Shown: piece after piece, positions 1 to 52,306 of the stretch | Numbering within the stretch: position 1 is the stretch's first letter | How the letters are laid out: each line of letters begins with the position of its first letter | DNA from: Desulfocapsaceae bacterium | Lineage (GTDB): Bacteria > Desulfobacterota > Desulfobulbia > Desulfobulbales > Desulfocapsaceae | Direction: 5' to 3' | NCBI GenBank assembly: GCA_031292275.1 | Contig: JARLHL010000014.1 | Span: forward strand, 1 to 52,306 | Length of the DNA stretch: 52,306 nucleotides | Position numbers and translations under genes: made by a program | The notes under the pieces: generated by a model | What the model was told of the DNA's origin: nothing | Databases searched by the model: none | The model's input: the letters and a program-made list of their open reading frames with translations, nothing else

Positions 1-141
1 GAAGTCAGTGAATTTTGCCTGACCTTTTGTAGACAACACGCGAGTTATGGCTGCGGTCAAAGTAGTTTTACCATGATCAATATGACCTACTGTTCCCACA
101 TTGACATGTGGCTTTGTCCTGTTAAATTTTTCCTTTGACAT
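1..141 (-). CDS. tuf: Elongation factor Tu, N-terminal part (cut by window edge)
   Basis: EF-Tu delivers aminoacyl-tRNA to the ribosome as a GTPase. Only the first 47 residues lie in the window. They start [20 protein letters not shown] and contain the P-loop motif GHIDHGKTT, which is diagnostic of EF-Tu. The ATG is at 141-139; the gene runs off the left edge. It follows four tRNA genes on the same strand with 55 bases between the last tRNA and the start codon, so it is probably transcribed with them, as tufB is in E. coli. Confidence 0.95.
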
Positions 142-196
142 TTCGTTATCTCCTCAGGCCTTATGGAATTAATTTTCAATCTCGCCTTTTATTCTT

Positions 197-272
<76 letters not shown>

Positions 273-291
273 AACCTCATCTCAAAAAAAA

Positions 292-367
292 TGGAGCGGG
301 AAACGAGGCTCGAACTCGCGACCCTCAGCTTGGAAGGCTGATGCTCTACCAATTGAGCTATTCCCGC
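292..367 (-). tRNA. tRNA-Gly (anticodon TCC)
   Basis: Minus-strand cloverleaf of 76 bases: acceptor GCGGGAA paired with TTCCCGC, anticodon loop CTTCCAA giving TCC, T-loop GTTCGAG, encoded CCA at 294-292. Third tRNA of the tRNA-tuf cluster. Confidence 0.97.
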
Positions 368-397
368 TCACAAACTATAAAAACAAAGAAAAATAAA

Positions 398-482
398 TGG
401 TGGAGGGGGGAGGATTCGAACCTCCGAAGGCGCTGCCGACAGATTTACAGTCTGTTCCCTTTAGCCACTCGGGAACCCCTCC
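398..482 (-). tRNA. tRNA-Tyr (anticodon GTA)
   Basis: An 85-base class II tRNA on the minus strand. Acceptor GGAGGGG pairs with CCCCTCC, the anticodon loop CTGTAAA gives GTA, a long variable arm follows as expected for bacterial tRNA-Tyr, and CCA is encoded at 400-398. Second tRNA of the cluster. Confidence 0.97.
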
Positions 483-548
483 AGATGGATATCTTCAAGT
501 AAAACATCCACAACTACACATCAACAAAACTTTGTACTTTCTACCCTT

Positions 549-624
549 TGGAGCTGGCGATGGGACTTGAACCCGCAACCTGCTGATTACAAATCAGCTG
601 CTCTGCCAATTGAGCTACGCCAGC
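549..624 (-). tRNA. tRNA-Thr (anticodon TGT)
   Basis: Minus-strand cloverleaf of 76 bases: acceptor GCTGGCG/CGCCAGC, anticodon loop TTGTAAT giving TGT, T-loop GTTCAAG, encoded CCA at 551-549. First tRNA of the cluster; its 5' end lies 14 bases downstream of the -10 box at 639-644. Confidence 0.97.
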
Positions 625-638
625 CTGCAAAGGACGTG

Positions 639-667
639 AGTATACTCATTTGGCATTTTTATGGCAA
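639..667 (-). promoter_or_regulatory. Sigma70-type promoter of the tRNA-tuf operon
   Basis: On the minus strand TTGCCA (667-662), a 17-base spacer and TATACT (644-639) form a near-consensus promoter. The expected start point is only a few bases upstream of tRNA-Thr(TGT), as is usual for stable-RNA operons. Confidence 0.8.
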
Positions 668-701
668 CATTTATTTGCCATAATGGGAAAATTAGCTCCA
701 C

Positions 702-735
702 AAAAAGGGGGCCAGGTCAGACACGACCAGGCCCC
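702..735 (-). terminator. Rho-independent terminator of the qmo operon
   Basis: Minus-strand hairpin GGGGCC-T-GGTC / GACC-T-GGCCCC with a 5-base loop, followed by TTTTT. It lies about 30 bases past the qmoC stop and separates qmo from the tRNA-tuf promoter. Confidence 0.85.
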
Positions 736-764
736 AATTCACATCAGCCCAAAACTCCGTAATT

Positions 765-1964
765 TTATTTTACAGCAGCGTCCGTTCCGAAAGAACTCTC
801 TCTGCATTTATCAAATGCTATGGCAAACGTCCTGTATACCAGATGTGCAAGTTTTGTATACGGCAGGTAGAGAAAGAGCATCATTACAGCAACCAGATGG
901 CAAAAATAAATTAAATACCCGATTTGGACCAGGCCTGCCCAGCGGCAAACCTCGGCAAGCGTCCCTGTGACACCGACAGCCATTATCTCCCAGATAAGAA
1001 ACCAATCATAAAAGTTCCCACTGAGGCCGGCGTCGCTCTCTGCCTTAGCGCGGTTCGTCCAGAGCACCCAAATACCGTACAGCATAGCAATGGCTGAAAC
1101 ATTGGCGAGCAGTTTAACGGGATTCCAGAAGGTCATCGGACCATGAAAGCGCGCAACCCACAAGCCTATCACATCATTGGCAAGGAGTGACCAGGTGGTA
1201 ACGATAAAGAGGCCGATAAAGGCATACATCAACGGGCGATGACCGCGTGCCCTGTCAGCGTTGACTTTACACTCACGAAACCGTACATGCTGAAGAATTT
1301 CTACCACTGCCGGCAAAAGAAATTTCTGACCAAACTGAATGACAGAAGGTCTGAAATTCGGATTCATTGTATGCTTTTCCGCCATCGCCTTCCAGAGATT
1401 GGAAATGCCTTTATAAGCAGAAAAGACAGCTAAGGCCAATGAGGGGACCATAAAACAGACGATAAAGAAAATGTTTTTCGCATACCAGCGGAAATCCCAA
1501 TGCCCAAAAAACTGCTGATACCCATGATGGGCAAAATCTTCTGCCGAAGGGAATCCCATCGCTCCAGAAAGCATCCACATGACAAAGATCACGACGGCAG
1601 GGATTGCAATCATCACCGGAAGCCCTTTAGCACTCGATGCCAATTTGGCAAGCCCGGAAGGCCATCCGTAAAATGTATAGGCATATGCCCTGACTGCCCC
1701 CATTACATCACCCGGTTTTGCCCCCCGGGGACACTTGGCAGTACAATCCCCACATTGATGACATAAAAACACATCAGGGTCTGTAATAAGATTATCTTTA
1801 AGACCCCATTGAGACCAAATCATTTCTTTGCGTGGAAAAGGTTTCTTATCCTTTGAAAGCGGGCAGACGACAGAACATGTTGCACACTGATAACATTTTT
1901 TCAGCGTATCGCCACCGACTCCCTTCAGATATTGAATAAACTCTAAATCCGGCTGGATGTTCAT
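765..1964 (-). CDS. qmoC: QmoC, membrane subunit of the quinone-interacting APS reductase complex
   Basis: QmoC connects the menaquinone pool to the cytoplasmic QmoAB subunits, which pass electrons to APS reductase in sulfate respiration. The 399-aa protein has an HdrC-like N-terminus with two cysteine clusters typical of [4Fe-4S] sites (CYQCATCSVVCP near residue 24 and CHQCGDCTAKCP near residue 68). An HdrE/NarI-like membrane part with about six hydrophobic segments follows and would carry heme b. The start is supported by a GAGGGGAAGAA ribosome site just before ATG. It is the last gene of qmoABC, 120 bases after qmoB, and is followed by a terminator. Confidence 0.94.
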   Translation of the reverse strand: MNIQPDLEFIQYLKGVGGDTLKKCYQCATCSVVCPLSKDKKPFPRKEMIWSQWGLKDNLITDPDVFLCHQCGDCTAKCPRGAKPGDVMGAVRAYAYTFYGWPSGLAKLASSAKGLPVMIAIPAVVIFVMWMLSGAMGFPSAEDFAHHGYQQFFGHWDFRWYAKNIFFIVCFMVPSLALAVFSAYKGISNLWKAMAEKHTMNPNFRPSVIQFGQKFLLPAVVEILQHVRFRECKVNADRARGHRPLMYAFIGLFIVTTWSLLANDVIGLWVARFHGPMTFWNPVKLLANVSAIAMLYGIWVLWTNRAKAESDAGLSGNFYDWFLIWEIMAVGVTGTLAEVCRWAGLVQIGYLIYFCHLVAVMMLFLYLPYTKLAHLVYRTFAIAFDKCRESSFGTDAAVK

Positions 1965-2084
1965 TTCTTCCCCTCATGTAAGATATCAACACTCATAAAT
2001 TCCCTATATTTCAAAACCTTTCAAGCAAAGCTCTGTACTGCGGAAGGTCCGTCTTCCCGCAGTACAGGTAATGCAGGACTGCGT

Positions 2085-4355
2085 TTAGAAGCCCTTGAAT
2101 GGGTTCGGACCCATTTCAACTATGGTTTCGACAAAATCATTAACTATTTGAGGAATCTTGTCATAGTCCGTAATTGCAACCTGCTGGGCAGTTACCCGCT
2201 CAGGTTCAAGACCAAGGGTGGAGAGGGTATCGCCAATGTTCTCCATCCTTTTGTTTGCAATCTCGGAGCCTTTAACAAAATGGCATTGATAGTCATCACC
2301 ATAACTGCAGCCCAGCAGCATTGCGCCATCCATACCGGCAGAGAGAGCATCCCGAATCCATGCCATATTGACAGACCCAAGGCATCGTACAGGAATGAAA
2401 CGAGCCATATGACTCAGTTTGTGATGTTTCATGCCTGCCATATCAATGGCCGGGTAGGCATCATTTTCACAGACAAGCACCAGGATACGCAGCCGTTCTT
2501 CATCATCCTCAGGAACTTCAATCGACTTGATCATTGAACCGATCAGATCAATGTTATAATCCTTGAATCCGATAATACGCTCTGGGCAGGCACCCATACA
2601 GGTTCCACAACGTCTGCACCGGGTTGGATTGGGAAGCGGTGTACCTTTCTCATCATCATCCAGGGCGCCGAAGGGACACTCTTCAGTACAGCGCTTACAC
2701 TGGGTACAGCGCTGCATAAAAAATTCAGGATAGGTGGCATCACCAGAACGCGGATGCACAGCGACACCACGATCTGTCGATTCAATACACTGGATTGCCT
2801 TTAAAGCGGCGCCAGTAGCATCGTCAATGGTCTCATCCATGGTCTCTGCCTTCCTTACACCACCGCAGGCATAGACGCCAGTTCTTCTGGTCTCATAGGG
2901 GAAACAGATAAAATGCGAATCGGCATAGCCGTCAAAAAGGCCCAGGTCCGAAAACGCAGGTCCCTGACGATACGCCAGATTGATAGTATTTTCATGCAGT
3001 GTTGTCGGCTCCATACCAGCGGCCAGAACAACCATCTCAACATTGAGGGTTATGGAATCTCCTAAAAGAGTATCATCAACTGCAACGGTCAGCTTTCCAT
3101 CTTCTCCAGCATCCACCTTCATAACATTTCCCTTAGTCAGGAAAATGCCATCATTCTGCTGTGCACTCTTATAGAAAAGTTCCATGTGGCCGGGAGTACG
3201 CATATGTTGATAGAGAATATAGGCCTTTCCATCAGCGTTATCCTGACAGACATACTGTGCCTGTTTCAAGGCAACCATAGAGGTGACAGAATTACAATAC
3301 GGAAAATCTTTATCATTTTCGGCTCCGCCCGGGCTCTGAATAAAGGCAACACTTGCAGGCACCTTCCCAACCTTTGCCAGCTTTTCAAATTCTGCGTTGG
3401 TGACGACGTTTTTAATCTTCCCATACCCCAGATGCTCGTACTGCGAGACATCTGCAGGTTTCCAGCCGGTAGCAAGGACAACAGAACCCACTTTGGTGGC
3501 AGAAGGATCTAACTCGGTATACACCTTCAGTCCCTTGTTCGGGTCTTCCTTCTCTCCCTTATCGATCAGGTCTTTTTCGTCAACGGTCACTTTGGCAGGT
3601 GCATCCCACTCAGACTTTTCACCAGCCTTCTTAAAACTGACAAAAAAGTTACCCGGTGATCCTGCAACACGAGCAACCTCGGTTTCCGTCTTGACCATAA
3701 TCTTTTTATTGGCAAGGACGGCCGCAGTCATTGCGGGAATTGGATTTTCCTCGAGATCTGTCCATGGAGCCTTTGAAGGAAAGGACTGTCTCCAGCCCGC
3801 AGCCTTACCGCCAAGAGCTGCTTCCTTCTCAACAAGAATTACTTTGTAGCCTGCTGCAGCAGCTTCTTGGGCGGCAGTAAGACCGGCAAGGCCTCCGCCC
3901 ATCACCATAACGGTCTTATTTATCTCCGACTCCAGCTGATAAGGGACAGCCAGTTCGGTCTTCTGCGCCCGCGTACACGCCATTCTCATGTAATCGCTGG
4001 CAGTTTCCTGAAGAAATGCGGCAGCCTCCGCGTGAGGTTCCTCGCCCTCGGCAGGCTTGCCTTCGGACCATACGACCTGCTCACGCAGGTTGGCACGAAT
4101 GGTGATCTTGTCAGCACCAAAGTCAAATTCCTTCTGCATGACGCGAGGAGAACAGGCACCGATTACAACGGTATTGATACCACTATCATTAATATCTTTC
4201 TCAATAAGGGCTTTGCCCTCAACTCCACAGAGGCAGTCGAATGTCTTGCACTCCATGGACATTTCCCCGGTTACAACTTCGGAGAGAGCCTCAAGATCGA
4301 GTGCATCACCGATGCCGCATCCCGAACATAAGTATGCGCAGTATGTCTTAGCCAT
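2085..4355 (-). CDS. qmoB: QmoB, HdrA-like flavoprotein with a C-terminal MvhD-like domain
   Basis: Cytoplasmic subunit of the Qmo complex, which links quinol oxidation to APS reduction. The 756-aa protein has a cysteine-rich N-terminus and an FAD-binding Rossmann motif GGGLAGLTAAQEAA near residue 153. Two ferredoxin-type clusters follow (CTQCKRCTEECP and CRRCGTCMGACP). The C-terminal region has cysteines like those of MvhD (RCLGSVN, LLGCSYGDDYQC). This domain order matches known QmoB. The ATG has a strong AGGAGGTAATG site upstream and lies 6 bases after the qmoA stop, so the two are translationally close. Confidence 0.95.
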   Translation of the reverse strand: MAKTYCAYLCSGCGIGDALDLEALSEVVTGEMSMECKTFDCLCGVEGKALIEKDINDSGINTVVIGACSPRVMQKEFDFGADKITIRANLREQVVWSEGKPAEGEEPHAEAAAFLQETASDYMRMACTRAQKTELAVPYQLESEINKTVMVMGGGLAGLTAAQEAAAAGYKVILVEKEAALGGKAAGWRQSFPSKAPWTDLEENPIPAMTAAVLANKKIMVKTETEVARVAGSPGNFFVSFKKAGEKSEWDAPAKVTVDEKDLIDKGEKEDPNKGLKVYTELDPSATKVGSVVLATGWKPADVSQYEHLGYGKIKNVVTNAEFEKLAKVGKVPASVAFIQSPGGAENDKDFPYCNSVTSMVALKQAQYVCQDNADGKAYILYQHMRTPGHMELFYKSAQQNDGIFLTKGNVMKVDAGEDGKLTVAVDDTLLGDSITLNVEMVVLAAGMEPTTLHENTINLAYRQGPAFSDLGLFDGYADSHFICFPYETRRTGVYACGGVRKAETMDETIDDATGAALKAIQCIESTDRGVAVHPRSGDATYPEFFMQRCTQCKRCTEECPFGALDDDEKGTPLPNPTRCRRCGTCMGACPERIIGFKDYNIDLIGSMIKSIEVPEDDEERLRILVLVCENDAYPAIDMAGMKHHKLSHMARFIPVRCLGSVNMAWIRDALSAGMDGAMLLGCSYGDDYQCHFVKGSEIANKRMENIGDTLSTLGLEPERVTAQQVAITDYDKIPQIVNDFVETIVEMGPNPFKGF

Positions 4356-4361
4356 TGATCA

Positions 4362-5621
4362 TTACCTCCTGGATATCTGAATTGCCTTCAAGGCAGCTGC
4401 AGTGGATGATTGGGTAGTGGTTACGACATCAGCGGCCTTCTTGGCACATCCAGCTGATATCATGCCCTTCTCATTGTCAGAAATAATAAAACCACTGTTA
4501 TCCATATTCAGACTGACAGGCGAACCCTCAAGACCCAGTGATGGTTGCATTCCTGTTGCCAGTACGGCCATATCCACCTTCTGACGTATCTTGTCCCCGG
4601 TGACAGCGTTCTCAGCCACAACCGTAACGCCTCCGTCACTCTCCGGCACTATCTCTGCGACCTTTCCCTTGATAAAGAACGAGTTCTTATCATTGGTAAG
4701 TTTTTCGCGGAATTTCTCGTATTTTCCTGGAGTTCGCAAATCGATATAAAATACGTACATCTTTGCATCAGGATATCTCTCCCGCACATACGTCATCTGC
4801 TTCAATGTGGCCATACAGCAAATGTGCGAACAGAACTCAAGATGATTCTCATCCCTGGAACCGGCACACTGAACAAAGGCAATTGAGCTAACTTCCTTGC
4901 CATCACCGGGACGAACGACAGCCCCACCGGTAGGACCGTTGGGTGCGGCCAGCCTCTCCATCATCATATTGGTAATAATGGCATTGGAATGACCGAATTT
5001 GAGATTGTCCATTTTTGTGGCGTCATAGGGCGTCCAGCCCGTGGCCCAGACAATGGAGGCTACGTTGACTGTAACATTTTGAACCTGCATATCCAGGTCT
5101 ACGGCATTATACTTGCACGCTGCTTTCACCGCCTTAGCACCGTCAGCGGAAAGCTTAGCCTTGTTAATCACGTAGCGCCGGGGATATGCCATGTCATGGA
5201 GAAGATAGGCAGCCTTAGTCTTATCCATCCCAAAGTTGAACTCATTGTCTATCATATCCGGGCAAGCTTCGGCGCAATCACCGCAAGCGGTGCAATTACT
5301 GTTTACATACCGCGGAGCGATCTCGAGATTTACCTGGTAATTACCCGGAGCACCACTGACAGACTTTACGGTTGTCATGGTATACGTTCTAATTTTACGA
5401 TTGTTTTTCACACGGCGAAAATTGATCTCCAGGCCGCAGCTCGGTGGACACAGTTTTGGGAAATACTGATTTAGCTGGGCTACGCGACCACCAAAGGAAG
5501 CGCTCTTTTCAATCAGAAACACATCATTTCCGACTTCGGCGGCTTCAAGAGCTGCAGTCAGCCCGCTGATACCACCGCCCACGACCAAAATTGCACCTGA
5601 AGTGCCTTGCTCGTCAGTCAT
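4362..5621 (-). CDS. qmoA: QmoA, HdrA-like flavoprotein
   Basis: FAD subunit of the Qmo complex, first gene of qmoABC. The 419-aa protein opens with the dinucleotide-binding motif GGGISGLTAALEAAEVGNDV and the HdrA-type stretch FGGRVAQLNQYFPKLCPPSC. It has a four-cysteine cluster CTACGDCAEACP near residue 115, an AFVQCAGSRD motif, and ends with a typical FAD-domain C-terminus. The start has GGAGGAAAAGT before ATG. The 286-base gap to aprA holds a terminator and a large hairpin, so transcription of qmo may be partly separate from aprBA. Confidence 0.95.
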   Translation of the reverse strand: MTDEQGTSGAILVVGGGISGLTAALEAAEVGNDVFLIEKSASFGGRVAQLNQYFPKLCPPSCGLEINFRRVKNNRKIRTYTMTTVKSVSGAPGNYQVNLEIAPRYVNSNCTACGDCAEACPDMIDNEFNFGMDKTKAAYLLHDMAYPRRYVINKAKLSADGAKAVKAACKYNAVDLDMQVQNVTVNVASIVWATGWTPYDATKMDNLKFGHSNAIITNMMMERLAAPNGPTGGAVVRPGDGKEVSSIAFVQCAGSRDENHLEFCSHICCMATLKQMTYVRERYPDAKMYVFYIDLRTPGKYEKFREKLTNDKNSFFIKGKVAEIVPESDGGVTVVAENAVTGDKIRQKVDMAVLATGMQPSLGLEGSPVSLNMDNSGFIISDNEKGMISAGCAKKAADVVTTTQSSTAAALKAIQISRR

Positions 5622-5766
5622 ACTTTTCCTCCATTGTTGCTCTTAAATATATTTACAATTGTCACTCTTAAACGTATCAAACCATCTATCTCATATTCTG
5701 ATGCCCATTCATCAAAGTAACTCACATCCATGATGTCGATACTGGACCTGCCGGGTCAATCTAAAC

Positions 5767-5825
5767 ATTTTTAGCTTATATAGAGTAGAGATCCGACCAC
5801 ACTCTAATCCATATAAGCTAAAATG
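5767..5825. repeat. Long imperfect inverted repeat between aprA and qmoA
   Basis: Two 24-base arms (5767-5790 and 5802-5825) match in inverted orientation with only four mismatches around an 11-base loop. The conserved core is TTAGCTTATAT/ATATAAGCTAA. It lies between the aprA terminator and qmoA. It lacks a long T-run, so it may be an RNA stabiliser, processing site or protein site rather than a simple terminator. Confidence 0.75.
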
Positions 5826-5836
5826 GAGTACATAAC

Positions 5837-5877
5837 AAAAATCTCCAGGAATCACAAGGGATCCCTGGAGATTTTTT
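5837..5877 (-). terminator. Bidirectional-looking terminator after aprA
   Basis: A perfect 13-bp stem (5837-5849 with 5864-5876, core ATCTCCAGG/CCTGGAGAT) with a 14-base loop and A/T runs on both sides. It begins about 30 bases past the aprA stop, so most aprBA transcripts probably end here or are attenuated. Confidence 0.85.
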
Positions 5878-5907
5878 ATTACGTCACTACAAACCTGCCA
5901 TTAAATC

Positions 5908-7926
5908 TTACAGCCAGGGCTCGGTGGCAAGAATGTTGACACACTCAACTTTCTCACATTTCCATTCCTTGGTGTCAGGATTGTAAGTGGAGTTTACAAA
6001 ACACTTCCAGTTCTGGTCATCAACTGTCGGGAAATCTGACCTGTAATAGAATCCGGGATAACGAGATTCCTTACGGAACTCGATGTGACGGATATGTGCT
6101 TCAACACACCAGATACGATGATAATTCTCCCAGCAGCGGAGAAGCTCATGCAGATCGCCGGCAGCCATTTTCTCAGAATCTTCACGGAGAAGCTTGAGCA
6201 GATCCATACAGATATTGAGCAGTTTGCCAGAGGTCATATAGTAGGTTGCGACACCACCACCATACTCATCGGTTGCCTTCATCAGACGCATCATCAAGCC
6301 GGCAGGTTTGCAATACGCCGGATTGACATCAGCAGCGGTGGAAAGTCCAACATTCTCAGTATAGAGTTTTACTGGTGCATAGATCTCAGCAGCAAGCTCC
6401 TGAGCTGTCTGCTTCAATTCAGGCTTATAGGAGGCGTTGTCACGGCAGAACTTAACCATCTGCTTGGCAGCAATACGACCCTCTGCATGGGAACCGGAGG
6501 AGAACTTATGACCGGAAGCACCAACGCCGTCTCCAGCGGTGAACAGACCATCAACCGTGGTCATACGGTTGTAACCCCACTTGTACTGATGCACGCGGGA
6601 AGGATTGTTTATGGTCGGAACCCAATCCTCGTTCGGACCGGAAGTCCAGATACCACAGCAGCCTGAGTGAGAACCAAGCATGTAGGGTTCAGTCGGCATA
6701 ATCTCAGAACCAACCTTCTCAGGCTCAACATTCATACCAGCCCACAGGCCAGCCTGACCAACGGACATATCCAGGAAGTCTTCCCATGCCTCGGACTCAA
6801 GATGTTTCCAGAACTTCTTCAAGTCCTTATCGTTCATACCTGCGGCCTTACGATCATCCAGGAAGGCATTCAGGGCAACGTCGGTGGCCATGTACAGAGG
6901 ACCGCGTCCCTCTCTCATCTCATTAATCATGAGGTGATTACGCAGACAGGTCGGGGTGACAGGGGAGGCACCATACGGCATGAACTTAGCCAGCTCGTCC
7001 TTAACAGAAGCGCTGTTTGCATAGAACTCGCCCAGACCATTCTGAACTTTGGCCTTGAACAGCAGGAACCATGCACCAACAGGCCCGTATCCATCTTTGA
7101 AACGGGCTGGGGTAAAGCGGTTTTCCATCATGGTCAGGGTAGCACCGACCTGTGCACACATGGTGTAGGTGGAACCTGCATTCCATACAGGATACCAGGC
7201 ACGGCCCTTTCCTTCACCGGTTGAACGGGGACGGAAGATGTTAACAGCGCCACCGCAGGCAACCAAGGCTGCTTTGCAGCGGAAAACATGAACTTTATTC
7301 TCACGGGTGGAGAAACCGACAGCACCGGCGATCTGGTTTGCCTTGTTTTTATCGAGGAGCAGTTTGACAATGAAGATACGCTCAAGGATATTCTCCGCAC
7401 CCAGAGCGGTAGCAGCAGGCTCGGCAACGATGCACTTGTAGGACTCACCGTTGATCATGATCTGCCATTTACCTGTACGAACGGGAACACCACCCTCACG
7501 GAGGGTCTTAGCAGGCTTGGCACCGTCAAGGTTCTCACCGTTGGCATCCTTCTTCCAAACAGGAAGTCCCCACTCCTCAAACAGTTTTACAGACTCGTCA
7601 ACGTGACGACCGCAGTCGTAAATGAGGTCCTCGCGAACAACGCCCATCAGGTCATTACGAACCATCTTGACGTAGCTTTCGATCGGATTCTCGCCGATGT
7701 AGGTGTTGATAGCGGAAAGCCCCTGGGCGACAGCGCCGGAACGCTGCAGGGAGGCCTTATCAACAAGCACGACCTTCATGCCTTCCGGTGCCCATTTCTT
7801 CACTTCAAATGCGGCACCACATGCAGCCATACCACCGCCGATGATCAGAATATCAACGTCATGCTCAACGACCTCTGGATTCACTACTGCTTTGAGTTCG
7901 CCTTTTGGTTTATTTGGTAATGCCAT
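5908..7926 (-). CDS. aprA: Adenylylsulfate (APS) reductase alpha subunit
   Basis: AprA is the FAD subunit that reduces APS to sulfite and AMP in the cytoplasm during sulfate respiration. The 672-aa product has the N-terminal FAD motif IIGGGMAACGAAFEVKKW and the RSGAVAQGLSAINTY segment. SHSGCCGIWTSGPNEDW and FSSGSHAEGRIAAKQM also match the family, whose members are about 650-670 aa. The ATG at 7926 is preferred over an in-frame TTG six bases upstream because AAGGAG lies at proper spacing. It follows aprB by 53 bases and is followed by a terminator. Confidence 0.97.
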   Translation of the reverse strand: MALPNKPKGELKAVVNPEVVEHDVDILIIGGGMAACGAAFEVKKWAPEGMKVVLVDKASLQRSGAVAQGLSAINTYIGENPIESYVKMVRNDLMGVVREDLIYDCGRHVDESVKLFEEWGLPVWKKDANGENLDGAKPAKTLREGGVPVRTGKWQIMINGESYKCIVAEPAATALGAENILERIFIVKLLLDKNKANQIAGAVGFSTRENKVHVFRCKAALVACGGAVNIFRPRSTGEGKGRAWYPVWNAGSTYTMCAQVGATLTMMENRFTPARFKDGYGPVGAWFLLFKAKVQNGLGEFYANSASVKDELAKFMPYGASPVTPTCLRNHLMINEMREGRGPLYMATDVALNAFLDDRKAAGMNDKDLKKFWKHLESEAWEDFLDMSVGQAGLWAGMNVEPEKVGSEIMPTEPYMLGSHSGCCGIWTSGPNEDWVPTINNPSRVHQYKWGYNRMTTVDGLFTAGDGVGASGHKFSSGSHAEGRIAAKQMVKFCRDNASYKPELKQTAQELAAEIYAPVKLYTENVGLSTAADVNPAYCKPAGLMMRLMKATDEYGGGVATYYMTSGKLLNICMDLLKLLREDSEKMAAGDLHELLRCWENYHRIWCVEAHIRHIEFRKESRYPGFYYRSDFPTVDDQNWKCFVNSTYNPDTKEWKCEKVECVNILATEPWL

Positions 7927-7979
7927 ATCCAAATCTCCTTATTGCAAAAGATTTTTTGAGTTAAATTTCAATGCTCAGC

Positions 7980-8399
7980 TTATTTCTTGGGGGTCGGCAG
8001 AGCAGTCTCTAAAAGAAGACACTCATCATCAAGGCTGGCGCCCTTCTGACCGACATAGGCATTAGCAGCACCCTCAGCCGTTGTGCGGATAGGGAATTTG
8101 AAGCGTTTCAGGTTGCCATTACGGAACTTTACAGTCCACATAATGTCATTTGAAGAACGCATCGGATGAACCTGACCGCCCATAGGTACGAAGTCATCAT
8201 AACCACGAACAAAGATTGCACCCTGTGGGCAGATCTTGACACAGGAATAACACTCCCAGCATGCATCAGGCTCTTGATTATACGCCCTCATCTCCTCAAC
8301 ATTCAGAACCATCAGATCGTTGGGACAGATGTACATGCATGCGGTTTTGTCTCCACCCTTGCAACCATCACACTTGGAAGGATCTACATAACTTGGCAT
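7980..8399 (-). CDS. aprB: Adenylylsulfate (APS) reductase beta subunit
   Basis: Iron-sulfur subunit of APS reductase, which passes electrons from QmoABC to the FAD of AprA. The 139-aa protein has two ferredoxin-like clusters, CDGCKGGDKTACMYICP near residue 10 and CWECYSCVKICP near residue 47. A tail follows that in this family wraps around AprA. It is at the short end of the family range. A strong GAGGAGG ribosome site precedes ATG. It is the first gene of the cluster. No sat (ATP sulfurylase) gene is next to it, unlike in many sulfate reducers. Confidence 0.96.
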   Translation of the reverse strand: MPSYVDPSKCDGCKGGDKTACMYICPNDLMVLNVEEMRAYNQEPDACWECYSCVKICPQGAIFVRGYDDFVPMGGQVHPMRSSNDIMWTVKFRNGNLKRFKFPIRTTAEGAANAYVGQKGASLDDECLLLETALPTPKK

Positions 8400-8610
8400 T
8401 AAACTACCTCCTCAGTTTGTTTTAACTGTTGTGACCCTGATCATACAGGACCTACTTTACCTATGCAAAAAATACACAACCAATACACCAATCCTTATTC
8501 ACCGCCTGCAAGAGCAGCAAATAGAAAAAAATTGGACTACCTAACTTAAAATTTATTGCAATTCTTGACCCGAAAAAAAATGAACGGTCACTCATTTTTA
8601 CCAGCTTTGA

Positions 8611-8639
8611 GATATAATTTGTCGCCAAAATATTGTCAA
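8611..8639 (-). promoter_or_regulatory. Consensus-like promoter upstream of aprBA
   Basis: On the minus strand TTGACA (8639-8634), a 17-base spacer and TATATC (8616-8611). The leader to the aprB ATG is about 200 bases, which is long enough for extra control. I see no known riboswitch in it. Confidence 0.75.
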
Positions 8640-8665
8640 GGAAATTCCACATTGAATTCCATGAC

Positions 8666-10819
8666 TCAGTGGTCATCATACGTCTTTCGGACGAGCACCT
8701 CACGGGGACGAACGCCATCTGCCGGTCCGATAATCCCCTCCTTCTCCATAACTTCAATCATTCTTGCAGCCCTGTTATACCCGACCCTAAGGCGCCGCTG
8801 CAGCATTGAAATTGAAGCCTGACCGGACTCACAGACTATGCCTACTGCCTCATCATACCGGTCGTCGGTCTCGGATTCATCATCACCTGCCGATGAACTG
8901 GTCTCTGTGTCGATCTCTTCGATCACGGACTCATCATAGGTCGCCGCTCCCTGCCTTTTTAAAAATGCGACAAGTTTAGAAGTTTCATCTTCCGAAATAA
9001 AGGCCCCATGTATCCGAAGAAGCCCCGAGCTTCCTGGAGGCAGATAGAGCATGTCTCCGGCCCCCAGAAGGTGTTCGGCGCCCGAAGTGTCGATAATCGT
9101 GCGCGAGTCAATCTTCGAGGAAACCTTAAAGGAAATCCTGGTAGGAAAGTTTGCCTTGATAAGGCCGGTCAATACATCCACGGAGGGTCTCTGGGTGGCA
9201 AGAATCAAGTGAATGCCTGCAGCCCTGGCCATCTGGGCCAACCGGGCTATGGAGGCCTCAACATCCTTGGACGCAACCATCATCAGATCAGCCAGTTCAT
9301 CGACAATCACAACAATATACGGAAGTTTATCCTTGGCATTTTCATTGTAGGAATCAAAGCCCTTAACCTTCGCCTCCTCCAGCAGCCTGTACCGCCGCTC
9401 CATTTCTCTGACTGCCCATTGCAAGGCCCGGGAGGCCATTTTCGGCTCTACCACCACAGGATGCAGAAGGTGCGGAATCCCCTCGTAGCCGGACAGCTCT
9501 ATTCGCTTCGGGTCCACCATCAGAAAACGGACCTCTTCAGGGGTCGAGTTGAACAGGATGGAGGCGATGATGGTATTGATGGCCACACTCTTCCCTGCCC
9601 CGGTAGCCCCGGCAATAAGCAGATGCGGCATCCTGGCCAGATCGGCTATGACCGCGCTGCCCACCACATCAAGCCCCAGAGCGATTGAAAGCTTACTTGA
9701 ATTATTGAGATAGTTTTCAGACCCCAGCAGATCCCGTATATAGACGATCTGCCGGATACTGTTCGGGATCTCTATCCCAAGTGCCGCTTTTCCGGGCACC
9801 GAGCCCACCACCCTGACAGACTGGGCCTTGAGCCCAAGGGCCAGGTCATCCGCCAGGCCGACAATCTTATTTATTTTTATTCCCGGGGCCGGGGCATACT
9901 CGTAGGTGGTCACGACAGGCCCAGGCGATATACCGATAACCTTGCCGGAGACCCCGAAATTACCCAATTTCTCCTCGAGTTGCTTAGAAATGGAGTAGTA
10001 GTGCTCTTCATCTACCTTTTTTTGCACCTGCTGATTCTTCTTAAGCAGCGTGAGAGGAGGGAGTTTCCACTCGCCGCCGGACACAGTCCGCGGTGCAAAA
10101 GGGTCTTCCTTTTCCGCATTGCCATTGATTTTGGGGGCCTCCTGAACCACGGCAGGCGGGGAAACGGAGAGGGCTGCCGCCGCGGGCTCTGGAGCAGGGC
10201 TTGCCTTTCTGATGGTCACCCGCCTCTCCCGCATACTGTTTTCCCTGCGCTCATTCCTCTGATTGCCAGCCAGAGCACCCCATATTCCCTGCAGGCAGTT
10301 CTGCATGCCCCGCATCAGAAATGCAATGAGGGTATAGGGGGAAAACTGGGTGGAGACCATCATCGAAATAAGCAGCAGAAGCAACAGGGTAAGAACAGTC
10401 CCTGCCAGCCCCAACAGAGGGCTGATCAGCCCAAAAGCAAGGTTGCCGATCAATCCACCGCCATCTTTTACCAGAGTATTGTCAAAAACGGGGCAGGACA
10501 GCAGGGTACAAAATGAGACGATGGCCCCGATGAGGCCGCCAATGATCTGGGGAAGGCGGACGGAAGAGATCTCGGTGCGAAAAAACAAGCAGGACCCCAG
10601 CAGCAGCAGGGCAGCAAGGAAAAAAGATCCGCCACCCAAAAGGGCGACAAGATACTGGGAAATAAAGGCGCCAACAGCCCCGCACCAGTTGGCACCCGGG
10701 GGGGGGGCCTTATAGTACGATACAAGGGCCAGCGCCAGAAATGCTGCAATGAAAATGCCAAGAACAGCGGCGGATTCCCTCAACAATCCAGGATGCTCTG
10801 TCTGTTTGGTCTGGGCCAT
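8666..10819 (-). CDS. ftsK: DNA translocase FtsK
   Basis: FtsK anchors at the division septum and pumps DNA so that the chromosome dimer is resolved and cleared. The 717-aa protein has about four hydrophobic segments in the first 190 residues, then a short linker, then the motor with Walker A GATGAGKSVAIN and Walker B VIVDELADLMM. A C-terminal winged-helix gamma domain (CESGQASISMLQRRLRVGYN) reads polarity sequences in DNA. The length fits the short-linker FtsK/SpoIIIE class. The ATG has GGAG 13 bases upstream. The gene lies downstream of nusB after about 220 bases and ends just before the apr promoter. Confidence 0.96.
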   Translation of the reverse strand: MAQTKQTEHPGLLRESAAVLGIFIAAFLALALVSYYKAPPPGANWCGAVGAFISQYLVALLGGGSFFLAALLLLGSCLFFRTEISSVRLPQIIGGLIGAIVSFCTLLSCPVFDNTLVKDGGGLIGNLAFGLISPLLGLAGTVLTLLLLLLISMMVSTQFSPYTLIAFLMRGMQNCLQGIWGALAGNQRNERRENSMRERRVTIRKASPAPEPAAAALSVSPPAVVQEAPKINGNAEKEDPFAPRTVSGGEWKLPPLTLLKKNQQVQKKVDEEHYYSISKQLEEKLGNFGVSGKVIGISPGPVVTTYEYAPAPGIKINKIVGLADDLALGLKAQSVRVVGSVPGKAALGIEIPNSIRQIVYIRDLLGSENYLNNSSKLSIALGLDVVGSAVIADLARMPHLLIAGATGAGKSVAINTIIASILFNSTPEEVRFLMVDPKRIELSGYEGIPHLLHPVVVEPKMASRALQWAVREMERRYRLLEEAKVKGFDSYNENAKDKLPYIVVIVDELADLMMVASKDVEASIARLAQMARAAGIHLILATQRPSVDVLTGLIKANFPTRISFKVSSKIDSRTIIDTSGAEHLLGAGDMLYLPPGSSGLLRIHGAFISEDETSKLVAFLKRQGAATYDESVIEEIDTETSSSAGDDESETDDRYDEAVGIVCESGQASISMLQRRLRVGYNRAARMIEVMEKEGIIGPADGVRPREVLVRKTYDDH

Positions 10820-11038
10820 GGGAAAGAAAATACTCCGGTACCGAATCGACTGAAAATTAAGAGCTGGCTGAAGCCGAACCCATCAGCTCGCGCCACACCA
10901 TTCAGCATATCCCGATTCTCCGTGAACCGGAAATCCTTAAATGACCGTCCTCGCATTTACCGGTGATACTCGGAAGAGGAATAACCTGTGGTTATGTAAT
11001 AAGAAAATAATAATTGTGCAAGAAAACCCGTGTCCGCA

Positions 11039-11491
11039 TCAGGGCCCGGGGCTCTCGCTTCCATCTCCCGAGACCTGGATCCTTGTCTTTACAGCATCGA
11101 GAATACCGTTGACAAAGGATGGTGATTCATCGCTGCCGTACCGTTTGGCAATCTCAACCGCCTCATTGATGGCGACCTGATCGGGGACATCATCACAGTA
11201 CAGCATTTCAAACACACCAATACGCAATAGATTTCTATCCGTTATGGCAATTCTTTCCAAACGCCAGTTTTTTGCGCACTGGCGAATGAGACTATCAACA
11301 TGCTCACGATTTTTAAAGATACCCTGGAGGAGTTCCAGGGTATACGGCCTCGCCTTCCTGCTGACCTCATAGAGGTCGCAGAACATGTCAAATCGTTCTT
11401 GAAGATCGCCCGTGACAGCATCCTCAGCGGTAAAATCATCCTGAAAAAGAAACTGAAGAGCAGATTCCCTGGACTTCCTTCGTATTCCCAT
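11039..11491 (-). CDS. nusB: Transcription antitermination factor NusB
   Basis: NusB binds boxA RNA with NusE (S10) to promote antitermination in rRNA operons. The chosen start gives MGIRRKSRESALQFLFQ, the usual NusB opening; an upstream in-frame ATG at 11560 would add 23 residues without homology. The C-terminal part has the conserved DRNLLRIGVFEML and QVAINEAVEIAKRYGS motifs. The 150-aa length is normal. It follows ribH, the standard ribH-nusB pairing in bacteria. The ribosome site at the chosen start is weak. Confidence 0.94.
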   Translation of the reverse strand: MGIRRKSRESALQFLFQDDFTAEDAVTGDLQERFDMFCDLYEVSRKARPYTLELLQGIFKNREHVDSLIRQCAKNWRLERIAITDRNLLRIGVFEMLYCDDVPDQVAINEAVEIAKRYGSDESPSFVNGILDAVKTRIQVSGDGSESPGP

Positions 11492-11607
11492 GAGATATCG
11501 ATAAAAAAACCAAATCAGCAAAGAGCCGCAAAAACAGGAGGAATCCTCCGGCGGCACCATTGAACATCATGTTCCGATCAGGAAATTCTGACAGACACCG
11601 GTACAGA

Positions 11608-12075
11608 TCAACCGAGGTTGGCCACCAGGTTCGCCATTTCAATTGCAGCCACGGCAACGTCGGAGCCCTTGTTGCCGGCCTTGGTACCGGAGCGTTCAAT
11701 GGCTTGCTCGATATTTTCGGTTGTCAGCACCCCGAAAAGGACAGGAACCCCCGTTTCCAGACCAACCTGAGCCGAGCCCTTGGATACCTCATTGACGACC
11801 ACGTCAAAATGAGGAGTTGCTCCGCGGATAACCACGCCAAGGCAGATTATGGCGTTGTATTTCTGCAATCCGGCAAGCTTTTTAGCGATAAGCGGGATCT
11901 CAAAGGCACCGGGGACCCGGACTACGTCGATATCCGACTCCAGCGCCCCCGAACGCAGCAGCGTATCAATTGCCCCCTCTCGCAACTTCTCGGCAATAAA
12001 CGAGTTAAACCGAGCCACGACAATGGCAAACCTCTTTCCATCTGCCTTCAGGTTCCCTTCAATCACATTGACCAT
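11608..12075 (-). CDS. ribH: 6,7-dimethyl-8-ribityllumazine synthase
   Basis: Penultimate enzyme of riboflavin synthesis; it condenses the pyrimidine intermediate with 3,4-dihydroxy-2-butanone 4-phosphate and forms large shells or pentamers. The 155-aa sequence has [33 protein letters not shown] and [20 protein letters not shown], all family signatures. An AAGGCGAAG site precedes the ATG. It lies 33 bases after ribBA in the rib cluster. Confidence 0.97.
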
Positions 12076-12108
12076 GTTCTTCGCCTTATCTTGAATATAA
12101 ATATCTCT

Positions 12109-13317
12109 TTAATCTACCTGGATGAGATGTCCCATCCGATCACGCTTGCACTGCAGATATCCCTTGTTCTCATCGCCGGCCTCAATCTCCAGCGGAAATC
12201 TGTCGACGACCTCAAGCCCATACCCGTCCAAGCCAATAATTTTTTTAGGATTATTTGTCAGCAGGCCCATCTTCCGAACTCCCAGGTCCCTGAGGATCTG
12301 GGCACCGATCCCGTAATCGCGCAGATCAGGCTTGAAGCCAAGCTTGATATTGGCCTCCACTGTATCGATGCCTTCATCATCCTGGAGCTTGTACGCCTTC
12401 AGTTTGTTGATCAGCCCGATTCCCCTCCCCTCCTGACGCATATAGAGGAGAACGCCACATCCCTCCTGATCGATCATCCGCATGGCGGCGTTGAGCTGCA
12501 GTCCGCAATCACAGCGGGAAGAGCCGAAGACATCCCCGGTCAGACACTCGGAGTGGACCCGCACCAGAATCCTCTTTGCCGAATCGATGGTGCCTTTGAC
12601 CAGGGCCAGATGCTCATGGTTGTCAATATCATTGGTATAGACGACGGCCTTGAACTCGCCGGCATTTTCAGTGGGAATCCGCGCCTCGGCAACCCTGTGG
12701 ATCAAGTTATCCCGGCGAAGGCGATAGGCGACCAGATCGGCAATAGTGGCGATTTTCAGATCATGCTCGCGGGCGAATTTTTCCAGATCAGGCATCCTTG
12801 CCATCGTTCCGTCCTCATTCATGATCTCACAGATCACTCCTGCGGTGGTCAAACCAGCGAGTCGGGCCAGATCGACGGATCCCTCGGTCTGGCCTGTACG
12901 GACCAGCACACCGCCGGCCCTCGCCCGCAGAGGGAAGATATGGCCCGGACTGACCAGATCGCGAGGCCCTGCGTTGGGCGCCACCGCAGCCTGAATAGTG
13001 CGGGCACGATCTGCCGCCGAGATCCCCGTCGTCACTCCGGTGCGGGCCTCAATACTGATCGTAAAACCTGTACCGAAAGGGGACTGGTTATTGGCCACCA
13101 TCATCGGCAGCTCGAGTTTACTCACAAGATCCGGGCTGAGGGTCAGACAAATCAGGCCTCTTCCATATTTTGCCATGAAATTGATGGCTTCGGTCGTAAC
13201 GAGATCCGCAGCCATGCACAAATCACCTTCATTTTCGCGATCCTCATCATCAACCAGAATAACCATCTTTCCGGCCTTGATATCCTTGATTACATCTTCA
13301 ATCTCACTGACTGCCAT
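12109..13317 (-). CDS. ribBA: Bifunctional DHBP synthase / GTP cyclohydrolase II
   Basis: Supplies both branches of riboflavin synthesis. The N-terminal DHBP synthase half shows [19 protein letters not shown]. The C-terminal GTP cyclohydrolase II half shows [18 protein letters not shown] (zinc ligands) and [12 protein letters not shown]. In the segment aligned to the GHTEA metal-site motif of E. coli RibB, this protein reads GQTEG, so the usual His is a Gln. I believe this variant is common in fused RibBA proteins but cannot confirm it here. ATG at 13317 is chosen; a GTG three codons upstream is possible. It lies between ribE and ribH. Confidence 0.96.
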
Positions 13318-13356
13318 GGCGTTCACTCTATAGTAAATTTCAAAAATAAAACTGTC

Positions 13357-14016
13357 TCAATAAAATCCGTGCTGCGCCAGAAATCCCGGATTAATCCCTT
13401 CAACCTCGGAAGAGGTTGGAGATTTATCCTGCACAGACAGGAGTTTTTCCACATATTTTCCTATAATATCCAACTCAACATTGACCATTCCCCCTTTGAG
13501 CAGATGGCCTAAGGTCGTCTCCTTTAACGTGTGGGGAATTATGGACACCGAAAACCGGCCGCTACTGCAGCTGTTCACCGTCAGGCTGATGCCGTCTATC
13601 GTCACCGAGCCTTTTTCGACCAGATATCGATCAACGGCCCCGGGCAGAGAGAAGGTAAAAACGGTAAACTCTCCGACGAGGCATTTTTCGAGCACCCTTG
13701 CGACGCAGTCCACGTGCCCGGAGACGATGTGCCCTCCCAAACGATCGGCAAGGCGCAGCGCGCGCTCCATATTGACCCTGCCGCCTACAGTCAGGTCCCC
13801 CAATGTTGTCCGAGACAGCGTTTCCGGCGACACATCGGCCAAAAAACTCCGGCCCTGGAAGGAATAGGCCGTCAGACAGACACCATTGACAGCGATGGAC
13901 TCGCCTACACTGGGCTCCTGAAGATCGAAACCGGCCTCTATCCTGAAGGTGATTCCACCCCCGGCTGTCCGTTTCTCAATCAGTCTTCCTGTTCCTTGGA
14001 TAATTCCGGTAAACAT
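13357..14016 (-). CDS. ribE: Riboflavin synthase, alpha chain
   Basis: Catalyses dismutation of two lumazine molecules to riboflavin. The chosen start gives MFTGIIQGTG, the invariant family opening, with GAAGGG upstream; another in-frame start five codons earlier is less likely. The two internal lumazine-binding repeats are visible: SVGESIAVNGVCLT and LGGHIVSGHVD in the first half, then KGSVTIDGISLTVNS and IIPHTLKETTLG in the second. The 219-aa length is normal. It starts 22 bases after the TPR gene upstream, so it is probably co-transcribed with it. Confidence 0.97.
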   Translation of the reverse strand: MFTGIIQGTGRLIEKRTAGGGITFRIEAGFDLQEPSVGESIAVNGVCLTAYSFQGRSFLADVSPETLSRTTLGDLTVGGRVNMERALRLADRLGGHIVSGHVDCVARVLEKCLVGEFTVFTFSLPGAVDRYLVEKGSVTIDGISLTVNSCSSGRFSVSIIPHTLKETTLGHLLKGGMVNVELDIIGKYVEKLLSVQDKSPTSSEVEGINPGFLAQHGFY

Positions 14017-14037
14017 TGGCAGGCCCTTCAAGGGCTA

Positions 14038-14631
14038 TCAGTTTGCCTTCTCGAGGTGTTCCGCCTTTTGGACATACCCTTCGGCAATTTTTTTATGCTT
14101 AAAATTGGCATGAATAGAGGCTATGGTCCGGTAGGCATCCGCAGCTTTTTCCCGGTCTCCCGCCTGCAAATAGATCTCGGCCATCCTCTCCAGGACCTCA
14201 ACAGTCCCACGAGGGTCGTTATTATCATGGTATTTTCCCAGCAGGTCAAGACAAATACTGATGGCCTGCTTGAACTGCCCCTGTCCCTGATAGACTGCGA
14301 TAAGCTGATTCGACAGGGCGAGCAGGCTCATGGGGTCACTGAGTTTTTCACAGATGTCCCAGGCCCGCAGGTAATGCTTCAACGCCTGATCGTAGTCCTT
14401 CCTCGCCAGACAGACATGTCCCATCTGGTTGGAGGCGTTGGCAACACCCTGCTGATCTCCTTTCTCTTCATAGCCGACCAGGGCATTATGAAGGGCGGCC
14501 GCCGCCTGGGCCAGTTCGTTCTTCTGCAGGAGATCCTTGCCCTTCTGATAATCAGCCTGCACAGGATCACCGGGAGCCTTTGGTCCCATTATCGAGTCAA
14601 AATCCTGTAATTTCCGGGCAGGTTTACTCAT
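14038..14631 (-). CDS. TPR-repeat protein in the riboflavin cluster
   Basis: A 197-aa protein made mostly of tetratricopeptide repeats (for example ANASNQMGHVCLARKDYDQA, then AYRTIASIHANFKHKKIAEG), with no signal peptide or membrane segment. TPR proteins usually act as scaffolds; the partner is unknown. ATG at 14631 is chosen because GGAGGAAAGA lies just upstream. It overlaps the end of the preceding HEAT-like gene by 8 bases, so translation is coupled. It sits directly before ribE. Confidence 0.8.
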   Translation of the reverse strand: MSKPARKLQDFDSIMGPKAPGDPVQADYQKGKDLLQKNELAQAAAALHNALVGYEEKGDQQGVANASNQMGHVCLARKDYDQALKHYLRAWDICEKLSDPMSLLALSNQLIAVYQGQGQFKQAISICLDLLGKYHDNNDPRGTVEVLERMAEIYLQAGDREKAADAYRTIASIHANFKHKKIAEGYVQKAEHLEKAN

Positions 14632-15760
14632 TCTTCTTTCCTCCGTGAATCGCGGCAAGTGCCTTGGCGGCCTCTGCTGCGACAGTTGTTCTGACAGCCG
14701 TCCCGTTTTCCCAGATGGTCAACTCCGCGGTGTCTCCATTCAGGCCCATGAGTTGGAGGGCCACCTCCGTTGCCTTGATCCGCCCGAGCAGCCGGGCCAC
14801 CTGCCCCCTGATGGAAGGTTCGGGATGACCAAGAAAATGAAAGAGATTAAAAAATGGGGTGTCGCGAATCAGGTCGGGCCTCTTTACAGCGATCTCGGCC
14901 ATGGCCCAGATCACCTGCTCCTGAGTCGACCGCTCCCCCATATAACCGAGAAGGTGCCGGGTAAAGGCACCAAAAATGTCAGGCCTCCCGGCAATAACGC
15001 TTCCGATCGTTTCAACCATGCCCCAAGGCGTGGCGGCTGAGTCTGAGCAGGCCTGAAAGAGCCGGTGCAGCAGTTCCGACACCTGTCCAGGCTCCCTGCT
15101 CGCCACCCTGGCCGAAACCCTGCCGATGACCCATGCTATATACCATCGTTCCTCATCTTCAGGGGTATAGAGGAGGCGCTGTAAGAGCCGCAGGGTCTTC
15201 CTGTCATCCAGGCAGAGGGCGACGAGTGCGTCAACATCCCCAGCCAACGCCAGGTTTTTCACCTTGGTTTTATTGGCCTTTTCTTTAGGATGTCCCGGCT
15301 CAGGCAGCGGTTCTATCCGGGCATCGGGATCAGGCTCTGCGGTGCCCATCTGCTCAATCAAATCCTGTTTCTTGTCGCTGACCCGCCTGGACACCTCAGC
15401 GATATCCGTATGCAGGCGGACAAAATAGAGGACTCCCCGCACTGGTCGGCCATCTATATTTTTCAGATCCACCACCTGATGGGTGGTCTCATCGTAGTTT
15501 TCTATCCGGCCGGTGAGATAATCATCCTCGGGCATCAGCTCCCAGGCAAAGTCCCAGTTGTCGTCGCAGGCATAGACTAAGGTCTCAACCATGGCGGCAC
15601 CGACGTTATGGCCGGTGGGATCACAGGAGTAGACGGCACCGCACTGGCAGCGCCCGACCGGAAACTCACGCATCTTCCGCCACGGTGCGTCAGTCGCCAT
15701 TTCCACCTTCTGCCCGCAGAAGGGGCACCAGGGCCGTTTGACTATTCTTCCCTTATTCAT
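14624..15760 (-). CDS. Zinc-ribbon and HEAT-like repeat protein of unknown function
   Basis: A 378-aa cytoplasmic protein. The N-terminus has a treble-clef or zinc-ribbon motif (WCPFCGQKVEM near residue 11 and CQCGAVYSC near residue 38). The C-terminal half is alpha-helical with HEAT-like repeats (HPEPSIRGQVARLLGRIKA and similar). It resembles a conserved family found in sulfate reducers, possibly the one named after Desulfovibrio DVU0298, but I cannot verify this. It overlaps the downstream TPR gene by 8 bases and follows another TPR gene by 40 bases, so the three form a unit. The ribosome site is weak. Confidence 0.75.
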   Translation of the reverse strand: MNKGRIVKRPWCPFCGQKVEMATDAPWRKMREFPVGRCQCGAVYSCDPTGHNVGAAMVETLVYACDDNWDFAWELMPEDDYLTGRIENYDETTHQVVDLKNIDGRPVRGVLYFVRLHTDIAEVSRRVSDKKQDLIEQMGTAEPDPDARIEPLPEPGHPKEKANKTKVKNLALAGDVDALVALCLDDRKTLRLLQRLLYTPEDEERWYIAWVIGRVSARVASREPGQVSELLHRLFQACSDSAATPWGMVETIGSVIAGRPDIFGAFTRHLLGYMGERSTQEQVIWAMAEIAVKRPDLIRDTPFFNLFHFLGHPEPSIRGQVARLLGRIKATEVALQLMGLNGDTAELTIWENGTAVRTTVAAEAAKALAAIHGGKKNE

Positions 15761-15800
15761 ATCTTACAGTAATGCTGAGTGCATTGAAGGCTGGTCCGTA

Positions 15801-16430
15801 TCATGCCAGCTTCTCGTTGAGCCGGCTTGCAAAATGGGGGTCAACCGAATAACCAAGGTTTTTCGCCTTTTCCATATGTTTTTTCGCACTCTGAAATTCC
15901 GAGCAGAAATAATAAGCAACAGCCAGATTATTATGGGCCAGGGCCGATTCCGGCTCCAGCTCAACACCTTTTGCGGCCGCCTTCAGGGCACGCTCATCCT
16001 CACCCTTCATGGTCAGCACCGAGGTGAGATTAATCCAGACCGTGGCGAGTTGAGGGTTGCAGGCAAGCGCCTTCTCGTAGGCAGCAATGGCCTTATCCAA
16101 TTCATTGTACTGCTGCCAGATAAGCCCCATATTTGCGTGGGCCTGTGCCATCTCTGGCTGCACTTTGATCGCATTTTCATTGAGTTCTTTGGCCTTCACC
16201 AGATCTCCGCGACCAAAATAGAGCGCCCCCAGATTGATCATGCTCTCCCCTGAGAGCGGATCGAGCACGATGGCCTTCTCCAGGGAGTCAATGGCCTCAT
16301 CAATTTTTCCTGCCTTCAGATAGACAAGCCCAAGGTGATGGTGCGCGACCACATTATCGGGATTCTGCTCACATTTTTTTTTAAGTTCTTCAATAACCTT
16401 GGACAAATCTTCCTTCATCTGTTCCGACAT
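15801..16430 (-). CDS. TPR-repeat protein
   Basis: A 209-aa soluble protein with about five tandem TPR units, such as VAHHHLGLVYLKAGKIDEAI, SMINLGALYFGRGDLVKAKE and AHANMGLIWQQYNELDKAIA. GAGGG lies at proper spacing before ATG. It is the first of the three TPR/HEAT genes between ribF and ribE. The partner and function are unknown; protein-protein scaffolding is inferred from the repeat type only. Confidence 0.82.
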   Translation of the reverse strand: MSEQMKEDLSKVIEELKKKCEQNPDNVVAHHHLGLVYLKAGKIDEAIDSLEKAIVLDPLSGESMINLGALYFGRGDLVKAKELNENAIKVQPEMAQAHANMGLIWQQYNELDKAIAAYEKALACNPQLATVWINLTSVLTMKGEDERALKAAAKGVELEPESALAHNNLAVAYYFCSEFQSAKKHMEKAKNLGYSVDPHFASRLNEKLA

Positions 16431-16684
16431 AATATCCCTCTATCTGTATCTTAGGCCCGCGGGCCATCAAGGCATCCTTCCAAGACACGGTCCTGACACG
16501 AAGTCGATGATTCTTTTTATTCATCCTCACAGAACCGGCACCAGCCCGTTCCCGGCCTCACCGGAAGACTTCTGCTCTGTTTCAAATCAAGCGCATACAC
16601 TATAGGCACCCTGAACGCACATGCAAGGAGAAAATCGCCGGCGCCAGAATCGGAAACATAAAATGCTGTAGTATAGCCAATTTA

Positions 16685-17623
16685 TCAACCAGCAAGGGTG
16701 AGACGCAGGACCTCTTTCGCCGTGATGACATCCTGAGCGATCTGGGCGGAAAGCTCTTTAATACCCGAAAACTTTTTCTCCTCACGCAGAAAATGAAGGA
16801 TATTCACCTTGATCGGTTTACCATATATATCCTGATTAAAATCAAAGATATGCGCTTCGGCAATAAGTTTATTTTCGCTGAAGGTCGGATTAAAACCAAT
16901 GTTTATGACCCCCCCGTATTTTCGTCCGTCGTACATCACCTGACAGACATACACGCCATATCTCGGAAGGAGATCTTCCTCATCGATATGGAGATTGGCG
17001 GTGGGAAATCCGATCTCCTTGCCTCCTCGCTGTTTGCCTCTCTGGACTTCACCCCGGATCTGATAATAGCGTCCCAGCAGTGCCCTGGTTTCGGCCATCA
17101 GGCCAGCGGCAACGTACTCCCGAATCTTGGTCGAGCTGACCAGGACGTCGCCTTCATGATGGGGATCAATGACCGTCAGCGAAAAGCCTTTGTCCTGTCC
17201 TTGCTGTCGCAAAAAACTGATATCACCCGCACGTCCTTTTCCGAAGGCATAGTCATAGCCCACGAAGAGCTGCTTCACACCTATCCTCCCAATCAATATC
17301 TCATCGACAAATTGCTGAGCGGTAGTGGCAGCGAATTCTCTATCAAAGGGAATTATTATCAAAACATCTATTCCCGACATTGCGATCAGCTCAATCTTCT
17401 GCTCGCAGGTGGAAATGAGCTTGATCCCGCCAGGTCTCAATACCTGCAGCGGGTGGGGATTAAAGGTAATCGCCACGCTGGTCCCGCAAGAGCGAAAGGC
17501 TTCCTGCTTGACCACATCAAACAACCGCTGATGCCCGAGATGAACACCGTCAAAATTGCCGATGGTCACGCAGGCGGTGGAAAAACATGCCTGTATCTCT
17601 TCTATTTTTCTATATATCTTCAT
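16685..17623 (-). CDS. ribF: Bifunctional riboflavin kinase / FAD synthetase
   Basis: Converts riboflavin to FMN and then FAD, the cofactor used by AprA, QmoA and QmoB in this window. The 312-aa protein has the nucleotidyltransferase motifs TIGNFDGVHLGHQRL, FNPHP and GYDYAFGKGRAGD. The kinase motif GGKEIGFPTANL is followed by GVYVC and YGGVINIG. Start MKIYRKIEEIQ at 17623 is chosen because it matches the family N-terminus; an upstream start would add 24 poorly conserved residues. The gene starts just upstream of, and divergent from, the tRNA-Leu promoter. Confidence 0.96.
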   Translation of the reverse strand: MKIYRKIEEIQACFSTACVTIGNFDGVHLGHQRLFDVVKQEAFRSCGTSVAITFNPHPLQVLRPGGIKLISTCEQKIELIAMSGIDVLIIIPFDREFAATTAQQFVDEILIGRIGVKQLFVGYDYAFGKGRAGDISFLRQQGQDKGFSLTVIDPHHEGDVLVSSTKIREYVAAGLMAETRALLGRYYQIRGEVQRGKQRGGKEIGFPTANLHIDEEDLLPRYGVYVCQVMYDGRKYGGVINIGFNPTFSENKLIAEAHIFDFNQDIYGKPIKVNILHFLREEKKFSGIKELSAQIAQDVITAKEVLRLTLAG

Positions 17624-17676
17624 AAAACAGCTTATACCTTTACTCTGATTTTTTTTCGCCTGCAGCAAAGAAAGTC

Positions 17677-17705
17677 TTGACAAAAACCCGCGCACTCAGC
17701 ATATT
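17677..17705 (+). promoter_or_regulatory. Promoter of tRNA-Leu
   Basis: TTGACA at 17677-17682 with a 17-base spacer to CATATT at 17700-17705 (an alternative -10 TATTGA lies two bases further). The predicted start is a few bases before the tRNA 5' end. It lies immediately upstream of divergent ribF. Confidence 0.7.
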
Positions 17706-17715
17706 GATGCGCGTT

Positions 17716-17802
17716 GCCGAAGTGGCGGAATTGGTAGACGCGCTAGGTTCAGGGTCTAGTGGGGGTATCCTCGTGAAAGTTCGAGTCTTTTCTTCGGCAC
17801 CA
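17716..17802 (+). tRNA. tRNA-Leu (anticodon CAG)
   Basis: An 87-base class II tRNA: acceptor GCCGAAG paired with CTTCGGC, anticodon loop TTCAGGG giving CAG, a long variable arm, T-loop GTTCGAG, and encoded CCA at 17800-17802. A terminator follows. Confidence 0.97.
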
Positions 17803-17836
17803 GTTTGTTGATTTTTGACTTCCCTGTACATTCATC

Positions 17837-17872
17837 AAGCCCGCAAACTTCTTAGGTTTGCGGGCTTTTTCT
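17837..17872 (+). terminator. Terminator after tRNA-Leu
   Basis: AAGCCCGCAAAC pairs perfectly with GTTTGCGGGCTT around a 7-base loop, followed by T-rich sequence. Confidence 0.9.
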
Positions 17873-18481
17873 TTTGTATTTCCCCCCTTCTTTTCCATCC
17901 TCTTGCGCTGACGTCCTTGTTTTTCTAGAGGGAGTGCAATTGGTGGTGGCATGAAATGAATCAGGACACTCCACCTGTTTTTATCAATCTCCAAGGGAGA
18001 TTATGTTGTTCATATCTGAAACGCAATACATTCTAAACACCCTTGCAAGTTCTCTGAGAGTAACGGCCTGTTGCCGTACGGCCAGCCAAATGGAAGGATG
18101 TCGTAGAGATACACATACCGCTTCCGCCGTACAGAGTCAATGATCGTGTGGCGGAGAACACCCCTAAAATGAGGCTGCCAGAGGCCAGAATTATACACTT
18201 TTTCACCTCATACTATAAGCACAGGAGCCCGAAAGATGCCATCCCTCCTTGTTTATTCTCTTTATTAATGCTCTGCTAATAAGGAGTTAAGTTTACAGCC
18301 TCATTACAAATCGATTCCGTCCGGCGCACTGATTCGTCGACCATGCAGACCGGCTTCCCCACCCCCAGTCTCCTGCCATCCAGACGTTCCTATCGGCCGG
18401 GCCCCCGCTTGCTTCGAGATCCGACAGTGGTTACGCTTGCACGACAAACATCAATAATTATTCTGACAATCATCAATTATG
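17873..18481. other. Gene-poor stretch between tRNA-Leu and pckG
   Basis: About 600 bases without a convincing gene. A 62-codon minus-strand reading frame at 18010-18198 (MYNSGLWQPHFRGVLRHTII and onward) lacks a ribosome site and a recognisable domain. It could be the remnant of a decayed gene, but I cannot assign it. The remainder shows no clear repeats or RNA structures. Confidence 0.4.
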
Positions 18482-18510
18482 TTGACCCCCGCAGGAAAAA
18501 GTCGTATAAC
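18482..18510 (+). promoter_or_regulatory. Promoter of pckG
   Basis: TTGACC at 18482-18487, a 17-base spacer, and TATAAC at 18505-18510. The leader to the ATG at 18598 is about 80 bases. Confidence 0.65.
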
Positions 18511-18597
18511 TATACAAATTTTTTCTCAATTTTTCCGTCTCAGAAAACATATAAGGGCTGCCCCGCATATTCACACAATTTTAAGGAGTTAATCAGG

Positions 18598-20553
18598 ATG
18601 TTAGAACTCAAGAAGAACGACGACATACTTACAGTTGTTGGCAGGATAGATTCACTTGCCGGCGCAATGGCGATCATCGAAAAGAACCTTGACTCTGCGA
18701 ATCTGCAAAAGTTATCCCGGATCAAAAACACTGACGCACTGATCAAAGTGGCCAATGCCATTGTCATGTGCCAACCTGATGCAGTGTTTATCGATTCCGG
18801 CAGCGCTGCAGACGTGCAGTGGATCCGGGAACACTCACTAACTAAAGGCGAAGAAAACAAACTGGCCAAGGAAGGGCACACCATCCATTTCGACCTGCCC
18901 CAGGATCAGGCCCGGCTTGTCAATCAGACGTACTACATCATCAATGAGGGCGAGCAGATGAGTTCTCTTGCCAAGTCGGTTCTACGCGCCGAGGCCCTTG
19001 AATATATCAAAAAATTCATGGTCGGGATCATGAAGGGGAAAACCATGATGGTCGGTTTTTTCAGCCGCGGGCCTGTCGGAGCCCCGGCAGCCATCCCGGC
19101 CATTGAGATCTCCTCATCGGCCTATGTCCTGCACTCTGCCGAGATTCTTTACCGGAATTGCTTTGAACACTTCGATGCGGAAGCCCAGAGGACCGGGCTG
19201 TTCTTCACCAATGTCCATTCCGAAGGTGAAAACGTAACCGAAAATGTCCCTAACGCCAGAATCTTCATGGACAGAAGCTGGATGACGACCTTTGCCACGT
19301 TCTGCACATATGCCGGCAACACCCTCCTTCTGAAAAAGGGAAACCACCGTTTCAGTGTAGATTTTTGCACCTACTATAAGGTTGAAGAGCAGCTCTCCGA
19401 GCATATGTTCATCACCGGCATGACCGGCCCAGGCGGCAGAAAGACCTTCTTTGCCGGTGCAGCGCCTTCAGGCTGCGGCAAGACTACGACAGCGATGGTC
19501 GGCTCAGACTTCATCGGTGATGATCTGGCCCAGCTCTGGATTGCCGAGGATGGCTCGCTTCGAGCAATCAACCCGGAAAAGGGGATCTTCGGCATCGTCG
19601 AGGATGTCAATCTTGAAGGCGATCCCTTCCTGATGAAATGTCTTCGCGGCCACGGCACAGAGGTTATCTGGTCTAATGTCCTCATTGACAAAGACGGGAC
19701 ACCCCACTGGGCCGGTCACAATGAAGAGGCCCCCAAAGAGGGTATCAACTTTCAAGGGGAATGGTTCGAAGGGAAAAGAGACGCCGATGATCATCTCATT
19801 CCGATGTCCCACAAGAATTCCCGCTGCACCCTGGTGGCCTCGGCAATCGACAATCACGCGACTGAGCTTTCCGAAGACCCGAAAGGCGTCCCGGTCAAGG
19901 TCATCACCTATTCCGGTCGGGATGGAGATACCATGCCTCCGGTCTGGGTTGCAAAGAGCGCCGATGAAGGCGTCGCCATCGGCGCCTCCATCGTTTCCAA
20001 GGCAACGGCAACCGAGGTGGGTGCCTCCGGCGTCCGGCGGCAACCGTGGGCCAATGCACCCTTCATCCCCGGAGCGCTGGCCGATTATATGGAGGCGCAG
20101 TTCACCTTTTTCAATTCAAAAAAATTCTCAGCGGCCGGCAAGCCCGTCATAGCCGGGCTGAACTATTTTCTTACTCACGAGAATCGGGGGAGCAGCGGTA
20201 AGGGCCTGCTGGGTGAGAAAAAAGACGTCAAGGTATGGCTCGGCTGGCTTGAGCTCTATGCCAATGGCAATGTCGGGGCAATTGAATCGCCTATCGGGAT
20301 GCTGCCCAGGTATAATGACCTGAAGCCTTTATTCGACTCCATAAATAAGGAATACCCGAAATCCCTTTATGACATGCAGTTTGCACTCTATATTGACAAT
20401 ATTGTCAAACGGATTGACCTGCAGACAGAGGCTTACGGCAAGGAAGGCAATATTCCAGGGCGCCTCTTCGATATCTATGCAAAACAGAAATCGGCCCTCC
20501 TAGCTCTCAAAGAAAAATTCGGAGCAGTGGTTGCCATCGACAGTCTGAGCTAG
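18598..20553 (+). CDS. pckG: Phosphoenolpyruvate carboxykinase (GTP type, divergent)
   Basis: Interconverts oxaloacetate and PEP with GTP/GDP, linking the TCA cycle to gluconeogenesis. The 651-aa product has a nucleotide P-loop GAAPSGCGKTTTAM, where classic GTP enzymes have a PSACGKT motif, after EHMFITGMTGPGGRKTFF. ENRGSSGKGLLGEKKDVKVW and the WLGWLELYANG region match the C-terminal half. It is somewhat longer than usual for the family (about 600-620), so it belongs to a divergent clade. The start is set at 18598 because AAGGAGTTAATCAGG precedes it; the open frame extends upstream, but that part looks non-coding. It stands alone, with its own promoter and terminator. Confidence 0.88.
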   Translation: MLELKKNDDILTVVGRIDSLAGAMAIIEKNLDSANLQKLSRIKNTDALIKVANAIVMCQPDAVFIDSGSAADVQWIREHSLTKGEENKLAKEGHTIHFDLPQDQARLVNQTYYIINEGEQMSSLAKSVLRAEALEYIKKFMVGIMKGKTMMVGFFSRGPVGAPAAIPAIEISSSAYVLHSAEILYRNCFEHFDAEAQRTGLFFTNVHSEGENVTENVPNARIFMDRSWMTTFATFCTYAGNTLLLKKGNHRFSVDFCTYYKVEEQLSEHMFITGMTGPGGRKTFFAGAAPSGCGKTTTAMVGSDFIGDDLAQLWIAEDGSLRAINPEKGIFGIVEDVNLEGDPFLMKCLRGHGTEVIWSNVLIDKDGTPHWAGHNEEAPKEGINFQGEWFEGKRDADDHLIPMSHKNSRCTLVASAIDNHATELSEDPKGVPVKVITYSGRDGDTMPPVWVAKSADEGVAIGASIVSKATATEVGASGVRRQPWANAPFIPGALADYMEAQFTFFNSKKFSAAGKPVIAGLNYFLTHENRGSSGKGLLGEKKDVKVWLGWLELYANGNVGAIESPIGMLPRYNDLKPLFDSINKEYPKSLYDMQFALYIDNIVKRIDLQTEAYGKEGNIPGRLFDIYAKQKSALLALKEKFGAVVAIDSLS

Positions 20554-20583
20554 GCATCCCCTCATTCTTCCGGGCCGCTCCAT

Positions 20584-20624
20584 AACGGGCGGCCCGGTGA
20601 TTTTGCGGCCTTGGGCCGCCCGTT
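20584..20624 (+). terminator. Hairpin terminator after pckG
   Basis: A perfect 12-bp GC-rich stem (AACGGGCGGCCC, 20584-20595, with GGGCCGCCCGTT, 20613-20624) and a T-rich tail. The rest of the 336-base gap to the rhomboid gene shows nothing I can name. Confidence 0.75.
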
Positions 20625-20889
20625 ATTTCAATTTTCGCTCTCCTGCACCTTTCCGCAGCCCTAATTATCTCCGTTTCCCGCAAGAAGGCACTCCCCTCGC
20701 AGATTATCGCACGCTTCCCCTCACGAGAGCAATCGGTACAACAAACTCAAGCGGCCCCCTCCTCCTGTATCAACATTTCTTTGTCGAGAGGATTCTCAGC
20801 TTGCGGAAAGGGTGCGAGGTTTGCCATACTGCACCCGGATGCATAGTATATGAAGACCACGTGGTATGCCCTCACATCGACAGGTTACA

Positions 20890-21792
20890 ATGCCCAGTAT
20901 TCTCAAAACAGATGCCCTTGAAGCTATCCTGCAGACCAGGGACCCGGAGCTCTCCTGGACATGGTCGTATGTCCTCACCGCAACCCGGATACCCCATGAT
21001 ATTCTGCTGCAGGATCATTTTTTCACCCTTCTTGTGCCCGTGCACTTCAAAACCCGCGCGCTTGGAGAAATAGAAGGATATCTCGCCGAATCCATTAACG
21101 GATTGAGCCACGACTCCGGAAGAGCCGGCGGCAGCGAAAGAACCATCCAACCGCCCACCTTACTCCTTATCGGCACCCTTATCCTGTTCTACTCCATCAC
21201 CGGACCGTGGAACACGGATCTTTACTGGTTTCAGAACGGGGCAATCGATTCAACTGCCATACTCTCGCAGCATCAATGGTACCGGCTGATAACCGCCCTG
21301 ACACTGCATGCGGATATTGTCCATCTGCTGAGCAACTGCATCCTGGGCGGATTTCTCCTGCACTTTCTCCTGCTCCTCACAGGCACCGGTCTTGGTATCT
21401 TCGCCGTGCTCATCGCCGGAGCCGCCGGCAATTACATCAATGTCCTCACCCATGGCCCCGGCCACATTTCCGTGGGTTTTTCAACGGCTGTTTTTTCGAT
21501 GATCGGCATCTTGTCCATGCTCAGCTATTCCCACCAGAATCGAGTGATCGGTCTCCGAATTCTGATACCCCTGATGGGAAGCGCGGCCCTTCTGGCCATG
21601 CTGGGCAGCGCGGGAGAGCGAACGGATTTGGGTTCCCATTTATTCGGCCTGCTGTCCGGACTCCTCATGGGAAAGATACTCTGCCTGTCGTATATCCAGA
21701 AGATACGGCATGCCATCATGCTGCAGATACTTCTCTTCTTCGCCGCCCTGTCTCTTCTGGGGGTATCGTGGATGTACGCCTTACGCAATTAA
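20890..21792 (+). CDS. Rhomboid-family intramembrane serine protease
   Basis: Rhomboids cleave other membrane proteins inside the bilayer. This 300-aa protein has an N-terminal soluble region of about 90 residues, then about seven hydrophobic segments. The catalytic pieces are visible: TLHADIVHLLSNC (rhomboid HxxxN-like helix), the serine in VGFSTAVFSMIG, and the histidine in GSHLFGLLSG. The ATG at 20890 (AGG five bases upstream) is preferred over an in-frame ATG at 20866. The 5' region has no clear promoter. Substrates cannot be inferred. Confidence 0.85.
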   Translation: MPSILKTDALEAILQTRDPELSWTWSYVLTATRIPHDILLQDHFFTLLVPVHFKTRALGEIEGYLAESINGLSHDSGRAGGSERTIQPPTLLLIGTLILFYSITGPWNTDLYWFQNGAIDSTAILSQHQWYRLITALTLHADIVHLLSNCILGGFLLHFLLLLTGTGLGIFAVLIAGAAGNYINVLTHGPGHISVGFSTAVFSMIGILSMLSYSHQNRVIGLRILIPLMGSAALLAMLGSAGERTDLGSHLFGLLSGLLMGKILCLSYIQKIRHAIMLQILLFFAALSLLGVSWMYALRN

Positions 21793-21886
21793 GGAGTCAC
21801 GTCGGTACGCGGTGTCATCTCGTTCGGCATAGCTGCCGCCGCAAGGGGCCTTTTATCGTCCGACTGTCCAGTTATCCCTGATTTTC

Positions 21887-21915
21887 TTGAAAATCATATT
21901 TGCAATATGTATGAT
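21887..21915 (+). promoter_or_regulatory. Promoter upstream of hflKC
   Basis: TTGAAA (21887-21892), 17-base spacer, TATGAT (21910-21915), about 125 bases before the hflK ATG. Confidence 0.55.
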
Positions 21916-22040
21916 CCGTACTTACTTTTATGGAACACCCTCTGTAAATCAGACATGGTGCTTATCGCATTTTCAGCACGCCACCCGAGCACCAGCCATA
22001 TTATCCAGACTGCGGCCATCAAAAGCCAGGAGAACGACCA

Positions 22041-23156
22041 ATGCCAAACCAGAATCAGGAGCCTCCCTGGGGGAGGAGAAGAAAACCCCAGACCCCGGAA
22101 GAATTCATCGCCCAACTGATCCAAAAGGTACAGAATTTTTTTTCAGAGCAGAAAGCTGCCGGTTCTTCGGACAATGAAGACCGCAGGGCGTCATCCTCCG
22201 GCGGCCCGCTAGCCAGTCTGGGCAGGATTCTGTTTATTATTTTCGCCATTATTATTGTGCTGGGAATGTATTCTTCAGTCCACAAGATAGCTCCCAATGA
22301 GGTCGGCGTTGTCCTACAGCTGGGCAAATTTTCGCGGACGGTCAATCCCGGTCTGCGTATCACCATCCCCTATGCCGAACAACTGTACAAGGTTGAGGTT
22401 GAAGACGTAAAAAAAGAAGAGTTCGGTTTTCGCAGCAAGTCGCCAGGACAGGTTTCATCCTTTGACCGTCAGGGGTTCGAGAAAGAATCACTGATGCTGA
22501 CTGCAGACAAAAACGTTATAAACGTCGCCTGGATAGTCCAATACAAGATCAAGGACCCCAAAAATTACCTCTTTATGGTCAAAAACGTCCGGCAGGCCAT
22601 TCGTGATATCTCCGAGAGCGTCACCAGGCGGATTGTCGGGAATATGGATTTCGACTATGTCCTCAGCAACCGGGATCTTCTGGCTGCATCAGTGAAGGGA
22701 GAGATGCAGACCCAGATTGACAGCCTGCATGCGGGAGTGGCCATCGGGACCGTCCAGTTCCAGGACATCAATCCTCCTGATCCGGTCAAGCCGGCCTTCA
22801 ATGAGGTCAACGAGGCGGATCAGGATATGAAGCGGCTAGTCAATGAGGCCGAGGAGACCTACAACAAGGAAATCCCGAAGGCCAGGGGCGATGCCAAGAA
22901 AATTGTTGAAGAGGCCCAGGGATATGCCGCTGCCCGGATCAATACGTCGCAGGGTGAAACAGAACGCTTTCTTGCCATCTTAAAAGAGTATAAAAACGCC
23001 CCGGATGTCACACGGAAGCGTATGTATCTAGAGACCATGCAGAGCGTCATGCCAACAGTCCAGTCTGTCTATGTGATGGATAAGAATCAGCAAAATCCTC
23101 TGCCCCTTCTCAATATCACGGGTGCAAAAGACAGCATATCGGCGGAATTAAAATAG
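22041..23156 (+). CDS. hflK: HflK, membrane regulator of the FtsH protease
   Basis: HflK and HflC form an SPFH/band-7 complex around the membrane protease FtsH and modulate its activity. The 371-aa protein begins MPNQNQEPPWGRRRKPQTPE, the proline/arginine-rich N-terminus of HflK. One transmembrane helix near residues 62-80 and the band-7 domain follow (VGVVLQLGKFSRTVNPGLRI). The HflK motif AFNEVNEADQDMKRLVNEAE and a coiled-coil tail complete it. AGGAG precedes the ATG. hflC follows after 27 bases. Confidence 0.95.
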   Translation: MPNQNQEPPWGRRRKPQTPEEFIAQLIQKVQNFFSEQKAAGSSDNEDRRASSSGGPLASLGRILFIIFAIIIVLGMYSSVHKIAPNEVGVVLQLGKFSRTVNPGLRITIPYAEQLYKVEVEDVKKEEFGFRSKSPGQVSSFDRQGFEKESLMLTADKNVINVAWIVQYKIKDPKNYLFMVKNVRQAIRDISESVTRRIVGNMDFDYVLSNRDLLAASVKGEMQTQIDSLHAGVAIGTVQFQDINPPDPVKPAFNEVNEADQDMKRLVNEAEETYNKEIPKARGDAKKIVEEAQGYAAARINTSQGETERFLAILKEYKNAPDVTRKRMYLETMQSVMPTVQSVYVMDKNQQNPLPLLNITGAKDSISAELK

Positions 23157-23183
23157 TCCGGTCATTTACCTGAGGAAAAGAAC

Positions 23184-24116
23184 ATGAAACAAGTGGTGCA
23201 TTTTTTTCTGGCCGGTCTTATTTTACTGGCCATTACGATTATCTATGACGGGTTTTTCATTCTGGAAGAGGGAACTCAGGCCGTTATCACGCAATTTGGC
23301 GCTCCAGTCGGCAAATCGATCACCGAGGCAGGCCCTCATCTCAAAGTTCCTTTTATACAGAAGGTTAATCTTTTCGATAAACGCATCGAGATATGGGATG
23401 GCGACCCCAACCAGATCCCCACCAATGACAAGACCTATGTTTTTGTCAACGTGACCGCCCGGTGGCGCATCACCGACCCGCTGAAATTCATGCAGGCGGT
23501 AAAAACCGTGAGCCGCGGTCAGTCCATGCTCGATGATATCATTGATGGTACCGTTCGAGACATGGTCAACAAGAACGACCTGACCGAAATAATCCGCAGT
23601 TCCGACTGGTCGGAAAATACCATGTCCACCGCCGACAATATCGGCACCAAACCGGAGATGGGACGCGACAAGATTACCGAGAAGATTCTGGAAACAGCAG
23701 CCAAACAGACCCCGCAGTACGGCATTGAACTCATCGATGTCATGTTTAAAAGGGTGAATTATATCGATACAGTACAGCAAAAGGTCTATGATCGCATGAT
23801 CTCTGAGCGGAAGCGAATCGCTGCGGAAAAGCGATCCTTCGGCGAAGGACAGAAGGCGGAAATTCTTGGCAAGGTGGATAAAGAGCTGAAGGAAATTCTA
23901 TCGGGCGCCAATAAGGAATCCCTGATCATCAAAGGAAAGGCCGACGCCGAAGCCTCAAAAATCTACGCCCAGGCCTACTCTCAGGATCCCGACTTCTTTT
24001 CCTTCGAAAAGACCCTGGAAGGCTACAAAAACATCATCGGCAGGAATACGTCAATGGTCCTGTCCTCGGATTCCGATATGTATCAGTATTTAAAATCCGC
24101 ATCGGCGAAAAAATAG
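23184..24116 (+). CDS. hflC: HflC, membrane regulator of the FtsH protease
   Basis: Partner of HflK. The 310-aa protein has an N-terminal membrane helix (HFFLAGLILLAITIIYDGFF) and the band-7 start EGTQAVITQFGAPVG. Typical HflC segments follow (VFVNVTARWRITDP, ERKRIAAEKRSFGEG and the EASKIYAQAYSQDPDFFSF tail). AGGA precedes ATG. Second gene of the hflKC operon; a long inverted repeat follows the stop. Confidence 0.95.
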   Translation: MKQVVHFFLAGLILLAITIIYDGFFILEEGTQAVITQFGAPVGKSITEAGPHLKVPFIQKVNLFDKRIEIWDGDPNQIPTNDKTYVFVNVTARWRITDPLKFMQAVKTVSRGQSMLDDIIDGTVRDMVNKNDLTEIIRSSDWSENTMSTADNIGTKPEMGRDKITEKILETAAKQTPQYGIELIDVMFKRVNYIDTVQQKVYDRMISERKRIAAEKRSFGEGQKAEILGKVDKELKEILSGANKESLIIKGKADAEASKIYAQAYSQDPDFFSFEKTLEGYKNIIGRNTSMVLSSDSDMYQYLKSASAKK

Positions 24117-24130
24117 TCTGCTTGCGCTGT

Positions 24131-24213
24131 GCTGCAGAAGACATGCAGGCGGTGGTGACGGCCAGGATTGGGTATTGTCTTGCCTAGAAACCGCCTGCAT
24201 CTCTTGAAGCAGC
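24131..24213. repeat. Imperfect inverted repeat after hflC
   Basis: Arms of about 23-24 bases (24131-24153 and 24190-24213) share a perfect 11-base core ATGCAGGCGGT/ACCGCCTGCAT and matching outer GCTGC/GCAGC ends around a 36-base loop. It may act as the hflKC terminator or be a small mobile remnant. The sequence up to 24385 has no gene I can support. Confidence 0.6.
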
Positions 24214-24385
24214 GATTTGAGGAATTGCCGAGTAGGATATGCTCGTCTTGCCAGGCCCAGAGCAGGATATCATACGGAGGTTGATCCAGGCAAGTGCTCT
24301 AGTCGAAGGCAGGATCAAGCCTGCGGGAAGCTTCTCGCAAATACCGCGCCAGGCATGGCCTGCGCCCCTCTTCTTTCTCAGGGCT

Positions 24386-25060
24386 TCACCTCCTCTTCGG
24401 CAGCGCGGGATAGAGCGGCCCCTGGCCCTCCTCGAAGCAAATTCGTCCTTTCTGCTGCAACTGAGTCTCAAAGCGTTCCAAATCCTCGTCACTTGTCATT
24501 TCCTCTTTCTGGATCAGATCAAAACGGCAGTTACACTTGCTTAACTGTCCGAAGCACCAGGGGCAGACCTCCACCGGACAGCCCAGATGATGATACTCCC
24601 CGACGGCAACAGCACAAACCGAGCAAAGCGCCTTGTTTACCCGCCATTTTTTACTGAAATCATCGAACTCAGCCATCTTCGGATGTAGCTGCAGGAAGGC
24701 CTCTTTGCCGGCATAGCCGAAATACTCCAGAATTTCCGGGTCGCCGCCGGTCTCTTCATACTCTCCCAGACAGTCCGCCTCATCTTCTGTAGCAAAATAG
24801 ATGTATTCATGCTGGCCGGTGCTGAGCCCCAGCAGAAAAACTCCCTGGCGCATATCAATATGGACAATCCTGAGCACCGGTTCTTCCCGGGCCTCCGGCA
24901 GGGAGGAATAATATTCTTTCAAGACCTGCAGACCCACAGCATTGGCCCGGTACGTTCCAAGAAGGGCCTGAGCCTCTGCCCTTTCTTTTTCAGGCACTGC
25001 ATAACGGATAAGCATCTCGATTTCATCGACGCTGGTCTGTAATTGTTTTTTTTCCCTCAT
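24386..25060 (-). CDS. Unknown protein with a double zinc-binding CCHC/CCCC domain
   Basis: A 224-aa soluble protein of unknown function. The middle part is mixed alpha/beta and acidic. Near the C-terminus are eight probable metal ligands at residues C146, C149, H157, C161, C166, C169, C176 and C178 (core HHLGCPVEVCPWC). The element gene at 44945-45469 has the same ligands with identical spacing. The start is set at the ATG overlapping the thiE stop (ATGA), so the two genes are coupled; an upstream start would add 18 residues inside thiE. This does not by itself show a role in thiamine synthesis. Confidence 0.75.
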   Translation of the reverse strand: MREKKQLQTSVDEIEMLIRYAVPEKERAEAQALLGTYRANAVGLQVLKEYYSSLPEAREEPVLRIVHIDMRQGVFLLGLSTGQHEYIYFATEDEADCLGEYEETGGDPEILEYFGYAGKEAFLQLHPKMAEFDDFSKKWRVNKALCSVCAVAVGEYHHLGCPVEVCPWCFGQLSKCNCRFDLIQKEEMTSDEDLERFETQLQQKGRICFEEGQGPLYPALPKRR

Positions 25061-25779
25061 TCTTTCTTCTCCGGCCGATGCGCCTGGAGGGCTGCCGAAA
25101 CGGCCCTTGCCCACCTTGCGGTTTCGGCCTGTATATCCTGGGCCTTGCTGATACCAGTAACAACAGCTATACGTTGGGCTCCACGGGCTATGAGTTCATC
25201 GATATGACGGAATTTGATCCCTCCCATAACAGTAAAGGGCAAGGGGCACAGCCTGCGAAAGGAAGCAATCGCCTCCGGCCCCAGAAATGAAAGCAGGCCG
25301 TCTTTTGTCTCAGTAGGATAGAGAGGCCCAATATTAAAATAGGACACCAGCTGCGGGTCCTTTGTCAGGGTCTGCGCAAGGACAGCGACATCCTGGACGC
25401 TATTGCAGGAGAGCCCGACCAGCATGTTCGGGGCAAGTCTTCTGATCTCAGCGGGCGGCAGATCCTTTTGCCCGACATGAATGCCGTCTGCATTGGCAAG
25501 CAAAGCAATATCCAGCCGGTCGTTGATAATAAACAGGGCTCCGGCCTCCCGCGTTTTTTTGCGAAAATAGCGGGCTTTATCCAGAAGAAGGGCATCCCGA
25601 CTCAGCTTGTCTCGCAGTTGCACGATCCGTGCGCCTCCGGCCAGGACCCCGTCGAGCCACTCCCTGTCGGTTCTGCCCGCAGCCAATTTTTCACAGCTTA
25701 CCGGGTAAACTGTCACGTCCTCTCTGAATTGCCGCAACAGCCTTGAATACCGCTCTCCATCAACCACATCCTTCATCAT
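25057..25779 (-). CDS. thiE: Thiamine phosphate synthase
   Basis: Joins the pyrimidine and thiazole moieties to thiamine phosphate. The 240-aa protein carries ThiE signatures: IVQLRDK, FIINDRLDIALLANADGIHV, VGQKDLPPAEIRRL, GLSCNSVQD and TVMGGIKF. An N-terminal extension of about 20 residues precedes the usual start of homology. No other thiamine gene and no TPP riboswitch motif is visible nearby. It overlaps the downstream zinc-protein gene by 4 bases. Confidence 0.92.
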   Translation of the reverse strand: MMKDVVDGERYSRLLRQFREDVTVYPVSCEKLAAGRTDREWLDGVLAGGARIVQLRDKLSRDALLLDKARYFRKKTREAGALFIINDRLDIALLANADGIHVGQKDLPPAEIRRLAPNMLVGLSCNSVQDVAVLAQTLTKDPQLVSYFNIGPLYPTETKDGLLSFLGPEAIASFRRLCPLPFTVMGGIKFRHIDELIARGAQRIAVVTGISKAQDIQAETARWARAVSAALQAHRPEKKE

Positions 25780-25961
25780 CCTTCCAATCCCGTCTTAAAA
25801 TCCTCGATAAATGCTTTTTCCCCGGACACGATCTCTGAGACAATACGTTCCGATAAACCACATCTTAAACATTCCGCAGAAAAGAGAAATTGATCATGCA
25901 ATCCATCTATGTTAGTTAAAGTCCCTGGAAGAGGCGAGACCTTCCTCCCGCCTTCTGCCAT
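25776..25961 (-). CDS. Possible small protein overlapping the thiE start
   Basis: A 61-codon frame whose TGA overlaps the thiE ATG (ATGA arrangement), which hints at coupling. It contains AECLRCG but no known domain, and there is no good ribosome site at its ATG. It may be a true upstream leader protein or a chance frame. Confidence 0.3.
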   Translation of the reverse strand: MAEGGRKVSPLPGTLTNIDGLHDQFLFSAECLRCGLSERIVSEIVSGEKAFIEDFKTGLEG

Positions 25962-26124
25962 TCGTTATGATAATCGGTTACCCTCTCTGCAGAGCCACCA
26001 TCGAACGCGGCCTATTGTACTGTAAACAACGGCCCTCTGCATTAACTGCTTTACGCCAGGTAATCCTCTGATAATCGATACACGGCCTGACTTCAGGCCT
26101 GGCATTACACGAAATGAGGAAAAA

Positions 26125-27423
26125 ATGTCAGACAAATTCGCACAGCTTATTCTTGAAGGCAAGACCTATACCTTCCCTGTTCACGAAGGATCGTATGGCG
26201 AAAAAGCCATTGATATCACAACACTCCTGAAGCAAACAGGGCATATCACCCTCGATCGGGGCTATATGAACACCGGCTCCTGCGCCAGCTCCATCACCTA
26301 CCTGGACGGCAAGGCCGGAGTCCTTGACTATAGGGGTTACGCCATCGAAGAACTTGCCGAAAACTGTTCGTTCGTAGAGGTGGCCTACCTCCTCCTCCAC
26401 GGCAAGCTGCCAAACGAACAGGAACTCGCAGATTATCGGGAACTGATGTCACAATATGCGCTCATACACGAGGATATGATTCATTTTTTTGATCACTTCC
26501 CCTCCCATGCCTCCCCCATGTCCATTCTTTCAACCATGGTCAACTCCCTCCATAATTTTTACCCGGAACTCACGATCCATCCGGATCCCAACGAGAGTTT
26601 CGACAGCATTACCGCCAGACTCCTGGCCAAGGTGAGGACTATCGCCGCGTTTTCCTATAAAAAGTCCAAGGGGCATCCGTTGATCTATCCCCGCTACGAC
26701 CTGAACTACTGCGAGAATTTTTTCAATATGATGTTCGATAAGCCGACCAAGCCCTACAAAATTCTGCCGGAGGTAGTTTCAGCCCTCAATAAGCTCCTGA
26801 TTCTCCACGCAGACCATGAACAAAACTGCTCCACCTCCACAGTCCGGCTGGTCGGCAGCGCCGGCGTCAACCTCTATGCGTCGATAGCCGCCGGGATCAA
26901 CGCCCTCTGGGGACCGCTGCATGGCGGGGCGGCCCAGGAAGTAGTCGAAATGCTGGAAGGTATATATGCAGACGACAAAGATTTTGAAAAGTATATCCGC
27001 AAGGCCAAAGACCATCAAGACCAGTTCAGACTCTCAGGTTTTGGACACCGGGTCTACAAGACCTTTGACCCGCGGGCCCAGATCATCAAAAGGTCCTGCG
27101 ACGAGACTTTGGCGGCCCTGCACGTCAACGACCCCCTCCTTGATATCGCCAGAGAACTGGAGGACAGGGTCAGAAGCGACGACTATTTCGTCAGCCGCAA
27201 TCTCTATCCCAATGTGGATTTCTACAGCGGCATCATCTATAGAGCCATGGGTATTCCGACCAATATGTTTACGGTGATGTTTGCCCTAGGCCGCCTTCCC
27301 GGCTGGCTGGCCCAGTGGCGGGAAATGATCAGAGACCCCGCGGGCAGACGGATAGGCCGGCCACGGCAGCTCTATACCGGCCCAACCAGACGACCGTTTG
27401 TTCCGCTCAGTGAAAGGAAGTAG
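26125..27423 (+). CDS. gltA: Citrate synthase
   Basis: Condenses acetyl-CoA and oxaloacetate to citrate. The 432-aa length fits the hexameric bacterial type. Catalytic motifs are present: histidines in LILHADHEQN and WGPLHGGAAQ, the GFGHRVYKTFDPRA loop, and the aspartate in NVDFYSGI. The N-terminus has the usual small beta domain (QLILEGKTYTFPVHEGSYGE). TGAGGAAAAA precedes the ATG. A regulator gene follows in the same direction about 300 bases on, with a weak GGGAGCAA/TTGCTCCC hairpin between them. Confidence 0.96.
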   Translation: MSDKFAQLILEGKTYTFPVHEGSYGEKAIDITTLLKQTGHITLDRGYMNTGSCASSITYLDGKAGVLDYRGYAIEELAENCSFVEVAYLLLHGKLPNEQELADYRELMSQYALIHEDMIHFFDHFPSHASPMSILSTMVNSLHNFYPELTIHPDPNESFDSITARLLAKVRTIAAFSYKKSKGHPLIYPRYDLNYCENFFNMMFDKPTKPYKILPEVVSALNKLLILHADHEQNCSTSTVRLVGSAGVNLYASIAAGINALWGPLHGGAAQEVVEMLEGIYADDKDFEKYIRKAKDHQDQFRLSGFGHRVYKTFDPRAQIIKRSCDETLAALHVNDPLLDIARELEDRVRSDDYFVSRNLYPNVDFYSGIIYRAMGIPTNMFTVMFALGRLPGWLAQWREMIRDPAGRRIGRPRQLYTGPTRRPFVPLSERK

Positions 27424-27658
27424 CCCTCCTGATTTTAATAGGGGAGCAAGGATCCGCCGCCTGTCATTTGCTCCCTCTGCTTTTCCCCACCCTTTCCTTC
27501 TGCCTGCCTGACCGGGAAATTTCCGCCTCAAGGGGTATCCCCTCTCGATTTCCGGTTCTTGACAGCGTCTGCCGGGACAAGACCTTCTCTTATCCACCTC
27601 CTCCTTCTGTCTCAGCCTTTGCAAAACCGGCTTGACAGAGCGGATCTGCCGCGGTAAA

Positions 27659-27699
27659 TTGGTCAACCTTTAAAACTAAAAAGTAAAATTGGTTCACCA
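27659..27699. promoter_or_regulatory. Two operator-like sites before the GntR-family gene
   Basis: TTGGTCAACC (27659-27668) and TTGGTTCACCA (27689-27699), 30 bases apart. The second contains the palindrome TGGT-TC-ACCA, resembling the TGGT/ACCA half-sites of FadR-subfamily GntR regulators. Autoregulation by the downstream gene is inferred. Confidence 0.5.
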
Positions 27700-27721
27700 T
27701 AAGCTTAATCGCACAGCAAGG

Positions 27722-28417
27722 ATGACAGAGACATCAACAACAGTGAAAGGTGGACAGCTTCCCGGTATAGCGGAAATACTCTGGAAGATGATCCTGAACG
27801 AGGGCCTGAAGAGAGGGGACAAACTTCCTGCGGAACGGGTCCTGGCAGCGAAATTCCGCGTAACGCGGGGAAGTGTCCGCCTCGGAATCCAATCGCTGAC
27901 AGAAAGGGGAATACTTCTCAGAAGACAGGGAGACGGCACCTATATCGCTTCCATCTCGGAAGAGGTCTTTGTCAAAAAATCCATGGTCATGGCCATGCAG
28001 GTGCAATCGAACCTGATGAAAGACATCCTCGAATTCAGAAGGATCCTTGAACCCCAGATCGCGGCCCTTGCCGCTGGCAGAATCTCAGATGAAGAGCTTG
28101 ACGCCCTGAAGATCCTGGTCTGCAATCAGCAGCTCAAAAACGGTCTTTGCAGCGGCGATCTTGACACCGCCTTTCATCTGCAGCTCTCCCGGTATTCGGG
28201 CAACAGCGTTCTCTTCAAGGTCATGGACCTGCTCAACGACATCCTGTCGGAAAGCAGGGCGGACAGATTTCAGAGCGAACAGCGAAAAACCATGTCGGTT
28301 ACCGGCCATCTTCTAATAATTGAGGCCCTGGCAATGAGAGATAAAGAAAAGGCATTCAAGGCGATGCGGGATCATCTGGACCAGGTGGAATCCGGCCTCC
28401 CCAATGATTTGAGCTAG
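27722..28417 (+). CDS. GntR-family (FadR-like) transcriptional regulator
   Basis: Predicted DNA-binding regulator, 231 aa. The N-terminal winged helix is clear (GDKLPAERVLAAKFRVTRGS then RQGDGTYI). The C-terminal all-helical FCD-type domain (EFRRILEPQIAALAA, FHLQLSRYSGN, HLLIIEALAMRDKEKAFKAM) binds a small organic acid in relatives such as FadR or LldR. The ATG at 27722 is chosen; a TTG at 27689 lies in the operator-like sequence. The neighbouring gltA and TauE-type gene suggest control of organic-acid or sulfonate metabolism, but the ligand cannot be named. Confidence 0.88.
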   Translation: MTETSTTVKGGQLPGIAEILWKMILNEGLKRGDKLPAERVLAAKFRVTRGSVRLGIQSLTERGILLRRQGDGTYIASISEEVFVKKSMVMAMQVQSNLMKDILEFRRILEPQIAALAAGRISDEELDALKILVCNQQLKNGLCSGDLDTAFHLQLSRYSGNSVLFKVMDLLNDILSESRADRFQSEQRKTMSVTGHLLIIEALAMRDKEKAFKAMRDHLDQVESGLPNDLS

Positions 28418-28502
28418 GCCCGACTGCATCCACACAGGTCATTAGCAGGATTTTCGCAGGGACCAATTATTTCATGGACTATACCCCAGAAGGAGTCAGG
28501 TT

Positions 28503-29264
28503 ATGAGCAGTCTGCAGTTATTGATCGTAGGGTTGGCAGCCATTGCCGGAGGAGCAGTAAACGCGCTGGCCGGAGGCGGCACCCTTATCACTTTTCCGAT
28601 ATTGACCGCTGTCGGAATTCCCTTTATTTCTGCAAATATAACCAACACCGTGGCCCTCTGCCCGGGCTATCTGGGAGCAACCTTCGCTCAGCTGCGGGAC
28701 CTGCGCGGCCAGTCCCTGCGGCTCTGGCTTCTTTTGCCTACGAGTATCATCGGGGGAATCAGTGGAGGAATCCTGCTGCTCTACACCAGTGATCGGGTGT
28801 TTACCAGGACCGTCCCTTATCTCATCCTGATGGCCGTTCTCCTGATGGCCCTGCAGGACCGGATCCGCGCCTTCCTCATGCGCAGTACCGGCAAGGCGGA
28901 GACCGCGTCATTTCACGATGCCTGGTCCATCCTGCCGGTTCTCCCCGCCGCGGTATACGGTGGGTATTTTGGAGCAGGAGTCAGCATCATCATCATCGCG
29001 GTGCTGTGTGTGGCCATAAAGGATTCGATCATTCGCCTCAATGCCCTCAAGCAGGCCTTGGCCTTCACCATTAATGTCGCCGCTTCAATCTTCTTTCTCT
29101 TCTCGGGGCACATTGTCTGGTCCGCAGCCCTGGTCATGGCGGTGGGGGCCCTGATAGGAGGCGCACTCGGCGGCAGGCTGGCCGGGCGAATCAAACCCCA
29201 GACCTTGCGAACTATTGTCATAGTTATCGGGACCGCTGTCGCCCTGTATTATTTTATCCGCTGA
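28503..29264 (+). CDS. TauE/SafE-family membrane transporter
   Basis: A 253-aa integral membrane protein with about eight hydrophobic segments. The N-terminal motif AGGAVNALAGGGTLITFP and an inverted repeat-like second half (GGYFGAGVSIIIIAVL) are typical of TauE/SafE anion exporters or importers (sulfite, sulfoacetate, organosulfonates or organic acids). AGAAGGAG precedes ATG. The FadR-like regulator directly upstream probably controls it. In a sulfate reducer a sulfur oxyanion is a reasonable but unproven substrate. Confidence 0.88.
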   Translation: MSSLQLLIVGLAAIAGGAVNALAGGGTLITFPILTAVGIPFISANITNTVALCPGYLGATFAQLRDLRGQSLRLWLLLPTSIIGGISGGILLLYTSDRVFTRTVPYLILMAVLLMALQDRIRAFLMRSTGKAETASFHDAWSILPVLPAAVYGGYFGAGVSIIIIAVLCVAIKDSIIRLNALKQALAFTINVAASIFFLFSGHIVWSAALVMAVGALIGGALGGRLAGRIKPQTLRTIVIVIGTAVALYYFIR

Positions 29265-29412
29265 ATATTCGAATGATCGAGGCCCGTCTGCATCGTCCAG
29301 CAAGAAATATCGGCAGAATTGCGGGGAGTATTCTGGAGTTTTCTCTTCCTGCCCGGCAACTTCAAAGGCAAGGGCGTCTCCTGTCGCCGGAAACGATTCA
29401 GACTCGCAGCAT

Positions 29413-32094
29413 TCAGCCCTTGGCCAGATTCTTCCCCACCTCCAGATTCACGGTCAAGGGCACCAGCAGCGGCAGAGCCGACTCCATGGCCTGCCGAACC
29501 GCAATACCGGTTTTTTCAACCTGATCCTGCGGCACCTCGAAGACCAGCTCATCATGGATCTGGAGCAGGAGCCTGGCCCCCAGACCTTCCCGGAGAAGCA
29601 CAGGCACCACCGACAGCATCGCCAATTTGATAATGTCGGCGGCCGTGCCCTGGATGGGCGTGTTGAGGGCTATCCGTTCGGCAAACTCACGGCTGTTTTT
29701 ATTCTTCGAGTTGATATCGGGCAGTTCCCGACGGCGATTGAGCAGAGTCGTGACAAACCCTTGTTTTCGTGCCAGCTCAACGATATCATTCATAAAGGTC
29801 TTCACCCCGCTGTAGAGATGGAAATAGCGGTCGATGAAGGTCTGGGCCTCCTTCCTGCCGATCCCCAGTTGCTCGGAAAGGCCGTAGCTGCTCATGCCGT
29901 AGACAATCCCGAAATTGATACTCTTGGCCACCCGCCGCATCTCGGGCGTGATCAAAAGAGCAGAGACGGAAAAGATCTCCGCCGCCGTTCGCGCATGGAT
30001 ATCTTCACCCTTATTAAAGGCCTCCACCAGGACCCGGTCCCGGGAATAATGAGCCAGGACCCGCAGGTCGATCTGGGAATAATCAGCCGACATAAAAACA
30101 TGCCCCTGAGAAGGAATAAAGGCGGCCCTGATCCGGTTGCCGTCATCCGAACGAATGGGGATGTTTTGCAGGTTCGGATTGCTGCTCGACAACCTGCCTG
30201 TTGCCGTAACAGTCTGATTGTAAGAGGTATGGATACGCCCAGTCCTTTTGTCCATCAGGCTCGTCAATTTGTCCACATAGGTGGACTGCAGCTTTGCCAC
30301 CGTCCTGTATTCCATGATCCTGGCCGGCAGATCATGTCTTAATGCAAGTTTCTCCAGTACTTTTATGTCGGTAGAATATCCGGTTTTGGTCTTTCTGCCG
30401 AAAGGCAGACGCATTTCTTCAAAGAGGATCTTTCCCAGCTGTTTTGTAGACTGGATATTGAATTCCGTCCCCGCCAGCAGGTAGATCTCCCGCTCCAGCC
30501 TGAGGAGTTTTTCTCCAAATTCGACAAATAAATGTGACAGGACTTCCGGATCAATCCGGATCCCGGTCGCCTCCATGTCGGCAAGGACAGGAACCAGGGG
30601 CATCTCCACATCAGCAAACAGGGAGATCAGGCCAAACTCCTTCAGGCGCGGATGATATTCGTACCACAGTTTGAGCGCGCCATGGACATCTTCGCAGCTA
30701 TAAAGGCAGGCTTTCCGGATATCGACATAGGCGAAGGCCTCGTCTCTCTTATCGTCCCCTACGACCTCAGCAAAGGATGTCATCTGCAGACCGCATTCAA
30801 GGCAGAGGTCATCGAGTTTGAGCGATCTTCTGGTCGGATCCAGCAGATAGGCCGCAATCATCGTATCGCGTAGCGGCCCCGCAATCCGAACCCCGCAATT
30901 CTTCAAAATGACGGCATAATCATACTTTATATTATGTCCGAGTTTGGGCAGTGCAGATGCCTCCAAAAAGGGCTGCAGAGCTGCAGTCACCTTGGCGAGA
31001 TCGAGCTGTCCCGGCGCTCTCGCTCCATCTTCCAGGCGATGCCCAACGGGAATATACCAGCTCTGCTCTAGGGCAGTACAGATGGAAATCCCGACCAGTT
31101 CCGCCAGTCGGGTATCAAGCGATGTTGTCTCAGTATCGATGGTGACAATTACGGCCTTTGCCAGATCGTCCTGAAGAGCCTGCAGATCCTCCTCGGTCTG
31201 CACCAGGCGAAACCCAGCGGCAGAAACGGGAATGGCGGCATCAGCCGTGTCGACATCCTGGATAAGTCGCTTGAATTCAAGCTCCTTATAGAGCTCCTGC
31301 AATTGCTCATCGTCTGCCCGCGGCAGGCAGTAATCAGCGATATTGGAAGAGACATCAACGTCCGTCTTCAGGTTGATAAGCTGCCTGGAAAGATAGGCCA
31401 TATCCCGACTCTCTTCAAGACGCTGCTTCATCTTCGAGGCTTTCATCTTTTCAAGCTGTCCGTAGACACCGTCAAGGCTTCCATGTTCATTAATGAGTTT
31501 TTCAGCGGTCTTGGGCCCGATACCGGCCACCCCCGGGACATTGTCGGAGCTGTCTCCGATGAGGGCAAAACAATCAAGCAGCTGCTCAGGTCCCACATTA
31601 TATTTTTTACGGACCTCCTCGGCATCATAGACCCTATCCCGCATCGGATCCCACATGACAACATGGTCTCCGACCAGCTGCAGGAGGTCTTTATCGCTTG
31701 AAACAATTATAATTTCATACCCCTGGCCAGCAAGATACCGGCTGGCGGAGGCGATGATGTCATCGGCCTCAACCCCGGGTTTCTCAAAGGACGGGATGTT
31801 GCAGGCAGCGACAAAGCGCTTGATATAGGGGATCTGTACCGCCAGGTCCTCGGGCATGGACGGTCTGTTGGCCTTGTAGTCCGGATACATCTCATGCCTG
31901 AACACCGGCCCGCGGCTGTCAAAGGCCACAGCCATATATTCAGGCTTCTTTTCCTTGAGGAGCCGGTGGATGATATTGACAAAGCCTAAAACAGCATGAG
32001 TCGGCACCCCCCGGCTATTTGAAAGAGGGACAATGGCGTGATAGGCACGATAAATATAGGCACTTCCGTCGATAAGATAGACTTCCCTGCTCAC
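29413..32094 (-). CDS. polA: DNA polymerase I
   Basis: Fills gaps and removes RNA primers. The 893-aa protein has all three domains: 5'-3' exonuclease/flap endonuclease (residues 1-290, with VEADDIIASA), 3'-5' proofreading exonuclease with intact acidic motif TIDTETTSLD, and polymerase (from about 490). The polymerase motifs are SADYSQIDLRVLAH, RRVAKSINFGIVYGMSSYGL and LLQIHDELVFE. The start codon is GTG with AAGGAG upstream. It lies downstream of the HPF/cold-shock gene, separated from it by a terminator. Confidence 0.97.
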   Translation of the reverse strand: MSREVYLIDGSAYIYRAYHAIVPLSNSRGVPTHAVLGFVNIIHRLLKEKKPEYMAVAFDSRGPVFRHEMYPDYKANRPSMPEDLAVQIPYIKRFVAACNIPSFEKPGVEADDIIASASRYLAGQGYEIIIVSSDKDLLQLVGDHVVMWDPMRDRVYDAEEVRKKYNVGPEQLLDCFALIGDSSDNVPGVAGIGPKTAEKLINEHGSLDGVYGQLEKMKASKMKQRLEESRDMAYLSRQLINLKTDVDVSSNIADYCLPRADDEQLQELYKELEFKRLIQDVDTADAAIPVSAAGFRLVQTEEDLQALQDDLAKAVIVTIDTETTSLDTRLAELVGISICTALEQSWYIPVGHRLEDGARAPGQLDLAKVTAALQPFLEASALPKLGHNIKYDYAVILKNCGVRIAGPLRDTMIAAYLLDPTRRSLKLDDLCLECGLQMTSFAEVVGDDKRDEAFAYVDIRKACLYSCEDVHGALKLWYEYHPRLKEFGLISLFADVEMPLVPVLADMEATGIRIDPEVLSHLFVEFGEKLLRLEREIYLLAGTEFNIQSTKQLGKILFEEMRLPFGRKTKTGYSTDIKVLEKLALRHDLPARIMEYRTVAKLQSTYVDKLTSLMDKRTGRIHTSYNQTVTATGRLSSSNPNLQNIPIRSDDGNRIRAAFIPSQGHVFMSADYSQIDLRVLAHYSRDRVLVEAFNKGEDIHARTAAEIFSVSALLITPEMRRVAKSINFGIVYGMSSYGLSEQLGIGRKEAQTFIDRYFHLYSGVKTFMNDIVELARKQGFVTTLLNRRRELPDINSKNKNSREFAERIALNTPIQGTAADIIKLAMLSVVPVLLREGLGARLLLQIHDELVFEVPQDQVEKTGIAVRQAMESALPLLVPLTVNLEVGKNLAKG

Positions 32095-32212
32095 GGTAAC
32101 TCACTCTCCTTGGCGACATCAAAAGATGTCGCATCCTCTTTTAAAAAGGCGCCCTTTGTTGTCGCCACCATACAGACTTTTTCAGGAGAAATCATGCATG
32201 AATGACCCGGAT

Positions 32213-32248
32213 AAAAAAAAAGCCCTGCGCAATCTCCTTGCGCAGGGC
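32213..32248 (-). terminator. Terminator after the HPF/cold-shock gene
   Basis: Perfect 11-bp stem GCCCTGCGCAA/TTGCGCAGGGC with a 5-base loop, followed on the minus strand by nine T residues. Confidence 0.93.
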
Positions 32249-32281
32249 CACGATCGTTTCGCTCAGTGCACCTGAGAGCCT

Positions 32282-32815
32282 CTACTTGGCCATCCTCACC
32301 CATGATGCCTGAGGCCCTTTATCTCCCAAGGTTTCGCCATATATGACATCATCCCCTTCCGCCAGTTCGTCAATGTTGACATTTTTCAACGCATTTTCAT
32401 GAAAATAAATTTCCCGCTGGTCGGCAGTAGTGATAAATCCGTATGATTCAAGCGGGGATATCTTCCGGATAATTCCATACTTATCCTCCCCACCCTCCTG
32501 TTCGGTGATCTTCTGGTCCTTCCTCTTTTTCCTCAGGATCTCTTTCAACTGCAAAGAGAGAACATCAAATGCATCGACTAGCAAAGGGCGAACATTTTCT
32601 CCTTTTCTGGTTACAACAACGGTATCATTCGGTACAGACGCAATCACCTTGATCTCAAACCCTCCTTCCTTATGATGGGAAGTCGCCTCAATGGTTACCC
32701 GCAGATGAAGAACAAAATTCGCATAATGGCGAACGAGTTTCTCTTTTTCCTCCTCAATCTTTACCTGCCAACCTTTTCGCAATTCAATATTTCGGGCTTC
32801 GATCTTCAGTTCCAT
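32282..32815 (-). CDS. HPF/RaiA ribosome-hibernation domain fused to a cold-shock domain
   Basis: A 177-aa protein. Residues 1 to about 100 match the HPF/RaiA (S30AE) fold that binds the ribosomal decoding region (MELKIEARNIELRKGW, RVTIEATSHHKEGGFEIKVI, basic helix KEILRKKRKDQK). Residues from about 112 form a cold-shock RNA-binding domain (YGIIRKISPLESYGFITTAD, then YFHENAL). The start is fixed by TGGAGGAAATCT before ATG. The fusion suggests stress-time ribosome silencing coupled to RNA binding; this is inferred. A palindrome lies upstream and a strong terminator downstream, so it is a single-gene unit. Confidence 0.85.
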   Translation of the reverse strand: MELKIEARNIELRKGWQVKIEEEKEKLVRHYANFVLHLRVTIEATSHHKEGGFEIKVIASVPNDTVVVTRKGENVRPLLVDAFDVLSLQLKEILRKKRKDQKITEQEGGEDKYGIIRKISPLESYGFITTADQREIYFHENALKNVNIDELAEGDDVIYGETLGDKGPQASWVRMAK

Positions 32816-32866
32816 AGATTTCCTCCAGTTTTTTACAAACAATCACAAGAAAAAGCATACTCTTCC

Positions 32867-32885
32867 TATGTACCTCGGGTACATA
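32867..32885. promoter_or_regulatory. Palindrome upstream of the HPF/cold-shock gene
   Basis: TATGTACC-TCG-GGTACATA, a perfect 8-bp inverted repeat about 50 bases upstream of the start codon. Its size fits an operator; no regulator is known. The rest of the gap to hemH (to 33156) shows no gene. Confidence 0.5.
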
Positions 32886-33156
32886 TTCTATGAGTTCTGA
32901 CCCCTGAATCCAATACTGTACAGCTCTCCATTCCTGACGGGCCAGAAAGGGTGCCGGGAATTTCCCTTTGCTTTCATTATATTCCTGAGCACCTGATAAT
33001 CAAGAGTCTTTCCTGATTATTTAGGGAAACCGAATAATTATTATTTTGCTTTTCTGCAGTTCCGATTCCTGGTAAAAAATCATTATGATTAACAGGGCCG
33101 GGGCAAATCTCCCTTTATTCCATCTTGAAACCGTACCGGAGACAGCAGAACACAGG

Positions 33157-34170
33157 ATGCAAAAAAAAATCGGTGTCATTCTTCTTAATCTTGGCGGCCC
33201 GGAGGAACTGTCCGATGTTGAGCCCTTTCTCTACAACCTCTTTTCCGACCGGGATATCATCAGATTAGGCCCGGCGCTGCTGCAGAAACCGTTGGCCCGC
33301 CTTCTTGCCAGAAAGCGGGCGCCAAAAAGCAAAAAGGCCTATGCTCAGATTGGAGGAGGCTCCCCGCTCAATCATATTACCTGTCAACAGGCGCAGTCCC
33401 TGCAGGACGCCCTGCAGGCAGAGGGCGATTTCACGGTGGTAACTGCCATGCGCTACTGGCAGCCAAGGGCGGCGGCGGCCTTTAAACTGCTGGAAGGCAT
33501 TTCTGAACTGATAGCCCTGCCCCTCTATCCCCACTACTCCAGCGCGACAACCGGCTCTTCGCTCTCTGATCTCAAGGCCGCCATGGCGGCATCAGCCATG
33601 AATTTTCATCTGCACGAGATCCTTTCCTGGCAGGCCCATCCGGCCTATATTTCCTGCCTCAGCGAGCACATACGGCAAGGTCTCGGACGTTTTGCACATG
33701 GCGAGGCGCAGATTGTCTACAGCGCGCACAGCCTGCCTGCAAGCTTGATCGAACAGGGCGATCCATACCTGTCCCATCTTCTTGAGACCATCAAAGCCGT
33801 GGAGGCACAGACCGGGAAGCCAGGCCTTCTCTGCTTTCAAAGCAGGAGCGGCCCCGTGCGCTGGCTGTCCCCGTCCACGCCGGAAACCATCCGGAAGCTG
33901 GCGGCATCGGGATGCAAAAACATCCTCATGATTCCGATCAGCTTTGTCTCGGACCATGTGGAGACCCTGTATGAAATCAATATCCTCTACCAGCAGATGG
34001 CAAGAGCACTCGGTATGCGCCTGGAGGCCTCCGAATCCCTGAATACAGCCCCTGCCTTTATCTCCTGCCTGAAAGATCTCGTTATGAAAAAAGTTGCGGA
34101 AATAAACAGAGTCTGCTCCGTCCCTCAAACCCGAAAGGAAAAGGGACAAGGAGGAAGAGGGCCGCGATAA
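33157..34170 (+). CDS. hemH: Ferrochelatase
   Basis: Inserts Fe2+ into protoporphyrin IX (or coproporphyrin) to make heme, which QmoC needs. From MQKKIGVILLNLGGPEEL the 337-aa protein matches the family: MRYWQPRAAAAFKLL, LPLYPHYSSATTGSS, the active-site histidine in YSAHSLPASLIEQGDPY, CFQSRSGPVRWLSPST and PISFVSDHVETLYEI. The frame is open for 24 codons upstream to 33085, but the homology start at 33157 is preferred; neither has a strong ribosome site. The last 20 residues (KEKGQGGRGPR) are unconserved. Confidence 0.93.
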   Translation: MQKKIGVILLNLGGPEELSDVEPFLYNLFSDRDIIRLGPALLQKPLARLLARKRAPKSKKAYAQIGGGSPLNHITCQQAQSLQDALQAEGDFTVVTAMRYWQPRAAAAFKLLEGISELIALPLYPHYSSATTGSSLSDLKAAMAASAMNFHLHEILSWQAHPAYISCLSEHIRQGLGRFAHGEAQIVYSAHSLPASLIEQGDPYLSHLLETIKAVEAQTGKPGLLCFQSRSGPVRWLSPSTPETIRKLAASGCKNILMIPISFVSDHVETLYEINILYQQMARALGMRLEASESLNTAPAFISCLKDLVMKKVAEINRVCSVPQTRKEKGQGGRGPR

Positions 34171-34236
34171 ATCTGCCCGGGTCCTGAAGAAAAGGAAGGC
34201 AGGGAGCCGGTTACAGGATGCCCTGGATGCAGGACC

Positions 34237-35358
34237 TTACTCCTTGGCGCAGGAGGTCTGAAATCGGCGCATCCTGATATTCATCAGTATGCCCATCCCC
34301 AGAAGTGTTGTCAGGAGGGATGATCCTCCGTAGGAGAAGAGCGGCAGAGGAATGCCGACCACCGGCAGGAAGCCCAGGATCATCATCAGATTGATCACTG
34401 CCTGCCAAAAAATCAGCATGACAATACCGTAAGCCAGAAGCATGCCGAAGCGATCCCGGGAGGTCATGGCAACGTTAAGTCCCCACAGGAGCATGAAAAA
34501 ATAAATACTGAGGAAAAAGACACTACCGACGAAGCCCCACTCCTCCCCCCAGACCGAAAAGGCAAAATCCGTATGCCGTTCCGGAAGGAAATGCAGATGT
34601 CCCTGGGTTCCCTTCATATACCCCTTGCCGAACATCTCACCGCTGCCCACCGCAATTTTCGACTGCAGAATCTGATACCCATGGCCCATGGGATCATTCT
34701 CCGGGTTGAAAAAAGTCTCGATCCGCTGTTTCTGATACGGCTTTAACAAACGCAGCCAGCCGAAGGCCCCAACCGCACCCGCACAACAGCCCAAAATGGC
34801 ATAGGTGGAGAGACGTATCTTGACAAAGACAGTCATGGAAACAAAAATCACGCCCAGCATCAAGGCCGTGCCCAGATCCGGCTGCATCATGATGAAGACA
34901 AAGGGAATGGCTGTCAGGATAATCGGGATCCCGAGATCCTTCAGCGAATACCCGTCTATGACCTCATTTCTCGAATAATAGCTCGCCAGGGTAATGACCA
35001 GCATCAGCTTGGCCGGCTCGGAGGGTTGCAGCTTCATGAAGCCGAGATTGATCCATCGCTGGGCTCCGCCTGCGCTCTTCCCCAGAAAAAAAGCCACGAC
35101 CAGAAGAAGAAGGATCAGCACATACATGGGGTAATTCCAGGAATGGAGCTCCTGATAATCAAAACTTATCAGGAATATATAACCACAAAAGCCGATAAGC
35201 AGCAGATAGCATTGTTTCAGGTAAAGCGGCATGCCCTGCGGCTTTGGAGGATAGGTGGCACTATAGAGGCTGAAGAAGGCCATGCCGCAGATCAGGAGGA
35301 GGAGGAGGAGGAGAATCCAGTCAAAATTTGCAAACAGCCTCCTGTCTAAACGAAACAT
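34237..35358 (-). CDS. rodA: RodA, rod-shape SEDS peptidoglycan glycosyltransferase
   Basis: Polymerises glycan strands for lateral wall growth with PBP2 and MreBCD. The 373-aa protein has about ten membrane helices and SEDS motifs: GGAQRWINLGFMKLQPSEPA, MMQPDLGTALM, ENDPMGHGYQI, FLPERHTDFAFSVWGEEWGF and PLFSYGGSSLL near the end. GGAGGCAATC precedes ATG. It is the last gene of the mreBCD-mrdA-rodA operon. Confidence 0.97.
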   Translation of the reverse strand: MFRLDRRLFANFDWILLLLLLLICGMAFFSLYSATYPPKPQGMPLYLKQCYLLLIGFCGYIFLISFDYQELHSWNYPMYVLILLLLVVAFFLGKSAGGAQRWINLGFMKLQPSEPAKLMLVITLASYYSRNEVIDGYSLKDLGIPIILTAIPFVFIMMQPDLGTALMLGVIFVSMTVFVKIRLSTYAILGCCAGAVGAFGWLRLLKPYQKQRIETFFNPENDPMGHGYQILQSKIAVGSGEMFGKGYMKGTQGHLHFLPERHTDFAFSVWGEEWGFVGSVFFLSIYFFMLLWGLNVAMTSRDRFGMLLAYGIVMLIFWQAVINLMMILGFLPVVGIPLPLFSYGGSSLLTTLLGMGILMNIRMRRFQTSCAKE

Positions 35359-35398
35359 GATCGATTGCCTCCTCTGCGAGAAGAAAAAAAGATTTCCA

Positions 35399-37339
35399 TC
35401 ATGGCCGCGCCGCAGTCCCCGGAGTCACAGGAGCCGCCGGTTTAGCATTTTTCCTGTCTTCCTTTTCCTTGGCCATCGCCTGTAATCTGGTTTCAAAATA
35501 TTTCATGAGAATAGCCTTTGCAATCGGCGCCGCCTCCGAACCGCCATGCAGCCCGTGTTCTACAAGGACGGTCACCGCAATCTCCGGATCATCCGCCGGC
35601 GCATAACAGGTAAACCAGGCGTGGTCACGATATTTATATGGGATGTCTTCCTCTTTCATCCCCTTGTATTGTGCGAGCTTTACAACCTGGGCCGACCCGG
35701 TTTTGCCGGCAACGGCAATCCCGTCGATTCTGGCCGCCCGAGCCGTGCCGCGATCACCATTGACAACCCCGACCAGACCTTCACGGACGATGGCCATATA
35801 CTTGCCCATGCCGGTCAATTCTCTGATCAGCTTCGGATGAAACTGATCCGTCGATCTGCCATCAGACTCGTGCACCGCCTCAACAATCTGCGGAAGAAAG
35901 ACCTTTCCGCCATTGGCGACTGTGGCCGTCATCATATTGATCTGCAGGGGCGTAGCAAGGTCATAGCCCTGCCCAATGGCTACAGATACGGTCTCACCGT
36001 CCTGCCATTTCTGCTTATACTGTTTTAATTTCCACTCACGAGTCGGGATCAGCCCGCTTTTCTCATGCTCCATCTCAATGCCGGTTTTCTGACCAAGCCC
36101 AAGCTTACGCGCAAAATCAGCCAGCGTATCCACACCCATCTTGATGCCGGCCTGGTAGAAATACACATCGCAGGATTCGGTGATAGCCCGTCTGATGTCG
36201 ACAGCCCCATGCCCCGAATGCCGCCAGCACATATATACACGATTTCCGAACTGGAAATGCCCCGGGCAATTAAAAATGGTCGATTCGGTGACTGTACCGG
36301 TGGCAAGGGCAGCCAGAGCAGTCACGATTTTATATGTTGATCCAGGGGGATATTGCCCCTGGACGACCTTATTAATCAGCGGGTGTTTCGGATTGGCCAG
36401 CAGGGCATTCCAGTTTTCAGTGGAAATACCGCCGGTAAAATCATCCAGATGAATTTTGGGCGCCGACGCGGCAACCAGCACCCGACCGGTATTAACCTCT
36501 GTCGCCACAACTGCCCCAGCCCTATCTTCCTGATCCATCATGGACTCGGCAACCTGCTGCAGATCGACATCCAGAGTGAGACGGATTTCTTTTCCAGGCG
36601 TCGGCTCTTCATTCTTCAGGAGCTTCTGTTCAAAGCCCCGGGCGTTGACCTCAGAGGAGCTGCTCCCCTTCTGTCCCCGCAGATCATTTTCCCGCAGTTT
36701 TTCCAGGCCCATCTTGCCGATCAAATCCTCACCCGTATATTTTTCCGGATCGGCCTCGGCCAGTTCTTTTTTATTGATAATACCCAGATAACCGATCAGA
36801 TGTGAGGCCAGGTCACCGTAGTGATAGATGCGCACAGGTACGACCGCAATCCGAATTCCCGAGAAATCCTGATTGTGATTTTCCAAGTAAGCCAGGGTGT
36901 CCCAAGAGATATCCTCCTTTAAGACTATAGGAATGTGGGGGGCTGTCCCCGAGGCATCACGGATCCGTTTCCAGAGCTCCGACGTATCCTCATGCAGGAC
37001 CCCTGCCAGCCGTTTCAAGACATCCTCAAGATTCTGGGAATCCTCACGAACCAGGACTACGTTGAACGAGGGGCGATTTGTGACGATTTCCTTGCCGTTC
37101 CGATCAAGGATATGCCCTCTGGGGGCGGCAACCTGCCGGATCCTGACACGGTTGTTAAAGGCCAGATCTTTATAATCGTCTCCGTGATCGATCTGCAGAT
37201 ACCAGAGCCTGGCGATGATCAGCGCCGTAAAAATCATAACGATCACCGATACGACCACAAGCCGCCGCTTGAGCACATCAAGGGCGTCATCATCCCTTTC
37301 GGGGATCTCTTCGATTTCTTCAAAGATTTTTCTTGCCAT
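35399..37339 (-). CDS. mrdA: Penicillin-binding protein 2 (elongasome transpeptidase)
   Basis: Cross-links peptidoglycan during cell elongation with RodA. The 646-aa protein has one N-terminal membrane anchor (residues about 27-47), a pedestal domain (APRGHILDRNGKEIVTNRPS) and a class B transpeptidase domain. The catalytic motifs are SxxK in PPGSTYKIV, SxN-type in TESCDVYF and KTG in VAGKTGSAQ. The start ATG lies within a few bases of the mreD stop. The C-terminus is rich in Lys, Ala and Pro. Confidence 0.96.
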   Translation of the reverse strand: MARKIFEEIEEIPERDDDALDVLKRRLVVVSVIVMIFTALIIARLWYLQIDHGDDYKDLAFNNRVRIRQVAAPRGHILDRNGKEIVTNRPSFNVVLVREDSQNLEDVLKRLAGVLHEDTSELWKRIRDASGTAPHIPIVLKEDISWDTLAYLENHNQDFSGIRIAVVPVRIYHYGDLASHLIGYLGIINKKELAEADPEKYTGEDLIGKMGLEKLRENDLRGQKGSSSSEVNARGFEQKLLKNEEPTPGKEIRLTLDVDLQQVAESMMDQEDRAGAVVATEVNTGRVLVAASAPKIHLDDFTGGISTENWNALLANPKHPLINKVVQGQYPPGSTYKIVTALAALATGTVTESTIFNCPGHFQFGNRVYMCWRHSGHGAVDIRRAITESCDVYFYQAGIKMGVDTLADFARKLGLGQKTGIEMEHEKSGLIPTREWKLKQYKQKWQDGETVSVAIGQGYDLATPLQINMMTATVANGGKVFLPQIVEAVHESDGRSTDQFHPKLIRELTGMGKYMAIVREGLVGVVNGDRGTARAARIDGIAVAGKTGSAQVVKLAQYKGMKEEDIPYKYRDHAWFTCYAPADDPEIAVTVLVEHGLHGGSEAAPIAKAILMKYFETRLQAMAKEKEDRKNAKPAAPVTPGTAARP

Positions 37340-37341
37340 CT

Positions 37342-37884
37342 TCAGACCTGTCTCCGGAATTTGTTCCCGCTTTGCCGGCGCATAATTTTAGGACTTAGAC
37401 GCTTTTTCTGAAGAAATTCATAGAGATTGTTATAGAGAAGAAAGCATGGAATGGTTGCCATGGTCAGGATTCCTGAAATCAGAACGACCCGGCCCCATGA
37501 CCATTCCGGTATTGCGTCAGGAAGGGTAAGAGAATAGATCGAATACAGGGCCATCTGAACCAGAAAATAACTGATTCCTACCAGCGGGACCTGATATGCG
37601 GTCTCTTTCATCGGGCTGTTTTCCGAAAGGATCTTCAGGCTGACAAAGACAAGAAAATACTGTAGCGGAAATGTTCCGAGATACATACCCGAGACAACAT
37701 CCATCATCCAGCCGAAGAGAATGACCAGGAAAAGCCCGCGAAACCAGTCAAAACGATAGGCAATAAAGGAAACCAGGATATAGATAAGATCAGGCCGACC
37801 GAACCAGGCCGGCAGAAATTGCAGCAGAGTCGACTGGATAACGATCAGCAGGACCCCTAAAGCCTGAAAACACAAAATCACCAT
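37342..37884 (-). CDS. mreD: MreD, rod-shape membrane protein
   Basis: A 180-aa integral membrane protein with about five hydrophobic helices and a short basic C-terminus, in the fixed mreC-mreD-mrdA position. MreD is a small, poorly conserved elongasome component; identity rests on size, topology and position, plus the FRGLFLVILFGWMMDVVSG stretch typical of the family. It begins 9 bases after mreC and ends just before mrdA. The ribosome site is weak. Confidence 0.92.
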   Translation of the reverse strand: MVILCFQALGVLLIVIQSTLLQFLPAWFGRPDLIYILVSFIAYRFDWFRGLFLVILFGWMMDVVSGMYLGTFPLQYFLVFVSLKILSENSPMKETAYQVPLVGISYFLVQMALYSIYSLTLPDAIPEWSWGRVVLISGILTMATIPCFLLYNNLYEFLQKKRLSPKIMRRQSGNKFRRQV

Positions 37885-37893
37885 GAGATCATC

Positions 37894-38772
37894 TTACCGA
37901 TCGACAGGAAGGCCCATCTCTTTCACGACCTTCTGCTTTTCTGAAAGGAGAATGAAGACCACCTCGAGCATCTGAAAATCGACTTCGGGCTTGACCTCGA
38001 TTTCGAGAAACATCCCCCGCTGTTCTTTGTTCACAGCCGAGACAGTGCCAAGGGGAATCCCCGTCTGAAACAGTCCTCCGATTCCGGCAGTCACAATGGC
38101 ATCACCCACCGCAACATCGACATTTTTGAGGACATACTGAAGGACAAACCCATTTTCTCCCGCACCTTTCAAAATTCCTCGGATACGATTTTTTTGGACC
38201 ATCGCATCGATGGCACTGCTGGGGGCATTTGCCAGAAGGATCTTGGAATAATTTGCCGAGACCTGGATCACCTGTCCCACGACACCCCGTTCGGTCCTGG
38301 CCACCATGCCGACGACGACCCCGTCGTTTTCACCCCGATCAACGATGATGGTCTTGAACCAGAAGCCGGGATCCTTACCGACCACCCGGGCTGTGAGAGA
38401 GGGGAAATTCTGCTGCTTCTTGAACTCCAGCTGATCCTGCAGGTGGAGATAGGTGGAATAGGCCTCGCGATACTCATCGACCTGCTCCCGATACTTCTCC
38501 ATCATTAATTTCAACTGTCTGTTTTCCTTATGGACATCCCACAGGGAAACATAGTTGTCCGTTAACTGGCGCCCGGAGAAACCAATCCTGGAGAAGACGC
38601 TCTGCACTGGACCGATCAATTCCATGGTAAGCTGATGCAAGGGGCCGAACTTTCCGCCCACGGTGGAGGCAATCAACACCAGAGAAAAGATAAGCAATAC
38701 TCCAAAAAGGAGAAGCAGCCTCATGGGGGCAGATTTACTCCGCCCCTTTCTGTCGTTTGCTTTTTTTCTCAC
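37894..38772 (-). CDS. mreC: MreC, rod-shape determining protein
   Basis: Periplasmic scaffold that activates PBP2-RodA. The 292-aa protein has a basic N-terminus, one membrane helix (LLLLFGVLLIFSLVLIAST), a coiled coil (residues about 75-115) and the beta-rich domain with VVGKDPGFWFKTIIVDRGEN, TERGVVGQV and DAIVTAGIGGLFQTGIPLG. The start codon is GTG. It follows mreB by about 100 bases. Confidence 0.95.
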   Translation of the reverse strand: MRKKANDRKGRSKSAPMRLLLLFGVLLIFSLVLIASTVGGKFGPLHQLTMELIGPVQSVFSRIGFSGRQLTDNYVSLWDVHKENRQLKLMMEKYREQVDEYREAYSTYLHLQDQLEFKKQQNFPSLTARVVGKDPGFWFKTIIVDRGENDGVVVGMVARTERGVVGQVIQVSANYSKILLANAPSSAIDAMVQKNRIRGILKGAGENGFVLQYVLKNVDVAVGDAIVTAGIGGLFQTGIPLGTVSAVNKEQRGMFLEIEVKPEVDFQMLEVVFILLSEKQKVVKEMGLPVDR

Positions 38773-38871
38773 GACGTAATTATCTCAATATCGGGAAAAT
38801 GAGCGACCATTTTACCGGGGACGTGCAATAAACACGGACGTATCCGCATAATCCCGGCAGAAATGTATTTA

Positions 38872-39918
<1,047 letters not shown>

Positions 39919-40041
39919 TCAGTATCGAAAACACATCACAGTGTTATAGTAATTGTAATTGTTATTGTTATATAACTTCAACCGCCCCCGTAACGTTCAC
40001 GACAGAACGCAATTTTTCCATAAATTCAATTCAAGCTTTCA

Positions 40042-40070
40042 ATACTACCAAAGGTCCAATACATTGGCAA
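40042..40070 (-). promoter_or_regulatory. Promoter of the mreB operon
   Basis: On the minus strand TTGCCA (40070-40065), 17-base spacer, TAGTAT (40047-40042); a leader of about 125 bases leads to the mreB ATG. Confidence 0.6.
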
Positions 40071-40109
40071 CAAATATGCCTGTACTGCTAGAAATTCTCT
40101 TAAATTTCA

Positions 40110-40138
40110 TTGACACCTCGCACAATCCTTGGTAATGA
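40110..40138 (+). promoter_or_regulatory. Promoter of tRNA-Ala
   Basis: TTGACA (40110-40115), 17-base spacer, TAATGA (40133-40138), ending 29 bases before the tRNA 5' end. Confidence 0.65.
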
Positions 40139-40167
40139 TGTTGACGGTTTTTGCAATTGACAGTAAT

Positions 40168-40243
40168 GGGGTTATAGCTCAGCTGGGAGAGCGCTTGACT
40201 GGCAGTCAAGAGGTCGTCGGTTCGATCCCGACTAGCTCCACCA
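40168..40243 (+). tRNA. tRNA-Ala (anticodon GGC), integration target
   Basis: A 76-base cloverleaf: acceptor GGGGTTA with TAGCTCC, which includes the G3:U70 pair that identifies tRNA-Ala. The anticodon loop CTGGCAG gives GGC, and CCA is encoded at 40241-40243. Its last 47 bases are repeated exactly at 52166-52212, so the tRNA hosts the att site of the mobile element and was kept intact by the element's copy. Confidence 0.97.
40197..40243 (+). repeat. Left attachment site repeat (in tRNA-Ala)
   Basis: 47 bases from the anticodon stem to CCA, identical to 52166-52212. Divergence begins immediately on both sides (T versus A before; TTCATAT versus ATCATAA after). Confidence 0.93.
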
Positions 40244-40251
40244 TTCATATT

Positions 40252-40287
40252 AAGCACTTAGGGTCGCATGACCTTAAGTGCTTTTTT
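40252..40287 (+). terminator. Element-borne terminator behind tRNA-Ala
   Basis: A 14-bp stem (40252-40265 with 40270-40283, one G-T pair) with a GCAT loop and TTTTTT. It lies inside the element, so the element supplies a substitute terminator for the tRNA it occupies. Confidence 0.85.
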
Positions 40288-40298
40288 GTTTTTGTGTG

Positions 40299-40320
40299 TT
40301 TTGTCCCGCTCCTGTCCCGC
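40299..40320 (+). repeat. Left copy of a 22-bp end repeat (probable integrase arm site)
   Basis: TTTTGTCCCGC followed by TCCTGTCCCGC, that is two TGTCCCGC words 11 bases apart. An exact copy lies at 52013-52034 near the other end. Related TGTCCGG/TGTCCCGG words follow near 40352, 40373 and 40566. Confidence 0.75.
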
Positions 40321-40397
40321 CTTTTAATTTTCTAAGGACATAAAAAAGCTGTCCGGAATCAAACGGAATAGGTGTCCGGGATGGACTGGAATACGCA

Positions 40398-40452
40398 ATC
40401 CCGTAAATGTAGTTTGAAAGGAGCGGTTCGGTGAGGATTAATAGGAGATATC
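40398..40452 (+). repeat. 55-base direct repeat, copy 1
   Basis: Matches 40590-40644 with four mismatches; core TTTGAAAGGAGCGGTT and ATTAATAGGAGATATC. Offset between copies is 192 bases. Confidence 0.85.
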
Positions 40453-40589
40453 ATAACTTTCAACGGCCAAGCTAAGTGTAGCGCGTCGCAAGGTTTGACA
40501 CCATTTGACGCGAGGTTTGAAGCCGCGTTTGGATCCTAAAAATGACCGAGACAGGCCGCAAAATCTGTCCCGGTTTTGTCGTCCTAAAT

Positions 40590-40644
40590 ATCCCTTAAAT
40601 GTGGTTTGAAAGGAGCGGTTTGGTGAAGATTAATAGGAGATATC
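40590..40644 (+). repeat. 55-base direct repeat, copy 2
   Basis: Second copy of the repeat at 40398-40452. Each copy is preceded by a TGTCC[C]GG word about 25-30 bases upstream, so the duplicated module may be larger than the clean match. Confidence 0.85.
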
Positions 40645-40817
40645 TTTACTAATGAAGGTGGCCCGGCAACGGCACTACCAGGGATCTTTTATATGCAATC
40701 GTTCTAAATACGATAGACCTGCTAGGAATGGAATATTTGCTCTTTAAAATATCGGGATTTGTATCAGACAAAAATTCACCTACGTTTTCATATTCCCCGA
40801 TTAGAGATAAGGGAAGC

Positions 40818-41129
40818 TTATTTCTCAACTGATTTTTTCTTTGTTTTCACCTTAACTGGATTTACAATTGAAGCATCTACGGACAAGGGGCCGATCACAC
40901 CTGAAGGGGTCAGCCCAACTCTTTTTAGTCCGATCATTGCACTAGGGAGAATATTTTCAGGAGTGGCACCCATTGCTCCAAGGGAGATCTGAAACTCAAT
41001 GGACAGATCATAATGACCTTCATGAATATCATAATGTTTTATCAGTAACTTGACAAGATCATGCAGGGACAACGGATCTTTTATGGGTAAGACAGGGGAC
41101 ATGTTATTAGGTGGATTAATGTTCGACAT
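40818..41129 (-). CDS. Unknown protein encoded third in the hicAB operon
   Basis: A 103-aa protein of unknown function with a Lys-rich C-terminus (VKVKTKKKSVEK) and no signal peptide or membrane helix. Its middle (YDLSIEFQISLGAMGATPEN) looks like a compact folded domain. Its start overlaps the end of hicB by 14 bases, with GAAGGA seven bases before ATG, so translation is coupled to the antitoxin. Its position suggests a role with HicAB, or a passenger gene kept by it. I do not recognise the family. Confidence 0.7.
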   Translation of the reverse strand: MSNINPPNNMSPVLPIKDPLSLHDLVKLLIKHYDIHEGHYDLSIEFQISLGAMGATPENILPSAMIGLKRVGLTPSGVIGPLSVDASIVNPVKVKTKKKSVEK

Positions 41130-41586
41130 CGGGTTTTCCTTCTTTTGTAAAAGGAATTATACGAGGAGTTCTATCCGAAGAAGATACCCATGCTTGAGTA
41201 GGATTTTCTCCAATAGGAGCGTTGTGAAAATGGGAGATGATATTTACCTCTTCATGACCATTAACAAATACTTCAATAGCTCTGCCAACTAGGGCATTAA
41301 GAGTAATTCCTTCTTTGTAGGCTTTTATTGTAGCGGCATGATGTAATTCCGGAGAAATACGCACATTGAATTGACCTTTTAGGGGCTTTTGAGGTTCACG
41401 CCCCAAGGCTTCACACGTCTCCAGATAATCTTCAACAGCTTCTTCAAATGCTCGCTTCAGATCCTTGGGCGTATCAGCTTGGTAGGTGATGAGATCTTGG
41501 ATGAAACGAATTTTTCCACGGCAGACAGAACGATCCATATCGATTTCAGCTGTGCCCTCGTACCCTTTATAATTAATAGTGTCCAT
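41116..41586 (-). CDS. hicB: HicB-family antitoxin
   Basis: Antitoxin that binds HicA and represses its own operon. The 156-aa protein has the partly degenerated RNase-H-like HicB domain (YKGYEGTAEIDMDRSVCRGK, then AFEEAVEDYLETCEALG). A C-terminal ribbon-helix-helix segment follows (FNVRISPELHHAATIKAYKE then ITLNALVGRAIEVFV). GGGAGGATATT precedes ATG. It lies 11 bases after hicA and overlaps the third gene. Confidence 0.88.
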   Translation of the reverse strand: MDTINYKGYEGTAEIDMDRSVCRGKIRFIQDLITYQADTPKDLKRAFEEAVEDYLETCEALGREPQKPLKGQFNVRISPELHHAATIKAYKEGITLNALVGRAIEVFVNGHEEVNIISHFHNAPIGENPTQAWVSSSDRTPRIIPFTKEGKPDVEH

Positions 41587-41597
41587 AATATCCTCCC

Positions 41598-41852
41598 CTA
41601 TATAAATCCTTCATTTTTGAGTTTTTCGGAAACATCAACAATACAACCTTTGTCAACGCAAGGATTGGGGTGTGGTTCATGACAGATAATAAGAGAGTTT
41701 TTTTCCTTGTTGAAAAATTTTCTTCTCGATCCCCTATTGATTATCACAGTATAGCCGAAGTGTTCCAAGAGGCTCTTAAGATCTTTCCATTTAATGTCAG
41801 AAGATGGAGAACGGGATCGAAGTTTTTCTATAATAGTTTTATGTTTTGACAT
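41598..41852 (-). CDS. hicA: HicA-family toxin (mRNA interferase)
   Basis: Small basic double-stranded-RNA-binding-fold toxin that cleaves mRNA when free of HicB. The 84-aa protein has the HicA core: SDIKWKDLKSLLEHFGYTV, then GSRRKFFN and HEPHPNPCVDKGCIVDVSEK. In many HicA proteins the first motif carries the catalytic His (GSHH); here it is Arg, as in the branch that pairs with RHH-type HicB. The ATG has no clear ribosome site. It is the first gene of a three-gene operon in AT-rich DNA unlike the chromosome. Confidence 0.85.
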   Translation of the reverse strand: MSKHKTIIEKLRSRSPSSDIKWKDLKSLLEHFGYTVIINRGSRRKFFNKEKNSLIICHEPHPNPCVDKGCIVDVSEKLKNEGFI

Positions 41853-41878
41853 TTTATATTATCATAAATCGGTTTATT

Positions 41879-41916
41879 AGTAACTGAAATATAGTTACTT
41901 TTTGATATTATTACAA
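41879..41916 (-). promoter_or_regulatory. hicA promoter with overlapping operator palindrome
   Basis: On the minus strand TTGTAA (41916-41911), 17 bases, TATATT (41893-41888). A perfect palindrome AGTAACT-N7-AGTTACT (41879-41899) has the -10 box inside its spacer, ideal for repression by HicB. The start point would lie about 30 bases before the ATG. Confidence 0.7.
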
Positions 41917-42252
41917 TCCACCATATATTGTACTGCGGCAAGTATTCGTTGGTTGTGGTAGTGGTTTCAACCCACCTTCTCCGAGGCCCTGCCTATAAAA
42001 CCACGAAATGAATGTTATACAGATCTGTATTATCATTTTAGGCATATTGATCGAGGTCCTTTCAAAGTAAAGATATTTCCACTAGATATTGATTACCAAC
42101 AATGACCCAGCAACGCGTTTTTCTACAAAGGGGCCTCATAACAAGTCTCAGCATCAACAGTTTTCAAAATTTATCAACATCGTGTCGGGGTTCAGAGTGC
42201 GAATGTTTTCAATCCGTTACAAGGAGGAACCCCCCGCTTTGAGGAAGTAGCA
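41917..42252. other. Gene-free stretch between the hic operon and the ankyrin gene
   Basis: About 340 bases with no reading frame of note, no repeats and no clear terminator for the ankyrin gene. Confidence 0.5.
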
Positions 42253-43731
42253 TCACTTATTAGCACCGTATTTTCTGAGTAATGCTGCGATATCCTGATG
42301 GCCATCCAAGATGGCCCAAATCAAGGCAGTGTGACCACTCATCTGCATCTTTGCATTGACGTCAGCCTCTTTGTCAAGGATCGCTTTCACGATATCCTTG
42401 TCGCCATAATGGGAGGCCGCCATCAAGGCGGTTTCACCACCATTCGCCTTTGCATTGACGTCAGCCCCTCTGTCAAGGAGCATTTCCACGATATCCTTGT
42501 GGCCGCATCGTGAGGCCATAATCAAGGCGGTGTCACCACCAAGCTCCTGTGCATTGACGTCAGCCCCTCTGTTAAGGAGCATTTCCACGATATACTTGTG
42601 GCCATTCTGGGAGGCCAGTATCAAGGCGGTTTCACTAAATCTTGTCTTTGCATTGACGTCAACCCCTTCGGCAAGGAGCGCATTTACTGTATTTGAATTG
42701 CCAATAGATACAGCCTGAAACCAATCCGCTGTATGATCTGATTGGGGAGGTTGTGGCGGAACGAGTGGTGTTTCTTCTTTTTGGGGGTTGGCGTTCTGAC
42801 TGCTGTCATTTGTGTTCTGTGGAGCCTGAACTCGTTGCTGGATCGCTTCTTGTTTCTGGCGGAGGCGCTGCTCGGTGCTACGCTGGCGCATTTCTTCCAC
42901 ATATTTCCTTTGTGCTTCTGGATGACTTAATCTGTATGCGGCTTCGGGATTCGCTTTGCGCCATGCGAGTGAGGATTCGTAATACCAAAAATTTATATAG
43001 CCAATGCTGGAGAAGACAGCCAAGATCACCAGCCATGTCCCCAAAAATTCCTTCCTGCTCCAAACACGAAGGGCTTCTCCTTGATAATGCGCTTTTACAC
43101 GGATAAACAGTTCCACTGCGCAGCCAGCCAAGGTAGCGTTTAAAAAGACCGGCGTCCCGATCATTAACACATTGACAAAATAACTTGGCGCTATGCTCCC
43201 TGAATAAAAATGATGCCCCAGAAATTCCCATGGGTTCCCCAAAACCATGATCAGGAAGACAAATAGCCAGCCAACTCCGTCCGCAGTGCCACCATCTAGG
43301 AAACCTGAAACAATACCACCTACACCCCACGACAAAAAAATTATAAAGACGACGGCCAGATTGGTAGAAAGGATTGGGTTAAATCGAATGATCTTTTTAG
43401 CAGGTCTAGCTTTCTCGGTTTCTTGATCATCCCTATCGGATTGGCCGATATTAACAGCCCTTACAGGTATATTCTTTTGTTTTGGATCAGCTTGAATTAA
43501 TAAAATAAATTTCTTGCATTCACTTACTATTTCTTTGTCCTTAGGGGTGTTAGCACCAACGATCGCATTGAAAATCTTTAGAGCTGCCTCAAATTCCTGA
43601 GCATGATATTTCTGAACCGCTTGATTAAATTTCTTTTTTAAAAGGTGAGCATAATACTTGGCAAAGATGATTCCACATGATTCGCATTCAACAGTCCCTT
43701 GCTGAATATGCGTACATTTAGGGCATTTCAT
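42253..43731 (-). CDS. Zinc-ribbon membrane protein with C-terminal ankyrin repeats
   Basis: A 492-aa protein with unusual architecture. Residues 3-19 form a four-Cys zinc ribbon (C3, C6, C16, C19). A helical TPR-like stretch (residues about 35-80) and about four membrane helices (125-250) follow. Next comes a charged, Gln-rich coiled-coil and linker (270-335). About five ankyrin repeats end the protein, each with the ADVNAK/GHKDIVEMLLDRG pattern. The DNA of the repeats is itself tandem with a period near 99 bases. Both soluble ends are probably cytoplasmic. Function unknown; ankyrin repeats imply binding of a protein partner. GGGA lies before ATG. Confidence 0.8.
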   Translation of the reverse strand: MKCPKCTHIQQGTVECESCGIIFAKYYAHLLKKKFNQAVQKYHAQEFEAALKIFNAIVGANTPKDKEIVSECKKFILLIQADPKQKNIPVRAVNIGQSDRDDQETEKARPAKKIIRFNPILSTNLAVVFIIFLSWGVGGIVSGFLDGGTADGVGWLFVFLIMVLGNPWEFLGHHFYSGSIAPSYFVNVLMIGTPVFLNATLAGCAVELFIRVKAHYQGEALRVWSRKEFLGTWLVILAVFSSIGYINFWYYESSLAWRKANPEAAYRLSHPEAQRKYVEEMRQRSTEQRLRQKQEAIQQRVQAPQNTNDSSQNANPQKEETPLVPPQPPQSDHTADWFQAVSIGNSNTVNALLAEGVDVNAKTRFSETALILASQNGHKYIVEMLLNRGADVNAQELGGDTALIMASRCGHKDIVEMLLDRGADVNAKANGGETALMAASHYGDKDIVKAILDKEADVNAKMQMSGHTALIWAILDGHQDIAALLRKYGANK

Positions 43732-43892
43732 TCTTTTCCCATTTCATTGAGTCTCATAATGTATAGGCCATCGGATAACATCATCTTTATGGTTTTTCGA
43801 GACCTATCAAAAGTCCAGATACTTCCCACACATCATAACCTGAAAAATGAACCACAGATAGAAAAAGTTTACTGAATATTTATAATAGGGAA

Positions 43893-43932
43893 GCTCTATT
43901 GATTGGAGGCTTTTTGCGGCAATCAATAGAGC
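43893..43932. terminator. Hairpin after the methylase fragment
   Basis: Perfect 12-bp stem GCTCTATTGATT/AATCAATAGAGC around a 16-base loop, 34 bases past the methylase stop. The T-run is short, so it may be a weak terminator. Confidence 0.6.
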
Positions 43933-43965
43933 CTTTTACATGAATAATCGGCCTTAAACCGGCGT

Positions 43966-44466
43966 TTAATTATAGTTGGAAATGAGCAACTCGGTGCGGA
44001 TTTTTTCCCTAGATTTCTTCGATGGATAGAGGGAGTATTTCAGGGCGGTTTCTTCGATCGAAAAGCCCCGGAACATATCCCTGACCTCCGGAGTGTCATT
44101 GAGAGTCATCAAGAATTTCCCTTTCAAATTTTCAAGAAAAACCCTCAGATCCAGAAAATCCTGCCTGGTAAAATCGTACTTATATCCGGGTATATTCCAA
44201 TACGGCGGATCCAGGAAGAAGAAGGAATGCGGCCTGTCATATCTGGGGATTAGATCCCTAAAATCCTTACACTCGATGATGACATGCGCCAGCCTCCGCC
44301 AGGCTTCCTCCAGAGTGCTCTCCAAGGTGAGAAGGTTCAGCCGGGGCTTGCCGGTGGTGCTGGTCCCGAAGGTCTGGCCGGTGATATGGCCGCCGAAGGC
44401 CGATTTCTGCAGATAGAGATACCTGGCTGCCCGCTGGATACCGCTGCCAACAAAACAATTTCTCAA
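43966..44466 (-). pseudogene. 5'-truncated Dam-type (D12) adenine methyltransferase
   Basis: The 166 codons match the C-terminal two thirds of phage-type DNA adenine methylases. RAARYLYLQKSAFGGHITGQ and TFGTSTTGKPRLNLL are followed by catalytic motif IV LDPPYW (residues about 82-87) and a normal C-terminus. The N-terminal part with the SAM-binding KWxGGK and FxGxG motifs is absent, and an in-frame TAA lies five codons upstream of the first TTG. No remnant of it is visible upstream, where a repeat cluster begins. It is probably not active as a methylase. Confidence 0.75.
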
Positions 44467-44511
44467 TGTCGGTTTCCCTTAACAAAACTTAACACGCACG
44501 AAGCCTTTTCG

Positions 44512-44790
44512 GTGGTAACCTCTGTGGTAACCATGCCTCTACCTGGCGACTATCTCAATATTTAACAGTGGGGCCTTTTATAACTTCTAGAAACACAAAA
44601 GGCCGCTCCATTCACCAAAAACCAGCACCACTAGAAAAGGCAAGTTTTGACCTCTTGCATGGGGTTGTTTTAAAAATAAGGGGGCAAGGGATTTTCCTGA
44701 CATAACTGTCAGCATAGGGGTTTTTTAGGTCAACCGCCGGTTAACCGTAAACCGTCAACCGGTTAACTTAGTTGACGTCAAGCAGTTGAC
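44512..44790. repeat. Cluster of GTTAAC/GTCAAC/GTTGAC words
   Basis: Two GTGGTAACC words 12 bases apart (44512, 44524), then seven GTYRAC-like words in 62 bases: 44729, 44739, 44754, 44761, 44771, 44777 (partial) and 44785. Pairs form palindromes such as GTCAACCGGTTAAC. It lies in a gene-free stretch (44467-44944) between the methylase fragment and the zinc-protein gene. Confidence 0.7.
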
Positions 44791-44944
44791 TGATTTTTTA
44801 ATCTTTCTGAGCGCATATTTTATTTTTCGTGTTACGGGGTAAACCAAATCTTGAAAGTTTATAGCTGGGAATACATCGAGGCGCGCAATTGCCCGCCTTG
44901 CAATGCACGCAGGAAGGACCCGCAGAACTAAATAGCTAGGGGGC

Positions 44945-45469
44945 TTACGCTTTCGCCGTCCCTTCCTGATCCTGCCAGCCAGGATATACCGCATCCGCTT
45001 GCATTTCTTCCAAGATCGCCCTGGCCTCTTCAACAGGCACGCCCATGTGTCTGGCGGCATCTTCGGCGCTGATCGCATAGCCCTTGCCTACATGCTTGAA
45101 TCCTGTATCCGCTAATAGTTCATTCATCTTTGCCGCCGCTGCCTGGTCACGTGCAGTTACGTCTCGAATAATCCAGAGCATGACACCTTCCTCATAATAG
45201 GATGCGTCCAGGTGCTCCGATCCTGTATCCGAAGTTCTGCGAATCTCTGAACGGTCTGTGATGCCATCAGCAACCGCCTTTGTGATTTTCAGAGACTCGG
45301 CCATACTAAGAGCCTTACAGGTGCAGCGCAATAGCCTGCTGCCGCACTGTGGACACGATTCGACTACACAGGCATACTGGTGTAACTGGCCTCTATAGGC
45401 GTTACAGCCGGGGCAGTTATCGGCAAGTATTGTCATCTTGGTTTCCGATCCGAATTTAATTCGTTCCAT
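44945..45469 (-). CDS. Element protein with a double zinc-binding CCHC/CCCC domain
   Basis: A 174-aa protein of unknown function. The N-terminal domain has ligands C19, C22, H30, C34, C39, C42, C49 and C51, with the same spacing as the chromosomal protein at 24386-25060. The rest is helical and acidic, with a segment ISAEDAARHMGVPVEEARAI that resembles a small helix-turn-helix. AAGGA precedes ATG. It is the last intact gene of the replication operon, 55 bases after the TubC-like gene. DNA or RNA binding is a reasonable guess. Confidence 0.75.
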   Translation of the reverse strand: MERIKFGSETKMTILADNCPGCNAYRGQLHQYACVVESCPQCGSRLLRCTCKALSMAESLKITKAVADGITDRSEIRRTSDTGSEHLDASYYEEGVMLWIIRDVTARDQAAAAKMNELLADTGFKHVGKGYAISAEDAARHMGVPVEEARAILEEMQADAVYPGWQDQEGTAKA

Positions 45470-45524
45470 GATATTTTCCTTTTATGTGAAGCCCGCCCAT
45501 AAAGGTGAGTTTCGGAGGGTTCTT

Positions 45525-45866
45525 TTAATGAAGAATACATTTCTTCAAGTCTGCCGGGAGTCGGTGCCACACCTCCGACCACGGGCCGGTATCCAGTCGC
45601 CGGACACATCCGGGCATGGCTGGCTGTCCTTCAATGGTGATCGTCTCCGACTTTGGGCAGCCTCGGCAGGCTATCGGGGTATCCTGATCGTCATGGAGAA
45701 GACCGCCAGAAAGAAGCCTGATTAGTTCCGCCTTGTGTTCCTTGATGGTCTGGCGGATTTCGTCGGTAATCTTTTCCTTGGGTTCGACCTTCAGAAGGTC
45801 ACCAGGTAAAAGCGACAAGACCAAGCCTGCATTTCTGATACTGTCGAGTATGATCGCTGGTTTCAT
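45525..45866 (-). CDS. TubC docking domain-like small protein
   Basis: A 113-aa protein. Its first 55 residues match the pattern of the TubC N-terminal docking domain (LLxxLRxxGxxLxLxGDxLxVxxP...LTxExxxxIxxHKAELIxLL; here LVLSLLPGDLLKVEP and IKEHKAELIRLL). This domain is known from hybrid PKS/NRPS assembly lines but also occurs alone near primase genes in mobile elements. The C-terminal part has CRGCP and GPWSEVWHRLP. Its ATG overlaps the stop of the helicase fragment by one base (TAATG), with GGAGG upstream, so the two are translationally coupled. Confidence 0.78.
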   Translation of the reverse strand: MKPAIILDSIRNAGLVLSLLPGDLLKVEPKEKITDEIRQTIKEHKAELIRLLSGGLLHDDQDTPIACRGCPKSETITIEGQPAMPGCVRRLDTGPWSEVWHRLPADLKKCILH

Positions 45867-46582
45867 TAGAAGACCTCCGCGTTTTCATAATTGCCTGGCA
45901 ACAATTCCAGATTAGGCACCTTTTCAAGGTCTCCGCAGGAAACTACCTCTTTTTCTAAAACGTCTTGCGAATTATGCGAATTTTGCGAATTATTCGTTCT
46001 GTCTTGGCAATAATTCGCAATAATTCGCAATTCGCAGAGTGGTTTTATTTTCCAGAGCGTCGATGACTTCCGTTTTCCTTCCTCTCGAAACTTCTCTTCC
46101 TGTATTTGGTTACTCCCCTTTAACTGTGAAAGGATCCTCGATAACTGGCCGCTACTGACATGGTTTCCAAGGAGACGGTGGATCTCTGTTGAGGTCATAG
46201 GTCTTTCCGTAAGCGCTGCAAGAATCTTTTCTGCGTTACCGTCCGTCTGCCGACCATCGAAAATAAACCGTGCAGACTGTTCGCAGTATCGCCATAAAGC
46301 AAGTGCGGCCTCCAGGTGGTCAAGGCCTATGGTGGTCATTCCATCAAGGAGGCAATACAGCATTGAAAGCCTAATGACCTGCGCCTCTGCTCGATTGATG
46401 ATACAACCAACCAAGCCGGGGTTATCCTTGGTCAAGTCGGCATAGTATTTTTCCGACCATGCTTTCCGTGCCTCCCACCCCATATCAATCTTGGTAAATT
46501 CCACATCACGAAAAAGATTAATAACGTCGACTAGTCGCCGCCGAATCGCATCAAGTTTATAATCGTCCATTGGTTCCGGCAA
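45866..46582 (-). CDS. Primase/helicase (DUF3987-like), C-terminal fragment
   Basis: 238 codons in the same frame as the upstream fragment at 46613-48196, separated only by a TAA and ten sense codons. The bridging codons read VCARRSKTVP and lead into LPEPMDDYKL, which matches the usual uninterrupted family sequence. The body contains INRAEAQVIRLSMLYCLLDG and the helix bundle ALWRYCEQSARFIF; the end is a winged-helix-like tail. The first possible start is TTG with no ribosome site, so the fragment may not be made unless the stop is read through. Confidence 0.7.
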   Translation of the reverse strand: MPEPMDDYKLDAIRRRLVDVINLFRDVEFTKIDMGWEARKAWSEKYYADLTKDNPGLVGCIINRAEAQVIRLSMLYCLLDGMTTIGLDHLEAALALWRYCEQSARFIFDGRQTDGNAEKILAALTERPMTSTEIHRLLGNHVSSGQLSRILSQLKGSNQIQEEKFREEGKRKSSTLWKIKPLCELRIIANYCQDRTNNSQNSHNSQDVLEKEVVSCGDLEKVPNLELLPGNYENAEVF

Positions 46583-46612
46583 TGGGACTGTTTTTGATCG
46601 CCTTGCGCATAC

Positions 46613-46615
46613 TTA
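46613..46615 (-). other. In-frame TAA splitting the primase/helicase
   Basis: The minus strand reads AAT CGT ATT CTT TAA GTA TGC GCA AGG; both sides continue the same protein in one frame, so this is a nonsense codon and not a frameshift. Family members usually have an aromatic residue here. Confidence 0.85.
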
Positions 46616-48196
46616 AAGAATACGATTTCCAAAGCCGTTCAAGGCCTCTGTCTCGCTCAACTTGGCATGGAGTTCTGATATGGTGATATGACTAATCCAA
46701 CCAATATGCGCGCCTGTGGCGGTTGTCTTGCTGGTCTTGGTTAAGGGGTCAAGATTGCCACTATCCCAGGCACATCGAATAACCGTTGATAATGTGTTTC
46801 CTTCACGCTTGGTTTGCGACATAGCGCCGCCAAACTCTTCATCAAGGATAAAAAAACGCTTATCCTTAACGCCGGGATCCGCGATAATGTCACATTGGTT
46901 TTTCTCATCCCATTTTTTAACAGGATCCCGGACTGCATGAATGATCCCCTCGCCGGATGAAAACGGGCCTGGACTGTATCGTGCTTGACGTTCTATCTTA
47001 CTATACAGACGATTTACAGGTTTGCTGCTGGTGCCCTTCCTTGCCTTCGATGATGCCCCTACGATTACAGCGGCAAATCTGGCGTGGTGTTTTCCGTCGC
47101 CGACGAAAAGAGTCGGGCCACTGCCAACCTCAACGGCGAATCGGGCTAGAAAGGTTATCAGGATCGCCGCCGGGTCCGCCTCGCTGTTCTCAGACGCAAG
47201 GGCCACAAAATCGCCCGCAATGCCACGGTAGGCCTTTTGATCCATGACAGGCCATTCCTGAATATCCGCTTCCCATTCATCTGAATCCGGGGTTAATGCC
47301 GGTTCCTGCTGGCCTGAGAGTGCTGCCGCCTCGATACAGGCCTTGACCGCAGCCAGGCCTTCCTGTTGGTGATAGTCATTCCAGTCCTGGCCGGTGGCCG
47401 GTGGTATCGCGACAAAACCCTTGATAGTCCCTGCTGCCTCGGTAGCTGACTTCTGTCCGGTGCCGCTCTTGTCGTGGTCTCCGGCGATGATGATCTTCAT
47501 GTCAGGGAGTTTTCCCCGCATGTATCGAGCAACGGTTAAAATGTTTCCGGCACTGAAGGCAACAGCCACGGGGAAACCGGTTGCCTCATGGATAGAAGCC
47601 CCTGTCGCGTAGCCCTCGCAGATTACAAAGGCGTTTGCCCCTGGCATATTGCCAATGGCTAAATAACAACCAGATACGCGCCCGCCAGTTAAGAACCACT
47701 TACTGTCGGTCTGGTCGATGAATTGCAGGCTGTGAAGGTCGTTACTGATGCGTAGCGGGATAACCAAGCTTCCTTTGTACAACCGCACACCATGCGCTTG
47801 GACTCCCTTCTTTGATAGGTAAGGGTGATCCGTGCAGGGTTTGGCCTCTTTCCATATCCTGGACGCTTTCTTCCGGGATTCCTCTTGTAGGCGCTTTTCT
47901 TCTTCTGCCCGTGCCCGCCGCATTGCTTCGATCCGCTGCCTGTGTGCCTGCTCTTCTGCCCCGGTAAGCTGCCTGCCGACATCGGCACGCCATGACTGGG
48001 TGTTGATCTCTCCTCGCCATGATCCGAACGAACCCGCAGGAATGCCGTCTAGATGAAGGACATAAAACCCGGCGGTGTCATCCTTTTTGCCACTGGCGGA
48101 AAAGCGATGTAGTTTTCCATCACCTATTATTTCCGCCGGTAGTTGGAGTCCAGCTGCTTCAATGACCTGCCGGAATGTTTCAATATGATCGATCAT
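46613..48196 (-). CDS. TOPRIM primase / DUF3987-like helicase, N-terminal fragment
   Basis: 527 codons of an element replication protein, which would be about 776 aa intact. An N-terminal domain (residues 1-80) and a charged helix are followed by a TraC-like TOPRIM domain with catalytic ICEGYATGAS (192-201) and IIAGDHDKSG (236-245). A RecA-like domain then shows the Walker A-like GASSKARKGTS (380-390) and Walker B-like FFILDEEFGG (about 446). It stops at LNGFGNRIL by an in-frame TAA. GGGGG precedes the ATG, which overlaps the preceding gene by 17 bases. Probably inactive or only partly functional. Confidence 0.82.
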   Translation of the reverse strand: MIDHIETFRQVIEAAGLQLPAEIIGDGKLHRFSASGKKDDTAGFYVLHLDGIPAGSFGSWRGEINTQSWRADVGRQLTGAEEQAHRQRIEAMRRARAEEEKRLQEESRKKASRIWKEAKPCTDHPYLSKKGVQAHGVRLYKGSLVIPLRISNDLHSLQFIDQTDSKWFLTGGRVSGCYLAIGNMPGANAFVICEGYATGASIHEATGFPVAVAFSAGNILTVARYMRGKLPDMKIIIAGDHDKSGTGQKSATEAAGTIKGFVAIPPATGQDWNDYHQQEGLAAVKACIEAAALSGQQEPALTPDSDEWEADIQEWPVMDQKAYRGIAGDFVALASENSEADPAAILITFLARFAVEVGSGPTLFVGDGKHHARFAAVIVGASSKARKGTSSKPVNRLYSKIERQARYSPGPFSSGEGIIHAVRDPVKKWDEKNQCDIIADPGVKDKRFFILDEEFGGAMSQTKREGNTLSTVIRCAWDSGNLDPLTKTSKTTATGAHIGWISHITISELHAKLSETEALNGFGNRIL

Positions 48197-48545
48197 AACT
48201 GCCCCCTAGACTGTCGAGAACGATAGTGCAGGCGTCAACCTGCCTCGATTGCTCCTTGTTAATCGATCCTGACTCGATGATCCGTGTCGCGTGTCTGCGG
48301 AGAAGGTGGCGTGTCGCCTTTTTCTCATAGCGAAGGAAAATTTTTTCTTTCATGGCGGGTTGCATTAAATCAGAGAGCCAGCACGCCAAGTGAAATGATA
48401 TTAGGTTGTGACAAACCAAAAGACCGACTCCCGCCTTGAGACATTGCTTTATTGGTGATTTATCGTTATAATCTCGGAAGATATTTTGAGCGGCCCCCGG
48501 CCCGGAAGCCGATTTAAAGGGGGCCGCTTTGCTATTTGAAGACAT
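48180..48545 (-). CDS. Unknown protein in the replication operon
   Basis: A 121-aa protein without a recognised domain; the centre is hydrophobic and Cys-containing (GVGLLVCHNLISFHLACWLS) and the C-terminal half is basic. GGAGG precedes ATG three bases after the AlpA-like stop, and its end overlaps the primase start by 17 bases, which strongly suggests it is real and coupled. Confidence 0.65.
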   Translation of the reverse strand: MSSNSKAAPFKSASGPGAAQNIFRDYNDKSPIKQCLKAGVGLLVCHNLISFHLACWLSDLMQPAMKEKIFLRYEKKATRHLLRRHATRIIESGSINKEQSRQVDACTIVLDSLGGSYDRSY

Positions 48546-48548
48546 AAC

Positions 48549-48794
48549 TTACGCCTCCAATCTGGCAATTAACCAGTTAACAAAAGACTCCACCGGGTAG
48601 CACTGCCGCCGCCCAAACTTAAAAGGGTTTGCGGGACCTTCCCCTTTTGAATCTAGGTTTGCCAAGTACCCAGCCGAAAGAGCGCCGCCGGTAAAAGCCG
48701 TAACCTCATCTCGGCATATAATGGTGCTCGGATACTTCGCCGCTGCTGCCCTGATACATTGGATAGCCGCTTCTCTACTTTGTTGTGCTGCCAT
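48549..48794 (-). CDS. AlpA/excisionase-like DNA-binding protein
   Basis: An 81-aa protein. The C-terminal half (STIICRDEVTAFTGGALSAG, FGRRQCYPVESFVNWL) resembles the winged MerR-like fold of AlpA/Xis proteins, which control excision or transcription in P4-like elements. The ATG at 48794 is preferred over one 20 codons upstream because AGGAGTAAGAAC precedes it. It is the first gene of the primase operon, downstream of the CTGTCAAAA repeats, which are candidate binding sites for it or for the 426-aa protein. Confidence 0.72.
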   Translation of the reverse strand: MAAQQSREAAIQCIRAAAAKYPSTIICRDEVTAFTGGALSAGYLANLDSKGEGPANPFKFGRRQCYPVESFVNWLIARLEA

Positions 48795-48874
48795 GTTCTT
48801 ACTCCTGGTGTTAATGCCTGGCCGGTTCTGCAGGTCCCGACCATTTAACCGCATACGGTGTTTGGTATAATGCT

Positions 48875-48902
48875 ATAATAGGACGAAACACGAGGAATTC
48901 AA
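48875..48902 (-). promoter_or_regulatory. Promoter of the AlpA-primase operon
   Basis: Minus strand TTGAAT (48902-48897), 16-base spacer, TATTAT (48880-48875), about 80 bases before the AlpA-like start. Confidence 0.5.
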
Positions 48903-48932
48903 CGACAAAGTAACGTGATTACAGCATGTTAG

Positions 48933-49055
48933 CTGTCAAAATGAGGGTTGCAAGACTGTCAAAAAAAACGCCCTGAATAACTCGAAAGATAGTCAGGGCG
49001 TGGATTTGGAGAAATTTTGACAGGTGTCAAAATTCAGGTGTCAAAACTGTCAAAA
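48933..49055. repeat. Iteron-like cluster of [C/G]TGTCAAAA
   Basis: Six 9-base copies: 48933, 48956, 49015 (inverted), 49024, 49038 and 49047. The last four lie within 41 bases; 49015/49024 are back to back, and starts are 9, 14 and 9 bases apart. They flank the terminator at 48961-49001. Confidence 0.8.
48961..49001 (-). terminator. Terminator after the 426-aa gene
   Basis: Minus-strand hairpin ACGCCCTGA/TCAGGGCGT (perfect 9 bp, 16-base loop) followed by eight T residues, about 65 bases past the stop of the 426-aa gene. Confidence 0.88.
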
Positions 49056-49064
49056 ATTATTTTC

Positions 49065-50345
49065 TCATTTTTTGTTTTTTTTGAATTCGATCATGAAAGA
49101 TTTCACTTTGAGGATATTTTCCAAGGTGATTTCCAATTTGTCATCTTTATTTTTCCATTTTATGCCAGCTTTAACCGCCCATTTTTTAAAAGTGTTTCGG
49201 GACATGCCGGAGTCAGAGTGAATTTCTGCCCAGGTTGTGCGTAGGGTTCCGGGGGTTAGTTGTTCGCCGGAAACATCATTTTCGCTATGCTCATCTGGTC
49301 GGTCGGTCGGGTCCGGTAAGGTAGTGCTCAATGCTTTGAAGGTTTTCCTGTCCATCTCTACAACTACCTTGTCTGGCGGAACGAATTGCCTTCCGGTTTC
49401 TATATCTAAGGTGTGTGAGATATTGAAGGCGTTGAGGTATTCGACAAACTTCTGTTTGTCAAAGCCGATCTGTTTGAGCCTTCTTCCTGTGGTGCTTCCA
49501 ATTTGAGGGAATGCGCCAGACTGTTGGAGTTGGGAAAGCAGGCTTAATCCTTCCAATGGTGAGTAGCCCAGGCTTCTTCTGCTGCCAATAATTGCACCAC
49601 TGGGAAGGTTCAGGCCAGCATCAGGGGAAACTTCAATCCACTGTAGTAGTGAATGGGCAGATAAAATATTTTCAAGCTGCCCCGCCGCATCCCTGATATG
49701 CTGCTGGATTATAATGTCCTTCATATTTTGATAATCTTCTGTAGATATGCCCGGCGGGTTCGGCCTGCATATCGCAAGGTCATAAACTGCAGCTGCAAGA
49801 GAGACAAAGTTTTCTATTTCTTCATCTTGTTTGGCAAATTCTATAAACTCTTTCAAATCTTGTGTCCGGATAACCATGTTCAAACTTTTTTCGTCTATGG
49901 TAGAATCCAACGTGCAGATTATCTGCATATTTTCGCTGGACACATGCAGATTGAAATTTTTTTTAGGGTTTAGCCTGGGTCCACTCTCAGTTAAGATGAA
50001 ATCGCCTTTAACCTCTCCGCCCTTTACCTGCATTCCTTTCAATTCGCAAAGACGGCGTTTCACCTCATCCTTTAGCCGATCATATAACGGCAATGTCCAC
50101 AAATCAGTAATATGAGTTTCAAGCCTAGTATTATTGAAATGATCTATCTTGCCATCATCCGACTTGATAGGCTTTGCGGTCGTGCATTGTGCTTTGATTT
50201 TATCGGGGAAGTAAACTGCAACTTTCAGACGGGTTTGAAGGATATACTGATAAACCTGTGCTTCGGTGATTTTCCTGTTAAAGACTTCTGATAGATGCGT
50301 CGCCGTCTCTGAAATCGTCAACCAGTCTTGACCACTGATAGCCAT
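49065..50345 (-). CDS. Unknown 426-aa element protein with N-terminal HTH-like segment
   Basis: A soluble protein I cannot assign. Its N-terminus (WLTISETATHLSEVFNRKIT then EAQVYQYILQTRLKVAVYF) resembles a segment seen in other proteins of integrated elements and looks like a helix-turn-helix. The middle is mixed alpha/beta. The C-terminus has a second helix-turn-helix-like stretch (SDSGMSRNTFKKWAVKAGIK) and a basic tail. Two DNA-binding ends fit a replication initiator or master regulator acting at the adjacent CTGTCAAAA repeats; this is inference. A terminator follows. Confidence 0.75.
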   Translation of the reverse strand: MAISGQDWLTISETATHLSEVFNRKITEAQVYQYILQTRLKVAVYFPDKIKAQCTTAKPIKSDDGKIDHFNNTRLETHITDLWTLPLYDRLKDEVKRRLCELKGMQVKGGEVKGDFILTESGPRLNPKKNFNLHVSSENMQIICTLDSTIDEKSLNMVIRTQDLKEFIEFAKQDEEIENFVSLAAAVYDLAICRPNPPGISTEDYQNMKDIIIQQHIRDAAGQLENILSAHSLLQWIEVSPDAGLNLPSGAIIGSRRSLGYSPLEGLSLLSQLQQSGAFPQIGSTTGRRLKQIGFDKQKFVEYLNAFNISHTLDIETGRQFVPPDKVVVEMDRKTFKALSTTLPDPTDRPDEHSENDVSGEQLTPGTLRTTWAEIHSDSGMSRNTFKKWAVKAGIKWKNKDDKLEITLENILKVKSFMIEFKKNKK

Positions 50346-50506
50346 ATCTTCATCCTTTTTGAAGATCCTTGAAAATAATCACCGGGCAGGCCGTTAAGGT
50401 TACGGCTTTTCGCTCCGTCGAGCTATCCCGATGAAAAGACAGATTACTTTTTCAAAAACCGCTTGAAGATACCCCTCGCCTGTCCGTCTTTCGCTTTAAA
50501 GCTTTT

Positions 50507-50719
50507 TCATCCCTCATCAACATCTATTTCCACCAATTCCTGATCCAATGGACCAGCACAACAACATTCATCTTCATCAATTTTTTTATGGTACGCTTCT
50601 CGCTCTTCGGGTGTCATCGCCGCGACCTTTACCTTTTCCTCTATCATCATGCGATGAAGATCTTTACCTTTTTGAATCATTTCTTCTTCAGTCAGTTTTT
50701 TCCAGACCCATTTTTTCAT
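50507..50719 (-). CDS. Small protein co-encoded with the integrase
   Basis: 70 aa, with a basic, Trp-containing N-terminus and an acidic C-terminus with three adjacent cysteines (DEDECCCAGP). GGGGTGAATT precedes ATG, 17 bases after the integrase stop, so it is probably in the integrase operon. No known family; it is small enough to be a directionality or regulatory factor, but nothing proves this. Confidence 0.6.
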   Translation of the reverse strand: MKKWVWKKLTEEEMIQKGKDLHRMMIEEKVKVAAMTPEEREAYHKKIDEDECCCAGPLDQELVEIDVDEG

Positions 50720-50736
50720 AATTCACCCCTTGTTTT

Positions 50737-51981
50737 TTAGCCGTTCTGTATCCTCAAGATGTCTTGTCCGTTCTGTTTCTGGTCCAAAAGGTCCATGGCA
50801 CTCCTTACGCTGTCGTCACTCACATGCGAGTATCTCTCTGTCATCTTCAAAGATTTGTGACCAAGCACCTTTCCAATGACCGGCAACCCTACTCCTGAAT
50901 TGACAAGCCAGCTTGCCGCCGTATGCCGCAGCGAATGGAAGACAACCCTCATGCGCCGGTCGGTAATACCCTCATTCAAACCAAGAGCCCTGACTACTCG
51001 GTCAAAGACATTTGAGACGCTTCCTTGAATTTCTGGTGAGGTTTCACCATCAGACTTTCGACTATGGCGAGTGGGGAAAACAATGTCATTCGGGGTGCCT
51101 TTTTCCATAAACCGAAAAAGTTTTTCAACCTCTTCCGTCATAAAAACAGAACGTGTTTCGCTGTTCTTCGGATCCACAACAAGGATTTCCCGATTATTAA
51201 GATTGATGTGTTGCCAACGTAAAGAGGCTATCTCGCCAAACCGCATGGCAGTGTTGAGGGACAGTAGAGACATACGATAAAGCGTTTGGGAATGTTTCTG
51301 TAATTCATTCAAAAGAAGCCTGGCCTCATCTGGGGTAAGATACCGCTTCCGGGCATTATCAAATTTCTTGTTCTTTAGAAAAAGTCTCGTAGGGATGTCG
51401 CCAGAATATAGAGAATGGGCGGTTGCAAAGGTATAGACTTGTCGGACAATGCTTTTCACGTATTGAATTGTCCGGGGTGCCTTTCCTGCTTTCTCCATCC
51501 GTTTCCGGATCCTTTCCAGATCAAGAAGAATGATTTCATTAAGCCGTTTTTCACCGATAACAGGCTCAATCCACTTTTCATAAAGAGAACTCTCATTTTT
51601 AAGGGATTTCTTGTCCGAATGAATGCAGCAATACTGGCTATATACTGCCCTTAATTTAGTCCTATGCTCAAGCTCCTGGCGAACCTCCTCTTCTCGTTCA
51701 CGTTCGGCCTTTTCTGAATCGGCTCGCATCTGTAATTCCCGCTTTTCGTTCAAGGTCCGGGGGCCGGTGCCTACAGTGGCATTCGCCTTCAGTTCGGACA
51801 GGATCGCCGCCGCCTTCTTCTCAGACCACCCCTCAGAAGCCCAGCCTAGGCCCTCAGATTTTTCCTTGCCAGCAACCTTGTATCTGATCGTGAAATATTT
51901 GTCGAATCCGACACCATGTTTTCGGGTAGCGTGAATCCGGTATCGTATACCAGGGGTGTTGCATTTGATCCATGTAGACAT
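50737..51981 (-). CDS. int: Tyrosine site-specific integrase
   Basis: Catalyses integration into tRNA-Ala. The 414-aa protein has an N-terminal arm-binding-like domain and a SAM-like core-binding domain (residues about 108-200). The catalytic domain has R247 (TAMRFGE), K272, H349-x-x-R352 (HSLRH), H375 (LGHKSL) and nucleophile Y384 (ERYSHV), all present. GAGG precedes the ATG. It lies at the end opposite the intact tRNA, reading inward from the right att repeat. Confidence 0.96.
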   Translation of the reverse strand: MSTWIKCNTPGIRYRIHATRKHGVGFDKYFTIRYKVAGKEKSEGLGWASEGWSEKKAAAILSELKANATVGTGPRTLNEKRELQMRADSEKAEREREEEVRQELEHRTKLRAVYSQYCCIHSDKKSLKNESSLYEKWIEPVIGEKRLNEIILLDLERIRKRMEKAGKAPRTIQYVKSIVRQVYTFATAHSLYSGDIPTRLFLKNKKFDNARKRYLTPDEARLLLNELQKHSQTLYRMSLLSLNTAMRFGEIASLRWQHINLNNREILVVDPKNSETRSVFMTEEVEKLFRFMEKGTPNDIVFPTRHSRKSDGETSPEIQGSVSNVFDRVVRALGLNEGITDRRMRVVFHSLRHTAASWLVNSGVGLPVIGKVLGHKSLKMTERYSHVSDDSVRSAMDLLDQKQNGQDILRIQNG

Positions 51982-52012
51982 GTCGGGCCTCTTGTAGAAA
52001 ATCAGGGGGTAT

Positions 52013-52034
52013 TTTTGTCCCGCTCCTGTCCCGC
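52013..52034 (+). repeat. Right copy of the 22-bp end repeat
   Basis: Exact copy of 40299-40320 in the same orientation, between the integrase start and the right att repeat; a probable integrase arm site. Confidence 0.75.
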
Positions 52035-52095
52035 TCTAAGGGGTTTAAACAGACTGAAATTGAATTATGCTACATGAAGAACTATACACGATATA

Positions 52096-52113
52096 ATATT
52101 GTATATGCAATAT
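52096..52113. promoter_or_regulatory. AT-rich palindrome upstream of the integrase
   Basis: ATATTG-N6-CAATAT in a very AT-rich stretch. On the minus strand TTGCAT with an 18-base spacer to TATAGT could be the integrase promoter, so the palindrome would lie over it. Confidence 0.45.
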
Positions 52114-52165
52114 AAAATGAGTATATAATGATTTAACGTGAAGGTACGTGAAAGGTATAAAAATA

Positions 52166-52212
52166 GACTGGCAGTCAAGAGGTCGTCGGTTCGATCCCGA
52201 CTAGCTCCACCA
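52166..52212 (+). repeat. Right attachment site repeat (tRNA-Ala 3' half)
   Basis: Exact 47-base copy of 40197-40243, starting in the anticodon stem; it cannot form a tRNA by itself. Confidence 0.93.
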
Positions 52213-52221
52213 ATCATAAAA

Positions 52222-52255
52222 AAGGGTTAAGTCGTTTCGGCTTAACCCTTTTTTT
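52222..52255 (+). terminator. Ancestral tRNA-Ala terminator
   Basis: AAGGGTTAAG/CTTAACCCTT stem with a 9-base loop and a T-run, just beyond the right att repeat. It presumably ended the tRNA-Ala transcript before the element arrived. Confidence 0.85.
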
Positions 52256-52306
52256 ATTTGGTGCTCCTCGGTGCGGCCTTAGAAAAAAATCTAATTTATT
52301 TTTATC

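Follow-up and report, generated by a model that had tools for sequence, protein, structure and literature searches.

The locus considered here raises the question of which protein reads a cluster of short repeats, and to what effect, in a mobile island of a Desulfocapsaceae bacterium. The repeats lie beside the gene of a 426-residue protein (p426). The initial annotation of the window, meaning the whole 52,306-nt stretch of contig JARLHL010000014.1 that was analysed, called them iteron-like, regarded such arrays as typical of replication origins or cooperative operators, and suggested that p426, described as a protein with two helix-turn-helix (HTH) motifs, could represent a new family of initiators or regulators.

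The array and the island that carries it

Six exact copies of [CG]TGTCAAAA are present, as had been claimed, at 48933, 48956, 49015 (inverted), 49024, 49038 and 49047, and this number is beyond chance: dinucleotide shuffles of the window (n=100) gave a mean of 0.98 copies and a maximum of 4, and none reached six. Shuffling the 400 bp that surround the p426 gene end 100 times likewise never gave 8-mer clustering as strong as that of the array. Sub-array B (48933..48964, plus strand) consists of two CTGTCAAAA sites 23 bp apart, at 48933 and 48956. Sub-array A (49015..49055) packs four sites into 41 bases, those at 49024, 49038 and 49047 direct and that at 49015 inverted, exactly as first described. 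The 49015/49024 pair forms a palindrome with perfect arms, TTTTGACA-GG-TGTCAAAA. Two sites of sub-array A have the sequence CAGGTGTCAAAA, in agreement with the consensus found in several arrays of phage primases, and AGGTGTCAAAA, the extended word of several phage arrays, occurs twice in the window array. The two sub-arrays include a 35-nt direct repeat, 80% identical and 91 bp apart.

The array sits between the 426-aa ORF and a 101-aa ORF, in keeping with its reported place between the p426 gene and the primase operon; it begins 10 nt past the p426 stop codon and spans +10 to +132. A hairpin followed by eight T (about 48961..49001, minus strand, fold z -2.7) is the likely terminator of the p426 gene; its T-run overlaps the site at 48956 and the hairpin itself sits between the sub-arrays. 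The output of a simple terminator scan did not include a hairpin at about 48968-49001. The A+T content is 56% between the sub-arrays (48965-49014, with the hairpin), 66% in sub-array A, and 83% in a tract that touches sub-array A at the 3' end of the p426 gene (49056..49090). Outside the array, the genome contains no exact copy of the palindrome TTTTGACANNTGTCAAAA and two places that match it at 2 mismatches; a host-wide regulon of the palindrome was dropped because the genome lacks a second exact copy. Among 252 genomes of the order, three TGTCAAAA within the tested span were found only in the source genome and in G477, which carries another Desulfobulbales element.

The island (40197..52212) is 12 kb long and has 47-bp direct repeats at both ends, at 40197-40243, inside a tRNA-Ala (ggc) gene, and at 52166-52212. 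Its gene order is integrase, 70-aa ORF, p426, array, 81-101-aa ORF, 121-aa ORF and primase-helicase. The tyrosine integrase (50737..51981), p426 (49065..50345), the 101-aa ORF (48549..48854; likely start 48794, giving 81 aa), the 121-aa ORF (48180..48545; no family above cut-off) and the gene for a Toprim_3 primase joined to a DUF3987-type helicase (45866..48196) all lie on the minus strand. Two features by which PICIs and other satellites are recognised are found together in the island, namely an integrase with attachment repeats at a tRNA gene, and a primase/rep gene, here interrupted by a stop, with an iteron array at its 3' end. At the other end of the island, adjacent ORFs of 156 and 84 aa (41116-41852) resemble a HicB/HicA toxin-antitoxin pair.

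An in-frame stop at 46613, after codon 527, splits the primase-helicase gene into ORFs of 527 and 238 aa. Five close relatives (L040, L041, L044, L045 and L046) keep the gene open as a single frame of 776-800 aa, and in three other close relatives the gene is cut or broken; the replication gene of the island may be inactive, or there may be an assembly error at the stop. The initial annotation spoke of an AlpA-primase operon. The 101-aa ORF occupies the place of an HTH_17/AlpA-type gene in relatives (L040, L041) and its product shares 45% identity over 67 residues with a product encoded in another island, L051; the AlpA label, for which Pfam, PHROGs and NCBIfam gave no family match, is drawn from this position and this identity and is best treated as provisional.

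A second array at the primase-helicase gene

A scan for clustered 8-mers revealed a second array, AATTCGCA in six copies, three inverted and then three direct (45966..46036), which lies inside the coding 3' end of the primase-helicase gene. Eight close relatives of this primase-helicase (45-70% identical over the matched parts) were compared, and in six of them the gene end or its vicinity holds a significant cluster (reached in 0 of 60 shuffles). The cluster is of AATTCGCA inside the gene in L043, of AATTCGCA at 225-290 nt past the stop in L040, where a partial copy of the gene end recurs, and of AATTCGT inside the gene in L041, L042, L044 and L048; by the 60-shuffle test, L045 and L046 have no cluster.

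Further primase-like loci number 36, of which 18 are complete at the 3' end and have a part of helicase length after the Toprim domain. Significant clusters, with nine different words, are present in ten of these 18 (L295, L296, L300, L307, L308, L311, L313, L314, L317 and L321) and absent from eight (L294, L301, L310, L312, L318, L319, L322 and L325). None was found in the 17 loci whose frames stop 4-93 residues behind the Toprim match; one locus cut by a contig end, L315, was left out. The words in the Desulfobulbales mobile elements L295, L296, L300, L307 and L308 are AACCGGC, TGCGACA, CCGTAAC (twice) and AAAGGAC, and those in L311, L314, L317 and L321, also Desulfobulbales mobile elements, are CGCAACA, AACCGAC, GGTGAAC and ATCCGTA.

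Because an origin-like array sits at the end of the primase-helicase gene, the TGTCAAAA array is not the origin to be expected of the island: the AATTCGCA array is presumed to be the main origin, and the TGTCAAAA array probably is not. The suggestion of a replication origin at the TGTCAAAA array is weakened to this extent, the more widely shared origin-like array being AATTCGCA, inside the 3' end of the primase-helicase gene. As a conserved origin of the island's primase family, the TGTCAAAA array was rejected. Gene-end arrays of the AATTCGCA type agree with published PICI and SaPI origins, which lie 3' of the rep gene (PMC6092414, PMC7581432).

Recognition helices and array words

In other mobile elements TGTCAAAA forms arrays of 6-12 copies at the 3' ends of primase-helicase genes, which bears out the term iteron-like. 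In G477, a Toprim_3/AAA_25 primase-helicase gene is immediately followed by ten TGTCAAAA within 219 bp; the integrase of this element shares 37% identity with that of the island. The HTH of the G477 primase-helicase (NERTARRM) differs from that of p426, and thus the word does not demand the helix described below. Behind the G477 array, a 189-aa protein (L180:7451-8017) ends in a putative winged HTH that is 43% identical over 56 residues to the HTH of the neighbouring primase-helicase; it may carry a free-standing copy of the helicase DNA-binding domain, and a head maturation protease gene comes after its gene.

A scan of genome contigs for the inverted-direct-direct pattern returned 104 stretches. 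Among the strongest after G477 are those in the Firmicutes loci L188 (nine sites), L196 (six) and L205 (six), all three located at the 3' end of primase-helicases of PHROG 2597, an assignment made from the three members scanned. Flanking genes were inspected in 16 loci, a set that leaves aside the six-site loci L183, L216, L247, L261 and L284, and in 13 of the 16 (3-4 sites), all but L188, L196 and L205, no replication gene was recognised by eye. Many of the 80 titled stretches among the 104 are from Streptococcus or Lactococcus nasutitermitis. In the latter, separate inverted pairs of TTTTGACA/TGTCAAAA, often with 12-bp spacing, are numerous and spread over several contigs (L181, L183, L184, L206, L214, L216, L226, L230, L241 and L247), and many Streptococcus records share a common inverted-direct triple with spacings of 16 and 21. 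In viral contigs, a motif-only scan gave at least 120 TGTCAAAA stretches, many of which are 10-24-bp tandem repeats, and a stricter inverted pattern was in no excess (4 vs 2 for the reversed control).

A protein search from L188, L196 and L205 yielded 80 viral relatives, 83 proteins together, and after L330 and L367 were dropped for want of downstream DNA, 81 phage primase-helicases remained (from L327-L406 plus L188, L196 and L205). The array word of each was taken as the commonest of eight words with at least 4 copies within 300 bp of the stop. In these proteins the array word follows the recognition helix of the C-terminal HTH, with helix classes and words that were defined after the table had been seen. 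All seven proteins of class N..K have TGTCAAA in at least 6 copies, a number found in none of the 74 others, where the maximum is 2. The word is GGTCAAA or GGGGTCA in 8 of 8 proteins of class N..R, GGTCCAA in 4 of 4 of class S..Q, AGGGACA in 9 of 10 of class K..RR, AGGGAA in 26 of 30 of class K..RN and GCAAAA in 3 of 3 of class D..R. The Arg class (n=12) is mixed, with GGGGAA in 4, GCAAAA in 1 and no word in 7, and none of the seven proteins of other helix classes has a word. The seven N..K arrays hold 6-12 copies that straddle the gene 3' ends, from -40 to +225 of the stops; four of the seven cases came from the motif-free protein search and three were found through the motif.

When a FastTree tree is computed with the C-terminal 95 residues removed, the helix class has to change at least 39 times along it. 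Independent pairs agree with the word in 5 of 5 cases for class N..K (sign test p = 0.0625) and in 6 of 7 for class K..RR, with one tie (p = 0.031). The relation between helix class and word, which is correlative, is possibly a DNA-recognition code of phage primase-helicases. Among the papers listed in the literature searches, none was found that reports such a code or the present element, although one may exist.

The C-terminal HTH of p426 has the recognition helix GMSRNTFKKWA, which is of class N..K and lies 47 residues from the end of the protein. Among 59 non-overlapping ORFs of the window, p426 alone has such a helix. A regular expression for the helix, which was written with p426 in view and allows its Phe, matched 12 of 4,245 ORFs in five locus sets, two of them chosen by motif: 1 of 59 in the window, 0 of 539 in 53 Desulfobulbales loci (including L313, which holds the G477 array and its other HTH), 4 of 881 in viral primase loci, 3 of 1,728 in motif-selected viral loci and 4 of 1,038 in motif-selected genomic loci. 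In eleven of the twelve matches the helix is 29-47 residues away from the C-terminus, and each of the eleven is accompanied by 6-16 TGTCAAA within 300 bp of the stop. The remaining match, internal to a frame of 876 aa, has no TGTCAAA. The motif-selected viral loci with the N..K helix at the array, L107, L151 and L154, are near copies of each other. The same helix is present in L330, where the contig ends at the stop codon and the last 300 bp hold 1 TGTCAAA; its ORF was displaced from the 4,245-ORF scan by a longer antisense frame.

The last 86 residues of p426 are modelled as strand-helix-turn-helix-wing-helix, a winged HTH with a mean pLDDT of 66.9. The closest structural counterpart, with a Z of 5.5 and an rmsd of 2.3 over 52 residues, is the DNA-binding domain of pSK1 Par bound to centromere DNA; the tool itself describes such a score as middling. 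For a match of the presumed MerR/Par-like winged HTH to solved structures, Foldseek gave an E of 0.28 at best. An AlphaFold model of the full-length protein was discarded (pLDDT 35.6). Thus, of the two HTHs first proposed for p426, the C-terminal one is backed by a model of modest quality and the N-terminal one was not confirmed. No primase or helicase family was detected in p426 with Pfam, PHROGs or NCBIfam, and a PDB sequence search gave one match at E = 1 and none that was significant. The p426 C-terminus ranked 40 (E = 17) against an HMM of the N-class HTH, and phmmer with this C-terminus gave no match at E up to 10 among 25,992 ORFs, including those of L188, L196 and L205. On both tests the p426 HTH failed as a demonstrable homolog of the primase HTHs.

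Residues 6-67 of p426 are common to unnamed proteins with a 'WLTVSEAARHLS' N-terminus from six genomes (L006, L007, L053, L054, L427 and L428; E 9.9e-8 to 3.5e-3). These resemble p426 in this segment and in gene position, four being beside integrases, but have other C-termini and no significant array at any of the six gene ends. The initial annotation had held that homologs of the p426 gene lacking an array beside them would speak against its proposal, and in the literal sense the six are such homologs; because their C-termini differ, they do not test the C-terminal HTH. The view of p426 as a new family is right only in part, its N-terminal segment being common to these unnamed proteins. Besides p426 itself, no full-length relative was found in 257 genomes of the order, in a class search that likewise covered 257, in 395 genomes of the phylum, by peptide patterns in viral and genome contigs, or in phage and plasmid records; the viral contigs also gave no relative by N-terminal alignment, and the p426-array pair was the only one of its kind in the collections searched. 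A search with the p426 C-terminus gave, apart from p426, 21 weak matches (E 0.005 to 0.1), which look like noise, as judged from the 19 that were inspected. In L041 (8956-9000), GTGGAA occurs four times in alternating orientation just 3' of the gene in the place of p426 (3 of 100 shuffles).

Readings of the array

The array is probably a cluster of p426 binding sites, read through the C-terminal winged HTH, as judged from sequence comparison and the modelled fold. We propose p426 as the reader because helix class N..K goes with TGTCAAA in unrelated phage primase-helicases and because the array sits directly 3' of the p426 gene, which repeats the phage layout; the helix-to-word relation and this placement also favour the earlier suggestion that p426 is a reader or regulator. 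The winged HTH would bind the array behind its own gene, and the bound protein would assemble a protein-DNA complex there. Since p426 has no recognisable primase or helicase, this complex would most likely control the adjacent alpA-position/primase operon, or start or limit replication of the island, and the replication enzyme would use its own AATTCGCA array. Both the binding and its effect are what we infer from the layout and the helix class.

On a purely transcriptional reading, the array would be an operator at which p426 or the 81-101-aa protein controls the alpA-position/primase operon, with no part in replication; this is rather unlikely. The array does lie upstream of that operon, a weak promoter-like pair (48875-48902) is about 30 bp from the nearest site, and AlpA of an E. 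coli PICI is an activator of its own expression (PMC6092414). However, the promoter scan gave no excess over shuffles (12 vs 11.0), the sites reach far upstream, over the p426 terminator, and no comparable array is found upstream of alpA in four relatives: L040 and L044 have none, L043 has none by eye, without shuffles, and L041 has GTGGAA four times, which was reached in 3 of 100 shuffles. It is unlikely that a primase-helicase, and not p426, reads the array as an origin or as what remains of one, whether the array stayed behind when a replication gene was replaced or corresponds to the origin of some other element or helper phage in related hosts, as in the G477 element. The TGTCAAAA array at the 3' end of a primase-helicase gene in that related host, and the 83% A+T tract beside sub-array A, are consistent with such an origin. 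Against it, the primase-helicase of the island has a different array in the usual place, the TGTCAAAA array lies behind p426 and not behind a primase, and the helix class of p426 fits the word. The one further primase-like place listed in the genome (C23, L303) ends 13 residues past its Toprim match, with neither a helicase part there nor a significant array.

A centromere-like site for partition or silencing, on which p426 would spread in the manner of a one-protein partition system, is very improbable. The best structural match is indeed pSK1 Par on centromere DNA, and gene and array are adjacent, but the Z score of 5.5 is middling, the island is integrated, and no match to a ParA-like family appeared in the ten island proteins scanned. 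Least credible, and disfavoured, is a chance cluster or a low-complexity by-product of the terminator and its A/T runs: the word is A-rich and sub-array A is itself rich in A/T, yet neither shuffle test reproduced the array in 100 trials, the sites include a palindrome and mixed orientations, and the same word recurs at primase-helicase gene ends of other elements.

The reading that p426 binds the array gains a context from known systems. The PHROG 2597 phage primase-helicases share with p426 a C-terminal HTH helix of the form N-[TSY]-x-K and a TGTCAAA array at the gene 3' end, and several share the extended word AGGTGTCAAAA. Their helix lies within the last 29-41 residues, and the domains PriCT_2 and AAA_25 are present in L196. 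Homology between p426 and these proteins could not be detected, and the HTH taken alone also falls short of significance by HMM. Satellite P4 encodes the alpha protein, a primase-helicase, and has short origin repeats of the GGTGAACAG type. The island is, like P4, of satellite size and combines a primase-helicase with short origin repeats, but differs in word and protein family, and it is the array of the primase that is in a comparable place, not the TGTCAAAA array. The GGTGAAC found four times in L317 recalls the P4 repeat.

In the Rep-ori pairs of SaPIs and PICIs and in SCCmec Cch2, a short word lies directly 3' of the gene and is read by the C-terminal domain of the protein (PMC7581432, PMC6092414). 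The p426 array is similarly beyond chance and directly 3' of the gene of its proposed reader. The differences are that p426 has no recognised helicase or primase domain, that the sub-arrays flank a hairpin instead of an AT-rich stretch, the 83% A+T tract being to one side, and that the primase-helicase of the island has a separate array. By analogy, the p426/array pair is like a SaPI/PICI Rep-ori pair in layout and is not a member of the class, because a helicase domain was tested for in p426 and not found.

We tentatively suggest that a recognition HTH makes up a portable cassette together with the array it reads, which changes as a unit in the phage primase-helicases, in step with a readable code of helix residues and array word, and was captured here by the non-enzymatic p426, a combined proposal that is possible but doubtful. 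If true, the captured cassette gives the island a second, independent control or origin site beside that of the primase, and origin-recognition modules can move to proteins outside the replication enzymes. For p426, an uncharacterised protein, the helix and its word provide a specific and cheap binding test. More generally, the helix-to-word code could serve to predict the origin specificity of phage replication proteins, and the co-variation of helix and word would explain how related elements avoid cross-talk.
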